In this document: positions 1 through 64,000 of the stretch, piece by piece
Numbering within the stretch: the stretch's first letter is position 1
Layout of the letters: the number at the start of each line of letters is the position of its first letter
Source: Patiria pectinifera
Taxonomy: Eukaryota; Echinodermata; Asteroidea; Valvatida; Asterinidae
NCBI GenBank assembly: GCA_029964075.1
Contig: CM057142.1
Span: forward strand, 5,161,770 to 5,225,769
Reading direction: 5' to 3'
DNA: 64,000 nucleotides
Notes under the pieces: model-generated
Told to the model about the DNA's origin: nothing
Databases searched by the model: none
Seen by the model: only the letters and a program-made list of their open reading frames with translations
Made by a program: the position numbers and the translations under genes

Positions 1-124
1 AATCCACATCACAGTACACAATATTCCCGACCGAGTCACCGGTAAACAGCTTCATACCGTTGGCGCTCCATTCGGCACACGTCACGTTGCTTTTGTGGCC
101 ACCGTCGACGAGAAACTTCTTCAG
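1..124 (-). CDS. TECPR2: TECPR2 coding exon 3 (partial)
   Basis: Acceptor AATAG|CTG at 124. 41 codons plus one base are visible before the window edge. It encodes GGHKSNVTCAEWSANGMKLF followed by TGDSVGNIVYCDVD, a blade matching human TECPR2 (HKNSITALAWSPNGMKLFSG). The exon continues to the left of the window. Confidence 0.86.
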   Translation of the reverse strand, partial: MKKFLVDGGHKSNVTCAEWSANGMKLFTGDSVGNIVYCDVD

Positions 125-2477
125 CTATTCAAAGAATAGATCAGACTTTTCCAATGAGATATAGAATAGTGCTAATAGCCCTTAACTACGACTTTTTTCC
201 TCTCCCCGTTACCTTGGCAATTCATAATTTGACATTCAAGCATCATTAAGAATCATTTCAAATGATTTTTATTTGCTGGGTAGGTAGTTTGCTATTCATA
301 ATCACTCTTGGAGGACGACTGAATTAAGGCGTGCAGCACTGTGGACCAATGGTTATGGTGTTCGACTCACGTGCCATGGAACGGGGGTTCGACTCCTGAC
401 GGGGAACATGGTGCTTCTGTTCTTGGGCAAGACACTTTACTATGATTGTCTCTCTCCACCCAGGAGTATAAATGGGTACCTGTGACGGTAGAGACCAGAA
501 TGCGCTGATCTCGAGCTGCTGCAGAAACTGGTCTCATGGCCTGATGAACAGGGGTAATAATTGTGAAGCGCTTTGAGACCTTTGGTTCAAAGCGCTACAT
601 GTATACATGTATATAAGCACCATATTATTATTATCAAAATTATGAAATCATAGATGTCTGATGTAACAGGAACAGGAAAAAAAGTGGACTCCAAATTTAT
701 AGCATGACCCTCATATAAGCCTTAATAAAACACTGATGGAAGCCATGAGAATAAGAATAGCAAGGTCTTTTCACACAGTCGTCTTGGCTTCCTGTGTTCA
801 AGCAACACGGATCCAACCCGAGTGAACTTGGGTCAGATGAGAAAAGTGTCAGCAGTGCATACTGTTAAACATTTACGCCAGTTTTTACGAGGATCAACCA
901 TACTTTTTATTATTTTTATACCCGGGCAGAGCTGCTCAACCTTGGTCCCGACTCAGGATGAATTTGACCTGTACAGAGCACTGGACCCATGTAGAAGCCG
1001 AGTTGGAGTCTTGCTAGTGTGAAAGGTTTTCCAAAAATCTCTGTGTTGGACCCAGGGTCAGCACTGAGATTTTTCGATAGTGTGAAAGGCCTTTTCATAC
1101 CTCTGTGAGGGTTTGACCAGGTCGTTTGGCAGGCAGGAGGTACACTTCTACTTGTCCACTGGAGGTGCCCACGGCAATCTGATGGTCAATGCTCGTCAGC
1201 AACTTGACGCAGGTTATGCGGCAACTTCGGTCCTGTTTGAGACGAAATATTGACACACCGAATCATTATAAACGAGAATGTTCCTCAACAAGTGCATTGG
1301 GAACTTAAACAGGTGAAAATCAAGCAATATTTTTCAAATATTTACTCAACTCGGTGAGTAATATAAAGCAGAACCCAAACCCAAAGAAATATATTTCATA
1401 TTTAAAAAAAAAATTGTAGCACCAAAAATAATTGACCTATTGCCATTTGCGAGTTAGCCACGCCCCTTAGTCAACCCTATGGAGTTTTGTCTGTTAAATT
1501 TTGTTTCTCAGACTCTACGCATTCCGCGTCCATTTTTATATTATGTATTTGGACAATATTTCACAAGCTGCGTTGACGCAATTCTGATGCAATTCTACCG
1601 TGATAGGTTAATTATGACTGGTAAGCCAATTTAGTAAACTACTTTTACATAAAAAAAAATCATTTCAATTGCTCCATCCGTCTTTTAAAAGACAGGCCTT
1701 CAAAAGGACTTTGTTGAATATTTTTAACTTTTAAACTGAGGTTTTATCGCTGGTGATGTTTGAAGACAATTGTAACGACAATTCTTGAAATCGCAAGTTT
1801 GGACGAAACAGATTTTAGGGTCATTTTGTTGAAATGGTGATATCATTTGAACGGATGGAGCGATTGAAGTAATTTGTTTTCATCTAAATGTAGTTTGTTC
1901 AATTGACTTACCAGTCAAAATTATTGTTGGTACTACATGTACATATTTTTTATTAATATGACATACATTTCTTTGGGTTTTACTTTTTTTGACTGACCCT
2001 GTTCATGTTAGGTCTCAACTTAACTCAAAAAAATCTTACCTCACATTTCAACTTGACAATCGTGTTCTCTTGGCGATCATACACAAAGACCATGGAGAAG
2101 TTGGCACCCAAGACAATCAGGTCCTTGTTGACGTCCAAGCAGGTGAACTCGACCGTGATGGCCGGCAGGGCCCGCGAGGCCCGCTGCGCTTTGCGCGGCA
2201 GCTGCTGCAGGAGAAAATCCAAGGAGGCAAACTCGCACAGTTCCGGCAAGACGTTGAGCCTGACATCGGGACTGATTTCAGGGGACGTAGGAGCAGTATT
2301 ACTTGCATCGGTCTCTGCTGGCACCGTTTTCTGGTGGTCGATTTCGGCAGCCTCGCCCTTCTCTGCTGTTTCTTCTAGTTTTGCAACTGAATCATCATTT
2401 GTTGGTCTCTCCCCAAACTGAGTTTGGTCATATTCTGTCTGTATTTGCTCCCGATGGCTTTCATCTTTGGTATCCAT
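1..2477 (-). CDS. TECPR2: TECPR2 homologue, 5' part (exons 1-3, gene continues past left edge)
   Basis: N-terminal part of a tectonin beta-propeller repeat-containing protein 2 homologue, a cytosolic WD-repeat/tectonin protein that in vertebrates binds ATG8-family proteins and supports autophagy and ER-exit trafficking. Three coding exons (2040-2477, 1101-1232, 1-124) join in phase 0 with GT-AG junctions and encode 187 residues plus one base. The spliced product follows the human TECPR2 N-terminus from memory: an E-F-x-x-L-x-x-L-L motif, then the first WD-like blades with VKLL, AVGTSSGQVEVY, and NGMKLFTGDSVGNIVYCD in the third exon. HPS5 is a distant relative with similar N-terminal blades but fits less well. 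The tectonin repeats and LIR motif would lie outside the window. An unusual acidic extension of about 78 residues precedes the conserved start. The gene is minus strand, in tandem with SPTLC2/3 upstream. Confidence 0.87.
170..712. mobile_element. MITE copy A, interrupted by a SINE
   Basis: Degenerate palindromic element homologous to the one at 30839-31363: both share ATTCATAATCACTCTTG-like and AACAGGAACAGG blocks and end in CCAAATTTATAG(A/C)ATGACC. This copy carries the SINE at about 330-632 and lacks the nested MITE present in the other copy. It lies in the TECPR2 intron between exons 3 and 2. Confidence 0.7.
330..632 (+). mobile_element. tRNA-derived SINE
   Basis: Pol III-type head with a perfect B box GGTTCGACTCC at 386-396 and an A-box-like TGGACCAATGGTTATGG upstream, a body with the phrase TCTTGGGCAAGACACTTTACT, and an ATTATTATTATCA tail. 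The same family occurs at 22535-22822 and 18655-18770 on the other strand. Confidence 0.75.
1101..1232 (-). CDS. TECPR2: TECPR2 coding exon 2
   Basis: 44 codons, phase 0 at both ends, acceptor ACAG|GAC and donor GAG|GTATGA. Encodes a WD-like blade with ITCVKLL and AVGTSSGQVEVYLL, aligned to the human segment ITVVKLL...AAGTASGRVAVF. Confidence 0.86.
1432..1611. mobile_element. 180-bp MITE, TTGACCTAT ends
   Basis: Begins TTGACCTAT and ends ATAGGTTAA; carries GAGTTAGCCACGCCCCTTAG near one end. Homologous copies lie at 47221-47396 and 59095-59274 in the opposite orientation. In the TECPR2 intron 1. Confidence 0.75.
1615..1917. mobile_element. Palindromic MITE, TGACTGGTAAG ends
   Basis: Starts TGACTGGTAAGCCAATTTAG and ends in the inverted form CTTACCAGTCA; inner arms repeat TTGCTCCATCCGT / GGATGGAGCGATTG. 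Directly abuts the preceding MITE. Confidence 0.7.
2040..2477 (-). CDS. TECPR2: TECPR2 coding exon 1
   Basis: 146 codons ending in phase 0 at a GAG|GTAAGA donor. The ATG at 2477 has a good context (AACATGG) and an in-frame TGA four codons upstream, so it is the likely start if there is no upstream coding exon. Residues 1-78 are Glu/Asp/Thr/Ser-rich and look disordered. From LPELCEF at 78-83 onward the protein matches the first TECPR2 blade, ending VVFVYDR-like and VKLKCE. Confidence 0.85.
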
Positions 2478-2932
2478 GTTAACGCATCAGTCGGTAGTTT
2501 CATCGAACAAAGAGATCTGCATTTTCAAAAAAAATACAGTTTAAAGACCTCCAACAATAATCACAGGAGCCTTATAACTATTAAAGAAGTTGTTTACAAA
2601 TTTAACATTGAATTCCAATAAAACCAACACAGCTAAACTGTACTGTACATGACACTCTCCTGGAGAAAAATGAAACAGACAATACACACATGCTCATTCA
2701 AATCAGCTTTGATTTTATGAAAAATATAAGCATGGCCATGTATTTGAAAATGTTCACCTACGTGTAGTGTACCAGGTTATATTAATACAATGTACATGTA
2801 CATGTACATGTACTTGTGAAAAGTGTACATGCACACACGTACCTGTATGTTTATAAAATATGCAAAGTGTCAAAATGTGCAGATCTACATGTACGTAATT
2901 GCACATGACGTACATGTAGGAACAGACATTAA

Positions 2933-3140
2933 CCCTAACTCCAAAAGAACATTACCAAAATCCGCCAAAATCCATCACTGACTCTGCTTCACATAATGCT
3001 TCAGGACCACATCTGCCGAAATCCACCATAAGTCCTACACTGCTATAGGTGGGTTTTGATGGACTTGGTCCTCATTGCTTGCCTGCCAAAGTCCCCCCAA
3101 ATGGGAGGGACGGTTTTTGATGGAGTTGGAAAGGTTAGGG
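2933..3140. mobile_element. TTAA-flanked MITE with CCCTAAC ends
   Basis: Left flank TTAA at 2929-2932 then CCCTAACT; right end GTTAGGG then TCAA (TTAA with one change). The interior is built of AATCCACCA / TGGTGGATTTTGATGGA words. A close relative is at 39495-39693. Confidence 0.65.
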
Positions 3141-3542
3141 TCAATAGAAACACACATCTTAATCATGCTGTACTGTGCAGTACATACAATGTATATTACG
3201 AAAGTACAATACACGTTATGTTTAAACATCCATACTTACAAAATACTGAGAAAACTACGTCAAATGAACACCCTGTTATCTAATTTAATCAAGGTCAAAA
3301 TTCATCTGACTTGGTTTGACCTTATTTTTCCAGACTCATCACAGAAACCGCACAGTAACTGTGTGTAACGCCGGTGCTTTATTTACACATTTTAAAGGTC
3401 AAAGATAAAAAGATTAACAAAGGGAAACAGGAAATGAACGGTTTCTGTTCGTATCACTGGTTGCTGTAATTTATGTGACCAAGAAGTGAAATATTCCAGA
3501 TTCTTATTGTGACTAGTTACTTGAGTTTGTTTGTTCAATTAA

Positions 3543-4056
3543 AGGGAAGATACAACATTTGCAAACATCACAAAACGAAATGATCAAATTATCATGAAAT
3601 ACCTTACTGGATTGTTAGGGAACGACAGTCTAACACATCCTGTAAAATCGTGGCTCCTGGTGTGCTACCGTATCATTCTCAAGAAAAATGGTATTTTTCC
3701 AACGCTGGTCGGCCGACCAGCGTTGGAAAAAACTGGCTTTTTTCAAAACCTGCTTCTATTTTTTCATAATTAGTTATTCATTGTTTTCTTTGCAATTGAC
3801 TGTGAAGGGGTACAAGCCTGCTAGACTGATTCTCTGACTTTACAATTCCCAAAAGTCTATAAATTGCTCCGTTTCATCTTAAGTGGGATCGGGGAAACCA
3901 GACTACAAGAACATGATAGGTTTTCTTGGTTTTTCCAGCGTCTACAAGCCCAAAACGTGAAACAGGTCATTTTAACAATATTTGCTATAACATACTAATC
4001 CTCCAAACCCATTTATTTCTGAAAATTACAGCAAAAGCCAATGATGTACATTCCCT
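3543..4056. mobile_element. TTAA-flanked MITE with AGGGAAGATACAACATTTG ends and central palindrome
   Basis: Flanked by TTAA at 3539-3542 and 4057-4060; ends AGGGAAGATACAACATTTGC and the inverted ...ATGTACATTCCCT. A perfect 38-nt palindrome at 3694-3731 (arms TTTTTCCAACGCTGGTCGG and its complement) lies inside. Relatives at 12831-13366, 29199-29570, 47135-47836, 53424-53940 and 62100-62354. Confidence 0.8.
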
Positions 4057-4950
4057 TTAAGTGCAGATGAGTCATCAATTTTGTCCCCTAAAATAATGCA
4101 TATTCACCATAACTATAGCGGCAGATAAAACAGAGTAATTTCATGACAGGAAATAAATATATGCTCAAAAAAAAGGAAGTAAAAAAGGGAATCTTTGAGT
4201 GAAACACTGTACAAAAATCAAAAAAAAAAATTTAAATTAATTTAAACTCCTACCTTTTATTTAAGAAAGAATAAAGAACATACGTATTACATCAATGTAC
4301 ATGCATGTACATAAGTACACCTAATAAATAAGTAACATGTTCTTTAGTTCAAACCATTACCAGGATTGCTTTTTTAAGGCAAGCAACCACTATGGATACG
4401 GTATACATGTAATTTATGGGCTCTCAGCCTCTATAAAAAAATCAATCAAAACTGAATCGGTTCACTTTCAGTTCATGAACCTCATGTGTTTATGATTGGT
4501 ACAAATGTAAATGTGCAGCGCCAGGAATTATAATGATTCCCCTATTGAGCAACATTCTGAATTCATTTAAAGGTATTCGTTGGTAACATCAGCTTTTTGT
4601 GAATTTTGTCGTTTGAAGCAACAAAATTGCTCCAAATCTTAACAAATAATTTGTTGAAGTTTCAGCTCAGTGGATATGCCTACATTTCGAGAAAATAGAG
4701 AAAACAGATATATGCACAATTTTGGGGGTCTTGTATCTCAATTCCATTGCTAAAATCTGTGCCCGCTGGAACAGTTTCTTAAACCACCTTCAATTTATAA
4801 TTTCTTCCAAATACACACTTTCAGGCGTAACATAATTTCACAGGGTATTTGGTACAAGTCTTATTGTCACTTTGAGCACGGATTTTCTCCTCAAATCGGT
4901 AGGTACACTTTCGGGTAATTGCAAAAGTCCCTACATGTACGTGCCTTTAA

Positions 4951-5332
4951 CCCTAACCCCTTGAGCACTTTTACTTGAAAGCATCCTGAATCCGCAAAAA
5001 TCCACCAATTTTGTCATGCAAACAAATGGTGGTGTCCTGAGTCCATCACAATCCACCAGTGAGTCCATCAGAATCCACCAGTGTAGTACATATACCTGGT
5101 ACACACCAAACATATAGCCAAGGAGTTAAACTGTTGAGATCCTGAACCCATCAAAGACCCCAACTGCTCAATATAGAGGTACCCTGAATCCATCAAAATC
5201 CTGCAGTACCGCTAGGCTTACTGTCCTGAATCCATCAAAATACCCCAACTGTTTAAATATGGAGGCATCCCAAATCCGCGGAAATCCTTCAAAATAGGGG
5301 TGTGGATTATGATGGATTCAGTTACGTTAGGG
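4951..5332. mobile_element. TTAA-flanked MITE with CCCTAAC ends
   Basis: TTAA at 4947-4950, CCCTAACCCC start, GTTAGGG end at 5326-5332 followed by TTTA. The interior repeats a 'TCCTGAATCCATCAAAATCC' type word several times. Confidence 0.65.
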
Positions 5333-5339
5333 TTTACAA

Positions 5340-5655
5340 ATGGAACAGTATTACATGTTCATGTACATGAACAATTGCTGTTTGCTGTTATGATGTTCTC
5401 TATGCACAAGAGGAAGAGGGTGCAAAAACCTTTTAACTCCAACTCCGCAGCATGATTTACTAGGAACTCTACCCATCCTGGCAAATTCCAACACCATATG
5501 GGAAACTGCACACACATATTTCTGACTCTGATTCTGGAGGTGTGCCAACCCAATGTAAAAGACTGTCAGTTTAGGGTACTGTACCCATCCTGACGGATTC
5601 CAACAAAACATGCCGTTGGGGTTTGATGGGTTGAGTTCTGTTAGGGTTAGGGACT
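5340..5655. mobile_element. Truncated relative of the 32124-32341 MITE, reverse orientation
   Basis: Contains GGAAACTGCACACACATATT, TGTGCCAACCCAATGTAAAA and ends GTTCTGTTAGGGTTAGGG, the reverse complement of the MITE at 32124-32341 and 62657-62868. The left terminus is lost. Confidence 0.6.
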
Positions 5656-6061
5656 CCAGTCGAAAGTACTATATCACGACAGACATTCTGTTTCAGATTC
5701 TGAAACTGAAAAAGCAATCCAGTAAAATGGAATAGCGTGAGCGACAATGTCCCAAGCTAGGGTTCCCTTACTGTTTCCTGTTTGTAAACAACTCACAGTC
5801 TGTTAACTGTTAATTTCTTTTCTGTTTTGTCCTATTTGTATTTCCCGGTGTGCTTCTTTTTAGTGTGTTTGAATTTATTTATTAGGTAAATTAAGTTTAC
5901 GACAATATTGCTCAAATGCCAGGCATTCAGAACTATTCAAATTTTACTACAAAAACAAGTAGTCCGCGGTCTGCATGTGTCGCTTTTTTCCGCGGTTTAT
6001 CCCTATTATGTATTGTGTTCATAAAAAAAATCAAATTTTGTGCATTTTTAAACAACCTCAA

Positions 6062-6440
6062 ATGACCCCTACACGACCTCTGACCTCCAATTTCGGAAGA
6101 GTTGTGATGAACCCCCACCAAAGGATCACTCCATCCAAGTGACATTAAAATCCATCAAATTCTGTAGACAAAGAAACATTTGAAATGTATTTGAACAATG
6201 ACCTCTAATGACCTTTGACCTCCAATTTTGGAAGAGTTGTGATGAACCCCCACCCAAGGATCACGCCATCCAAGTGACATTAAAATCCATCGAATTCTGT
6301 AGACAAAGAAACATTTGAAGCGTATTTGAACAATGACCTCTAATGACCCCTACATGACCTTTGACCTCAAAAATCTATTGTGTCTTCCCACCCAAGGGTC
6401 ACTGCATCCAATTTTCATCAAAATCCATGAAAGCATGTAG
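6062..6440. repeat. Direct repeats with DR1-type TGACCTTTGACCT motifs
   Basis: About two and a half copies of a roughly 135-bp unit (TTGGAAGAGTTGTGATGAAC, CCAAGGATCAC, GACAAAGAAACATTTGAA). Each unit has a double TGACCT word; perfect TGACCTTTGACCT occurs at 6209-6221 and 6355-6367, an imperfect one near 6073-6086. A single relative is at 10861-10905. Confidence 0.75.
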
Positions 6441-8519
6441 AAGTTATTATTTTTTTCTTCAAAACTTTAACATACAGGTCTACGCTCGTACTAGTCTACA
6501 GACATTGATTCTGTTTTTACCACAGACACCGCACACAAAAACAAACGCTGATGTAAAGCACAGGCAGGCACCAGACTATTCCTATTTTAGCATGTCCAAA
6601 AATTTTGGACGTATGCAAATGATCCAATACCAGGGTGAGAGAGCAGGTAGTGGTGGGCGTGTACTGCTCGACACCCTGGGGACGAGGTTGGGGGAACCCC
6701 AACTCTAATGCTCATCGGGAAATCCCCGATTTCCTCATTAGAGCGGGGTTTCCCAAGCTACCGTAGTGACGGTGGGTCTACATGTACTTACAGTGTAGTA
6801 CTAATAATAGTAGGAGGAAGTGGTCCAAACGTTGTCCATGGTTTCACAACCCTTTACAATGTTTACAAAGAAAACAAACGAACAAAACAAAAATTGTTTT
6901 TTATACCTAGGTGAGTTTCAGAGCCTTCTAAGTTAAAGGACCATTAAGGCCTGAAATCCCCGAAAATTTCATGTTTTGGATTGTTTAGTTATTTAAAAGG
7001 TCCTGTTTAAAGGAAACTAACCTAATGTCTTACCGTTCCTGAGAAAAGACAAAAAAATGGCCGGTTGTTTACATCGATGAGATGAAGTACGCAATAGGCA
7101 TATATTTCCTGTCGTTTCCAAATTCATTCAATGTTCGATACCTGTTGTGTGTGTCACATAAATTACACACAGCAGCAATAAAGTTGTTTCTTACGTTACA
7201 CGTCCGAAGAATGCATACAAAGGTGCGGCTTGGAATCACAACTAGCACTGAACGGCTTGATTTTTTTGGGAAACAATTTTGACCCCCGAAATTCATTCTC
7301 GCATGGTTCTCGCAAGAATAACACACAAGAACGCCCAGTTTTTAAAGGATGGTCATGATGGTTGTTTGCCGGACATGGTGGACGTTTATATTGTACTTTT
7401 CGTTTGCTCTTTCCATTTAATATCATTTGATTAAAACGACTTTTTTAGCCCAATTGGGCGCATTCCAGGCCGTAATGTCCCTTCAATGTGAAAAATCATT
7501 CATTCATTCATTCATTCGGAAAGATTCCCACATCTGGCCATCACTTGTCACCCTGATACAGATAGATATCCTCGACCCTCCTTTATCTGCGCAGGTAACG
7601 CTTGCATATGCGCGCGCGTTATCACACACAAATTGAAGATGGTGTAAAATGCATAGAAAAAGACCGCGTAGCTGAACCGAAGGGGGTCTGACGATACAAA
7701 TATGGGAATCTTTCCATTCATTCTTATATTGGCCACATCCAGTGTGTTTGTTTTAGTGGAATCCGTCACATGACCAGCAGTGATGTGGTGATTCACACCT
7801 CGCATCACTAAACTGGTAAACATGGCGCTTCACACAATCACAGGACACAGGACACTCGATCACGGGATTTCTTCCCAAACTTTTTACAGCTCATCATGCA
7901 CTCGCGCCGCGTGAGTAGAAAATATCTTACCTTCAAGTTTTCACAAATTAGGGCCTCGGTTAATGTTGGAGCCTTCCCTGTACACGCTGTATCATTACCA
8001 TCATGATCAGGCCACCAAATCGTCTCTAAAGTTGAGGTTGAAGTTCAACTTCAAGAACCGAAACAAATGACGACATCGACCAAAAAAAGTGCTGTGTTTA
8101 TGTATGTCTGCTTCCTGGACGCACCACTGTCGACATAATTTCGATTGTACATGTGGTTTCGTGCTTTAAGTTGGGAACCAGTCTGTAACCCATGTGATTG
8201 GCGTTTTTCAATCTCCGGTTTAGTTTTCAGATTCGGCCTCGAATCGAGGATGCCCAAATTAAATAGCAAAACTCAAAACTTTAGCCTGGCATTTACAAAT
8301 GCTGCAAAGTCAGCTCAGGGGCCTAAAATCTCTTTGATTCCGAATTCGAATCAAAACAAAGACAAAGTTTGGACCTGCGGGAAGTAGCGGTGGGGTGGGG
8401 TGCATGGGGGGAGGGGGCGGGGGCTGGTCCATCTGTCGATGGGGGCGCTGTTCAAAACTGACAATTATGCACACTAACGGACAATAATTATGTGGTGCTT
8501 TTCAGGGTGATACAGGCGT

Positions 8520-8720
8520 GAAATTAAAAAAAGAGGCACCCGGAACGGCCGATGGCACCAAAAAGGGCACAACTTCTGTTTAACTTAAAAAGGGCACTTG
8601 TTCAGAAAAAAAGGGCACTTCTTAAAAAAAAAAGGGCACTCTTTAAAACTTATTTTTTTGGGGGGGGGGGTAAGCAGGGGTAAAAAGGGCCTTTTTATGG
8701 TAAAGGGCAGTCTTTACACA
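8520..8720. repeat. Degenerate AAAAAGGGCAC array with G-tracts
   Basis: AAGGGCAC words recur about seven times between A-rich spacers, followed by runs of ten or more G at 8659 and 8731. No coding or RNA feature supported. 8385-8430 and 9090-9110 are further G-rich tracts. Confidence 0.6.
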
Positions 8721-8937
8721 ATATTTTTTTTGGGGGGGGGGAGTTAAATATACCCCCTCCCCAGTCAAAAAGTACCTTAACCTAATGGGGGTGGGGGAGT
8801 TAGGGTGGTTAACAACATTGTCTCAAGTCATACAATATAAAATTGCACTAAAAAAGTGCCTTCTACTCATTCACCCCTCTTCATTGATGCACTCAGGAAA
8901 TTGTGGGGAGGGCTAACCAACTGAAGTGAACCATAAT

Positions 8938-9050
8938 GACACCATGCTTTGTTTACATGTGTGGTGTCTTATGAAGCTCGGTGGTCCCCTCCCCACATGG
9001 CTCCCATAAGAAAGTGTAACGTCAACAAAGTGTGATGTCATTGTGTTTGG
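8938..9050. mobile_element. 115-bp palindromic MITE (TGATGTCACACTTTGTTNAC family)
   Basis: Ends ATGACACCATGCTTTGTTTAC and GTCAACAAAGTGTGATGTCAT are inverted repeats; middle arms CTTATGAAGC / GGCTCCCATAAGAAA. Same family at 15441-15553 and 63470-63572. Confidence 0.65.
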
Positions 9051-10078
9051 GGTTTATTTATTGATAGGCCACAGCGCATTCAAAACGTGGGGATGGGGGG
9101 GGGAAGGTGGACATCATCTGACACTAGATGGCGCTGTCAGATTCATACTACCCTCGTTTTAGGGGTGCATATGTTCCCCAATACCTATTTCCCCCAACCC
9201 TAACCCTAACCATCTAAAACCCCAACCCCAACCCTAAGGATTTTGGCGAACATAGGTTTTGATGAACATCGGGTAGACCCGTTATTTAATTGGCTATTTT
9301 GGGCCAGGAAGGGGCGTGGGGGGGGGGGGTGTAAAGCCTCCCTGGCTGCCCCTTGGTTGCACTTCAACTGTCCCCCTTTTCTCCCTGGTGGGGGCCAATT
9401 CAAATCTCCTGCACCCACCACCATTATAATAATGTTAATAATAATAATAATATCCTGGTCTTTCAAAAACTTCTGTGGAAGAGATTATCGATGTTAATAC
9501 TTCCTATAGTCATACCATGGGGTTGTAAAAAGGACGCCTGTAGATGAACTCGCAGCTAATGAAAGCAAACCGCTTCAAAATACAACCATACTCAAAAGTG
9601 CACTTTATTTACTACACCAATGTAGGAATTACATGTACATGTACTGCACTCTGCACAATTAACACCTCAAACCATAAAACTAATCTACTAATGAATACAA
9701 TTCTGAAAATGATATGCATTGTAACACGTTTAAGCAACTGAATGTATAGGTGTCCTAAATAACCGTATAAATTATACAAATTGCTTTAAATCTTATATAT
9801 CAACTAAGACAAGGTGGGAAGGAAAACTGGTTTTAGGAAAAATGGGAAACGTGATCAGGATATTACAGCAAATGTTATATATCTACATAAGTTCTTCACT
9901 TTGACTCACGCATGCAGTTTTTATTAGCAATGAGACATCTAAATCTCTGTCCAGAAGCTATCAAAGGGCCCATGCAAAATAGTGTTGATTAATCAGATTA
10001 GGTTTTGCCCTTCACCGACGTACAACACTGTATACTCAGTGTGTTACCTCCCGAGTGAAAGTCGGAAAAAAATCACTC

Positions 10079-10155
10079 GGGTGGGACTCGAACCCACGAC
10101 CTCCTGCTTTCTAGTGCAGATGTCTTACCACTCAACCACCGAGCTAACGGGATCA
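10079..10155 (-). mobile_element. tRNA-like sequence, probably a SINE head
   Basis: Minus strand reads as a tRNA-like fold: GTTAGCTCGGTGGTTGAGTGG (A box), TCTGC/GCAGG anticodon stem, and a perfect B box GGTTCGAGTCC (10094-10084). The anticodon loop has eight bases and the acceptor arms pair poorly, so it is not called a functional tRNA. Neighbouring 10014-10070 (ACACTGTATACTCAGTGTG) recurs near 13400 and 30400. Confidence 0.6.
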
Positions 10156-10239
10156 GCTGGTTGGTCCGAATCTGATGTACATAGCAGCGGGTACCGCATG
10201 AACAATTCATAAAATGAATAATGTTTTTTTTAAATTCAA

Positions 10240-10690
10240 TCTTTGAAAATGCACCTTGAGCCACATTTCACTCATTTTCAATTTTCGTTTTGCTGTTTTC
10301 AAAGGTAGTGTAGTGCCTTTTTGGTTTTTATGCTAATGCAAATTTCCGTATTCATGAGCGAAAGTGTGGTGTCATTTCAGGCAGAAAGCTCAATGTTACA
10401 TCTATTTCAGCACCAAAAATTGCCAGAGTTTTGGATATTTTCCTGCTGTAAATTTCTTTTCTTTGGTGATTCGTTGTCATGTCAGTACATGGCAGTAAGC
10501 CAATGAGCAAACTTTTCTCACAGATGTTTTTAATGAGAAAATGTTTGGGTTCACATGTTGGACAGGAAACCCCTAAACTGAACAGTGTCCAACTGAAATG
10601 ACATCACAGCAACAGTGCCCTCAGTTGTCTGGAAAAGCATGAAAAATAATCAGTGTTTAAAGTACACTTTTCAATAAAATGAACCAAACT
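10240..10690 (+). repeat. Dispersed repeat with octamer ATGCAAAT
   Basis: Shares TTTTTGGTTTTNATGCTAATG, GCAAATTTCC, TTCATGAG and GCCCTCAGTTGTC with copies at 55776-56350 (same strand) and 60082-60660 (opposite). The octamer is at 10336-10343. Confidence 0.7.
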
Positions 10691-10860
10691 TTTTACATAC
10701 ATTTAAGTAGGAAAGTTGCAAAAACTATGTTCCTAAGAAACAAGCTCAATCGGATCTCGGAAGCTGCGGGCCAACGAATGCATTTTCATGCATGAGTCAC
10801 GTGATTGTGCCATGTCATTTCTGGAAGTAGTGTTTTGAGTAAAAAAGAATTAGGTTTTTG

Positions 10861-10905
10861 ACCCCAGTGACCCCATGATGACCTTTGACCCCAATTTGGT
10901 CATGT
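10861..10905. repeat. Single DR1-like repeat fragment
   Basis: TGACCTTTGACCC at 10879-10891 within GACCCCAGTGACCCCATGAT; followed by a segment (GGTTGAAATCGGTCAAAATA) typical of dispersed invertebrate repeats. Related to 6062-6440. Confidence 0.5.
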
Positions 10906-12830
10906 GACATGTTGGGGCTGGGCTACTGATACTTTTGACAAAGTTTGGTTGAAATCGGTCAAAATATGTAGGAGCAATAGACCATGTCAACTTTTGTTAC
11001 TAACTAACAGACTAACAGAGAGACTTGATGATTTAGTGAGCTGCTATCCCGCAGCTAACAAACATCTCATGGACCCTCTCAACTAAATGGTATGGGTACT
11101 GCTGCAACATAATTTCAGGCGAACAAATTAAAGCAACTTATGTGCAACGCTTTCACGACAGGAACTGTCCCGAAGTTGCTTTGAATCGGTTCCCAACTGA
11201 TATAGTGTTAAAAGTTGGCAAAATAAAGCATCCATTCTATTCCAAATGGGGAGGAATTTTAGCACATTTGAAGGCACTAATTATCATGCAGAGAAGTAGA
11301 AAAATCAACGTTTGGCATTTTGGCACAGTGAACTTTCTATAACTTTTTAACATGTTGCGTATATATCCCTCACAAGCCATCAGCTACGCATACCTGTTTA
11401 GTTTTAATATAGGAATGTGGAAAAAGCGCACGATAATATAAGGGCTCCGTGCGCCCACGAAAGAGGATGTCCTTTTACCTAGCAACGACGTCCCATGGGC
11501 GGGACATTTCGCTGGTCGACGCACACCGTTCCTTGTGTGTGACGCACGTACACCAGGGGATTTGTACTACTGTATGTACACGCAGTGGCCGCGCTTCGCG
11601 GCAAATGAATTGCAGTCAGGCAAGATGGCGTCGGTCGGTCACCCCCAGCTGTACTTTCTTTGCCGGTGAGGAGGTACTTGTGAACAGAGCGGATACTTAA
11701 TCCTCTTCCCCTTTTTGAACAATTTTTTTTTTTAAATGAGCCTTCTTTGCTCCCCCCCCCCTAAAATACTAAAATTCTGGATCCGCCCTTGCAGGGTAGC
11801 TACTTTTACTTCCACGCGCAATGGATTGCTGACCAATGACAGAAGTGCATTTGGCTTATGAATATGTATGAGGTGTCGTACAAACAATGATTTCTTTTAA
11901 CTTCCTGATGTAAAACCCTTTGCCAGACTGTCATTTGCTCTGTGCCAATTAAAATATACACGACAATCTGCACGGCATTATTTCAAATCTAGTCTACCGA
12001 TAGATAAATTCTGTTGACTACATAGTACCATACTTGAATATATACTACATAGTTAATTATATCTCTCAAAATATCAATCACCTTGAAAAAAATTAAATAT
12101 ATATTTTGATTGATGCATAGAAAAATATTTACAAAATCACAAGCGATTAGTGTGACATAAGATTGCTATTAAATTTTTTCGTCACAATTAATTATTGTAG
12201 CAAAAGAAAACAGAATAAAATTAACTGGTTAAAAGTAAACAACAGTTTACTGAATATCATAATCCGGTTAGTTTTAATAGTACAAGTAACAAAAGTTGCG
12301 CAGTAGATATAATATATAGTTAGTGAGCTGAGTTTTATCATCCACATCTTCTGTTTGCTGCACCATTTTGTTTTTCTCACTTATATGTCAACTACACAGA
12401 ATGCACTCTAACATACCATTACTCTAGTTCTCTGACACATTCTATCTTGGTATGTACAATGCGTTTGTTCAAGATGAAATCGCTTCATTGAAAGCATAAC
12501 TTCACGACGAAAAACCACATGAAAAGTTGTATCGATAGTTCTCAAAAGATATCTCTACAGCAAAGTTATGTACACAAACCTTTTGATTTAAACTACTTAA
12601 TTATACGAGACACATCGAAATTCCGGTCAATACAAACACCCTCGGTATTTTGCTATCGATATTTTTCCCATTAAAAAAAAACCACACTAAAACCTAAATA
12701 ATTTCAACATCACACAAAAAGGACAAGCTTTTCAAATCTTAAGATATCATACAATGAACCTCTGTAAATGACCACTCCAGTATTAACGACATGATATACA
12801 TTTGTTTGTCATCTTTCACTCAACTATAAT

Positions 12831-13366
12831 AAAGGTAATATACAACATTTGCTTTTGCTGTAATTTTTAGAAATGGAAGAACTTGGGGGTTTGTATTTTA
12901 CAGCAAATGTTGTTACACTGACCTGTTTAAAGTTTTGTGTTCATAGATGCTGGAAAAAGCAAGGAAAAAAAAGCTGTTCTTGTACTCTGGTTCCCTGACC
13001 CTAATTCAGATGAAATGGAGCAGTTTATAGACGTCAGGGAACTGTCAGGTCAGGGAACCAGACTAGCTGGCTTGCACCTGTACATGGATGTGTAACCAAC
13101 TGAAATCAAAATGTGGACTGAGTAAATTTGGTAAATTGGGGGCAGTATTTGAAAAAAAAAAAAAAATCACTTTTTTTCCAACGATGGTCAGCCGACCATC
13201 GTTGGAAATTGGTACGAAAATTCCACTTTTCTTGAAAATGACAGCACACAAGGTGCCACGATTTCAAAGGAAGTTTGAGATTATTATTCACTTACTGTCA
13301 AGTAAGGTATTTCATAATAATTTGGCTGTTTTTTTTTTATGTTTGCAAATATTGTATAATACCTTT
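12831..13366. mobile_element. Degenerate copy of the AGGGAA/TTCCCT MITE, inverted
   Basis: Begins TACAACATTTGCTTTTGCTG, ends ...TTTGCAAATATTGTATAATACC. Keeps the central hairpin CCAACGATGG...CCATCGTTGG at 13178-13205 and a separate stem-loop CTGGTTCCCTGACC...GGTCAGGGAACCAG at 12980-13060. Confidence 0.7.
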
Positions 13367-13944
13367 AAAGATATGAACTGCAATATTGGACTTTTCCTTT
13401 CACCAACGTAATGCTTAAAACTCAACACTGTCTGCTCGGTGGACCTAAAACCCATAGCCTGCTGCTTACCGGCTGAAAGACAAAACTTGGTGATAAAAAC
13501 TTATTAATATATTTTACAATCGGAAGGACAGTTGAATTTTGACGTCACCAATATTCATTATCGTCACGGAAAAAAGAGAGACCTTCCATATCAGAGTATA
13601 TATTAACAAGAACTTCAATTATGGAGTAAAAAAAAGAAAAAGAAAAACAACAAACGCCCCCTCCCCCCTCCAAAAAAAAATCAATTTTGCAGCCTGTATA
13701 CACACATATTTTGGTGGACTAAGTCACAAAACTTCACGTCACCTTGTACCTCAGTGGCGGTAAAGATGTACAAAAGTCTCTATGTGTTACAGCGTATCTA
13801 CAGTCATATTATAATGATGTAAAAAATGTAATGAAAAATTATAAATTATAGAATAGTACTGAAATTAATGAGTGACAGCATGTAAGAGGCCAATTTGGCA
13901 TGCAGCACATTTGGATGCTCAACAGATAGTTTGGTGTGCAGACC

Positions 13945-14185
13945 GGGGCCCAATTTCATGGCGCTGCTAAGCACAAAAATTTGCTTAGCACAAAAAAGTC
14001 TGGCTTATAAAATCAGTTTGCCAGCAAAAACTCCATGTGATTTGAATGCTAAAAACAACAGCTGAATACTAATCACGAGCAATATATACATCACGTGGAG
14101 TTTTGGCTAGTAATCTGCTTTTAAAAGCCAGACTTTTTTGTGCTAAGCAAATTTTTGTGCTTAGCAGCGCCGTGAAATTGGCCCC
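13945..14185. mobile_element. 241-bp palindromic MITE, GGGGCCCAATTTCATGGCGC ends
   Basis: Long inverted arms of about 60 bp: GCTAAGCACAAAAATTTGCT and AGTCTGGCTTA on the left mirror AAGCCAGACT and AGCAAATTTTTGTGCTTAGC on the right. Relatives at 20763-20992, 24268-24544, 24843-25062 and, split, at 25838-27308. Confidence 0.85.
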
Positions 14186-15440
14186 AGGTCACATTTACAA
14201 AGTTGTGGTCGCGTGACGATGCCATTCACATGGAATAAGCAGGCGAATATAAACTTCAATCCCTCAAAATGTGCATGGGATTAAAGCATGGACATAACAA
14301 CATACAATAACTTGAACAAAAACAAATCATTGAAAGTCACTTGAGTAAATGTTTTGCCGGTGGCCGACCCGTGATATGGTCTATACCTCTTGTATTCAAC
14401 TTACAAGATTTTTATTTCCCCCCACGTTTAAAACCACTGGAATAAAACAGGACGAAAAATTGTAAGTTAGTTTTTCGATTTTTCGTGATCGTGTGGTTTT
14501 GCCGTGATCGGCCACCATTGTAGTAGTAGGCAAGTGTTCTGCGAGCAACTACGTTGTGCATTTTAAACTAGATAGTAGGGCTTATTTTCTAATAAAATAA
14601 CCACAAATTCTTTTTCAAATGGCATAATAATCACTACCTGCGTGCGGTTGTCATAATTGTGCCACCCAGCAATGGGTGTTGGCTCCGCGTACCTTTTTTT
14701 GCCTTCCATCACAGCTTTGACGGCTTGCCTACTACCTACTGCGCGTGGCGCACTATACGATCTTTGCCTACCTAGATGGCAACGCTTGCTTTCCAGAACC
14801 CGGATGTAGGCCAAGTCACGTTGGTCAGTGAGAGAGCTCTATTGGAGTCCACATGCTACACACTATTTTTTTTTGGAATCTTTGGTGAAGACAGCAAGTA
14901 GAAAATTTACAAAGAAAAAAGTACTGCAGGCACCATTCAAAGGCATGGGACCACTGACTAAATGCTCCCCAAGTGTAAGCACAGACGTTCTGCGAGTTAT
15001 ATATTGTACATTCAGCTGTGCTGTAAATGCCATCATCAAGGCACATTAGTGCAAATGGTGTTTAAATGAAAGGCACTCACAATGTTAAGACATCCCCTCC
15101 CCCCCCAAAAAAAAAAATACACGGAAATATACCTTTATCAAAATGCAATGAATGCTCATACACAAAAATAGAATCATTCATCTAACTGTTTTACACCATG
15201 GAGAAATTCTAGCAGGGAAGAGACTGATCAATTCATGGCTCAAAAATAACAGAAATTTGTTTAAGATTGTTCAAGAAATTTACAAAAAATTACAAGTCGC
15301 TCAAGGAGCTTATCTGAAGAAGAAAAAAGATCTCCATGGAAATATAAACTGACATTCCAATGCCTATAAAATCCAAATGCCCAGAGAGACAGGTCAGAGG
15401 TTAAAACCTGTAACCAACTTCAGCATAATAAGCCCTGTAC

Positions 15441-15553
15441 TGGTGGCGTCACACTTTGTTTAGTTGTGTGTTTTTCTATGGAGCTACAAAACCGTCGTCC
15501 TCACCAGGCTCCCATAGAAAAGCACACGTGTAAACAATGTGTGGGACGTCATC
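15441..15553. mobile_element. 115-bp palindromic MITE
   Basis: TGGCGTCACACTTTGTTTAG mirrors AAACAATGTGTGGGACGTCA; inner arms TTTTCTATGGAGC / GCTCCCATAGAAAA. Same family as 8938-9050 and 63470-63572. Confidence 0.7.
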
Positions 15554-16139
15554 ATTGCAGAGGCTAATTAATGAATCAATGCGTAATGTTTCCCATCTGT
15601 TAACACCTTCAGCAGACATGCTTACTCAAATTTTGAATATTTCTGATGTGCGAATTCAACCTCATCTACTTTTTTGTCTGTTACAAGAATTTGTTTGTTC
15701 TAAAAACAGCTCTGTTCTGTGCACATTTCTTTCCGACATCTTGACAACAAATGCCCTTAGAAAGCTTTCAAATTGAAAATTTGTTGGAAAAAAGAAAGAA
15801 AAAAAGACAAATAAATATCCCAGATATTATCTCAATACGATTCTGTCCAAAGGTTTGCACTTGAAAAAAACATGGTTCCACAGATAGCTCCTCTGCAATT
15901 CAGCCATCTCAGAGGTGTGTGTGTTTGTTCCACAGGAATACGCATGAACAGCAACTCTTGTGCATTCATTGTTACAGAATTAAGATAACACAAAACCCCA
16001 AAGATGGCCGCCGACAGCAAAGTGTCTATCCAACGTACGGATACAATCTACAGTCTAAGTTGAGTCCCACCTATCTGGAATCGTTAAGAAACAGGAGGAT
16101 GTACAGCACCAGGGACGTGAGGTCGACCCACAGTTTGTC

Positions 16140-16250
16140 TCAACACCAGACGAGCTCTTGCAGCTCTTCTTCCGTCAGCGGCGGGGAGCGTGGCATCCCT
16201 GCCTGCTTGGCCCTGACCAAATCTCCCACTTCGCTCATTATCTCCAATGC
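16140..16250 (-). CDS. SPTLC2: SPTLC2/3 exon 12 (C-terminus, stop)
   Basis: 36 codons plus TGA at 16142-16140; acceptor GCAG|GCA. Begins [12 protein letters not shown], aligned to human ALKEIDEVGDLL, then diverges into a short acidic tail ([12 protein letters not shown]). The 3'UTR and poly(A) site downstream (lower coordinates) were not located. Confidence 0.9.
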   Translation of the reverse strand, partial: ALEIMSEVGDLVRAKQAGMPRSPPLTEEELQELVWC

Positions 16251-19200
16251 CTGCATTGCACATAAAAAAAACATACAACACATAGGTGCAATTTGTAACA
16301 CCAAGGGAATACATCAGAGAATTTTTCGATGGGTGCGTTCGATTACTTCCCCCAGCTTACTCGCGCGTGGCTCCTCGCATGATGACAGACATGCGCAGTG
16401 GAGCTAAATAAACGAAAAATTTCGGGTAAAGTTTCGCGCAAGCGGAGCTGGAAAGTTGAACTTTGACATGAAACAGGCTGCATCCGAATCACCTGTCTAG
16501 AACTAGGTCTAGGTCCACGCCCATTGAAAATACGCGGGGACGCGCTACAATATACGTATAGCCGTAGCTCTGGAAGCCTGTTTCAGACATGGCCTGAGGT
16601 GCCCGCCGGACGTCACATTGGCAGCCATGTTTATTGGACTGCCTTATGGGATACTTACGCAAGTAACCGGATCGGCGAGTCGGTTACTTTGGCCAGGCAC
16701 GTGAGAGGTAAATCGAACGCTGTCGTGCTTGCACGAGTAAGCGCGGGGGAAGTAATCGAACGCACTCGATGTTTTTTTCTTCTTTTTTTTTCTGTCCACA
16801 ATCTTAGCTCTGGCACAAGCTTAAACATGACACTTCGTGGTCAGTCATTCGGGTCTGTCTATCCTTGGAAAATTGACCAAAATAAGGCCCCCTAAGTTTC
16901 CCATAAAATATAACTACCAAATTTTAATTTTCAAAAAAAGCAAACAAAATCAATTAAATAGTTTACAAAAATTGTTTGTAACAATTCGGAAAGATGTTTA
17001 TGAAAAGTTTGTAAATGGAGGCAAAACATGTACAGTAATATTATAGTCACGTGGTACATGTATAAAGCGTGCTATATGCCACGCGATAAAGCACGCTATA
17101 TTTTATGGGCACCCTGGGGTTTTTTTTGGTCAATTCTCAGGACAGACTAGCGCAGCGTGATTTTCGCGTGGGATGGCGGCCCGGGCTTGTACGCAATTTC
17201 CGGTCAACGTTACCGTCCGTTGCACGCTGAAATCATTGGTGCCAGTGTAAAATATGAAAATCGGACTCCTTTTCGTAATTGGTTGATCCCTCGCACGTGA
17301 CCATTCACTCTCCTAATTACCATCTGTACGCATGCGCAATACTACCAACGAGTCCATTTCATGGAGTCGGATATTCACGCTTCACAGGCGTGGATGAAAG
17401 GAGCCCAGCGTCACATTTTTGGGTTTCGCATTTTTAAGCTCTGGCAGGGATCATTTTGATAGATGTCATGCAAGACGGCCAGAGCTTATTGTGCACTCGC
17501 ACTTATTTTTCAAATTGTCAACATTAATTTGAAAAAAAAATTGCCTACTGGTAATCATTCTGTACTCCACAGCAAAACATGACAGTTTGATTCATTTGTT
17601 GATTTATTTATTTTTGATGCGTGCAATTCAAAGCGTGAATGCTGTCTGTCAAAACATCAGTTATTCTTCTTAATGCACGTGTGACGGTGCGGTACAGCTT
17701 GTAAACAATAGAGGGCAGCAGACCACATGTAAGGACAAGAAATCACTCGTACGTGACAGAAGGGACAGACGATGTCACAGTTCATTTGAACAGATTGTGA
17801 CTTAGACTAGAGACTGGATTCCTTATGTCTGATTTGCAAAGACTCGTGGGGACTTGACTTAACAACACCAGAGGACCAATTCAAAATCTTAGATTTGAGA
17901 TTCAGAGCAAGGCAACTCTTATTTACCTTGTCCAGTAGTTCCTTGGTGTGCGCGGCTGAAAGACAGATCCTGATTCTGGCCTCCAACAGATTTGTGGCTG
18001 GAAATCCAACGGACACCGTGCTCAATCCCCTCTCTCGACACAGCCGAGAAAAAGCACTACGTGAAAAACGATGGAAAAGTAAACAAGAGCCATTCATGGT
18101 CAATGAATTTCTACCTCGACCAACATGTTTTCAATTTAACGTGAATGAAATGTGGGGGTGTGCATTAACGGGTAGTACAGGAACTGGGTACCCGATTGAA
18201 AAAAACAACAACACGGCTTTCTCAAAACTCGGGAGTTGATCATTCAGGTTGTTCATAGAGGTGAGTACGATAATACTACTACATGTACATGTACATCGGT
18301 GCGCTGATACAGCAAGATACAAGTGTGTAAAGTGAGCTTTATAGCTTTACGGTGTAAACTGCAACTTTCGTAAGCGTCATAAATGTGAATTGTGTTTTGT
18401 TTTCCCATGTGGCCTGGTTTTCATTTTGAAAATTCCCCACAAATGACATTCAAAACCTTTCTTTTTCATTGTCTGAGAAGTTATTAAGTAATTTGTAAAG
18501 TTGGTTACGGGTACTCGATTCCATAATCTGGAACCGGTTCCTGACATCAGCGGTCGGGTACTCGGGTACCTTTGCTCCGATGCACAGCCCTAATGAAATG
18601 CAATCCATTTAGAGATAAGTACAAACTGTTTCCTTCCCTCACAGATACATGTAGTCCTTGAGAGGTAAACATAGTAAAGTGTCTTGCCCAAGAACACAAG
18701 AATCATGCACCCTGTCAGAGGTTTGGAATCACATAAGCTGGCCACTGCACCCAATGGACCATTGTACTCTGAAACTTCCCCCACCCCAACCCTAAACTAT
18801 AATGATCTAAGCAGCCTCAAAAGGCGACAGACCCCTTCCGTACCGACAGAACTAAAAATTCTATAAAGAATCTTACCCGACGCTTGTCGGCATGTACATC
18901 ATGACTGGTATGACCGGCGACTGATCGTGGCCGATAATGGTAAACCTCATTTCCCTGAGTCGTTGGCGCATGTACCTGGTGTTCCACGCAAGCTGTTTAA
19001 TGCGATTTTGCCCTGGAGTTGACGATAAAATCATGGAGAAATATTAGTCCTGATGACATTGTAATTCTTCAACACTGGTTTCAAACTGGCATTGCCGAGT
19101 CAAGCCAAACTGAATCTACTGAAGATTTGAATTAAGAACATGAAAAGTTATAAATACATGAAACAGTTGGCAGTCAGTTATTCAAAATTGTAACGTAATC

Positions 19201-22200
19201 ATTCAATAACTAAACAGGGCCTATTTTTTCGGTCGACGTCTCATTCAAAAGTGAGTAACTTTTGTGTTGCTAGAAAAATAGCAATTTAGAAAAAGTATCA
19301 ATTTGTCGAAATGAACTCAAAAATAGCATGAGGAACGCAAGGTTGGTTTTTTTTTGGTTTGAGGTCTGTTCTCCATTACAAGATGTCCCAAATTTTGACT
19401 TCAGGTGCCAGAAAAATTCAAACTAAAATCTGGATTTATTCATGCAAAAAGTATCAAGATACAGATTTCTGTACCATGATACCGCATTGCAGCATTCTTA
19501 ACTCGTGATCATTAATGGAATTGTTGCAGTCAGCCAAGGTTTTTAAAATAAAATAGTTCTAGCAAAATGAGACAGAACTAGACAGAGGTCGGAATGAGGG
19601 ATTGCGGGTATTAGGAAAACTAATAAAATTCCCCTTACAATACTGGTTTTGGTTGCACTTCAATCAGACATTCCCTTGACAAGTTATGGCAGTTTAAAGT
19701 TTGCATTTATCAACCTTTCAAATAACTAAAATACTAGGAAAAAGGCCTTTAAAGTTTCGACTATTTTTTTGTTGTGAAAATGAAAGATCGCCATTGGTTT
19801 TCCTTAAAAACACTTTTATCCCACAATGCTAATAAAATTTCTTTAAATATGTGTAGTAGACGTATTAAAGATTACAATAAATCTGATAATAAAAAAAAAA
19901 TCACCGCCATTCAATTTTTGTTTTGCATTTTTCTCCACTACAGCCTGTGCCCAGTTCCGTCTCATTTTGCCAGAACGTCTCGCCAGTACCATTTTACAGG
20001 TAACAAACAAGCAGCAATCAAACTGGGGAAGAAAAAAAAATCCAACCAGGCGGGCAGACCAAACACCAAGAAAACCACCCACCAACAAATTGGAAGCAGA
20101 CAAGACCACTTGTACGTCTTCTACATAACCCCCGAGGACCGACACACAAAGGGAGAACAGATCCTTTCAGTCCTCGGGAGTTGGGTCTTTTGTTGGAAAC
20201 GGTCCTCTGTAGTAGGTTTGTGCGCTTAGTCTATGGGACAGTGTTATATTACAGGGACAAAGGAAAGCACAAAGCATTGTCCTCGGGACTAGAGTAAAAC
20301 AAGAGTGTGTGTTTCTGTCTTATATTACGCTCGAGGACAGACCCACAAAAGGATAACAAAAGATCCTTTCAGTCCTCGAACGACGGTGCTTTTGTTCGAA
20401 ACTGTCCTCGATCGTACTTTTATGTGCTTAGTCTATGGGAAAGTGTTAAAGTACAGGGACAAAGGGAAACACAATAGGTTGTCCTCAGACGTATAGTAAA
20501 ACACGACTGGGTGTACTGACCTGTGTTTGTCCCATCTTCGCCCATGATGGCAGTCATGGTAGAGATCACCTGCTGGACGATGGGTGCAGGGCAGGAGTTA
20601 CCGTAGGCTACACTATGGGAATGCCTTCGGATGTGATCAACCAATGCCTGTCGAGTCAACACGTGCATAAAAACCAACAAGTCAAGCTCAGTCTAGTAAA
20701 GCTGGTCCAAAATCCAACTCAATCCATTCAGCATGGCTATTCACTGGACTTTTTCATGCACCAGGGGGCTTTTTTTATGGAGCTGCTAAGCACAAAAATT
20801 TGCTTAGCACAAAAAAGTCTGGCTTAGTAAAAGCAGGTTACCAGCCAAAACTCCATGTGATTTTCATGCTAAGCAAACAACAGCTGAATACCAAGCACAA
20901 GCAACATACATCACATGGAAATTTGGTTGGTAATCCCGTTTTTGCTAAGGAAGACTTTTCATGCTAAGCACATTTCTGTGCTTAGCAGCTCCACAGCTGA
21001 TTCATTGGCGTATAGCTCACCCGGATCGACTCGAGTAAAGCCGGGCTAATCGAATGCTCAACCACGGGCCATCACAATCCTCACGTGATGTCAATAGCCG
21101 CGGTTGTAGCCACTGACAAAACGCCCATTTCGGACTGGGTCTTAGTTGAGATTAACTACTTTTTAGTCAACTGTAAAACTCAAAAACGTTGGGCTGGAAT
21201 TATAGCCCCTAAAGCTGCAATGAACTCAATGAATAATTACCTTTAGACTTTGAAAGTTCATTTTGGATCTACTAGGATTTCAGCTGTCCGTCTGCCATAT
21301 TTGTTGGTTTCTTGGAATGAACAACGCATGCGTGTGAGGTATTTCTACCACTGACTCTGCTCTACGAGCAGGGTCTGTGGTGGCTGACCCGGGTGAGCCC
21401 CGAGAATGACGTCAGAGCTAATCAAACGGCACGGGGCTAACCCCAGTCGATCCAGTTGAGCTACTCGATCGCACCCCAAGTAAACTTACCCGGCTACCGC
21501 CAATGTATCCACCACAGGCACCGAAGCTCTTGGTGAATGTTCCCATGAGGATGTCTACTTCCTTGGGGTCGATGCCATAGAAATCCAAGACCCCCCTGCC
21601 CCTTGGGCCAAGAGCTCCTATGCTGTGGGCCTCGTCAAGATACAGGTAGAACTTGTATTTCTTCTTGAGGGCTATTATTTCAGGCAGTCTGACGATGGAC
21701 CCTTCCATACTGCATCAAAAATGAAAACGTGAAATCAAAAACACATTACTGGGTTTGCCTTAAAGGTAGAGTACTGGTAGACCATTTGTAAGTTGTGCAT
21801 TTTTTTTCTTTTGAAGCAACAGAAGTGCTCAATATCTTAAAACGGGGGCTTAACAGTTAGCCTGATGAAGATTTAGCTCTGTGAATGCTGTATATTTGGA
21901 AAAACAGAACAAATGTATACACAATATTCTGGGTCTCGATTTGAATTCCAAAGTTGCCGAGACATATCTTTGAATTGCGCCCTCTCTTGACACAAACCCG
22001 AAATCAGCATCAGGGACAAGATTCTCAACTCGGTTGGCTTGCACACAATCACACGTTCACCCAATCACAAACCAACCATACATTAGAACACATGGGGGCG
22101 GTCTTCAAATTTCCAAAAATGTGTCATTTGACACATCTAAATGGATTCTAAATTTAGCACGTTGTTAAGTTCATACCTGTAGATTCCTTCCACAACGATC

Positions 22201-25200
22201 AGAATCTTCTTCCAGGGCTTGTGCGTTCTTGGTTGACCCGATGAAATCGCATCTCTCAATACCCTCTCTAGATCAACTGTGTCTGAAATACAAAAAAAGG
22301 ACAGATTCCATTTTATCTTGTTATACCGTGGTATTAGATTGTGAGATTTCAATGATTGAGAGTTGTTTATGTGACGTACTTCAGGAGCTTATGTGTGATT
22401 AGTTAATTAGACTCTCCGGGTACATCAATAATAAATTGTAATGCGAGGGATGCGACGGACAGGGCCAAGTGGAGGAGAGCCATAGGGAGAAAGCAGGCCA
22501 ACCCAGAACAGACTGGACAGCGGCCTCAAAACCGACGATGATGATGATGATGATGCTTATATGGCGCTTTCCATCGTATCAACAATCTCAAAGCGCTTTA
22601 CAATTATTCCCCCCATTCATCAGGCCACGAGACCACGCGGCAGCCGATATCTGCACACATTCGGTCCTCTACCCTCACAGGTACCCATTTATATTCCTGG
22701 GTGGAGAGAGGCAATTGTAGTTAAGTGTCTTGCCCAAGGACACAAGCACCATGATCCTGGCAGGGTTTGAACCGACGCACCATCGTACATGAGTCAAACA
22801 CTGTAACCACTGGACCATGGCAATCTACATCAACTCATGTCCTCTTTCTCATAGACCTCTGAATATTTTTGTCCTCACTGCATTGTTCAACACAGCTCGA
22901 ATTAGACCCTACGCACAAGGCACATTGTAGGTAATGCATCCTAGGGTGTGCACGTGTTAACGCGGACCTGCGCGCCTGTAATGCAGACGCGAATACCAAC
23001 AACCGAAGTATTGGCCTTCAGAATTTGAAATGTGTACAAGGGTGTAAAAACTTCCTGACTTTTTATTAAATCCAAAAGAAACAAAAGCCGTATCCTCTCT
23101 GAGTGATCCCCGTTTGCCATTTCCCAGGTTTGCATCGTGACTTTGGGCGTGATCCCTGGCTGCATGGCATACTGGTTTATGGCTTCTGACTAACGCCCCT
23201 CGAACAATGACATTGACAAATTGGGGAACCGCCAACATAGGGCCGGATAGCTCATTTGGTAGAGCACCCGAACAGTTATCCGGAGGTCGCAGATTCAAGC
23301 CCTGCTCCAGTCAATTTCTTTGTTCAACTTGTCAATTGTTACAATTCACCTAGTCAGTTTCCAAACATTCATCAAAATATAACATAACAGTCTTCAAAAT
23401 TAATACATTGGTATTTAACAAAATGACTGTCTTTTGTGGTATACTCCATGGGTTCAAAAATTATACTTTCTAGGGGGTAACTGGCACCATCAGCTGCACC
23501 TCAGGTGCCATGGAATATATCACAACAGACAAATGATTTCTTTCGAACCATGGAGCTAGCAATCCACACCCGGCATCACTGTGAGGTCAAAGAGGCTTCC
23601 AGAACCGACAAAAGCATTGTGCTAGCTAGTAATTCAGAATAATCGTCACGCAGGGGTTGCTTTGTACAATAGCCGGCTCAGCGCTCCTTCTACCCCTGGT
23701 ACCGGTACCGGTACCTGGGGATTTGTGAGTTTACAATATATACAAATATACACGTACCGGTACGTCTATTACTATCAAATAGCCTCATAACTTTTCGTGT
23801 CAACACAAAAGTAATATTGGTCTGCCAAATGGAGGTCCATGCGTGACTTCAGAATGATGAATTTTTATGAATGAGACATACCGTTGTGTTCAAAGACCTT
23901 GACTGATGCCCCAGACAGCCGGATACCCAGCACCAATGAAGAGTGGTTCAGCTTGTCGCTTATGACCAGACAACCCTGTCGGGAGAGATCAGACACAGTA
24001 CAATGTAGTAACATTAACTGCTACGAAGCAGACAACAAAGACTTGTACGGCACGTATAATTGTCTAGTCTGCAGGGCGCTCATTGGCACACTCTAAAATG
24101 TCCCACTCTTGCGATCCAAAAAAAAAGTGCAATCAGTTCCATATTTAGTGGAGTATTTCATTCTCTGTAGGTATACTGGAACTACCTTATTTTGTTTTAC
24201 ATGTATACTGCTACCAAAAAAAATGTTGCTCAGGAAATTTACTATGGAAGGACATGAGCTAGGAACTGGGCCCGATTTCACGGCGCTGCTAAGCACACGA
24301 TTTTCTGCTTACAGAGCCTCTGTCTATTTCATGGAGACTGTAAGCATAAGCACAGCAAAAGGCACGCTTACTTCAGAGGAAAAGTTTGCTTAAACTAGTG
24401 ACGTAACAATAGAAATCTCCATGCACATGCGTCTGTTAGCACATCCACGCCGTGATGAAATAGTGCTTAAGGTCAGCAAATTTTTCTGCTATGTTAAGTA
24501 CAACTTTTCTGCCAACTGTAAAGCAGCCCCGTGAAATTTGGCCTTGGTTGCAATCGTTGAGAATTGGAAGGCATCTTGGGTATTTAAACTGCTTTTTCAA
24601 GCTTGGACACTTTGATGCTGAGTATGTCTGTGTGGCTAGCGATTGAGAATGTCTCCTCTGTTTTACCGACTATTCAAAGGCACAATTTCATACTGTCTAA
24701 TTCAAACTTACCTTCAGACATTGAAATTCTAATTGAGACTTTCTAAGTATAAGCTTACGATAGGAATGATAACAAAATAGGTATGCAGACAATGAAAAAA
24801 AATGTGTGATTTGTTTGGACAAGGAAAGTGAATCCTATGCTGGGCTCAATTTCATATCGCTGCTTAGCAGTAAGCAGAACAATTTTGCTAACTAAAGCAG
24901 ACGATTTTGTTAACCTTATGGAATGGTTGCACGGGCATGGAGATTTCTCTTGTTATATCACTCATTTAAGCACCTTTTTCCATTTGTGTGCTTACTGCTT
25001 ACAGTCTCCATGAAATAGATGGAGGCTCTGTTAGCAGAAAATTGTGCTTAGCATCGCCAAGCACCTCAGCATATAAACGTTCTGAAGCAATGCTAACTGG
25101 GACTTTTTAAAACAATTTTGTTTTTTTAATTTCTCATTCAGTGTATTCGCTCTTTTCACACTTCCGCCATGGGCATGCAGTGCCTCGATCCGGCAACTTT

Positions 25201-28200
25201 ACACAATAAATATAGCCGGTTCAGTGATTCCCGAGTCGGGGCTCAGATCACTGAACCGGCTATTTTTATTGTGTAAAGCTGCCAGGTCTAGGCTGTGCAT
25301 GCCCAATGGCGGAGCATGAAAAGAGCGAATTACATGTAAAATGGAGTTTAATTCCACCTCATTAAGGCAATAATGACATAGTGAAAGAGTTAATTAAGTA
25401 ATTAACAATGCAGCGCTAAACCAAGCATTGACCTTGAAGAGGCCAACACTTGTTCAGGCAATAATGCTTTGTTAAGCTTGTTAAGGTAATAATGACATGC
25501 GCTTGTTAAGGCAATAATGACATAGTGAAAGAGCTCATTAAGTAATTAACAATGCAGCGCTAGACCCAAGCGTTGGCTTTGAACATGTTGAAGGGGCCAG
25601 TCCACAACGACACGGTTGGCTTCCTGCATATTGTACAGCAGTTAATAGACTCTACACTTGGAAACCTTGTAAATAATAATGGCTTGTCAGTATTCCCCCC
25701 AAAAAATCTCTTGAGTTCATGCAGAACTCAACAAAAGGTAAAAACTGATAAGTTGGCAAGTTCTTATATGAGCTTCATTTGGCAATGTCTATGAGTATAA
25801 ACAGATGTTGACTTTTCCCATGATGAAAACGGCTTCCAGGACGCAATTTCATGACGCTGCTATATAACCACAGAATTCTGCGCTTACGATCATCATTCTG
25901 TGCTATCAAGGCCAGCAGAAAATTCTGTCCTAACCCAGTAAGCACAGAATCCTTAGGCCGTGTCCGAAAGTTGTGGCTGCGGCTGGGAATTACACGTGCG
26001 CCTATGGCAGCCATTGGCTTGTGGCTACGGCCACTTCCTATAGATCATACCTGCCAACATTGAAAAGTCAGAAAGAGGAACAGGGTGCCTACGCATCATA
26101 CGGTGAGCGGCGCAGGCGCGCGCGCGCGCGCTAATGGGTTGGGTCCAGGGGCAATCATACAAAGTACATGTACATATACCTAAAATGTTACATGATATCC
26201 AGAAGCAGACCCAACAGACACTAATCTAAATTTTCCAGCCGGTTTTTGCTGATCAAACAATTTTACAATTTAAATATAAATGACTGCTGACTTACATGCT
26301 TCACAGTTTAATCATGTAGATATTCAGTCACAGTAATACATTTTACATGTACACTGTACAAGCAGTGACAAGTACAATTTTATTTGGAAAAGTTCGTACA
26401 TCATTGCATTGTCCGTATAGCCTGCTATAGGCCTGTTACAGTGTATGTTACAATACACATTTTCAAATTTTTCACGATATTCCTCTCGGAATTTTTGACT
26501 CGATCGCTGCTTTTTCTCCTTCAGTATAATCATCCTCCTGGTCCATGTTGCAGTTGAAATGCTCATACAAAAACGTTGACAAAAAAGTGCGACTCAGCAC
26601 GGTCAAAATATCAACGAAAAACCACCGAAGACTATGAAGAAACAACGTGTGTGGAAAACAAACACAGCATCAATACGTCCACCGCGCCGTGCCTGGCGCG
26701 GCCCGCGCTTAATTCAGTAAGCACGCAAGAGAGGCAGTACACCAGACGGATGACGTAGCGGGTCTCAGTATTGGCTGCGGCTAGGTTGTGGCTGATCGCA
26801 CAAGCCTGTGCGCGCGAACGGCTGCAGCCGCAGCCTATTCGGACATGGCCTGTTCGATGACGTTTGAGTCTGGTTTACGTCCCTTTCGTCGTACATAAGA
26901 GCGAGGCGGATTTTATACCATTATGGTAGCGGCAATAGCGCCCTCAATACAATAAAACATTTTTCTCGGCCTGTGTGCGACGGCGCCGGGGCATTTTTTT
27001 ATTTTTTTATTTTTTATTTTATTTTTTGTATTACTTCTTCTCTCGCAAATCGGAAAATCGGGACGTTCCGATTTTCGGGCACTTTTTATCTCCAAAATCG
27101 GAACAGTTCCACCTAAATCGGAACAGTTGGCAGGTATGTATAGATGAGTGTGTTACTCCCGGCCGCAGCCAGTTGATTCGCACACAGCCTTAGTTACAGG
27201 ATATATTCACTAACCTATGAAATATGCTTACCGTCAGCACAGAATTTCCTGTCACAGCAAGAGCAGATTTTCGCTAACAGTAATTAGCAGACCAATCAAA
27301 TTGGGTCCAGGTACTGGACGCTTGGTGATGCACTGCGACATGCCATATTTTGAGCAAGTGAGGGCGGTATAAAGACAACTTTTTCTGGCTGCAAACAGCG
27401 GAACTGGTTTGTTTATTGCAGCAATTTCATAACTTTACTTCAATCTGAAACTTTAAAATTTAAAATGTTTATGCGCTTAAATTGACATACTGCGAATGAC
27501 CTAGTTGACATTACCTCAGTAACCAAGGCGGGAATATTCAAGGCATTGGTGGCGAAGCCCATGCTGAAAGTCATAGCATCCTCCGTGCCAAGAAAGCGTG
27601 CCGTCAGCCTCTCTAACTCTTCACTTTTATCTGTATTGCCTGCAAATGAAAAACAAAAAGACAAAAAATAGGCAGATCAGGGTCTCGATCTTAATCTGAA
27701 TTTCCAGGTGGCAAAGCAAAATCAACTTTTGAGATGATTTCTGGCACTTGGGCAAACCCTTTCCACGACAAGTACACATTTTTTTTCATATCAACATTGT
27801 TTTTAGCATACAAAACCTCCAGCTTACCCTATAAAGGTTGGGAGGGAACTAATTATCATCAGGGTGCAAGTTTTGTTCTTACAAAAACCATTCTGAGTTT
27901 GACGCCAAATTTCAAAATAGAAATGGGAGGTAGCGTTCGTGCAAAATGCCAATTTCTCATTTTATTATTTTTATTTTCCATTGAATGTGTACTGGAAAAT
28001 TCACTCATCCAAAGACTAAAATGTGGATCGGAATATCGACATGATTGAGGACCATATTTACAAAGTGCTTTGTCTGATCCCACTAAAACTTTGGATATAA
28101 ACTGACAATGAATATTTTAACTAGCTTTCCAAATGTCATGAAAAATTTGTTAATGTATTTCTGACATGGGGGGGGGTGCTCTTTAAGCATTAATGTCTCG

Positions 28201-31200
28201 TTTGTGGGCATAATCCACTCAATATCATTAGGCACACAAATCCAAATGATAAATTGAAACATTTATTTCCTCTTCCTGGCAAAGTGAAAGTAAACTAATA
28301 AAAGGTACATTAAAGGGATAATAACAAAGGCCAACAGCGGTGGCAAGCTTGTGTGTGGCTTGACGAATTACAATGGACAGACAAATAAATATCCAGCATA
28401 TATACAGGGACAAAAGAGCCATTTACAATTCCATGCACTCAAAGTTACGAACAAGAAGACTACAAATACCGGTAATTCAAGTACCAGCTGCAGTAAAAAT
28501 GGTCTTTCACCACTTCCTCTTCAACTGAGCTACCCAAGAAAAGAGTAGCTCAGTATTTCAAGGAAAAATGCAGTATTTTTAGGGGCTACTAAAGAATTTT
28601 TGAACCTATGGTTACAATAATACTACCAAAAATTCATCTGTTAAGTGGTCAAAGAGATTAAATAACTCAAGAGTCTCGCATGAGGGATGACTGAGCTTAA
28701 TAAATGGACCTCATTATTCAACCCGTCCAAAAGGTCATAATCTGCAGATTTCTCACAGTTTTTTTAATTGTACTGTCAATTTATCAAGCACTTTTTTTTT
28801 CTCTGCGCACAATAGGTGTCACACAAAGGGATTGAAAACGCATCGGATTACTTTTTATTATGGAAGTGACCCCTACCAAGGCTACAGATGCCATATTTTG
28901 TCAGAGGAAACAGGGAAGCAATGTTTCACCTTACAGCATTCGGTTCAAATTCCATCACGTTAAATGTAATATACAACATTTGCAAACATCAATTTATCAA
29001 GCACTTTTTTCCACTGTGTACAATAGGTGTCACACAAAGGGGTTGAAAATGCATTGGCATTACTTTTTGTTATGGAAGTGACCCCTACCAAGGCTACATA
29101 TACATGTATGCCAAATATTGTCAGAGGAAACAGGAAAATAGGGAAGCAATGTTTCACCTTACAGCATTCGGTTCAACTCCATCATGTTAAATGTCACATA
29201 CAACATTTGCAAAAATCCAAAAACAAAACTACCAAATTATTATGAAATACCTAAGAATTCACTTACATACATGTACTTGACTGTAAGTGAATAATTGTCT
29301 TAAGCATTCTGTAAAATCATGGCACCTGGTGTGCTGTCATTTTCAAGAAAAGTGAAATTTTTCTATCAATTTCCAACGATGGTCAGCCGATCATCGTTGG
29401 CCAAAAAAAAAAAAATTCCCTCCAAATATTGCCCCCAATTTACCAAAATGTATTTAGTCCACAATCTGTTTGCAATCAGCTACACATCCGTGAACGGGTG
29501 CAAGCCAGCAAATTTACAAATTACATTTTATGCACAAAATTCCGTTTTACTTTGTGCTTCAAACATGTAAAGTGCAGTGCCCTTCTAGAAATGTGCATGT
29601 AATGCGAACATGTTTAAAAGAATCATATATCTGTGAACGGGTGCAAGCCAGCAAATTTACAAATTACATTTTATGTACAAAATTCCGTTTCACTTTGTGC
29701 TTCAAACATATAAAGTGCAGTGCCTTTCTAGAAATTTGCATGTAATGCGAACATGTTAAAATCATACATCGGGCATGCAACCAGGAAGCAACACAAAAAA
29801 AAGAAGAAATTCCAAGCTTTACACTTGAGACTTTATGCAGCATTTTTCAATGTTTAACCCTCCTGCTGTCTGAATTAAAAATTAAAAATGTACATATGCA
29901 CAAAATTGTGCACACAATGGAAAGGAAAAACGTGTGCATTTTATAACTTAAAGCGCACTTTTGATAGAACATTATTTTGTGGGCAAATCCAGCATATTTT
30001 GTACTAAAGAGAGTTCGACTACACATACCTAATTCTTGCCTAGAGCTGCACACACCGTTGCCATAGAACCTCGTGACTTTTTCCACCATATCATGACAAG
30101 GACCCGACGTCTCGGCAAATCCTAGATAGTTGTAGGAACCCAAGTTGATCGTTTTTAAAACTCGCCCTGTCAAGCTGTTAAAAAGAAAAACAGTGAACTT
30201 TTAAAACCAAAATACATGAATAGTATGGAAAACAGAAATTGGAAAATCAGACAAATAGGCAGAGGGGGGAGGGTACCGAATAAAATGGCAGTGCTGCAGC
30301 CAATTTCACGAAAAAGTGCGCAGCTTGCGCCATGCGTAAGACTTACGCAACAAATTTGTTGCACAGCTGCGCAATAAACTAACGATCGTTTTCATGAAAC
30401 TTGACAACACTGGGTATACAGTGTTATATAAATATGCTGGTGAAGGGTTCAACATAATATTGAATTTACATACATATCCCCGATGCGTATAAATACAACA
30501 CAAGTTTTAAGTTAAGAAATCCTCAGAGCAAAGTTGAAACATGTCCAACTGTTGTGATGATACATTTACAGCCCAATTACGCTGTGACATCACACCTTTG
30601 CATTTGTTTAATTCGCACTGAGTATGGACATACACCATCCCTCAATGCACAGTCGAAACCATTAAACGCACATATATCAGTTGTAAGACTGATATGACCC
30701 CCAGGAGAGGTGAATCATCGTCCAATCCCGAGTCATCATTTTGTGGAATCTACACACCCATGCGTCAGAGTAGTGATGACCCAAAGTATACTGTTGACAC
30801 TCATTGAGTAACACGTTTTGACCCAGCTTTTGCAGACGGGTCATTCTATAAATTTAGGGTCCAAAGAGTGACATTCTTCCTGTCCTTTTTACCGCGGTAA
30901 ATTACATCATGTACTTTATCATTTGCCATTCAAGTATCATTAAAGCCTAGTTTCCATATCGACGTTTACCTACGCAGACTGCGCAGACAGAACACGCAGA
31001 ACAGTCGGCAAAGCTGAACCCGGCTCAACTTTGCCAGTTGTCTGCGAGATAGTTTGCATCTGTCTAGGTTGTCGGCGAAATCTGCCGATAACACCTTTCC
31101 ATACATGTAGTGTATGTCTGCGTTGCAGTTTGGGTCATGTTTGCGTTTCTCTCTGCATTTCTTACCTCGATATGGAAACTAGGTTTTAGAGTGAGCTATT

Positions 31201-34200
31201 GGGTTAAGAATGACTTTGTTGGGTTGGTATCGGTAGTTGTACTTTTCATAATCACTCTTGAGTCTGATCTTGGAAGACGACTGCATCAAGCAGTGCATCA
31301 GAATGCTAAAATCATTGGTGCAACAGGAACAGGTATTGTGGACCCCAAATTTATAGAATGACCTGAATTGTTAAGCACCTACTGAAGAAAAGCGACGCAC
31401 CTATCACACAACCTTTTCAAATTGGAGCCTTTTCAAATCTGTTTAATGCACCAAATCAGGACATGGTACAATGCACTCTCCTTTGTCACAATCAGAGTTC
31501 CTGGGGTTCGTCCCAAACAAATAATTATTACTGGCTAAACAGTCAACTTACATGTAAGACCAGTTCCAGTCCAGTGACAGCCTTTCCATGACGTCCATTT
31601 GTGCCCCCGGAACACCGCAGATGGGCTGTTCAAATAGGTCTTTCAGTTTCCGATATATATTCCGAATGTAAAAGCTATCGAAGTCTTGAAAGAGTGGAAC
31701 GAAGTCCTGTGTGGGGAATTTAAAAATATGAAATGTAAGAGAAGATTCAAATTTCTGTCACTTTAAGCAGATGGTTGTTTCACTGAACCAACTGCCCGGA
31801 TTGTTACTCCCTACATCGCCCCAAACGTCCCAGCAATGTGTGGTTGTATGGATTCATACAATGTAACACAGAGGCTACACACCGCATCACACTCAAAAAT
31901 AGTTCTGCACAATACATCTTGAAAGGCATAGGCCTATAGGATCACTTGCTTTTCATGCCTCTAATTCGTTTCCAATCATAACACCACCCAAAATCCAAAG
32001 ACGAATGTTCAAAACCTAACCTGCTGAACTTTCAGCTCCGTTTATACAAGTTTCCCCTTTTGATAAAACAGTGAAAAACCATGCACAACAACAGCAATTT
32101 TGTCATATTAACTCTCTATTAAACCCTAACAGAACTCAACCCATCAAACCCCAACAGCATGTTTTGTTGGAATCTGTCCGGGATGGGTACAGTACCCCTA
32201 AACTGACAGTCTTTTACATTGGGTTGGCACACCTCCAGAAACTAAGTCAGAAACGTGTGTGCAGTTTCCCATACCGTGTTGGAATTTGCCAGGATGGGTA
32301 TGGTTCCTAGTAAATCATGCTAGGGAGTTACTCCGGTAGGGTTAAAAAAATCAGTCAATTGACCGATCGTTGGAAATCACCTACATCTCTAGATTTCTTC
32401 TAAGTGACTGCAAGCCAGATGGAATAATTTCACGTGGTGTTTAGTGCCAGTACAATCTTTAATCAAAATAAGCTTTTTGATAATAATTTGGTAGGTTACT
32501 TTTGGGATAAATGAAAAATAACCCTATAGGCCTATATAACGACAACAACTCCTCTCCGGGAGCACACCATCAAAACGCTGTAAATTACTGCGCGCCAGCT
32601 CATTAATATTTTGTGATCCCACGGATACTTTTGAATAAGAGGTCCTTGCGGCCTATAACTGGGACTGATTGTAGAAATATTTATGGAAATCAACAATTTG
32701 TGACTTATGGCTTCAAACTTGGACGATTTTGTTTGAAAAAAAAAACACAACTTGTTGGTCTATTTCGCCCAGGGATTGGCAACCGTTTTAGGGGTGGTTT
32801 TGGACGAGGGAAAAAAAAATTGACGTGGCTACCTCTGGTAAAATTGAACAGAAAATTGTCCTAGAGGTCTAAGTCTTTAATTTCCAGTGAAAAAAACATT
32901 GCCACCTGGCTCCCGAGTGTCACAAGGCGGCGCTCTTTGTATCCGATTTTGCGTTGTTTCCTATGAGCACGTTATTTGGTGTAGTGGAACCCTCCATGGT
33001 CTTACCTTCAATTTGCGAGACTCACAAGCGCCGGGTGACTTGAGGATATGAAACTTCCACAGGTATTCCTTGACGTATCCGCAGACGGTCAGGATTAAAT
33101 AGTTGAATATGGTGATGATGACCTTCAAGATGGGTACTTTCTCATGGGGGCCCTGCTCAGACAATGGCTTGGTTTCCTGTCAAAATTTAAAAAGGGAACA
33201 GCAAATTTAGGGCACTTGAGTTTCAGTTTCAAAAAATGTCTATGTTTTGTGTCTCAGGAAATAGTAAACTCTGTTTAAACCACAAAAAAATGTAAAAAAA
33301 TACAAAGCAGAAAAACCTGTTTCCCACTTCAATAGGAGTGTGTATCAGTAGTGGATGTTCACTGAAGCAGCTTAACAAAATTTCCACCAAGCAATTTTGC
33401 TACAGAATTTAAATAAACCAGACTTCCCAGATAGGGTAGTACATCGGAACCGGGTACTAATTAACCGCTGCTGTCTGGAACCGGTTCCAGATTATGGGAT
33501 CCGGTGTATACCCGTAACCAACTTTACAAACTACAAACTACTCTGTAACTTCTCAATGAAACAAGAAAGGTTTTGAATGCCATTTGTGGGGAATTTTTAA
33601 AATGATAAACAGGCTACATGTACATGGAAAACCAAACCAGATTTCACATTTTTGTGCATTCCCTAACCCAGCTGAATCCAACAGGATCCGATGGAGCCTA
33701 TTGGATTGAGCAGTTCACCCCTTGTGTATATTCCTCATGCAAAATGTTGGATTCAGTAGGCAACTGAACCGCATAGTAACGCCATGTTGGACTCCGTTGG
33801 ATTCAGCAGACAACTGAAAATGGGGCACAACTGAAAATTGAGCAGGAAAGTCCGGTGGACTCTGTTGGTTGGGGGTGGGGGGGGGGGCACTTGCCTCCCC
33901 AGATTTACCCAAGTGGCCCTCTTGCGGACATAAAAGTGCCCCCTCGAGCATAAATGTGCCCCGTCGAGATGAAAACAAAACTTGCCCTAAAATTTCAGAT
34001 AATTTTATTCAGTAACCATTTCCTGAAATGGTATAGAGAGTTCTGATATGAACGAGGAATATGAAAACCAAGCCCCAAAACCCTAACATAGTGCGTAGTT
34101 TGCATAATGGCCAGTTTTGCCCCCCCCCCCCCCCGTTCGAAAACTGTTCCGCCGCAGCTGTGTGCCAGCAGGTAAACAATGAATGTTCCTTTTATCACAT

Positions 34201-37200
34201 AGGACATGTGAGCTCAATCAACTAATGGAATTGGCCCTAATCACCTGTCTCTGCTGCTGTAATTTATCATACAGAAAACTTAATGGATTTGTGTCTGAAT
34301 CCCAAAAAATTAATTTACAAAAATGTACAAGTGGGCCATTTATTTTTTATGGCTTCATAAACCTGATAGGGGGAATCTTAAAAAAAAAAAAAAAAAAAAA
34401 TTCACATGTACAGTGTATAAAATCTTATTCAATCATCAAAAACAGCAATATACGCTGTGGCTATCGTTACGGCAGTCAACAGTCTGGTTCCCTGACCTGA
34501 CAATATTCAACGTCAGGATCTTAGGCTCTTGGAACCAGACTATCAGTGAAATGGTTCTCGGATTTTGTGTCCCTTTCACACAAAAAATTCTTGTGGCAAA
34601 AATTCTCTGTTTAAACCACAAGAAAATGTAAAAAATACAAAGCAGGAAAACCTGTTTCCCACTTCAATAGGAGTGTGTATCAGTAGTGGATGTTCACTGA
34701 AGCAGCTTAACAAAATTTCCACCAAGCAATTTTGCTACAGAATTTAAATAAACCAGACTTCCCAGATAGGGTAGTACATCGGAACCGGGTACTAATTAAC
34801 CGCTGCTGTCTGGAACCGGTTCCAGATTATGGGATCCGGTGTATACCCGTAACCAACTTTACAAACTACAAACTACTCTGTAACTTCTCAATGAAACAAG
34901 AAAGGTTTTGAATGCCATTTGTGGGGAATTTTTAAAATGATAAACAGGCTACATGTACATGGAAAACCAAACCAGATTTCACATTTTTGTGCATTCCCTA
35001 ACCCAGCTGAATCCAACAGGATCCGATGGAGCCTATTGGATTGAGCAGTTCACCCCTTGTGTATATTCCTCATGCAAAATGTTGGATTCAGTAGGCAACT
35101 GAACCGCATAGTAATGCCATGTTGGACTCCCTTGGATTCAGCAGACAACTGAAAATGAGGCACAGTGGATTGAGCAGGAAAGTCCGGTTGGACTCTGTTG
35201 GTTGGGGGGGGGGCGCACTTACCTCCCCAGATTTACCCAAGTGGCCCTCTTGTGGACATAACAGTGCCCCCTCGAGCATAAATGTGCCCCATCGAGATGA
35301 AAACAAAACTTGCCCTAAAATTTCAGATAATTTTATTCAGTAACCATTTCCCGAAATGGTACAGGGAGTTCTGATATGAACGAGGAATATGAAAACCAAG
35401 CCCCAAAACCCTAACATAGTGCGTAGTTTGCATAATGGCCAGTTTTGCCCCCCCCCCCCCAGTTTGAAAACCGTTCCGCCGCAGCTGCGTGCCAGCAGGT
35501 AAACAATGAATGTTCCTTTTATCACATAGGACATGTGAGCTCAATCAACTAAATGGAATTGGCCTCATTCACCGTCTCTGCTGCTGTAATTTATCATACA
35601 AAAAACTTAATGGATTTGTGTCTGAATCCCAAAAAAATAATTTACAACTACAAGTGGGCCATTTATTTTTTATGGCTTCATAAACCTGAAAGGGGGAATC
35701 TTAAAAAAAAAAAAAAAAAATTCACATGTACAGTGTATAAAATCTTATTCAATCATCAAAAACAGCAATATACGCTGTAGCTATCGTTACGGCAGTCAAC
35801 AGTCTGGTTCCCTGACCTGACAATATTCAACGTCAGGATCTTAGGCTCTTGGAACCAGACTATCAGTGAAATGGTTCTCGGATTTTGTGTCCCTTTCACA
35901 CAAAAAATTCTTGTGGCAAAAATTCTCTGTTTAAACCACAAGAAAATGTAAAAAATACAAAGCAGGAAAACCTGTTTCCCACTTCAATAGGAGTGTGTAT
36001 CAGTAGTGGATGTTCACTGAAGCAGCTTAACAAAATTTCCACCAAGCAATTTTGCTACAGAATTTAAATAAACCAGACTTCCCAGATAGGGTAGTACATC
36101 GGAACCAGGTACTAATTAACCGCTGCTGTCTGGAACCGGTTCCAGATTATGGGATCGGGTACCCGTAACCAACTTTACAAACTACAAACTACTGTGTAAC
36201 TTTTGAATGCCATCTGTGGGGAATTTTTAAAATGATAAACGGGCTACATGGAAAACCAAACCAGTTTCACATTTTTGTGCATTCCCTAACCCTGCTGAAT
36301 CCAACAGGATCCAACTATGTCACATACCCGATGGAGCCTGTTGGATCGAACAGTAAACCCCTTGTGTACATTCCTGATGCAAAATGTTGGATTCAGTAGG
36401 CAACTGAACCGCATTATAACGCCATGTTGGACTCCGTTGGATTCAGCAGACAACTGAAAATGGGGCACAACTGAAAATTGAGCAGGAAAGTCCAGTTGGA
36501 CTCTGTTGGTTGGGTTGGGGGGGGGGGGGGCACTTGCCTCCCCAGATTTAAGTGGCCCTCTTGTGGACCTTTTATTAAAAGTGCCCCCTCGAGCATAAAT
36601 GTGCCCCATCGAGATGAAAACAAAACTTGCCCTAAAATTTCAGATAATTTTATTCAGTAACCATTTCCCGAAATGGAATAGAGAGTTCTGATATGAACGA
36701 GGGATATGAAAACCAAGCCCCAAAACCCTAACATAGTGCGTAGTTTGCATAATGGCCAGTTTTGCCCCCCCCCCCCCAGTTTGAAAACCGTTCCGCCGCA
36801 GCTGTGTGCCAGCAGGTAAACAATTAATGTTCCTTTTATCACATAGGACATGTGAGCTCAATCAACTAAATGGAATTGGCCTTATTCACCGTCTCTGCTG
36901 CTGTAATTTATCATACAGAAAACTTAATGGATTTGTGTCTGAATCCCCAAAAAATAATTTACAAGTGGGCCATTTATTTTTTATGGCTTCATAAACCTGA
37001 AAGGGGGAATCTTTAAAGAATAAAAAAAATTCACATGTATAAAATCTTATTCAATCATCAAAAACAGCAATATACGCTGTGGCTATCGTTAAAGCAGTCG
37101 ACAGTCTGGTTCCCTGACCTGACAATATTCAACGTCAGGATCTTAGGCTCTTGGAACCAGACTATCAGCCAAATGGTTCTCGGATTTTGTGTCCCTTTCA

Positions 37201-40200
37201 AAAAAAATTCTTGTGGCGTGGATTCGATCCCGGGACCTCCAGCATGGTAGTCCAATGTTTAACCAATCGAACTACCAGCATGACCAGAGCGCTCTGGTTG
37301 GAAGGGAAGAAAATACATTGTAGATATGAAATGGTGTTTTTTTGCAAAGCCGTAATGACAGCAGTTGAAATTGTGTTGCGGTTGCCGTAACAATAGCCAC
37401 TACATATTTAATATTGCTCCAGGATACTGAAGAGGGTGAAATAAAGGCACAAAAATTTATCAGTCACACGACACCTTTGGCAATCAATTTTGAGTGGTCA
37501 CATGCCAATTGTCAAATTCCGTCACTAACTTTGGTGTACATGTATGATTAGGTGACTAAACAGCGGTATCCATTTTTTTTTTCAAGCAATTTTACCTTTA
37601 GTACCGGTACAGTGTATGACATACAATGTACATCATTGTTTCTTCACCATTTAGTCACATGCCAAATTTTGTCAAATTCCGTCACTAACTTTGGTGTATA
37701 ATTAGGTGACTAAACAGCGGTAGCCATTTCTTGTTTCAAAGCAATTTTACCTTCAGTACAGTGTATGACATACATGTACATGTACAATGTACATCATTGT
37801 TTCTTCACCATTTAGTCACATGCCAATTGTCAAATTCCGTCACTAACTTTGGTGTATAATTAGGTGACTAAACAGCGGTATCCATTTCTTGTTTCAAGCA
37901 ATTTTACCTTTAGTACAGTGTATGACATACAATGTACATCATTGTTTCTTCACCATTTAGTCACATGCAAAATTTTGTCAAATTCCGTCACTAACTTTGG
38001 TGTATAATTAGGTGACTAAACAGCGGTATCCATTTTTTTTCCAAGCAATTTTACTTTTAGTGCAGTGTGTGACACACATGATTGTTTCTTCACCATTTAG
38101 TTAGACTTCCAGTAAATTTTCTGAATTCTCTTTTATTTTGAAGTGACATGAAGTGTTTGGGAAAATTGACACCTGTGACGTGATCCGTTAATTTAAGCAG
38201 GGGATTTTTGTAGCAATTTAAATAATTAATATTTCACAAGGAGATTAATACCGTAAATGTACATGATATTGTTACAGTACCGGTACTTCGTTCACATACG
38301 TACATGTGTAATTTTTTTGTAAAATGTGTAATTTTCTGGTAAAAATGTAACGTGAACTGTTATCTCTTTTTCAAACATAGAACAAAGGTACACGTACATG
38401 TACATGTACATGTACGAGATTAACGAATATCCTTGAATAATCAGTGCAACCTTTGGACTATGGCCCACGGTAGAGCTACATACATACATGTGGGACCTAG
38501 ACTAAAAGCACTATGCTTGGAATTAAAGTCCTTAGATTGTCACACTTGTGACTCATTGTGCAAACAAATTATTCTGATAAACACTGCCCAAATTCCATCA
38601 TTCATCGAGGTCACCATGCAACGCCAAGGAAATTAACCCCAACCACCCCCAACCCTTCAAAATCCAACAGCATGTTCTGTTGGAATCTGTTGGAGTGGGT
38701 ACTGCACTAGTCTAGCAGTTTGGGCGTTTGAGTTGCCATATGGTGTTGGATTTTGCAAGAGTGAGGAAGGATCCTAATAAATCACTGAAGGGGGTAATCC
38801 CTCCCTCTCTGGCTGGCAATTTCAACAAGGCTGGCCAAGCTTAGCAGTCAAAATAAATCAAGTGACTGTTTTTAACAGTTGAGTGCTCCCAGCCTTCATA
38901 AAGCAGGATTGACTGGCTGTGAATGTTATAAAACTTGATATAGCTACACTTTGACTATACAGGAGATTGATAAGTCAGCTGTGCCTACCAGTCACCTGCT
39001 TTTGTCTGTAGATGGAATTTGACTGTCACAGTGCCTACATGCAATATGATCTGACTGTAGGTGACTAGTCTGTGTAAAAGGCATACATGTAGCAGGGGAA
39101 CAGGATTGACTTTTTGACTGTCTGTGACTGGTCAAACAAAAGGAAGGCAGGAAAATACACAACATTAACAACATTGTCACTGCCTCATGACAGAGTTGAA
39201 GTACTTGTACAATTTAGTCTTATTTTTGATTATTTGGATCTATATCATGTTAAAATAACAAGGCTGTGACTTTTAAGGTTCAAAGTTTAAAGTCTTTAAA
39301 AAAAAGTTTATTTACCAAAATAGTGAAATTCTACCGAGATTCCTAAGGCTTTGGCTTTTTCCTCAAAACAACTTTGACATTCTTGTGATCAGTGTCTTTT
39401 CCCCAAAAACCCTTAATTTGCATATATGATTCGTTAGTGTGTTAAAATGATCACAAATAAGCCCCTAAAACATGCATATTAGGTCCAGTAACACTAACTC
39501 CCTGCAAAGTTTTACTAACTAGAAGACTATGTCCATCAAAATCCATCACTCACTCTGCTTCACATAATGCTTCCGGACCAAATCCATTGAAATCCACCAC
39601 TGGTCCTGGTGGATTTTGATGGACTTGGTACACATGGCTCATCTGCCCAAATCCCCAAAATGGAGTAGGGGATGGATTTTGATAGAGTTGGTAAGGTTAG
39701 GGTCAACAAATACATGATTCCAATTTCATTAACCCTAACCGCCCTGAATCCTTCAAAATCCTCTTTGCCAAAGTGGAGGAATTTGGAGGATTGAGGTTAC
39801 ACGTACATGGCAAAAGTGCGTTACTGATTTCGTGGGATGCACTTTATCAAGGTGTTGGGCTAGACCTTGCCTTGTTTTTGCTCAGCCATGCATAAATACA
39901 GGCCTGGCTTGAAATCCTCCCTACTGCTCCAGGATGTCACTGGCCAAGCCTCAACATATTGACAGTCACTGCCGCAGGATTTTGCAGGATTCAGGCAGTG
40001 GTCATCCCTCCATGGACCAAATTCAAGAAATAATGGAGGAATTTGCAGGATCGAGGCTATATATGCTATTGTTCCGTGAGGCCAATTGGAGGATTTTGCA
40101 GGATTGAGGCTATCGTACATCCTAGAAAAAAAGGCCTCAGAGGGAGTTAGGGTTAACAACTAAAATGCTTCATTTAAAAACGTGATGGGTGTGCATGTTG

Positions 40201-43200
40201 CATGGGCGTCAATCCTGGGGGGGGGGGGACAGGGGGACATGTCCCCCTCCCCCCCCCACACTTTTTGAAGGGTGGGGGACACAATATCAAATGTCCCCCC
40301 CCCCCAGATTTTTGAACTCGTGTCCCATTTACAGGGCCCTATTATATACTTCAATGTATCTTTTGCTGAAAAAAATATTGGTTAAAGTGGTCAGAAATTG
40401 CCTCAGATAGCAACACAGAGCATTTTGAATCCAAATTCTGGTAGCCAATTCAATGACTCCAACCTCGAAAACGATGTTCAAATAATTATCTTTTGTTACG
40501 AAAATATTAGTTAAAGCATGGAGAAAAGTGGTAAGAAGTTGCTTCAGATCGCACCACAGAGCATCTAGAATCCAATTTTTTCGGGGCCCTTAGGCGGGCC
40601 CCGAACCCCTTAAGCGGGCCCCGAACCCCACGCCGTAAGGGCTTCACGCTTCGCGCTCGCATCAGTTCTGATCAAGGTATGTCCCCCCCCCCCACTTTTG
40701 AGAAGCGATTGACGCCACTGACAGTGCACTGTGGATTGCATCCTGTGCAGTGTTGTTCAACCATTGTTAATGCTCTGATACTCTCACCAAATACTTTTTT
40801 TGCCAGATTTAAAAGTGCCCACATTATTATTTGTATTCTAGGGTATGAGTTCTAGACAATGGACTAATAAAAGAGAAATTTGAACAACTTGCTGGTATAC
40901 ATGCATACATATTTATGCATAGAGCTAGCTCTACAGGGTAAGTCCGAATGATCTGGACCCAAATTAAAGAAAATATTAAACATATGTAGCAATTTTCACA
41001 ACAAGTGCAAATGAGATATGTTATAGGCTGGTATTTTGGGCATTTCAAACAATGCAGTCACATCAGTATGCAATTCCAATAAATCTGTTGAACCATGGAA
41101 CCGTGGTCAGAGTGTTTTTTTTAGCGTGTGTGCTTTGCTAGCGCTTTTGTTCAAAATCGTACAATGGATAGGCTATGAAACTTTCACCAAATATGTAAAG
41201 AAGAATTGGTTCTAAAAGATCCGGTTTGTCAGAGTGCTTCTTTGATGTTCCTGGCAGTATCTTTCTGCTTATGATAATATATTGAGGATATTCCTCTTAC
41301 GGCTACGTGTCGGAACATGGTACCCAATTACCTGACGGTTGATGTCAGGAACCAGTTCCAGATTTTGGGATCCGGTATCCATAACCAACTTTACAAATTA
41401 CTTAGTAACTTCTCAGATGATGAAAAAGAAGGTTTTGAATGTCATCTATGGGAAACACATGGCTGAAAACCAGGCTGCATGGGAAACCAAAATATATTGC
41501 ACGTTTATGACACTCGCGAAAGTTGAAGTATACACCGTAAAGCTATAAAGCTGTACAATCTTGCTGTATTGACTCTATGTAGTATTATCTATTAACAATC
41601 TGAACAGCAACTCCCGCGATTTGAATTTTGGGGTAGGGTTTCTTTAACAGGTACCCGGATACCCGTGTTTTTTTTCAATCGGGTACCGGTTCCCGTACTA
41701 CCCGTAAGTGCCCACCCCTAATTCCTGTGAATTCCCTTTACACAGGAGATTGATTTTCACATTGTGTCAACAGTGTCATGATTCGCAATCCTCATGTCTG
41801 TTTTCATTCCACCATGCAAGCTTCAAATCATCCTTATAAAATGTAGACATAATTTTCATAAAATTTTGCAATGTTACAGGTAGTTTGGGTAAACATTGAC
41901 AAAATATGATGTCGTTACCCAAAACTGTCAGTCTAAGGATACAATGTATGTACCAGTATGATTTCAGGTGAGGCACAGAATATGAAAAAGAAACTACATG
42001 TAGAGAGTCCTTCTCAACTGTGTGAGAAGCAACAGCCAACAAAGATTTTTCTTTTTAAACTTGCCCTTTGCTTTTTCCCAAAATCCTGAAACAGAAACTA
42101 GACAGTCCTTCTGAACTGTATGGGAAGCAAAAACCAACAAAGATATAATAAAAAAAAAATTGCCCTTTGTTTTTTTCACCAAAATACTTAAGTATGCGTG
42201 AGTTCATTTAACTGTTTTTAGAGTTTTCAGAGGAATTTGGGGTGTGTCTTGCTACGATGTTCATTTGGCATCAGCTCAAGAAAAATTCAGTGAGAAAAAG
42301 ACTCAAATCATACCAGTTAATACAAATCACAGTTTGTGTCTGCATTTTTGGGGGGTTGCACCCCGAAAGGGAAAGTATTCAAATTGAACTGTTGATTTAA
42401 TTCCAATAAGATGTTAGTCGGGTGATTATTTTTATCAGGTGGCCAATCTGTGACTTGCACATTTTAAGCCAAAGATTCGTTATCTAGCTTTTTTGTTTTA
42501 ATCTGTTTTCAATTTGCTATATAAAATATGTATCGTATAACAAAATGATATACGTAAAAAATACAAGCAGCGTATGAAGCTTAAACACTGTCTTTACAAC
42601 AAAAAACACCTTGAGATTTTTCCAAATTATCTCAGGTACAGTGTGAACACGTGAGAGTGAGAGAAACAGGGTGAAATGTGAAACTGATATTTCCTCGAAA
42701 TAAAAGGTAGCCTTTTTTATAAATCCAGAAAGTACTACCGGTATGAGGAAACAATCAGAGCACATCCGTACATGCAGAAAAGACATTAAATAAGTCTAGG
42801 ACATATCATCTTACAAGTGTACCCTTGACACACGGAATTGCCTTTTATACTGTTCGGTGTCCAAAAAAAAAAAAACGGGTAAATTTAATGGGTTTTTTTA
42901 TTTCAGTTTCTTTTCAACGTTTTGCACTTCATCATGTTTCAGACTATAAACGGGGATATAAATTTATTCATTTCAAGCCCCAACCCCCCAAGGGTTCCTC
43001 AGGACTACCCTGCTAAATCCAACAGAGTCCAATGGTTACTTCCTGCTCAATCCAACAGAATCCAACTGTGCCTCATTTTTAGTTGTCTGCTGGATCCAAC
43101 AGAGTCCAACTTGGCATTATTTATCAGTACCCCAAAAGAATCTGACTCTGAATATGTGCTTATGTACAAGGGGTTTACTGCTCAATCCAACAGGCTCCAT

Positions 43201-46200
43201 CGGGTATGTGACATAGTTGGATCCTGTTGGATTCAGCAGGGTTAGGGTTAAATTAAACTCTGATTATATCTTACATGCTGATTCACACACACGTGTACAA
43301 TTCTGAGCTTTTTCAAGGTTTACCTCAAACAATACAATTTTTTTTGAGAGGGGGAGGGGATGATATTTTTCTACAAATCGGAAAAGACATTCACTTTTGC
43401 AGGAGACATCAAACTAATAATAAATCAGGCCACGTTTAGCAATGGCATTACAACTTCCACTTATTTTCGGCCTCACAATAATTCAGTTCTAGAACTGTTG
43501 ACTGGTCCCTGCCCCACTATCAGAATTGTAAACGTGGGAATCGAGAACCAGTCCAAAGCAAGCTACCGGTAAGTAACCCAAATTTAAAGGCATTTTTCCC
43601 CCAGAGGGCTGCGGATGCCCAAAATATAAAAATAAAACAAGTGCAGAAATCGTTAGAAGTGGGGGAACATTTTAATTTGTTGAAAGCACAGACCCTGACC
43701 ACCCAATCCTTCAAAATACAACTTCACGTTTTGTTGGAATCTGTTGGAGTGAGTACAGCTCAGTTTAGCAAACTGATTACGCTTTACATGGGGTTAGGCA
43801 ATAGGCATACATCTACCACCATAATCAGAGTCCACCAGTTTGAGTGTTGAGTTTACCATGGGCATGATGGTGTTGGGTATTGCAAGAGTGGGGAAGGTTT
43901 CTAGTACATTGTATTTTAGTAAATCACTCAAGGGGTTTCCCGGTTAAGGGTTGGGATTACACTAACTTACATGTAGGACGTTTAGGGAAGCTTTGCTAAC
44001 ATGGTTCGGCCCCTTTATTGTTTATTTGTTTCATTAAATGTCTCCATATTGTGAATTTATTTTTGGCCTATGATGGGAACAAACTTGTGTCATTGTTTTA
44101 TTGGAATGTTATTGTGTGGGAATGGGTTGAGAAATCATGGACATATGGACAGCAAATCTACATTTAAAAGAGTAATTAAAGGCATATAAATATGTATACA
44201 ATTCTCCATTACACAATGCTCGTAAACCGAAGTTGACTTGTTAGATTAGAGCACAAAGGCACATGTGAACATGTACATGATAACCTTGTGATAACTAATG
44301 GTTCCTGACAATTACTCAATAGCTTTTGTACACAACCAGTTATTAATTAACCATTACCTTCCCAAATCCTTGAAAATCCTCTTGGCAAAAATGGTGGATT
44401 TTGCAGGATTGAGGATATGGCAAAAATGTGCGTCTGATTTTGCAGGATGCACTGTGTAGTGGTCTTCAGCTGGATCTTGTGTTGTTTATGCTCAGCCATG
44501 CATAATTTTAGGCCTCTCCTTGAAATCCTCCACACTGCTCTAGGATGTCACTGGCTCTGCCTCAACATATTGACAGTGATTGCTGGAGGATTTTGCAGGA
44601 CTGAGGCAGCGGTCACCCCTCCAATGACCACATTCAAGAAATAACGGTTGTTTTTTGGTGAATTGAGGCTGTATGCAATTTTTTACGTTAAGGCAGTTAG
44701 TAGGATTTTGCATCCTAACAAAAATGCCTAGGGAGTTAGGGTTAAGGAACAATTTCCCATATTACACAATGCTCTTAAACCAAAGTTGACTTGTTTGATT
44801 AAAGAACAAAGGCACATTGTGTACATGTACATGATAACCGTGTGATAACTAATGGTTTCAGTCAATGACTCGATATCCTTACTTAACCGATCGAAAGATA
44901 AAATAAGTGCATATATAACATACATGTAACTTGTTGTTCAGAACCAGTTTTTAATACCATACGTACATACATGCATGTAAGTTTTCTCAGGAAATACTCC
45001 CAAAAAGAAACTGCTGGCTTGGAATAGTGACGACTGACACACTATAGAAAATCCATGCAAAACTATTGTTCTCGTTCAGTGACAGTTTTTGTGTGATTTT
45101 TTTATTACAGTACTTACTATTCTAATACATGCATAAAGAGGACCACAACTGCAACAGGCTCATTTGTTGTGTGTTTTGTTTTCTAAGTATTGTTAACAAT
45201 ATTATTTTTGTGTGGTCTTTATGGGATCTGTGGTGATTTTCACTTGAAAACTAACAAGGAATTTCACTGCAGCACACCTACATGTACTATGTAAGTGTAC
45301 AATGTTCAATGACTCCAAACTCGAAAATGATGTTTAAACAAAATTGGGTTCAAGTGGTCAGAAATTGTCTCAGATCGCACCACAGAGCATCTAGAATCCA
45401 GAATTTTTCAGGGCCATTAAGCGGGCCCGGACCCCACGCCGTTAGGGCTTCGCGCTCGCATAAGTGCTGATCAAGGTACATGTATGATACCCCCCCCCCC
45501 TTTTGAGAAGCGATTGACGCCCTAGGATATGTATGAGTACAACAATCATTGTTACAGTGTTACACTGGTAAATTGTTAAATATCCAGGTACCGGTACAGT
45601 TCTGCACAGTATCCATTACAAAACCCCTTTTCTGAGTAAAAATCTACTAGCCAGGGGGCCTTCGAGCAACAGCTAGTGTTTACAAACATTAATGCTCAAG
45701 TCGCTCATGGTAACAATGCACATGTGTACACTATTGCCCTTTCTGCAGCCAGGTCTTACATCATGCACAAAGAAAAGAAACCTAAGTCTGTGATTGGTCG
45801 TTACAGACAAAGGAACCAATCAACCAATTCCACAGAGCTCTAAGTACTAACAGAAAGATCAGAATATTGATAGCTATCTTTTTTGTTGGCCTATTTCTGC
45901 CTATTTTCATTTCGGATCAACTTCCCGGAAAAATCAATGAGCACATGCCAACACTACACAAATGAAACGGTTAGGTTAGGTTTGACGCAGGGGTAGATGT
46001 CTGTCTGGTTTGTTGTCAGGCCAATAAGCAATTCTACCCCTGTAAAGTTGCAAAAATAGTTGCTAAGTCATGTACATAGTTACAGTGATGGAAGGTGACA
46101 TTAGACACAAAACATGCTCAGAAAAAAATGTACTGAAGTACATTCTGCCCTACATGTAATTTACGCTATTTTTTCAAAAGCAATTGGACAAGTTTGTCAG

Positions 46201-49200
46201 AAACTGGGAAGTGGTCACAATTTAAATTGATCATTATGAGTTATGAAATCTGTTGCCTTCTTCCGAAATTGGATGACGTAGCAACTAAGTTTAGCAAACT
46301 GCTCAGAAAAAAATGTACTGAAGTTAAAGTTGCCCTACATGTAATTTACACTCTTTTTTTTTTTAAGCAATTGGACACATTTTTCAAAAACTGGGAAGTG
46401 GTCACAATTCAGATTGATCATTATGAGCTATGAAACCTGTTGCCTTCTTCCCAAATTGGCAGACGTAGAAACTAAGTTTAGCAAACTGCTCAGAAAAAAA
46501 ATGTACTCAAAGTAAAAGTTGCCCTACATGTAATTTACACTCTTTTTTTAAAAGCAATTGGACACATTTTTCAAAAACTGGGAAGTGGTCACAATTCAGA
46601 TTGATCATTATGAGCTATGAAATCTGTTGCCTTCCTCCCAAATTGGTTGACGTAGCAACTATTGATTAGCAAACTGCTCAGAAAAAAAACCCACTGTATT
46701 TGACTACAAATAACCATTAAAACTATGATGAAAATAATAATGCCAAGTCAAAAGTTCTGTTGCTTTTTACTTTTGTCCCTTTCTATCAATCTTTCGAACT
46801 TTCTTTCATATTTCATTGATTTTACTAGATATCGAAGCACTGCAGATCTACAGGTGAAGGCTTGTATTAACCTACATGTAGTTCACTTTCAATGACCTAA
46901 GAAAAATATGAAAAAAATGTACAAAGTGCAGACGAATGACATACAGACGACAGTAGTACCATACCCTATTAATGTACGTAGTTACTGATATGAGTCAGTG
47001 TTGATAAGAGCAACCCAGGACCACCCATGTGTTTGAGGTGTGATCATTTGTAGGTCACTAGTCATCCCATCGGTCGCCCTTTGGACCTGAAATGTTTCTC
47101 CCTCCCCTGAGAAATGAGGTACTGCAACTTTTAAAGTTTTTTATATTTACAACATTTGCAAACATCAAAAAACAAAACTACCCAATTATTATGAAATACC
47201 TTACTTAGACTGTAAGTAAATTGACCTATAGCGGTCGAATTGCGTCAAAGCAGCTTGTGAAATATTGTCCAATTACATGATATACAAAATGGCCGTGGAA
47301 TGCGCAAAATCTTAGAATTGTAAACAAAACTAAGTGTACAAAATTCCATAGGGTTGTTTAACGGGCGTGGCTAACTCGTAAACGGCGATAGGTCAATTAT
47401 AGTCTCAAGCATCCTGTGAAATCATGGCACCTGGTGTGTTGTCAATTTTCAAGAAAGTGGAATTTTTGTATCAATTTCCAACTTTTTTTCAAATACTGTC
47501 CCCAATTTACCAAATTTAGTCCACATTCTGTTTGCAATCGGCTACACATCCGTGAATGTGTGCAAGCCTGGCAGCTAGTCTGGTTCCCTGACCCAATAAT
47601 TCCCCGAAGTCTATAAACTGTTCCGTTTCGTCTGAAGTAGGGTCAGGGAACCAGACTACAAGAACAGCATTTTGGTCTTGGTTTTTCCAGAATCTATGAA
47701 CACAAAACGTAATAACAGGTCAGTGTAACAATATTTGCGATATAATACCGATACTAATCCCCAAATCCATCCATTTCTGAAAATAACAGCAAATGCAAAT
47801 ATACAATGTGTATATATGTGTATATACTCCCCTTTAATAATTAATTAAACTTAAGTTGCTTTCCCTTTCCCTGTGGTATTTTCAAGTTTCACCCTGAAAA
47901 TTACATTTTGTTTTTTGAAATGTGATTTTTTTTTTACCCCCGAAAAAGTTATTCACTTTTGAATGAATCGTCAATTTCAAACAAACAACATCTGCTAAGG
48001 TTTAATTAGTAACTACTTTAAGAATTCAGAATTATTTGTAACCAAAAAATAATTCATGTATCTTTTTGGTGTTATGGGCACGAAAAGCAACCCGTAATAA
48101 AACATATTTTCAGAGTGTTAAAAACAACCAAAATAGAAACAAAAGTAGTTTTCAGTGATGATGCACAATCAAACCATCACTCAATATGCAGATTTTTGTC
48201 AAGGAAGTATAAATCACATGTTTAAGTTTTACAAAAACATGTGCATGTATTTCTCTGCATAGCTATTTGGATCTTTGGTTTTTTGGGCCCCTGAAACCGA
48301 TACCAACATGTCTAAGTTACAATTTACATGTATGGCAACCTGTCTCTCATATGGCTATGGTGTCATTATCTGTTCCTTGTTCTATGGTGTCAGAAACTAC
48401 AAAACTAAATTTTAATTTGAATAGCCAGGGTGGACCACCTTGGATCTTCCTGGTCTCTAGGGAACAAAAACAACATGTGACACAAATATTGATACTGTGT
48501 ACAGGTGCTAGTCACAAATCAAACACGGGTGTACTAACAGTGATCATTACCAGTATGTATGCAATTTAATTTGCTAAGGCCCAGTTAAAATAAAAAACAG
48601 TTTCTCGTCTCTGCCGGCTTCCTTTTTTCCCAGCCGCCCTTTTTAAATTCATACATTCGCAATATATTTTGCGCATTGTCACTATTTTGTCGTTTCATAT
48701 GTTTCCAACAACATTGTCGCTACATGTATGTATACATGTACATGTAGAAAGGGGTATGCTCCGTTGGACACAATTTTGTATTAAAATGGTCAAGAAAATT
48801 TAAGAATCCATCTGCCAGCTTGGAAAATCTGCCATCTTGGGGAATAAAGGGGGGGAAAAGGCACCCGCCTCTTTTATTTTTTTTCAAAAAGGCTGGATGA
48901 GAAACTACTTTTTTTTTACTTGGCCTAATATACCGGTACTGCTTGGGTGATTTGGACAACAAGATTTAAGGACTCCATATAAGAGGCAAAAGCTTTTCTA
49001 AACTCTTTCCAAACAAATTCAGGAACTCTAACAATATTCAATTTTGTCTAAGAAGAATTTACACGCATGTTACAAATTCCGGTCAGCCTATAAAAGCACA
49101 TGTATAGGTCATGAATATTTGTCAAAACTATTTCAATAAGTCTCTCCTGTTGCTGAACATGCTGAATGAATGGCAGTATTCAGAAATCAAATACGTCCTG

Positions 49201-51044
49201 TACCAATAACTTTTATGTTCCTAGACTTAGAGACATTTGAGTGAGTGTGGTGTAAGATTTAAGCATTTTCTTAAGTGGTTGTACTGAACTTCTATAACCT
49301 TACAATTACCAAAAGAAAATGAACAAGAGGCAAAGAGAAAGGAAAAAGGTGGAAACCAATCCCACTATTTTCCTATCCAGCTATTACCAAAGATGGCACA
49401 TGAAGTATGCATGATTAAAATTGAACAAGATTGAAGAGAATTATGATTAAACTGTGTGACAAATGAGCAGACCAACTTGTCTTCTTATACAGCTTGTCTA
49501 AAAAAAATGCTGCAGCCAAACAACATTTTGGGAAAAAATGTTGCAACCTGACACCACTTCCACGATTGTGTACAAAGTCTATGGAGAGTCAGGAGTACTT
49601 CTTAACAAAATTGGAAATATTTCTCAGTGCCAGATTCATGTCTTATTATCATTTTTTGCAATGAATGACCTTCATTGAGATGATATGTGGCGTCAGTTTG
49701 CAAAAAAAATTTCCACATTTTTTTCTGAGGCAACTTAACTTTTTTTTAAATTACTAGACCTATGACATGATAGAGTGCGCCTTTACCCTTGACAGGATTT
49801 CTTGTGTGTGTGCGATTTGAACCTTTTGTTTAACCCTAATCTTCCCAAATCCTCCAAAGTCCTCTTTGCAAAATGGAGGATTTTTAAGGATTGAGGCTAC
49901 CAAAGTGTGTTGTTGATTTCAGAGGATGCACTGTGTCAAGGTCTTAGGCCAGACCTTGTGTAGTTTATGCTCATCAGTGCATAAATTTAGGCCTATTATA
50001 CTTCAAATCCTTCGCACTGCTCCATGATGTCACTGGCTCTGCCTCAACATATTGACAGTGATTGCCTGAGGATTTTGCAGGATTGAGGCAGTGGTCACCC
50101 CTCCAAGGACCATATTCAAGAAATAACGGAGGATTTTTGCAGGATTGGGGCTGCAACAGTCTGAAAATTTGGGACTCTCATTACTGTGTGTGAGAGACCC
50201 AAAATTTAAGGTACTAAAATTAAAAACATGCAATACAAGAAAATAGACTGACATCTGAAACAACCAGTCCAACAACCAGTCCAAAATCCTCAACAGTGAT
50301 GAATAAAAAAAAAACTAATCTGCAATTAAATGTAGGATTAGATTGAAAACAATAAAAGAAGACAATTCTTCCTTCTTTTGATGCAAAAAAATAAAGTTTC
50401 AAACAATGTCGATGGGTTTCGAACTCGCGCAACGTAAGTTGGCAATTTAACATCTAGCCTAGGCTTACACGTCTATGAGGGCGCTACTACGATTTGCTGG
50501 GGTTAACAACGGAAAAAATGTGAGACCAGCTCACGGCTAGATAAACACTTCGTAATTTAGATTTATTATGAATTTTAAATGTGTTTTTTTATAGCCAGGA
50601 AAATAGTACTTAATATAATTATAGCAGGCCCATGGGCATGGTACTGGTAGACCTAATTAGAAATTTCATAATATCAAATTGTTCAGCCTCACGCAGCACG
50701 CACATTTCAGGGCAGTGGTGCTGGAATTTGGAAATTCTATTTTGCCCTTTTCATGTTGTTAAAATGATAAGAGAGTTCACTGTAATTTTTAAATGAACAC
50801 GCACCTTTTCATGTTTGATTTCATCCGGTTGTTCAACAGCATGGCCATTACAAACGGGCGTGCAGTGGCCGTTGGCCGTCCCATTCAACACCGCTCCATT
50901 CACCGCGCCGTTCCGAACGCCATTTTTCCCCGCGTACAGCACTTGCTTCGTCTCGGTCACTCCCTTTCCAGGCACTTGCAGAATGACTGTGCCGCTCTTG
51001 CCGGCTCTCGTACGCAGAGCCATGTTCACGTTCACCGTTCTCAT
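16140..51044 (-). CDS. SPTLC2: Serine palmitoyltransferase long-chain base subunit 2/3, complete 12-exon gene
   Basis: Catalytic subunit of serine palmitoyltransferase, the ER-membrane PLP enzyme that condenses L-serine with palmitoyl-CoA to 3-ketodihydrosphingosine, the committed step of sphingolipid synthesis; it works as a heterodimer with SPTLC1. Twelve exons (51044-50805, 33176-33006, 31706-31552, 30174-30029, 27639-27515, 23975-23882, 22282-22177, 21709-21490, 20647-20521, 19012-18877, 18056-17927, 16250-16140) all have GT-AG ends and compatible phases and sum to 1761 nt, giving 586 aa against 562 in human SPTLC2. A hydrophobic segment lies near residues 94-115. The aminotransferase-like core carries the PLP-site histidine H290, the LDEAH motif with D371, and the Schiff-base lysine K406 in GTFTKSFGA. 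The start follows an in-frame TAG seven codons upstream. SPTLC2 and SPTLC3 arose within vertebrates from such a gene, as far as I know, so the symbol stands for the pair. Intron 1 is 17.6 kb. Confidence 0.95.
16329..16768. mobile_element. MITE with GTGCGTTCGATTACTTCCCCC ends, last SPTLC2/3 intron
   Basis: GTGCGTTCGATTACTTCCCC at the left and GGGGAAGTAATCGAACGCAC at the right are perfect inverted repeats, with a second pair of arms (CTTACTCGCGCG / GAGTAAGCGCG) inside. Less A/T-rich than its surroundings. Confidence 0.75.
17927..18056 (-). CDS. SPTLC2: SPTLC2/3 exon 11
   Basis: 130 nt, acceptor GTAG|T, donor AAG|GTAAAT. Encodes [20 protein letters not shown] followed by HTKELLDK, matching human [27 protein letters not shown]. 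Confidence 0.95.
18168..18590 (-). mobile_element. Dispersed element of the GGTACCCG family
   Basis: Reverse-oriented copy bounded by GTACAGGAACTGGGTACCCG and GGGTACTCGGGTACC; contains GGAACCGGTTCC and TTGTAAAGTTGGTTACGGGT. Copies at 41300-41725 and 63640-63990 and fragments inside the 1.3-kb tandem units. Confidence 0.7.
18655..18770 (-). mobile_element. Partial SINE (same family as 330-632)
   Basis: Carries the reverse form of the family phrase (AGTAAAGTGTCTTGCCCAAG) and the head-region remnants CCCAATGGACCATTG. Confidence 0.55.
18877..19012 (-). CDS. SPTLC2: SPTLC2/3 exon 10
   Basis: 136 nt, acceptor CCAG|GG, donor CGG|GTAAGA. Encodes [20 protein letters not shown] and [15 protein letters not shown], aligning with human NTRYFRRRLKEMGF and SPVVPLMLYMPAKIG. 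Confidence 0.94.
20105..20505. repeat. Two-copy tandem repeat, about 200-bp unit
   Basis: Each copy has a GAGGAC(C/A)GACNCACAAA start, GATCCTTTCAGTCCTCG, GTGCTTAGTCTATGGGA and a GTCCTC...AGTAAAACA end. It ends 16 bp before the donor side of SPTLC2/3 exon 9. The unit itself is partly palindromic (GTCCTCG / CGAGGAC). Confidence 0.7.
20521..20647 (-). CDS. SPTLC2: SPTLC2/3 exon 9
   Basis: 127 nt, acceptor ACAG|GCA, donor ACAG|GTCAGT. Encodes [20 protein letters not shown] and IMGEDGTN, aligning with human LRTHSHSAVYATSLSPP and IMGQDGTS. Confidence 0.95.
20763..20992. mobile_element. Palindromic MITE, GCTGCTAAGCACAAAAATTT family
   Basis: GGAGCTGCTAAGCACAAAAA on the left, TTTCTGTGCTTAGCAGCTCC on the right; homologous to 13945-14185. 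Confidence 0.75.
21490..21709 (-). CDS. SPTLC2: SPTLC2/3 exon 8 (catalytic core)
   Basis: 220 nt, acceptor TGCAG|T, donor CGG|GTAAGT. Contains [33 protein letters not shown] (D371, H374) and [17 protein letters not shown] with the PLP-binding lysine K406. The most conserved exon; human has GAS where this protein has GAC after the lysine. Confidence 0.97.
22177..22282 (-). CDS. SPTLC2: SPTLC2/3 exon 7
   Basis: 106 nt, acceptor TTTCAG|AC, donor ACAG|GTATGA. Encodes the [20 protein letters not shown] block, nearly identical to human [20 protein letters not shown]. Confidence 0.96.
22535..22822 (-). mobile_element. tRNA-derived SINE, reverse orientation
   Basis: Reverse copy of the SINE at 330-632: microsatellite tail (GATGATGATGATG) at the left, TGTCTTGCCCAAGGACACAA, and a B-box-like GGTTCAAACCC (22773-22763). 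Lies between SPTLC2/3 exons 7 and 6. Confidence 0.75.
23090..23315 (+). mobile_element. SINE with tRNA-like head
   Basis: The unit TGACAAATTGGGGAACCGCC leads into GGCCGGATAGCTCATTTGGT (A box) and AGATTCAAGCC (B-box-like). The acceptor stem does not pair, so this is tRNA-derived, not a tRNA gene. The same composite is at 58690-58880 and, reversed, at 58522-58645. Confidence 0.65.
23882..23975 (-). CDS. SPTLC2: SPTLC2/3 exon 6 (PLP-stacking His)
   Basis: 94 nt, acceptor ACAG|GGT, donor AACG|GTATGT. Encodes [20 protein letters not shown]. The histidine of the LNH motif (H290) is the residue that stacks on PLP in this family. Residue 287 is Lys (AAG) where human SPTLC2 has Glu. Confidence 0.95.
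24268..24544. mobile_element. Palindromic MITE, GGGCCCGATTTCACGGCGCT ends
   Basis: Left GGGCCCGATTTCACGGCGCT, right GCCCCGTGAAATTTGGCC; inner arms include ATTTTCTGCTTACAGAGCC. A related, more diverged copy sits at 24843-25062. Confidence 0.7.
25145..25330. mobile_element. 186-bp near-complete palindrome
   Basis: ATTCGCTCTTTTCA at one end, TGAAAAGAGCGAAT at the other; inner arms CAACTTTACACAATAAATAT and TAGCCGGTTCAGTGAT mirror across a short loop near 25237. Would form a long hairpin. Confidence 0.85.
25350..25572. repeat. Direct repeat, GGCAATAATGACATAGTGAA unit
   Basis: Two main copies of an about 75-bp unit including AGTAATTAACAATGCAGCGC, spaced about 130 bp, plus short extra GGNAATAATGACAT words between. 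Confidence 0.75.
25838..27308. mobile_element. Four-level nest of MITEs in SPTLC2/3 intron 5
   Basis: Outer element halves at 25838-25952 and 27193-27308 belong to the GGGCCCAATTTC family. Between them is element X, 25953-27192 (TTAGGCCGTGTCCGAA start; ...TTCGCACACAGCCTTA end). Inside X is element Y, 26046-27138 (CATACCTGCCAAC start, GTTGGCAGGTATG end). Inside Y a second X-like fragment ends TATTCGGACATGGCCTG near 26853. Confidence 0.75.
27515..27639 (-). CDS. SPTLC2: SPTLC2/3 exon 5
   Basis: 125 nt, acceptor GCAG|GC, donor GAG|GTAATG. Encodes [20 protein letters not shown] and [14 protein letters not shown], matching human HEELEELVARFLGVEAAM and MGFATNSMNIPALV. Confidence 0.95.
28774..29215. 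repeat. Two-copy tandem repeat, about 215-bp unit
   Basis: Both copies contain CAATAGGTGTCACACAAAGG, TATGGAAGTGACCCCTACCA, GTCAGAGGAAACAGG and CCTTACAGCATTCGGTTCAA. Confidence 0.85.
29199..29570. mobile_element. Degenerate AGGGAA/TTCCCT-family MITE
   Basis: CATACAACATTTGCAAAAAT start, TGGCACCTGGTGTGCTGTCA, and the conserved hairpin CCAACGATGG...TCATCGTTGG at 29373-29400. The right end runs into the next direct repeat. Confidence 0.6.
29486..29760. repeat. Two-copy tandem repeat, about 145-bp unit
   Basis: Each copy: GTGAACGGGTGCAAGCCAGC, AAATTACATTTTATG, AAATTCCGTTT, AAAGTGCAGTGCC, GCATGTAATGCGAACATGTT. Confidence 0.85.
30029..30174 (-). CDS. SPTLC2: SPTLC2/3 exon 4
   Basis: 146 nt, one base completing the previous codon, acceptor AACAG|C, donor TTAG|GTATGT. 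Contains the family signature [12 protein letters not shown] and [12 protein letters not shown], the entry to the PLP-dependent fold. Confidence 0.95.
30839..31363. mobile_element. MITE copy B, interrupted by another MITE
   Basis: Ends GGTCATTCTATAAATTTAGG and the inverted CCCCAAATTTATAGAATGACC. Homologous to 170-712. Lies in SPTLC2/3 intron 3 and contains the nested element at 30946-31183. Confidence 0.8.
30946..31183. mobile_element. 238-bp nested MITE, CCTAGTTTCCATATCGA ends
   Basis: CCTAGTTTCCATATCGA at the left and TCGA(T)ATGGAAACTAGG at the right. The internal sequence (ACGCAGACTGCGCAGACAG, GTCTGCGTTGCAG) is G+C-rich. Absent from the homologous position in copy A (170-712). Confidence 0.85.
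31552..31706 (-). CDS. SPTLC2: SPTLC2/3 exon 3
   Basis: 51 codons plus two bases; acceptor ACAG|GAC, donor AT|GTAAGT. Encodes [26 protein letters not shown] and MDVMER...DWNWSY, aligning block for block with human DFVSLYQDFENFYTRNLY and PICSVPGARVDIMER. Confidence 0.95.
32124..32341. mobile_element. TTAA-flanked MITE with CCCTAAC ends
   Basis: TTAA at 32119-32122, ACCCTAACAGAACTCAACCC start, GTAGGG end followed by TTAA at 32342-32345. Nearly identical in body to 62657-62868 and (reversed) to 5340-5655. Confidence 0.8.
33006..33176 (-). CDS. SPTLC2: SPTLC2/3 exon 2 (membrane segment)
   Basis: 57 codons, phase 0 both ends, acceptor ACAG|GAA, donor AAG|GTAAGA. Residues 81-137. Contains the single predicted transmembrane segment ([20 protein letters not shown]) followed by the VKEYLWKF amphipathic stretch that aligns to LRDFLRYWRI in human SPTLC2. 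Confidence 0.9.
33268..37216. repeat. Three tandem copies of a 1.3-kb unit in SPTLC2/3 intron 1
   Basis: Units at about 33268-34601, 34602-35921 and 35922-37216 (marker AATAGGAGTGTGTATCAGTA at 33331-33335, 34666 and 35986 starts; periods 1335 and 1320). Each has, in order, a GGTACCCG-family fragment with GGAACCGGTTCC, a GAATCCAACAGGATCC segment, a G-run, a C-run, a poly(A) run and a CTGGTTCCCTGACC stem-loop. Copies differ by small indels and mainly in homopolymer lengths, implying recent amplification. No gene lies inside. Confidence 0.92.
37211..37281 (-). mobile_element. tRNA-like sequence at the end of the tandem array
   Basis: Minus strand reads TGCTGGTAGTTCGATTGGTT (A-box-like), then GGATCGAATCC (B-box-like). 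Stems are imperfect; treated as tRNA-derived. It sits exactly where the third 1.3-kb unit stops. Confidence 0.5.
37497..38100. repeat. Minisatellite, four copies of an about 150-bp unit
   Basis: Unit: GTCACATGCCAATTGTCAAA, TTCCGTCACTAACTTTGGTG, GGTGACTAAACAGCGGTA, CAGTGTATGACATACA, TTGTTTCTTCACCATTTA. Copies start near 37497, 37653, 37812 and 37957. Confidence 0.9.
38392..38415. repeat. GTACATGTACAT array
   Basis: Self-complementary ACATGT/GTACAT hexamer run. Shorter runs occur throughout (for example 2797-2815, 18281-18296, 48719-48747), often at repeat edges. Confidence 0.8.
38637..38812. mobile_element. Degenerate CCCTAAC-family MITE
   Basis: TTAA at 38633-38636 then CCCCAACC; body words CAACAGCATGTTCTGTTGGA and ATATGGTGTTGGATTTTGCA as in 32124 and 43690 relatives. 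Right end unclear. Confidence 0.5.
39495..39693. mobile_element. CCCTAAC-family MITE, relative of 2933-3140
   Basis: Shares CATCACTCACTCTGCTTCAC, ATAATGCTTCCGGACCAAAT and ends AAGGTTAGGGTCAA like the copy at 2933-3140. The left end has decayed. Confidence 0.6.
39733..40152. mobile_element. 420-bp TTAA-flanked MITE, intact CCCTAAC/GTTAGGG ends
   Basis: TTAA at 39729-39732, CCCTAACCGCCCTGAATCC start, GGAGTTAGGG end, TTAA at 40153-40156. The body repeats GGAGGATTTTGCAGGATTGA words. Subfamily mates at 44351-44741 and 49834-50155. Confidence 0.85.
40205..40716. mobile_element. MITE with GGCGTCAATC ends and C/G homopolymers
   Basis: GGCGTCAATCCTGGGGGG at the left; CCCCCC...GATTGACGCC at the right. 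Contains CCCCACGCCGTAAGGGCTTC. Its right half recurs at 45300-45521. Confidence 0.7.
41300..41725 (+). mobile_element. GGTACCCG-family dispersed element
   Basis: GATGTCAGGAACCAGTTCCA start, TCCGGTATCCATAACCAACT, AAGTTGAAGTATACACCGTA, and GTACCCGGATACCCGTG to the end. Same family as 18168-18590 and 63640-63990. Confidence 0.7.
41993..42185. repeat. Two-copy tandem repeat, about 105-bp unit
   Basis: Copies share AGTCCTTCT(C/G)AACTGT, GGGAAGCAA/GAGAAGCAA, CCAACAAAGAT and TTGCCCTTTG. Confidence 0.75.
42970..43247. mobile_element. CCCTAAC-family MITE, reverse relative of part of the 1.3-kb unit
   Basis: Repeated TCCAACAGAGTCCAA words, ending GGATCCTGTTGGATTCAGCA then GGGTTAGGG and TTAA at 43248-43251. 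It is the reverse complement of the GAATCCAACAGGATCC segment found in each 1.3-kb unit. Confidence 0.65.
43690..43950. mobile_element. Degenerate CCCTAAC-family MITE
   Basis: Contains TTTTGTTGGAATCTGTTGGA, TTACATGGGGTTAGGC and TAGTAAATCACTCAAGGGG; ends near GGTTAAGGGTTGG. Terminal motifs have decayed. Confidence 0.45.
44351..44741. mobile_element. TTAA-flanked MITE of the 39733 subfamily
   Basis: TTAA at 44347-44350, CCATTACCTTCCCAAATCC start, GGAGTTAGGG end and TTAA at 44742-44745. Shares CTCAGCCATGCATAA and CAACATATTGACAGTGATTG with 39733-40152 and 49834-50155. Confidence 0.8.
45300..45521. mobile_element. 3' half of the GGCGTCAATC-ended element
   Basis: Shares CAATGACTCCAAACTCGAAA, TCAGATCGCACCACAGAGCA and GAGAAGCGATTGACGCC with 40445-40716. 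The left terminus is missing. Confidence 0.65.
46111..46690. repeat. Minisatellite, three copies of a 187-bp unit
   Basis: Unit: GCTCAGAAAAAAATGTACTG, GCCCTACATGTAATTTAC, AAGCAATTGGACA, AACTGGGAAGTGGTCACAAT, TTGATCATTATGAG, TGTTGCCTTCTTCC. Starts near 46115, 46301, 46488, with a partial fourth at 46676. Confidence 0.92.
47135..47836. mobile_element. AGGGAA/TTCCCT-family MITE with nested TTGACCTAT MITE
   Basis: TTTACAACATTTGCAAACAT start and TATACTCCCCTTTAATAA end. The 47221-47396 element interrupts it after ACTGTAAGTAAA; the host resumes at TTATAGTCTCAAGCATCC. The stem-loop CTGGTTCCCTGACC...GGTCAGGGAACCAG is at 47579-47663. Confidence 0.75.
47221..47396. mobile_element. 176-bp MITE, TTGACCTAT...ATAGGTCAA
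   Basis: Clean TTGACCTAT and ATAGGTCAA ends. Homologous to 1432-1611 and 59095-59274. Inserted in another MITE. Confidence 0.85.
49834..50155. mobile_element. CCCTAAC-family MITE, right end lost
   Basis: TTAA at 49830-49833 then CCCTAATCTTCCCAAATCC; body as in 44351-44741. Right terminus not recognisable after GGATTGGGGCTGCAAC. Confidence 0.65.
50805..51044 (-). CDS. SPTLC2: SPTLC2/3 exon 1 (N-terminus)
   Basis: 80 codons, phase 0 donor AAG|GTGCGT. ATG at 51044 with an in-frame TAG seven codons upstream; a second in-frame ATG at residue 8 has a good context (AACATGG). The region is variable in the family; here it has an Asn/Gly-rich run ([19 protein letters not shown]) similar in flavour to the NG-rich human SPTLC2 N-terminus. 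Confidence 0.85.
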
Positions 51045-53423
51045 CCTAAAAGTCTTCCTGAGCTAGTGCTGGTGACGATGATTCAATAAAGTGCAACATT
51101 CAAAGAGGAATTTGTTAAAATGTTATTTACGTAACTCCGCATTTGTTTTGCATGTGGTGTGTGCGTGGAAACGATCCGGTCACACGTAAAATGTACACAA
51201 ATACACGATGACCCACAATCACGCGGGGCATTTGCTGGGCGGGGTCAACTGGCACAGACTCGTTTCCACGATGAGTGATCCCAAACAAACATTCTGGTTG
51301 GCATCGTACGTGGGGATGAATTGAAATGCTCAACTACTGGGTACGTTAGTATCGTGTCAGTTATCGTCGTCCGCTTGCTTAAAAGCCTCTAGGTGGCGCT
51401 GTTATCACAAGCAGAATCAGTCCGGCGCGAATAGGTAATTATCTGTAATTTACTCTGTCTTAAGCTTCACGGTACGCCGTATACACTATGCTCTACCACT
51501 CTTTTTCTTGTCATTATTTATGATAAAATCCATGTGTTTTGGATGCCAGTAAATCAAAGTTTGACTTTGAAGACGGCTAAGTTCCTTCCTCCATTTAGTC
51601 CTCCGTGACGCGTGCACTCGACCGTGCCGCACCGTGGCGCCATGCTGCGGCATGAGAGTTTTAAAAAAGGCGCCTTTGCAAAAATGTAGTTAGGAGTTGT
51701 TCAAGGCCTTTATGCTAGATTTTGTACTTCCATTGTTGTAGAGAAGAATTCCATACATGGACCTCACAAATTTTTCCCTGCACTGTAGTAGTAGCATAGT
51801 AAAAAGTCAAATTTAGCAGGGTAAATATTGAAGCAAAAACTATGAATTTTTCAGACCAATCTCATGGGGTTTGTGCACAGGGTGTGTCAAGTGATGTCCA
51901 GGTATAGAACTCTTTCCAAATTGAAATGTTACTATGTGTTTATGTTGGGAATATGTCTTTATGGCTGAGTAAGTAGGGACGGGCTGACTTCATCCAATAT
52001 GAAAACAGCTATTCATTTGTACATCAGTTTTTATCAGTTGCTATGATTATAGTGTTAAGCACTGCAGACTAAAAATCTCCAGAATTAAAAAAGCAATAAA
52101 GTTGCTCTACCTGTTCTATTTTTCTAGCAATGCAAAAATGAGATACCAAAAAAAAAAAGAATCTGTACGTTTTGTTATGGAATATTTGACAGAAATTCAG
52201 GCATATTTGTACATTATGTGTGCAAAAGAAAAAAATGGGCGTATTTTCAGAGGGTTGAAAATGTCCAAAATAGAAAAAATGTAAGTTATTCTGTTTGAAT
52301 AAAAAATACAAATTGCCAATTTGTGAGGAGAAAAAAAGTAAATCCGGTCCTTCTGTTTTGAGGCGTGCGATCACACCCCCACGCCATCACAATGCTTCCT
52401 GAGAAGTGCAAATAATCGCACGCCTGAATCCCTCAGTACCGCACACCTCGGCATACATTTACGGCATAATTGTACTTCATAATTTGTGAACAATAAAGTA
52501 CTTCAGTGAAGAGGAAATGGCTTTATTGCTAACCAAGGTGAATATTATGAAAAACAATGCCAGATTGTTCAGTCCCAGCTTGGACCACAGAATCACACAT
52601 CTACATGTAGAAAAATCACACGCCTAGGACAATTCAGGTGTGCGTTTTTCCACACACCTGTGATTTTTTAATCAGAAGGACTGTGAATCTGTTGAATAAT
52701 TTCTGACACGTGCGAAAATACTCCCCACAATAGACTTTAATATTATACATGCACAGCCGAGTGAGACTAAGAGTGGTATCGGAATACTTCATTCTTTCCC
52801 TGAACTTGTTTTTGTTTTTGTTTCGTTCTTTCAGCTGTGTGATACAAAAAGTAGAAAATAATGCAGAAATCATCCAGTGTTTCACTTCCATGCAACAAGG
52901 ACAAGATAGGAAACAAGTGTGAAAATCGACGCAGGGTATGACTTTTCATCTTTTACTTTAGGCAGAGCAAAAAAAAAGCAGTTGCCAACCAGGCTTTTGA
53001 GAAAAAAAATGAAGGAGGAGGCCCCCCCCTCCCTTTTTTCCCAAGATGGCGGATGTATTTTTCCATTTTCTTGACTTTTTTGATACAAAGTTGTGTCCAA
53101 ACCACAATTTTGTTTGAAACCAATAACCAGACAATATCTTGAGAAAAAAAATTGCAAAATAAAGGGTGTAAAGTTTACTTGGGCCACTTTCACCTGGACA
53201 TGCTGAATCTGGGTTAAGCATTAAATAGGCATTTTGGAATAGGCATTGAAGTTGGTGACATCACAGGTGAGATAGAGTGGTCCAAGTTAAATTTTCACGT
53301 TTTCACTTAATTGATAAATTTTCTGGATCTAGGGGCCCAAATGGAATGGGGTAAAAAGGAGTGGATAGAGAAATAGTCAGGCTTTAATGTAATATATAAT
53401 TCCATTGAAGAAAAACACTTTAA

Positions 53424-53940
53424 AGGGAAGATACAACATTTGCAAACACCAAAAAATGAAATGATTGAATCATCATGAAAGACCTAGGATTGTTGGGGAA
53501 TTACTGTCTAAAGCATCCTGTACAATCGTAGCTCCTGGTGTGCTGACATTTTCAAGAAAATTTGCATTTTTCCAACGTTGGTCGGCCGACTAGCATTGGA
53601 GGAAATTGTTTTGTTTTTTTCAAAAAATGCTCCGACTTTTTCTTATTCAGGTGTTCCACATTTTCTTTGCAAATGATTACACACCTGTGAAGGGGTACAA
53701 GCCTGCTAGACTGATTCTCTGTCCTTACAATTCCCAAAGTTTATAAATTGCTCGTTTCATCTTAAGCGGGGTCAGGGAACCAGACTACAAGAACATAATT
53801 AATTTTCTTGGTTTTTCCAGCATCTATACAAGCCCCAAATGTGAAACAAGTCAGTTCAACATTATTTGCTATAACATACCAATCCTCCAAATCCATTTAT
53901 TTCCGAAAATTGCAGCAAAAGCAAATGTTGTACATTCCCT
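53424..53940. mobile_element. TTAA-flanked AGGGAA/TTCCCT MITE
   Basis: TTAA at 53420-53423 and 53941-53944; AGGGAAGATACAACATTTGC start, GTTGTACATTCCCT end. Hairpin CCAACGTTGGTCGG...CCGACTAGCATTGG at 53572-53599. About the same length as the copy at 3543-4056. Confidence 0.85.
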
Positions 53941-54397
53941 TTAAACAGTTTTAATTATTTAGTTTTTCAATGTTGCACTCTTTTTGGCGAACTTTGCATA
54001 TTGTAAATGTATGAATTTAAAAAAAAAAAAAAAAAGGTTGCGCACTTTTGTTGGCACACTCTGCATATTGTAAATGTATGAATTCATTCAATACACTACT
54101 TTCAAACCCTCAAGTTTGAAGTATTGATCAATGATCAACCATAAATTTGTACTTCAGAATGGAATTGTTTTTCCTTTTTGTCAATACTGCACATGTCATG
54201 TTGTCAGTCACTCATGCAATAGATACCTGCACTTTTATTTCTTTGTTGACATTTGTTTCTGAATGACCCAGAACATTAAGAGTTCATCTAGAAATAGTAG
54301 TAATTTTCTCAGACCTATAATAAAACCCAAAGTATTTTTAAATTCAGCTAGGCCTTTTTAAAAAAATACCTTATGTGTGTATGTAAATATTGCCAGT

Positions 54398-54786
54398 TAG
54401 GCCAAAAAAAAAATAAGTCGATCTCTGGTCAGCGCGCGCGTCGATTTTAATCATGCGCGTCAATCTTTTTTTTTTTCCAAAATGTTCCGCGGTAGCTCCA
54501 ACAGCGCCCTCTATTGCCGCACCTCCTCAATTTTTTTTACCAAAGAGCACCAAGGAATGGGAAATTGCACCAAGGCAAATGATCGAGAGCACCAAGGCAA
54601 ATTGTGGAGGACACCAATTTACATGAGGACACCAAAATAGCAAAAAAAATACCCCACCTTGTCTGTACAATCCAAGCTTGAAGGAAAAAAAAAAAAGCCA
54701 AAAAAAAAAAAAAAAAGCCGCGTCCCCGAGTCAATTCCGGAACTTTGGTCTGACCAGAGACCGAATATATTTTTTTTTGGGCCTTA
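54398..54786. mobile_element. Palindromic MITE, AAGGCCCAAAAAAA-type ends
   Basis: TAGGCCAAAAAAAAAATAAG and CGATCTCTGGTCAG at the left mirror CTGACCAGAGACCG and TTTTTTTTTGGGCCTTA at the right. The middle is low-complexity (ACCAAGGCAAAT, poly-A). Confidence 0.7.
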
Positions 54787-54874
54787 CATAGGTTGATGCA
54801 TGTAATAGTGCTATTAGCAAAACTTATCAGCCATCACACATACAAGTAAATTTTAGTTCACATGCATACATGTA

Positions 54875-55516
54875 CAGGGTGTTTAAAAAAAAAAGGAAAC
54901 CGAGCTTATTTTGTTGATTTCTCGGGTATGACTTATTATTTAGAAAAATGGTAGCCACCATCTGTTACATAACCATGTCTTCTTTTTCTTGACACCACGA
55001 ACTCTATTTTACCGTCGTGGATGACTGAGCACCAGGTAATGTAACTGACATGCCACAAATGGCCTTGTACCACATGCACCATAAGACCAATCGACAGTTA
55101 TCAGGAGACGTTATCAGGAATGCGTTCACAGCAATGAGAACCAGGGCAGAGATCTGCATTGAAAGGAATGGGGGGCATGTTGAAGGACAGTGGGGTTAAC
55201 GGGGACAGTGAGGTTAACGGGACAGTGATAAACCTTGATATGTTTTAGCAATTGAATAAATGACTTTGATAATGTACGTCCTGGATTTTGTTATTTTCAA
55301 CATGCTGAAAACTGTGCATGACAATGTGGTACAAGGCCATTCAGTTACATCACTTTGGTGCTCAGTCATTCGTGACGGTAAAATGGAGTTCGTGGTGTCA
55401 AGAAAAAGAAGACATGGTTAATATAACAGATGGTGGTTACCATTTTCCTAACTAATTAGTCATACCCGAGAAATCAACAAAATAAGCTTGGTTTCCTTTT
55501 TTTTTTAAACACCCTG
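54875..55516. mobile_element. 642-bp element with ~215-bp terminal inverted repeats and TA target site
   Basis: CAGGGTGTTTAAAAAAAAAA and GGAAACC at the left, GGTTTCC...TTTAAACACCCTG at the right, flanked on each side by TA. The inverted arms extend through ACTGAGCACCA and ACAAATGGCCTTGTACCACA. TA duplication and end type suggest a Tc1/mariner-like non-autonomous element; no transposase frame inside. Confidence 0.85.
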
Positions 55517-55775
55517 TATGGCAATGATGTATTATGATGTGAATAATATATCTCTGGGAAACTTCGGGTCTATCTAATTTGTTTACGTTATCCAAGAAAC
55601 CTCACTTGACGGCAAGTTGTGTATGACTACTGTCTGTTATTCCTTAATTCCTAAGAATGTTTTCAGTAGGAAACTCTATATGCCAGAATTGCTTTTCTGA
55701 TTGTGGAAATTGTTCTGTGTAGCTTATTTTTTTTTTCTTCAAAATAACAACATATATTCCGGTATTTATCTTTAA

Positions 55776-56350
55776 AGGGCCATGCGATGGATTTCTTTTA
55801 ATGCAATCTTTGAAATGTCCCTTTGTGTTCTATTTATTTGTATCACTAATCTTCATATTGCCAATTGAAGGGCAATTTTGGTACATTTTTGGTTTTCATG
55901 CTAATGCAAATTTCCATATTCATGAGTAAATCTGTGATGTCATTTAAATTCGGATTCAATCACAAGTTTATTATCCACTCTAAAGAGCACAGAAATTCAT
56001 CTTCCATTGGCATTTCTAAACAATAACATATTACATAACCACTGAACTAAACAATGCACAATGCAATATACACACATATGTGTACATACAATCACTATCA
56101 GATACACATCACTTTTACTCTTAAAAAAAAACTTTTTTCAAGGCAGAAATTTCAGTTTCACATCTGAAGAAAAATCTGAGAAAACTTTTTTTTACTTTTT
56201 TTCAGAATTTTGGGTTTGCAATTTGAAAAGAAAAACCCTAATCTGGAGAGTGTGTTCCTAAAGTAACATCACAAAAACTGCGCCCTCAGTTGTCGGGAAA
56301 AACATGAAACATCTTAAATGTCAAAAGTGCACTTTGCACATTTTTGGCCC
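55776..56350 (+). repeat. Dispersed repeat with octamer ATGCAAAT
   Basis: Second copy of the 10240-10690 family; octamer at 55904-55911 within ATGCTAATGCAAATTTCC. It ends just upstream of the first recognised bHLH-HMG exon. Confidence 0.75.
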
Positions 56351-56446
56351 AAAAGAGATGTCTCATACTTTGTATACATTCCAGACGAATGGATTTTGCT
56401 GCAAATATGTTCCAGTGTAATATTCACTTTGACTTTCTCAATTTAG

Positions 56447-56712
56447 CGGACCAAACCGAATGTAAGCAGCAGAAACACGGCCGTCCCAATGCTAGCAGTG
56501 AAGAGGAACTCAAGAACTGACAGACGGAAGCGAGTAACGATAGTGGTGAAGCCGCCCTTTACTCTGCCGAAGAAGCAACAGAGGTATACTCGTTCCGGGA
56601 AAGAAGTGAGACGATTTGACCAGGATGAATGTAGGTCACACAGAGCCGAGGCAACAGGCTCCAAGATGGGTAGTTTGGAAGAGAAAAGAGAAGTACACAG
56701 GGTACATGAGAG
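56447..56712 (+). CDS. bHLH-HMG gene, exon carrying first half of basic region
   Basis: 88 codons plus two bases. Acceptor CTCAATTTAG|CGG preceded by a pyrimidine-rich tract; donor GAGAG|GTGGGT. An internal ATG at 56489 is in frame, so it could also be the translation start. Very basic (NSRTDRRKRVTIVVK, KKQQRYTRSGKEVRR) and ending KREVHRVHE; the split codon AG+A supplies the Arg of the E-R pair when joined to the next exon. A large palindromic element starts 42 bp after the donor. Confidence 0.6.
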
Positions 56713-59700
56713 GTGGGTGCCCAGCAAATCAGACTTATACGGAATCCTATTATGGCCAGGTACCTCTTTCTCTTTCAATGCGGTGCGTTTCTCTTTCACG
56801 GTGGTGCATTTCTCTGTCGTGGTAGCTGGCCTCTCTTTCAGAATGTGTGTCCCTCTCTTTCAAGGGGGCAAGTCCATTTTTCAAAGGGGTGTATTTCTCT
56901 CCAAGTGTGATTAACGCGTGGCCGTGACATAATAACTGGTAGCTGCGACATAATAACTTGCGGCTGCAACATATTTATCTTGTGGCCGCAACTTATTTAT
57001 CTCGCTGCCGTGACTTTTTAAACTCGCGACCGTGACTTCACGGCCGCGAGTTAAAAAGTCGCGGCTGCGTGTTAATAATTCGAGGCCACAAGATAAATAA
57101 GTCGCAGCTGCGAGTTAATAAGTTGCGGCTGCGAGATAAGTAAGTTGCGGCTGCAAGTTATTACGTCACGGCTACCAATTATTATGTCGTGGCTACAAGT
57201 TAATCACACTTGGAGAGAAAGACACCCCTGTGAAAAATGGATGTGCCCCCTTAAAAGAGAGGGCCACACGTTCTGAAAGAGAGGCTAGCTACCATGAAAG
57301 AGAAATGCACCGCAGTGAAAGAGAAACGCACCACTGTGAAAGAGAAAAGTGCCTGGCCCTAGCACGCTTTCTGCAGTTTTGTATTCCCACTGCACATGCG
57401 CACAACAGAACATTTTTTTTAAACTCAGAAGATATTTTTTATTTTATAACTGTCAAGGGCTTTAACCTGCTAAAAGGATAGAAACAATGAACAGCTGTCG
57501 ACAAAAAGTTACTGTCAACAAAAAGTGGCACCTGACAATAAAACGCCGCAACTTTATGATGAAGTAACAACACAGTCGTGTGTGTACAGAGTTTATTTTG
57601 TTTTTCGAATGTTCAAAGCTGCAACTAATTATTCTTAAATTCAATTGATATTCAAATATTCAGGACATTCCTAATCTCCTTGACTCTTGCTAGACGATGA
57701 TGTATAAGATTTGAAAAATACATGTTCAGGTTTATTTGCTGAGCTCTTAAAGCCATAGTCCATCATTTGCAGCTATCCAAAAAGTGACTGACGTAATTTG
57801 TGATGGAAAACATACTTTGTTGAAAGATAGTAAGGGGACTTTATGGCAAGCTGTCATTTTGGAGAAATCAACAGGAAAAAGGCATTTCCAACGGTGCTTC
57901 ATAAGAAGCACCGTAGGAAATTTAAATTAGTTGTTCGTTTTGTTATTTGGCGAAGCACACGCAAGCATTGGCACGACGCACACGCGTGCGCAGTTGTTAT
58001 AATTCATCGGATCAGTGCGCAACATCGCGTAGCTGCAATCGGCTCAGTGATGAACGTGTATCGGACGCTGAATTCAGGCCCAATTCAAACATGCAATTCA
58101 GCAACTTTTGATTTGAAATCAAGATCCTAGAATGGTGTTTTTCTCGTAATATACAGCTGAAGCTGAGCTGAAACTTCATCAGGTTAGTTGTTCAGTACCC
58201 TTCTTTAGATTTTGAGCACTTTCGTTGCTTCAAACAAACAACATGCACAAATTACAAATGATGGACTATACCTTTAAAGTACCCCCAGAAATGTCTGATT
58301 AGAAATATCTGTGATGCTGGAATTGCTATCTGTTTCTTTGGTTTAGACAGCGCCATCGGAGCCTGAATGAAGCCATGAAGGAACTGGTCAAGATTCTACC
58401 CCCCGGCAATCCTTTCAGAAGTGTGACAAAGGTATGTCAACTTTCATGTGCAAAAACACAATTCCAACAAGAAATTTGAATAAAAATAACTTTTTCAAAA
58501 GTGAACAAAGAAATTGATTGGAGCAGGGTTTGAACCTGCATGGGACCTCTGGAGTGCCGTTCCGGTGCTCTACCAACTGAGCTATCCAGCCCTATGTTGG
58601 CAGGTCCCTAGTTTGTTAGTGTCCTTGTTCAAGGGGCAATAGAAGTATCGTCTCCGAGTGATCCTGATTATTTTGGGGGGGGGGGGGTTGGAGCCTTGTT
58701 GCTAGCATCGTGACTTTGGGTGTGATCTCTGGGCACATGGCATATACGGGTTTATGGCTTCTGACTAGCACCCCTTAAACCCTTAAGGACATTGACAAAT
58801 TGGGGAACCGCCAACATGGGGCTGGATTGCTCAGCTGGCGGAGCACTGACAATCTGGAGGTCGCAGCTTCAAGCCAACATTTTAGGAATGTATATGCGCA
58901 TGCTAACAGCTTCCCTCGCATCCGCATCACGGGGAGTAAAATTCAGGCTTGAAAACTTGATCACACTGGAAGTTCATTAAACTTCTTGAACTGCTTTATC
59001 CTGGCTAGTTACTCCAGATGCATTAGGGTTTGACTATTACGTTCGGCATGAGCAACTGCCGTACTGAAGATGAGCTATTGCTGCACTCATTCAATTGACC
59101 TATCACGGAAGAATCGCGGTTGAATTGCGTTAACGCAGCTTGTGAAATTTTGTCCAATTACATGATGATATACAAATGGACACTGAATGCGCAACCTCTG
59201 AGACAAAACTTAGCGTAAAAATTCCATAGTGTTGTCTAAGGGGCGTGGCCAACTCGCAAACGGCGATAGGTCAATTAAGTTCGGCGCGGCAGTGGCATGG
59301 CGTCTAGAATGGGCCTAATTTTGTTCTAGCCAAAGCCTTTGTTCCTTACTTATGCAGTTATCAGTAGTCTTACAAAATTTGATCTAGTTCAGTTTTTTTT
59401 TAACCTTGTGATCACTTCTTAGATCTTTGCATCTTCTTTCTGTACAGTACAATGTTCTCAGGACGGCAAACGACTACATTGATTTTCTACAACATAAAAT
59501 AACTCAACTGTGTCTGGAACATAGCATTGAACAAAATACCCAGGACGGTAGGATCAGTTTCAACATACCCTTAAACACTGTGGTCGGTAGGTACTCGTAT
59601 TACAAATCATACATCATTTATGAGCCAAACAGGCCTCATGCATTGGTTCTTGGTCACGCTTTTTGCACTTCTTTTGCTCCTTAACCACTTCGCGCTGGGA

Positions 59701-62700
59701 TTATTTTTGCCGAAGTTGGCAACATTTTCCAGCCAACTTCTTATGTACAACCAAACGCCACAAATACTGATTCGCAAGAGTCATTTGAACAGTATTTGTT
59801 CGATTTTTCTTGCTGAAACCTCGCATGTTTCAATACTCCGAGTTGTGCACTGGAGTGTAAATTGTACAACAATAGGCCGTGCACAACGGCAAATTCAAGA
59901 TCAACACATGGTCTGCCTTCACAGACTTCATGGACTTAGTGTGTGTGTGTGTGTACAAAAGGCACAAGGTATATTAGCGTGTTCAGACGTCACCCAGAGG
60001 CGAGTCGTAGCATTCGTGACGTCTTAACCCTTCAGCTGCATTATAGTACGTGTTATCATGTCCTCCGACCCAAACTGGTTAAAGGGTCAATAAAATGAAT
60101 TTTACACTGGAGCATAGCAAATATCCATTCCTCTGAATGTATGAAAAACTAAGAGTACATCCCTTTTTGGTAAAAAATCTTTTTCAAGTGCACTTATTTA
60201 AACCTTTAAAACGTTTCATGCATTTCCCAACAACTGAGGGTGCTGTTGATATGATGTCACTTTAGGCACCTACTCTTCGGATTAATTAGGCTTTTTCTCT
60301 TCAAGTTTGTGAACCCAAACTTGTGCGTATTGAACACATTTGTGTGTAAAGTTTTCTCAATGTCTTACTGTCGAACAACAACGAATCACTACAAGCAGAC
60401 AAGTAACCACAGCAAGCCCACAAAATTTTGGTGACTTTTTATGCTGAAGAAGCTATGTGATACTGAAGTTTCTGCCTTGAATGACATCACGGTTTTGCTC
60501 TTGAATGTGGAAATTTGTATTAGCATAAAAACCAAAGCGGTGCCAAAAACGCTCTTAAAATGGCAATATGAAGATTAAAAATAAGTTAAGTGGGACACAA
60601 GGGTACATTTCAAGGATTGCATTAAAACAAATTCCATTACATATAGGCCCCTTAATGTGATTCATGTCCAGAGTATTTCAAAGTGGATCTGTTTTCACGA
60701 CTCCTTTTAGGCGGAGAACGACTGGAAATTCCTGCTACCACTCCGGTCAGCCCCAAAATGCTGCAGACTGTCCACAAGGCAGCCAAAGACCTGTCCACAG
60801 ATCTGATAGCTAGGAGAGGACCAACTGAATCTGACGGTAGGACTCCCCCAAGGAGGTTCTCTCGATCCAGACTCACCAAGAAGTCTCCTCAGGCGACGGC
60901 GAAGACCAGCAGTACCGTGACTCTTAGCACAAACTCTGGAGCTGTGTATAAGGGGATACCGCAGATGGCTTTTGGTCAACCCTCCCGTCCTCCAGAAAGG
61001 CTGATGACTTGCACTACCCCGACGGACTCCGATGACAGTGAGTTGGTTGTTGATGAAGCCCCTCCTCAGCCAGCGAGACGGACAGGACCAACTCCAACAG
61101 ATCCTGGTCAAGGTGACTTGGTTGTGGACGAAGCTGCTCCTCTAATAGGATCAGATGCGTCAGCAGCAGTTGCCATTCAACCTACAGAGGTCCCAGAGCC
61201 AATGCAGGCAGGTGCTAATTGCTCAGATAAGCACAGAGATCCCAAGAAAAACAGCCGGCCGAGAAAGGTGGGATCGAGTCTCAGTTCTGCTTCCATTGAC
61301 GGGAAGGAACGAGTAAGGCTGTCGGATCATTACATTCACGCTGATGCCTCCCCTCGTGGGGAATATGCCCTCCTACCCGCGACACCGCAACCTCTCGAGG
61401 AGTGCCATCCAAGCGTTACTGTAGGTACTGCACCGATCCAATCCTGCACTTTACCGTACCAACTTCACTCGGAGCACTCTTACTCAGCCAAGTTCCTGCC
61501 GGCGTTCACTGCATGCGGCGTCTCCGATGACAACAAATCACTGAATATCCCAGTTGCCATTGCTTTTCCTAGTTCCCAGGAATCTTCCCAGGTACTGCCG
61601 TCTGCAGCCTCAGAACCTGAGATTGTGATCGCCAGCGAGAGCAAGGTCAGAAGCTCCACTGACGTCATCCCTTGCATCTTGAGCTCTTCTCTGTACCTAC
61701 AGCACCCAGTCTCGTTTCCTATCAACATGGTATCTTGTGAGTCTACTATTATTCCGACTACACATGCGCATCGTTCAGTGTCCAAAACAACCCGACCAGT
61801 TCCAACCACCGCGACTCCCTCGGCCTGCAAGAGCAGGACTCGTTACGTCCCCATCCAGCCCGCTACCGGCACCTCTAATATTGATGCAGTGGCTAACACA
61901 TTGCTGCACTTGTATGGACAGTCTTCTGTAGTGAAGGTTAGTGTGAATATATCTCCACTATTATTTACTGCTTGCCTATTCAGTAATAGTTTCTGCAATA
62001 GAAATGTCACATACTCGACCATCAGGGCCATGCTATTGAAGAAATGAAGAAATGGGAATAAGTTGATTACAAAGTAACTTAAATTTGCATTAAAAATTTG
62101 CATTTCACCGAACTTAGTTAGTCCACATTTTGTTTGCAATTGGTAACATACCCGTGAATGGGCATATAAGCCAGCTAGTCGGGTACCCTGACCTGACAAT
62201 TCCCTGATGTCTATAAATTGTCCCGTTTTGTCTGAAGCATAGGGTCAGGGAACAAGGACAGCATTTGAACAGGTCAGTGGAGCGATATAAAGCAAAAGCT
62301 CCAAATCCATCCATTTCTGAAAATTAGAAAACGCAAATGTTGTATATTTACTTTAAGCTTCATTTTTAGTATGTAACAAATAAGCTGCCAAATGCAGTTG
62401 AAAAACAAAAAGTCTTTTTCAATCAGTCTTAGGACCATTAACCAGGCTCCTATGCAAACATGCATGCTGAGGCATGCTAGTTACTTGGGTCAAAATCAGT
62501 CAAGTGACCCGTTGGTGTGTTAAAAGTATAGCAGGGGAATTGGAAGGAAACTTTGACTGTTTGTGACCTTTTAAACAGCAGAGGGTTAACGGTTTTTCAT
62601 TGTTACTTGCAGAGTTGTTGTAAGGTTCTCTTAGGTCAATCACACGTCATTTTTAACCCTAACAGAACTCAACCCATCAAACTCCAACAGCATGATTTGT

Positions 62701-63377
62701 TGGAATCTGTAGGGATGGGTACAGTACCCCTAAACTGACAGTCTTTTACATTGGGTTGGCACACCTCCAGAAACTAAGTCAGAAATATGTGTGTGCAGTT
62801 TCCCATATGGTGTTGGAATTTGCCAGGATGGGTATGGTTCGTAAATCATGCTAGGGAGTCAGTTAGGGTTAAAGTAAATATGAAATGTGACAGAGACACT
62901 CCTTGTTTTTCTTCATCCCTTGTGTCTGGTGACCTTACTTGCGATTGGACTTGTGACCTGCCTTGTAATTTGGAAAGTGTTTAAAAGTTGTGATTTCACT
63001 TCTGATTGTCTTGTGATGGACTTATACAATGCTGATTTATTCCGGCAAAGGCCACAAAATACAAGGCAAAAAGTTTAAGCTCCGTACAAAAGCCCGGAGT
63101 GCGTGAAATCCCAGTTTGGGCCGTCAGTTTTATTCACCAATTATTTTGGTGTCCAGAACAAGCAGCCCACAGTCACTGACCTCAGCGCCCAGAAGTTGGT
63201 GGTCGACCCACATTTTCTGAAGTTGGAGGACTCGGACAGCCCTATGGAGTTCGCGTGTGATAGTGATCAGCAGCACGCTGTTTTGACGCCAGCGGCGGGA
63301 TCAGGTTACTCAATGCGTCGCTCATGGATTAACGGGTTCCAGCTTTTCACCAAAGTGAACCATCCACACTTTAGAGA
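56447..63377 (+). CDS. bHLH + HMG-box transcription factor, MEIOSIN/BHMG1-like (5 exons, both ends open)
   Basis: Five exons (56447-56712, 58347-58431, 59448-59586, 60711-61936, 63157-63377) have GT-AG ends and mutually compatible phases, giving at least 645 aa with no stop. Order of domains: a basic N-terminal part; a bHLH at about residues 82-135 (basic region VHERQRHRSLN, helix 1 EAMKELVKIL, loop PPGNPFRSVTK, helix 2 LRTANDYIDFLQHKI); a 400-residue Ser/Thr/Pro-rich, probably disordered middle; then the first part of an HMG box (RRSWINGFQLFTKVNHPHFR) cut by an intron at the right edge. The basic region keeps the E-R-x-R pattern that contacts E-boxes. bHLH plus HMG in one chain is known to me only from MEIOSIN (BHMG1), the partner of STRA8 that turns on meiotic genes in vertebrates. 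Orthology is inferred from architecture, not alignment. The first and last exons are missing. Confidence 0.65.
56754..57358. mobile_element. 605-bp near-perfect palindrome of layered short repeats
   Basis: Ends GGCCAGGTACC... and ...GTGCCTGGCC. Outer arms are made of TCTCTTTCA / TGAAAGAGA words, inner arms of about 20-bp units such as GCGGCTGCGAGTTAATAAGT and its complements; the centre is near 57055 (ACTTCACGGCCGCGAG). It begins 42 bp after the bHLH-HMG donor at 56712. Confidence 0.85.
57748..58277. mobile_element. MITE with TTAAAGCCATAGTCCATCAT ends
   Basis: Left TTAAAGCCATAGTCCATCAT, right ATGATGGACTATACCTTTAA. A G+C-richer insert at 57870-58130 (AAGCACACGCAAGCATTGGC) interrupts an A/T-rich frame. 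Parts resemble 4570-4720 and 21765-21910. Ends 70 bp before the helix-1 exon. Confidence 0.7.
58347..58431 (+). CDS. bHLH-HMG gene, exon with helix 1 and loop
   Basis: One base plus 28 codons; acceptor GGTTTAG|A, donor AAG|GTATGT. Encodes QRHRSLNEAMKELVKILPPG and NPFRSVTK, a textbook bHLH first helix and loop. Using the first AG keeps frame with the preceding exon; a second AG four bases on would not. Confidence 0.75.
58522..58645 (-). mobile_element. tRNA-derived SINE, reverse
   Basis: Minus strand: GGCTGGATAGCTCAGTTGGT (good A box), then GCAGGTTCAAACCCTGC (B box). The acceptor stem is not closed and flanking SINE body sequence is present, so it is not called a tRNA gene. Confidence 0.6.
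58690..58880 (+). mobile_element. tRNA-derived SINE, forward
   Basis: Body CGTGACTTTGGGTGTGATCT and TGACAAATTGGGGAACCGCC followed by the head GGCTGGATTGCTCAGCTGGC and GCAGCTTCAAGCC. Head-to-head with the previous SINE; both in the intron between helix-1 and helix-2 exons. Confidence 0.6.
59095..59274. mobile_element. 180-bp MITE, TTGACCTAT...ATAGGTCAA
   Basis: Third copy of the 1432-1611 / 47221-47396 family with intact ends; lies 173 bp before the helix-2 exon. Confidence 0.85.
59448..59586 (+). CDS. bHLH-HMG gene, exon with helix 2
   Basis: 46 codons plus one base; acceptor TGTACAG|T, donor GTCG|GTAGGT. Encodes YNVLRTANDYIDFLQHKITQ, the second bHLH helix, then LCLEHSIEQNTQDG. An alternative donor at 59547/59548 (GACG|GTAGGA) gives the same phase and a 13-codon shorter exon. 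Confidence 0.72.
60082..60660 (-). repeat. Dispersed octamer-repeat family, reverse copy
   Basis: Reverse of 55776-56350: AACTGAGGGTGCTGTTGATA, GGAAATTTGTATTAGCATAA and AAGGATTGCATTAAAACAAA. The octamer is mutated to ATACAAAT. It ends about 50 bp before the large bHLH-HMG exon. Confidence 0.7.
60711..61936 (+). CDS. bHLH-HMG gene, large Ser/Thr/Pro-rich exon
   Basis: 1226 nt, two bases completing a Gly codon plus 408 codons; acceptor CTTTTAG|GC, donor AAG|GTTAGT. The open frame runs on into the intron to 62047. Composition is Ser/Thr/Pro/Ala-rich with basic patches (RRFSRSRLTKK, DPKKNSRPRK). It holds a duplicated acidic motif: SELVVDEAPP and GDLVVDEAAP about 30 residues apart, each preceded by a PTD sequence. 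No known domain seen; likely a disordered regulatory segment. An ATG at 60683 lies in the intron and is not the start. Confidence 0.72.
62100..62354. mobile_element. Truncated AGGGAA/TTCCCT-family MITE
   Basis: Only the right half is left: AGTCCACATTTTGTTTGCAA, the CCCTGACC...GGTCAGGGAAC stem-loop at 62189-62252, and GCAAATGTTGTATATTTACT. Confidence 0.6.
62657..62868. mobile_element. 212-bp TTAA-flanked MITE, intact CCCTAAC/GTTAGGG ends
   Basis: TTAA at 62653-62656 and 62869-62872, CCCTAACAGAACTCAACCCA start, CAGTTAGGG end. Body almost identical to 32124-32341. Confidence 0.9.
63157..63377 (+). CDS. bHLH-HMG gene, exon with start of HMG box
   Basis: 73 codons plus two bases; acceptor GGTGTCCAG|A, donor AGAGA|GTAAGT. 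An acidic stretch (LKLEDSDSPMEFACDSD) precedes RRSWINGFQLFTKVNHPHFR, which fits helix 1 of an HMG box (compare the family pattern R-P-M-N-A-F-x-L-F). The strong donor sits inside the box; without splicing the frame would stop two codons later. The rest of the box must lie beyond the window. Confidence 0.65.
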
Positions 63378-63469
63378 GTAAGTGTTTATAATTGACTGAT
63401 TCACTAGGCCTCGTCCACTGCACAAGAGGGCAGCTACACGTGCCCCTTTCCAATAAGCCTCTTTACTGA

Positions 63470-63572
63470 TGATGTCACACTTTGTGGGCTTTCTTATGGG
63501 AGCCTGGTGGGAATCATGGTTTTGTAGCCCCATAGAAAAACGCATTAGTAAACGAAGTGTGATATCATCAGT
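63470..63572. mobile_element. Palindromic MITE (TGATGTCACACTTTGT family)
   Basis: TGATGATGTCACACTTTGTG mirrors CGAAGTGTGATATCATCAGT; middle arms TTATGGGAGCC / CCCCATAGAAAAA. Third copy of the 8938/15441 family, just downstream of the HMG exon. Confidence 0.7.
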
Positions 63573-63639
63573 ACAGCGGCTGATACCGCGCTGCATGTTC
63601 CAGACACTGGTGTCCCATATACGCGTGCACTGGGAGGTG

Positions 63640-63990
63640 TGCATTGGCACCGGGTACTCGGGTACCACCCCTGATGTCAGGAACCGGTTCCAGATTATGA
63701 GATCGGGTACCCGTAACCAACTTTACTAAGTAATCTCTCAGACGAAGACCTTTTTTGAATGCCATTTAAGGGAAAGTTTTCAAAATGAAAACCAGGCTAC
63801 ATGGAAAACCAAAACAGCTAGACGCTGGCATTTTAACGCGCAACAGATGTTGCTCGTGAAAGTTGCAGTTTACACTGTAACGCTATATATGAGCCTACAG
63901 ACAGCTTCCGGTATTTGAACTTGGAGTTAGGTTTCTGTAACGGGCACTCGGGTACCCGTGTTTTACTTAAATAGGGTACCTCGGACCAAC
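63640..63990 (+). mobile_element. GGTACCCG-family dispersed element
   Basis: GGCACCGGGTACTCGGGTAC start, GGAACCGGTTCCAGATTATG, GTACCCGTAACCAACTTTAC, GAAAGTTGCAGTTTACACTG; ends GGCACTCGGGTACCCGTG...GGGTACC close to the window edge. Confidence 0.75.
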
Positions 63991-64000
63991 ATGAGAGATG

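What the first reader, a model, noticed from the sequence alone, without database searches (positions are those of the whole stretch)
56447..63377. Invertebrate gene with bHLH plus HMG box, candidate homologue of the meiosis initiator MEIOSIN
Seen: five exons with GT-AG ends whose phases all fit (2/1, 0/0, 1/2, 0/0) join into one open frame. The joined basic region reads VHERQRHRSLN even though an intron splits the Arg codon, which is hard to get by chance. The frame then continues through helix 1, loop and helix 2, a 400-residue disordered middle, and the opening of an HMG box. Known: MEIOSIN (BHMG1), partner of STRA8, is the animal protein I know with both domains, and it is described mainly in vertebrates. 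Inference: this may be an ancient, possibly undescribed, non-vertebrate meiotic-entry factor, which would push the bHLH-HMG design back to early deuterostomes.
Basis: partly seen in the sequence, partly recalled or inferred. Interest (0 to 1): 0.88.

Follow-up and report, generated by a model that had tools for sequence, protein, structure and literature searches.

The report
Sea-star-like bHLH–HMG gene resembling MEIOSIN
A marine invertebrate, probably a sea star, carries one intact gene that joins the same two DNA-binding modules as MEIOSIN, the mouse switch for starting meiosis, so that switch may be older than vertebrates, although its kinship and function are not yet shown.

Summary
The five exons at 56447-63377 are GT-AG exons in one frame. 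The genome that holds the window could be searched, so I fetched the DNA to its right. Two more exons in phase, at 65097-65186 and 66268-66343 (counting on past the window end), finish the HMG box and end at TGA. The 700-codon frame carries a bHLH (PF00010, E 5e-9) and an HMG box (PF00505, E 3.3e-9 for the spliced domain). The seven exons were found at one locus only, and no second bHLH-HMG gene was seen. Twenty-two contigs of 15-55 Mb fit a sea star karyotype (n=22 in Patiria pectinifera); this is inference. The architecture is that of MEIOSIN. It is not STRA8: no match to the STRA8 bHLH model and no LxCxE motif. Orthology to vertebrate MEIOSIN could not be tested, for want of a verified MEIOSIN sequence. 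Expression and meiotic function were not testable; presence of a STRA8 partner is inconclusive. I rate it a new invertebrate member of a known kind.

The parts
56447..56712 (+). Exon 1 of the model (5' end open): N-terminal segment and the first part of the bHLH basic region; donor splits an Arg codon
   Evidence: AG/GT borders and frame; PF00010 covers residues 80-132 of the joined protein
58347..58431 (+). Exon 2: rest of the basic region and helix 1 of the bHLH
59448..59586 (+). Exon 3: helix 2 of the bHLH and the following segment
60711..61936 (+). Exon 4: long middle region, 1226 bases, inside a 463-codon open stretch
63157..63377 (+). Exon 5: end of the middle region and the first part of the HMG box (from about 63316). 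The gene goes on past the window: exon 6 at 65097-65186 and exon 7 at 66268-66343 with TGA, in window count (L002:5097-5186 and L002:6268-6343)
   Evidence: for the exons; PF00505 37.5 bits, E 3.3e-9

Best explanation
A single-locus, seven-exon transcription-factor gene of a sea-star-like invertebrate, of MEIOSIN type: an N-terminal bHLH that should dimerise and read an E-box-like site, a long middle region, and a C-terminal HMG box that adds DNA contact. The likeliest role is that of MEIOSIN: in germ cells about to enter meiosis it binds promoters of meiotic genes together with a bHLH partner and switches them on. Shown: the exons, both domains in one frame, one locus, the difference from STRA8. 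Inferred: DNA binding and dimerisation (from the domains), the sea-star host, orthology to MEIOSIN (from architecture alone), the meiotic role.
For: Seven in-phase exons and a stop; PF00010 E 5e-9; PF00505 E 3.3e-9, profile positions 6-64 of 69; each added exon raised the HMG score; all seven exons found at one locus, the six other matches at E<=1 touch the bHLH part only, best E 0.0045; MEIOSIN is described with bHLH and HMG domains (PMC9604137, passages read); no match to the STRA8 bHLH model at E<=10, no LxCxE, no BLASTP alignment to a recalled STRA8 fragment at E<=100.
Against: No sequence test against verified vertebrate MEIOSIN was possible. The HMG fragment that I recalled as MEIOSIN's scores no better against this box than TFAM (32.7 bits each; UBF1 31.6, BBX 28.9). 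No STRA8 partner was found (weak tests). DR5-type sites: 3 in the window, none within 45 kb of exon 1. The basic region looks E-box-like, while mouse STRA8 and Meiosin are reported at CNCCTCAG, which is not an E-box. No RNA evidence.
Confidence: 0.5

Rival explanations
1. Independent bHLH-HMG fusion: an invertebrate lineage joined a bHLH and an HMG box on its own, and the gene has a role unrelated to meiosis.
For: Both domains are divergent; the bHLH is on a long branch in no supported group, and the recalled MEIOSIN HMG fragment shows no special closeness.
Against: Same order of domains as described for MEIOSIN, one locus in the genome.
Confidence: 0.2
2. Pre-duplication form: the gene descends from a common ancestor of MEIOSIN and STRA8, both of which are described with bHLH and HMG-like domains, and works without a STRA8 partner.
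For: STRA8 also has a putative HMG box; the STRA8 bHLH model finds nothing over its cut-off in this genome (best 19.8 bits, cut-off 25, with a stop inside); one bHLH-HMG locus only.
Against: The genome search reads exon by exon and missed this gene's own split bHLH with PF00010, so the absence of STRA8 is not shown. That MEIOSIN and STRA8 are paralogues is not established here.
Confidence: 0.2
3. Mis-joined model: the bHLH exons (1-3) and the HMG exons (5-7) belong to two transcripts.
For: No RNA evidence; introns of 1.0-1.7 kb were joined from sequence alone.
Against: All six introns are in phase without a stop between the domains; exon 7 raised the HMG score from 32.1 to 37.5 bits; coding GC 0.52 against 0.41 in the introns.
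Confidence: 0.05

Closest known systems
MEIOSIN (BHMG1, meiosis initiator)
   Same: bHLH and HMG box in one protein (described for Meiosin in PMC9604137, passages read; both domains found here)
   Different: Not comparable in sequence here. The basic region aligns with that of Twist1 at HERQR/RERQR, which suggests an E-box reader (recalled rule), whereas mouse Meiosin shares with STRA8 the site CNCCTCAG, reported as no E-box
STRA8
   Same: Also described with a bHLH and a putative HMG box (PMC6392498, passages read)
   Different: No match to PF23175, no LxCxE, no BLASTP alignment of the bHLH with a recalled STRA8 fragment
Twist1 and other standard bHLH factors
   Same: Best PDB match of the bHLH is Twist1, E 4.2e-6; best match elsewhere in the genome is a Twist-like gene, E 0.0045
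   Different: No supported group in the tree with 28 bHLH domains of this genome, highest identity 40%; HMG box present
HMG-box proteins BBX, UBF1, TFAM
   Same: Best PDB matches of the HMG box: BBX E 3.2e-4 (exon 6 read on past its donor), UBF1 E 0.0011 and TFAM E 0.0024 (spliced box)
   Different: To my recollection none of these carries a bHLH

Membership tests
MEIOSIN | bHLH domain | tested here: met
   PF00010 E 5e-9 in the protein, 1.2e-10 in the domain
MEIOSIN | HMG box in the same frame, after the bHLH | tested here: met
   One frame; PF00505 E 3.3e-9
MEIOSIN | reciprocal best match or tree grouping with vertebrate MEIOSIN | not testable with these tools
   No collection with vertebrate proteins other than PDB chains; a recalled, unverified fragment did not discriminate
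MEIOSIN | expression in germ cells at meiotic entry | not testable with these tools
   No RNA data
MEIOSIN | STRA8 partner in the same species | tested here: inconclusive
   PF23175 nothing over cut-off, recalled STRA8 fragment nothing at E<=10; exon-wise searches miss split domains (one search missed this gene)
STRA8 | STRA8-type bHLH (PF23175) | tested here: not met
   No match at E<=10; the model does recognise a recalled human STRA8 fragment, E 2.9e-42
STRA8 | LxCxE motif (reported as potentially conserved in vertebrate STRA8) | tested here: not met
   Motif scan of the 700 residues, none printed
Twist or another standard bHLH family | grouping with that family in a bHLH tree | tested here: not met
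   28 of the 51 bHLH matches plus this domain: no supported set holds it; short and long-branched rows, so weak

The most novel reading that the evidence does not exclude
This is the pre-vertebrate meiotic-entry factor: a MEIOSIN-type protein that still reads E-box-like sites and acts without STRA8 or retinoic acid, STRA8 being a later vertebrate addition.
Probability: 0.15. Interest if true: 0.8.

Novelty: new member of a known kind. Interest (0 to 1): 0.5.

Why it matters
How germ cells decide to enter meiosis is known mainly from mammals, where STRA8 and MEIOSIN do it. An intact bHLH-HMG gene in a sea-star-like animal would date the design to before the vertebrates and give a workable gonad in which to ask whether the switch runs without STRA8 and retinoic acid. 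One search found 100 open-licence papers that hold 'Meiosin'; of the 40 titles listed none names an invertebrate Meiosin gene. Subscription papers and sequence databases were not searched, and automatic annotation of such genes there is likely.

Tried and rejected
HMG piece of exon 5 alone: no Pfam hit and only unrelated PDB matches at E 0.68 or more. NCBIfam: nothing. COX1 to fix the phylum by the mitochondrial code: not found in the assembly. STRA8 in the genome: one match under the cut-off with a stop inside, L037, read as chance. DR5-type sites: 3 in the window, 0.79 expected, 6 of 100 shuffles reach 3, none nearer than 45 kb to exon 1. Upstream first exon: of the candidates printed the longest has 63 codons and nothing else to speak for it, so it was not adopted. 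HMG-box census of the whole genome (PF00505): not completed. Fold prediction was not tried, since both domains exist only after splicing. Paper searches: nothing on an invertebrate Meiosin in the rows listed; passages of PMC11879061, PMC9178102, PMC13321354, PMC7096497 and PMC12289312 (zebrafish meiosin) were read; PMC11059408, one of two papers that hold 'meiosin' and 'invertebrate' together, was not opened. Ishiguro 2020 is not held.

Full report
Observation. Each is bounded by AG and GT and the joined frame is open. The joins make the bHLH: PF00010 E 5e-9 in the five-exon protein, 1.2e-10 in a 71-residue piece. The open stretch around exon 4, 463 codons, exceeds the longest in 200 third-order Markov sequences of 64 kb (266 codons), and coding GC is 0.52 against 0.41 in the introns.

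Extension. The window is G000:C14:5161770-5225769 of an assembly of 613.5 Mb in 1020 contigs. I fetched 36 kb past its right end and 10 kb on its left; the 4-kb overlap is identical to the window. About 1.7 kb after exon 5 an acceptor opens a frame that reads on into the HMG box. With the donor after CAG at 65186 and the acceptor TTGCAG before 66268, exon 7 gives the rest of helix 3, a basic tail and TGA. The HMG score goes from no hit with exon 5 alone to 32.1 bits with exon 6 read on past its donor and 37.5 bits with exons 6 and 7 spliced, profile positions 6-64 of 69. The frame has 700 codons before the stop; the start is open: Met 15, Met 73 or an upstream exon not seen. The spliced 700-residue protein as a whole was not scanned against Pfam; its two domains were, as was a 702-residue draft (PF00010 5.7e-9, PF00505 2.2e-6).

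Copies and kin in the genome. A search with the 700 residues gave 13 matches at E<=1: the seven exons at this locus and six matches elsewhere that touch only the bHLH part, the best E 0.0045 at a Twist-like gene. PF00010 gave 51 matches at E<=0.01 and did not list this gene, whose bHLH is split over three exons; such searches therefore miss split domains. A tree of this bHLH with 28 of those 51 (loci were held for the best 30; the partial L033 and L035 were dropped) put it on a long branch in no supported group, highest identity 40%. The PF00505 census of the genome did not complete.

Host. Contigs C1-C22 measure 15.3-54.9 Mb, together about 579 of 613.5 Mb by my sum; the five others looked at have 39 kb or less. 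Twenty-two chromosomes and this size fit an asteroid: n=22 is given for Patiria pectinifera, and the P. miniata v3.0 assembly has 608 Mb, though its own scaffolds did not show 22 clear chromosomes (PMC13317027, section 5 read). This is inference. COX1 was not found.

What it is. Mouse Meiosin is described as having bHLH and HMG domains (PMC9604137, passages read). STRA8 too is described with a bHLH and a putative HMG box (PMC6392498, passages read). Pfam has a STRA8 bHLH model, PF23175, which recognised a recalled human STRA8 fragment at 2.9e-42 but gave no match to this protein at E<=10. The protein has no LxCxE, a motif reported as potentially conserved in vertebrate STRA8 (PMC10600341, passages read). 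So MEIOSIN is the better of the two names, on architecture. A direct test was not possible: the fragment that I recalled as MEIOSIN's HMG box scored 32.7 bits against this one, the same as TFAM (32.7) and close to UBF1 (31.6) and BBX (28.9), so it says nothing either way.

Mechanism. From the domains: a nuclear factor that dimerises through the HLH. Its basic region aligns HERQR with RERQR of Twist1, which by recalled rules suits an E-box; mouse STRA8 and Meiosin are reported at CNCCTCAG, which is not an E-box. The HMG box would add DNA contact. A role in switching on meiotic genes is inference from the MEIOSIN likeness. Results that do not help: no STRA8 partner found (best 19.8 bits under a cut-off of 25, nothing; both weak tests), and no DR5-type site near the gene.

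Verdict. A real, complete (but for its 5' end), single-locus invertebrate bHLH-HMG gene; a plausible but unproven MEIOSIN orthologue.

Noticed in passing
window 56767-57347: Large inverted repeat in intron 1: arms of 231 bases, 87% complementary, 119 bases apart, built of 21-22-base tandem units.
   Followed up: partly
window 54873-55518: Element with inverted ends of 98 bases, 94% complementary, and a further inverted pair inside it, upstream of exon 1; looks like a small transposon.
   Followed up: no
window 58515-58591 (-), 10073-10145 (-), 23241-23313 (+): Three tRNA matches in Rfam, one of them in intron 2 of the gene; they may be tRNA genes or tRNA-derived repeats.
   Followed up: no
window 2028-2486 (-) and L006: Minus-strand exons at the left edge that I take for TECPR2-like (name recalled); the only Pfam match is a weak HPS5 beta-propeller, E 0.0089, under its cut-off.
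   Followed up: partly
L002:9710-9949 (window count 69710-69949), +: First exon of an FMN-dependent hydroxyacid oxidase-like gene (PF01070, E 8.1e-6, just over the cut-off), which bounds the bHLH-HMG gene on the right.
   Followed up: partly
L002:5737-5880 (window count 65737-65880), +: Short frame with a C2H2 zinc-finger-like stretch between exons 6 and 7 (E 4e-4, under the cut-off); probably part of a repeat.
   Followed up: no
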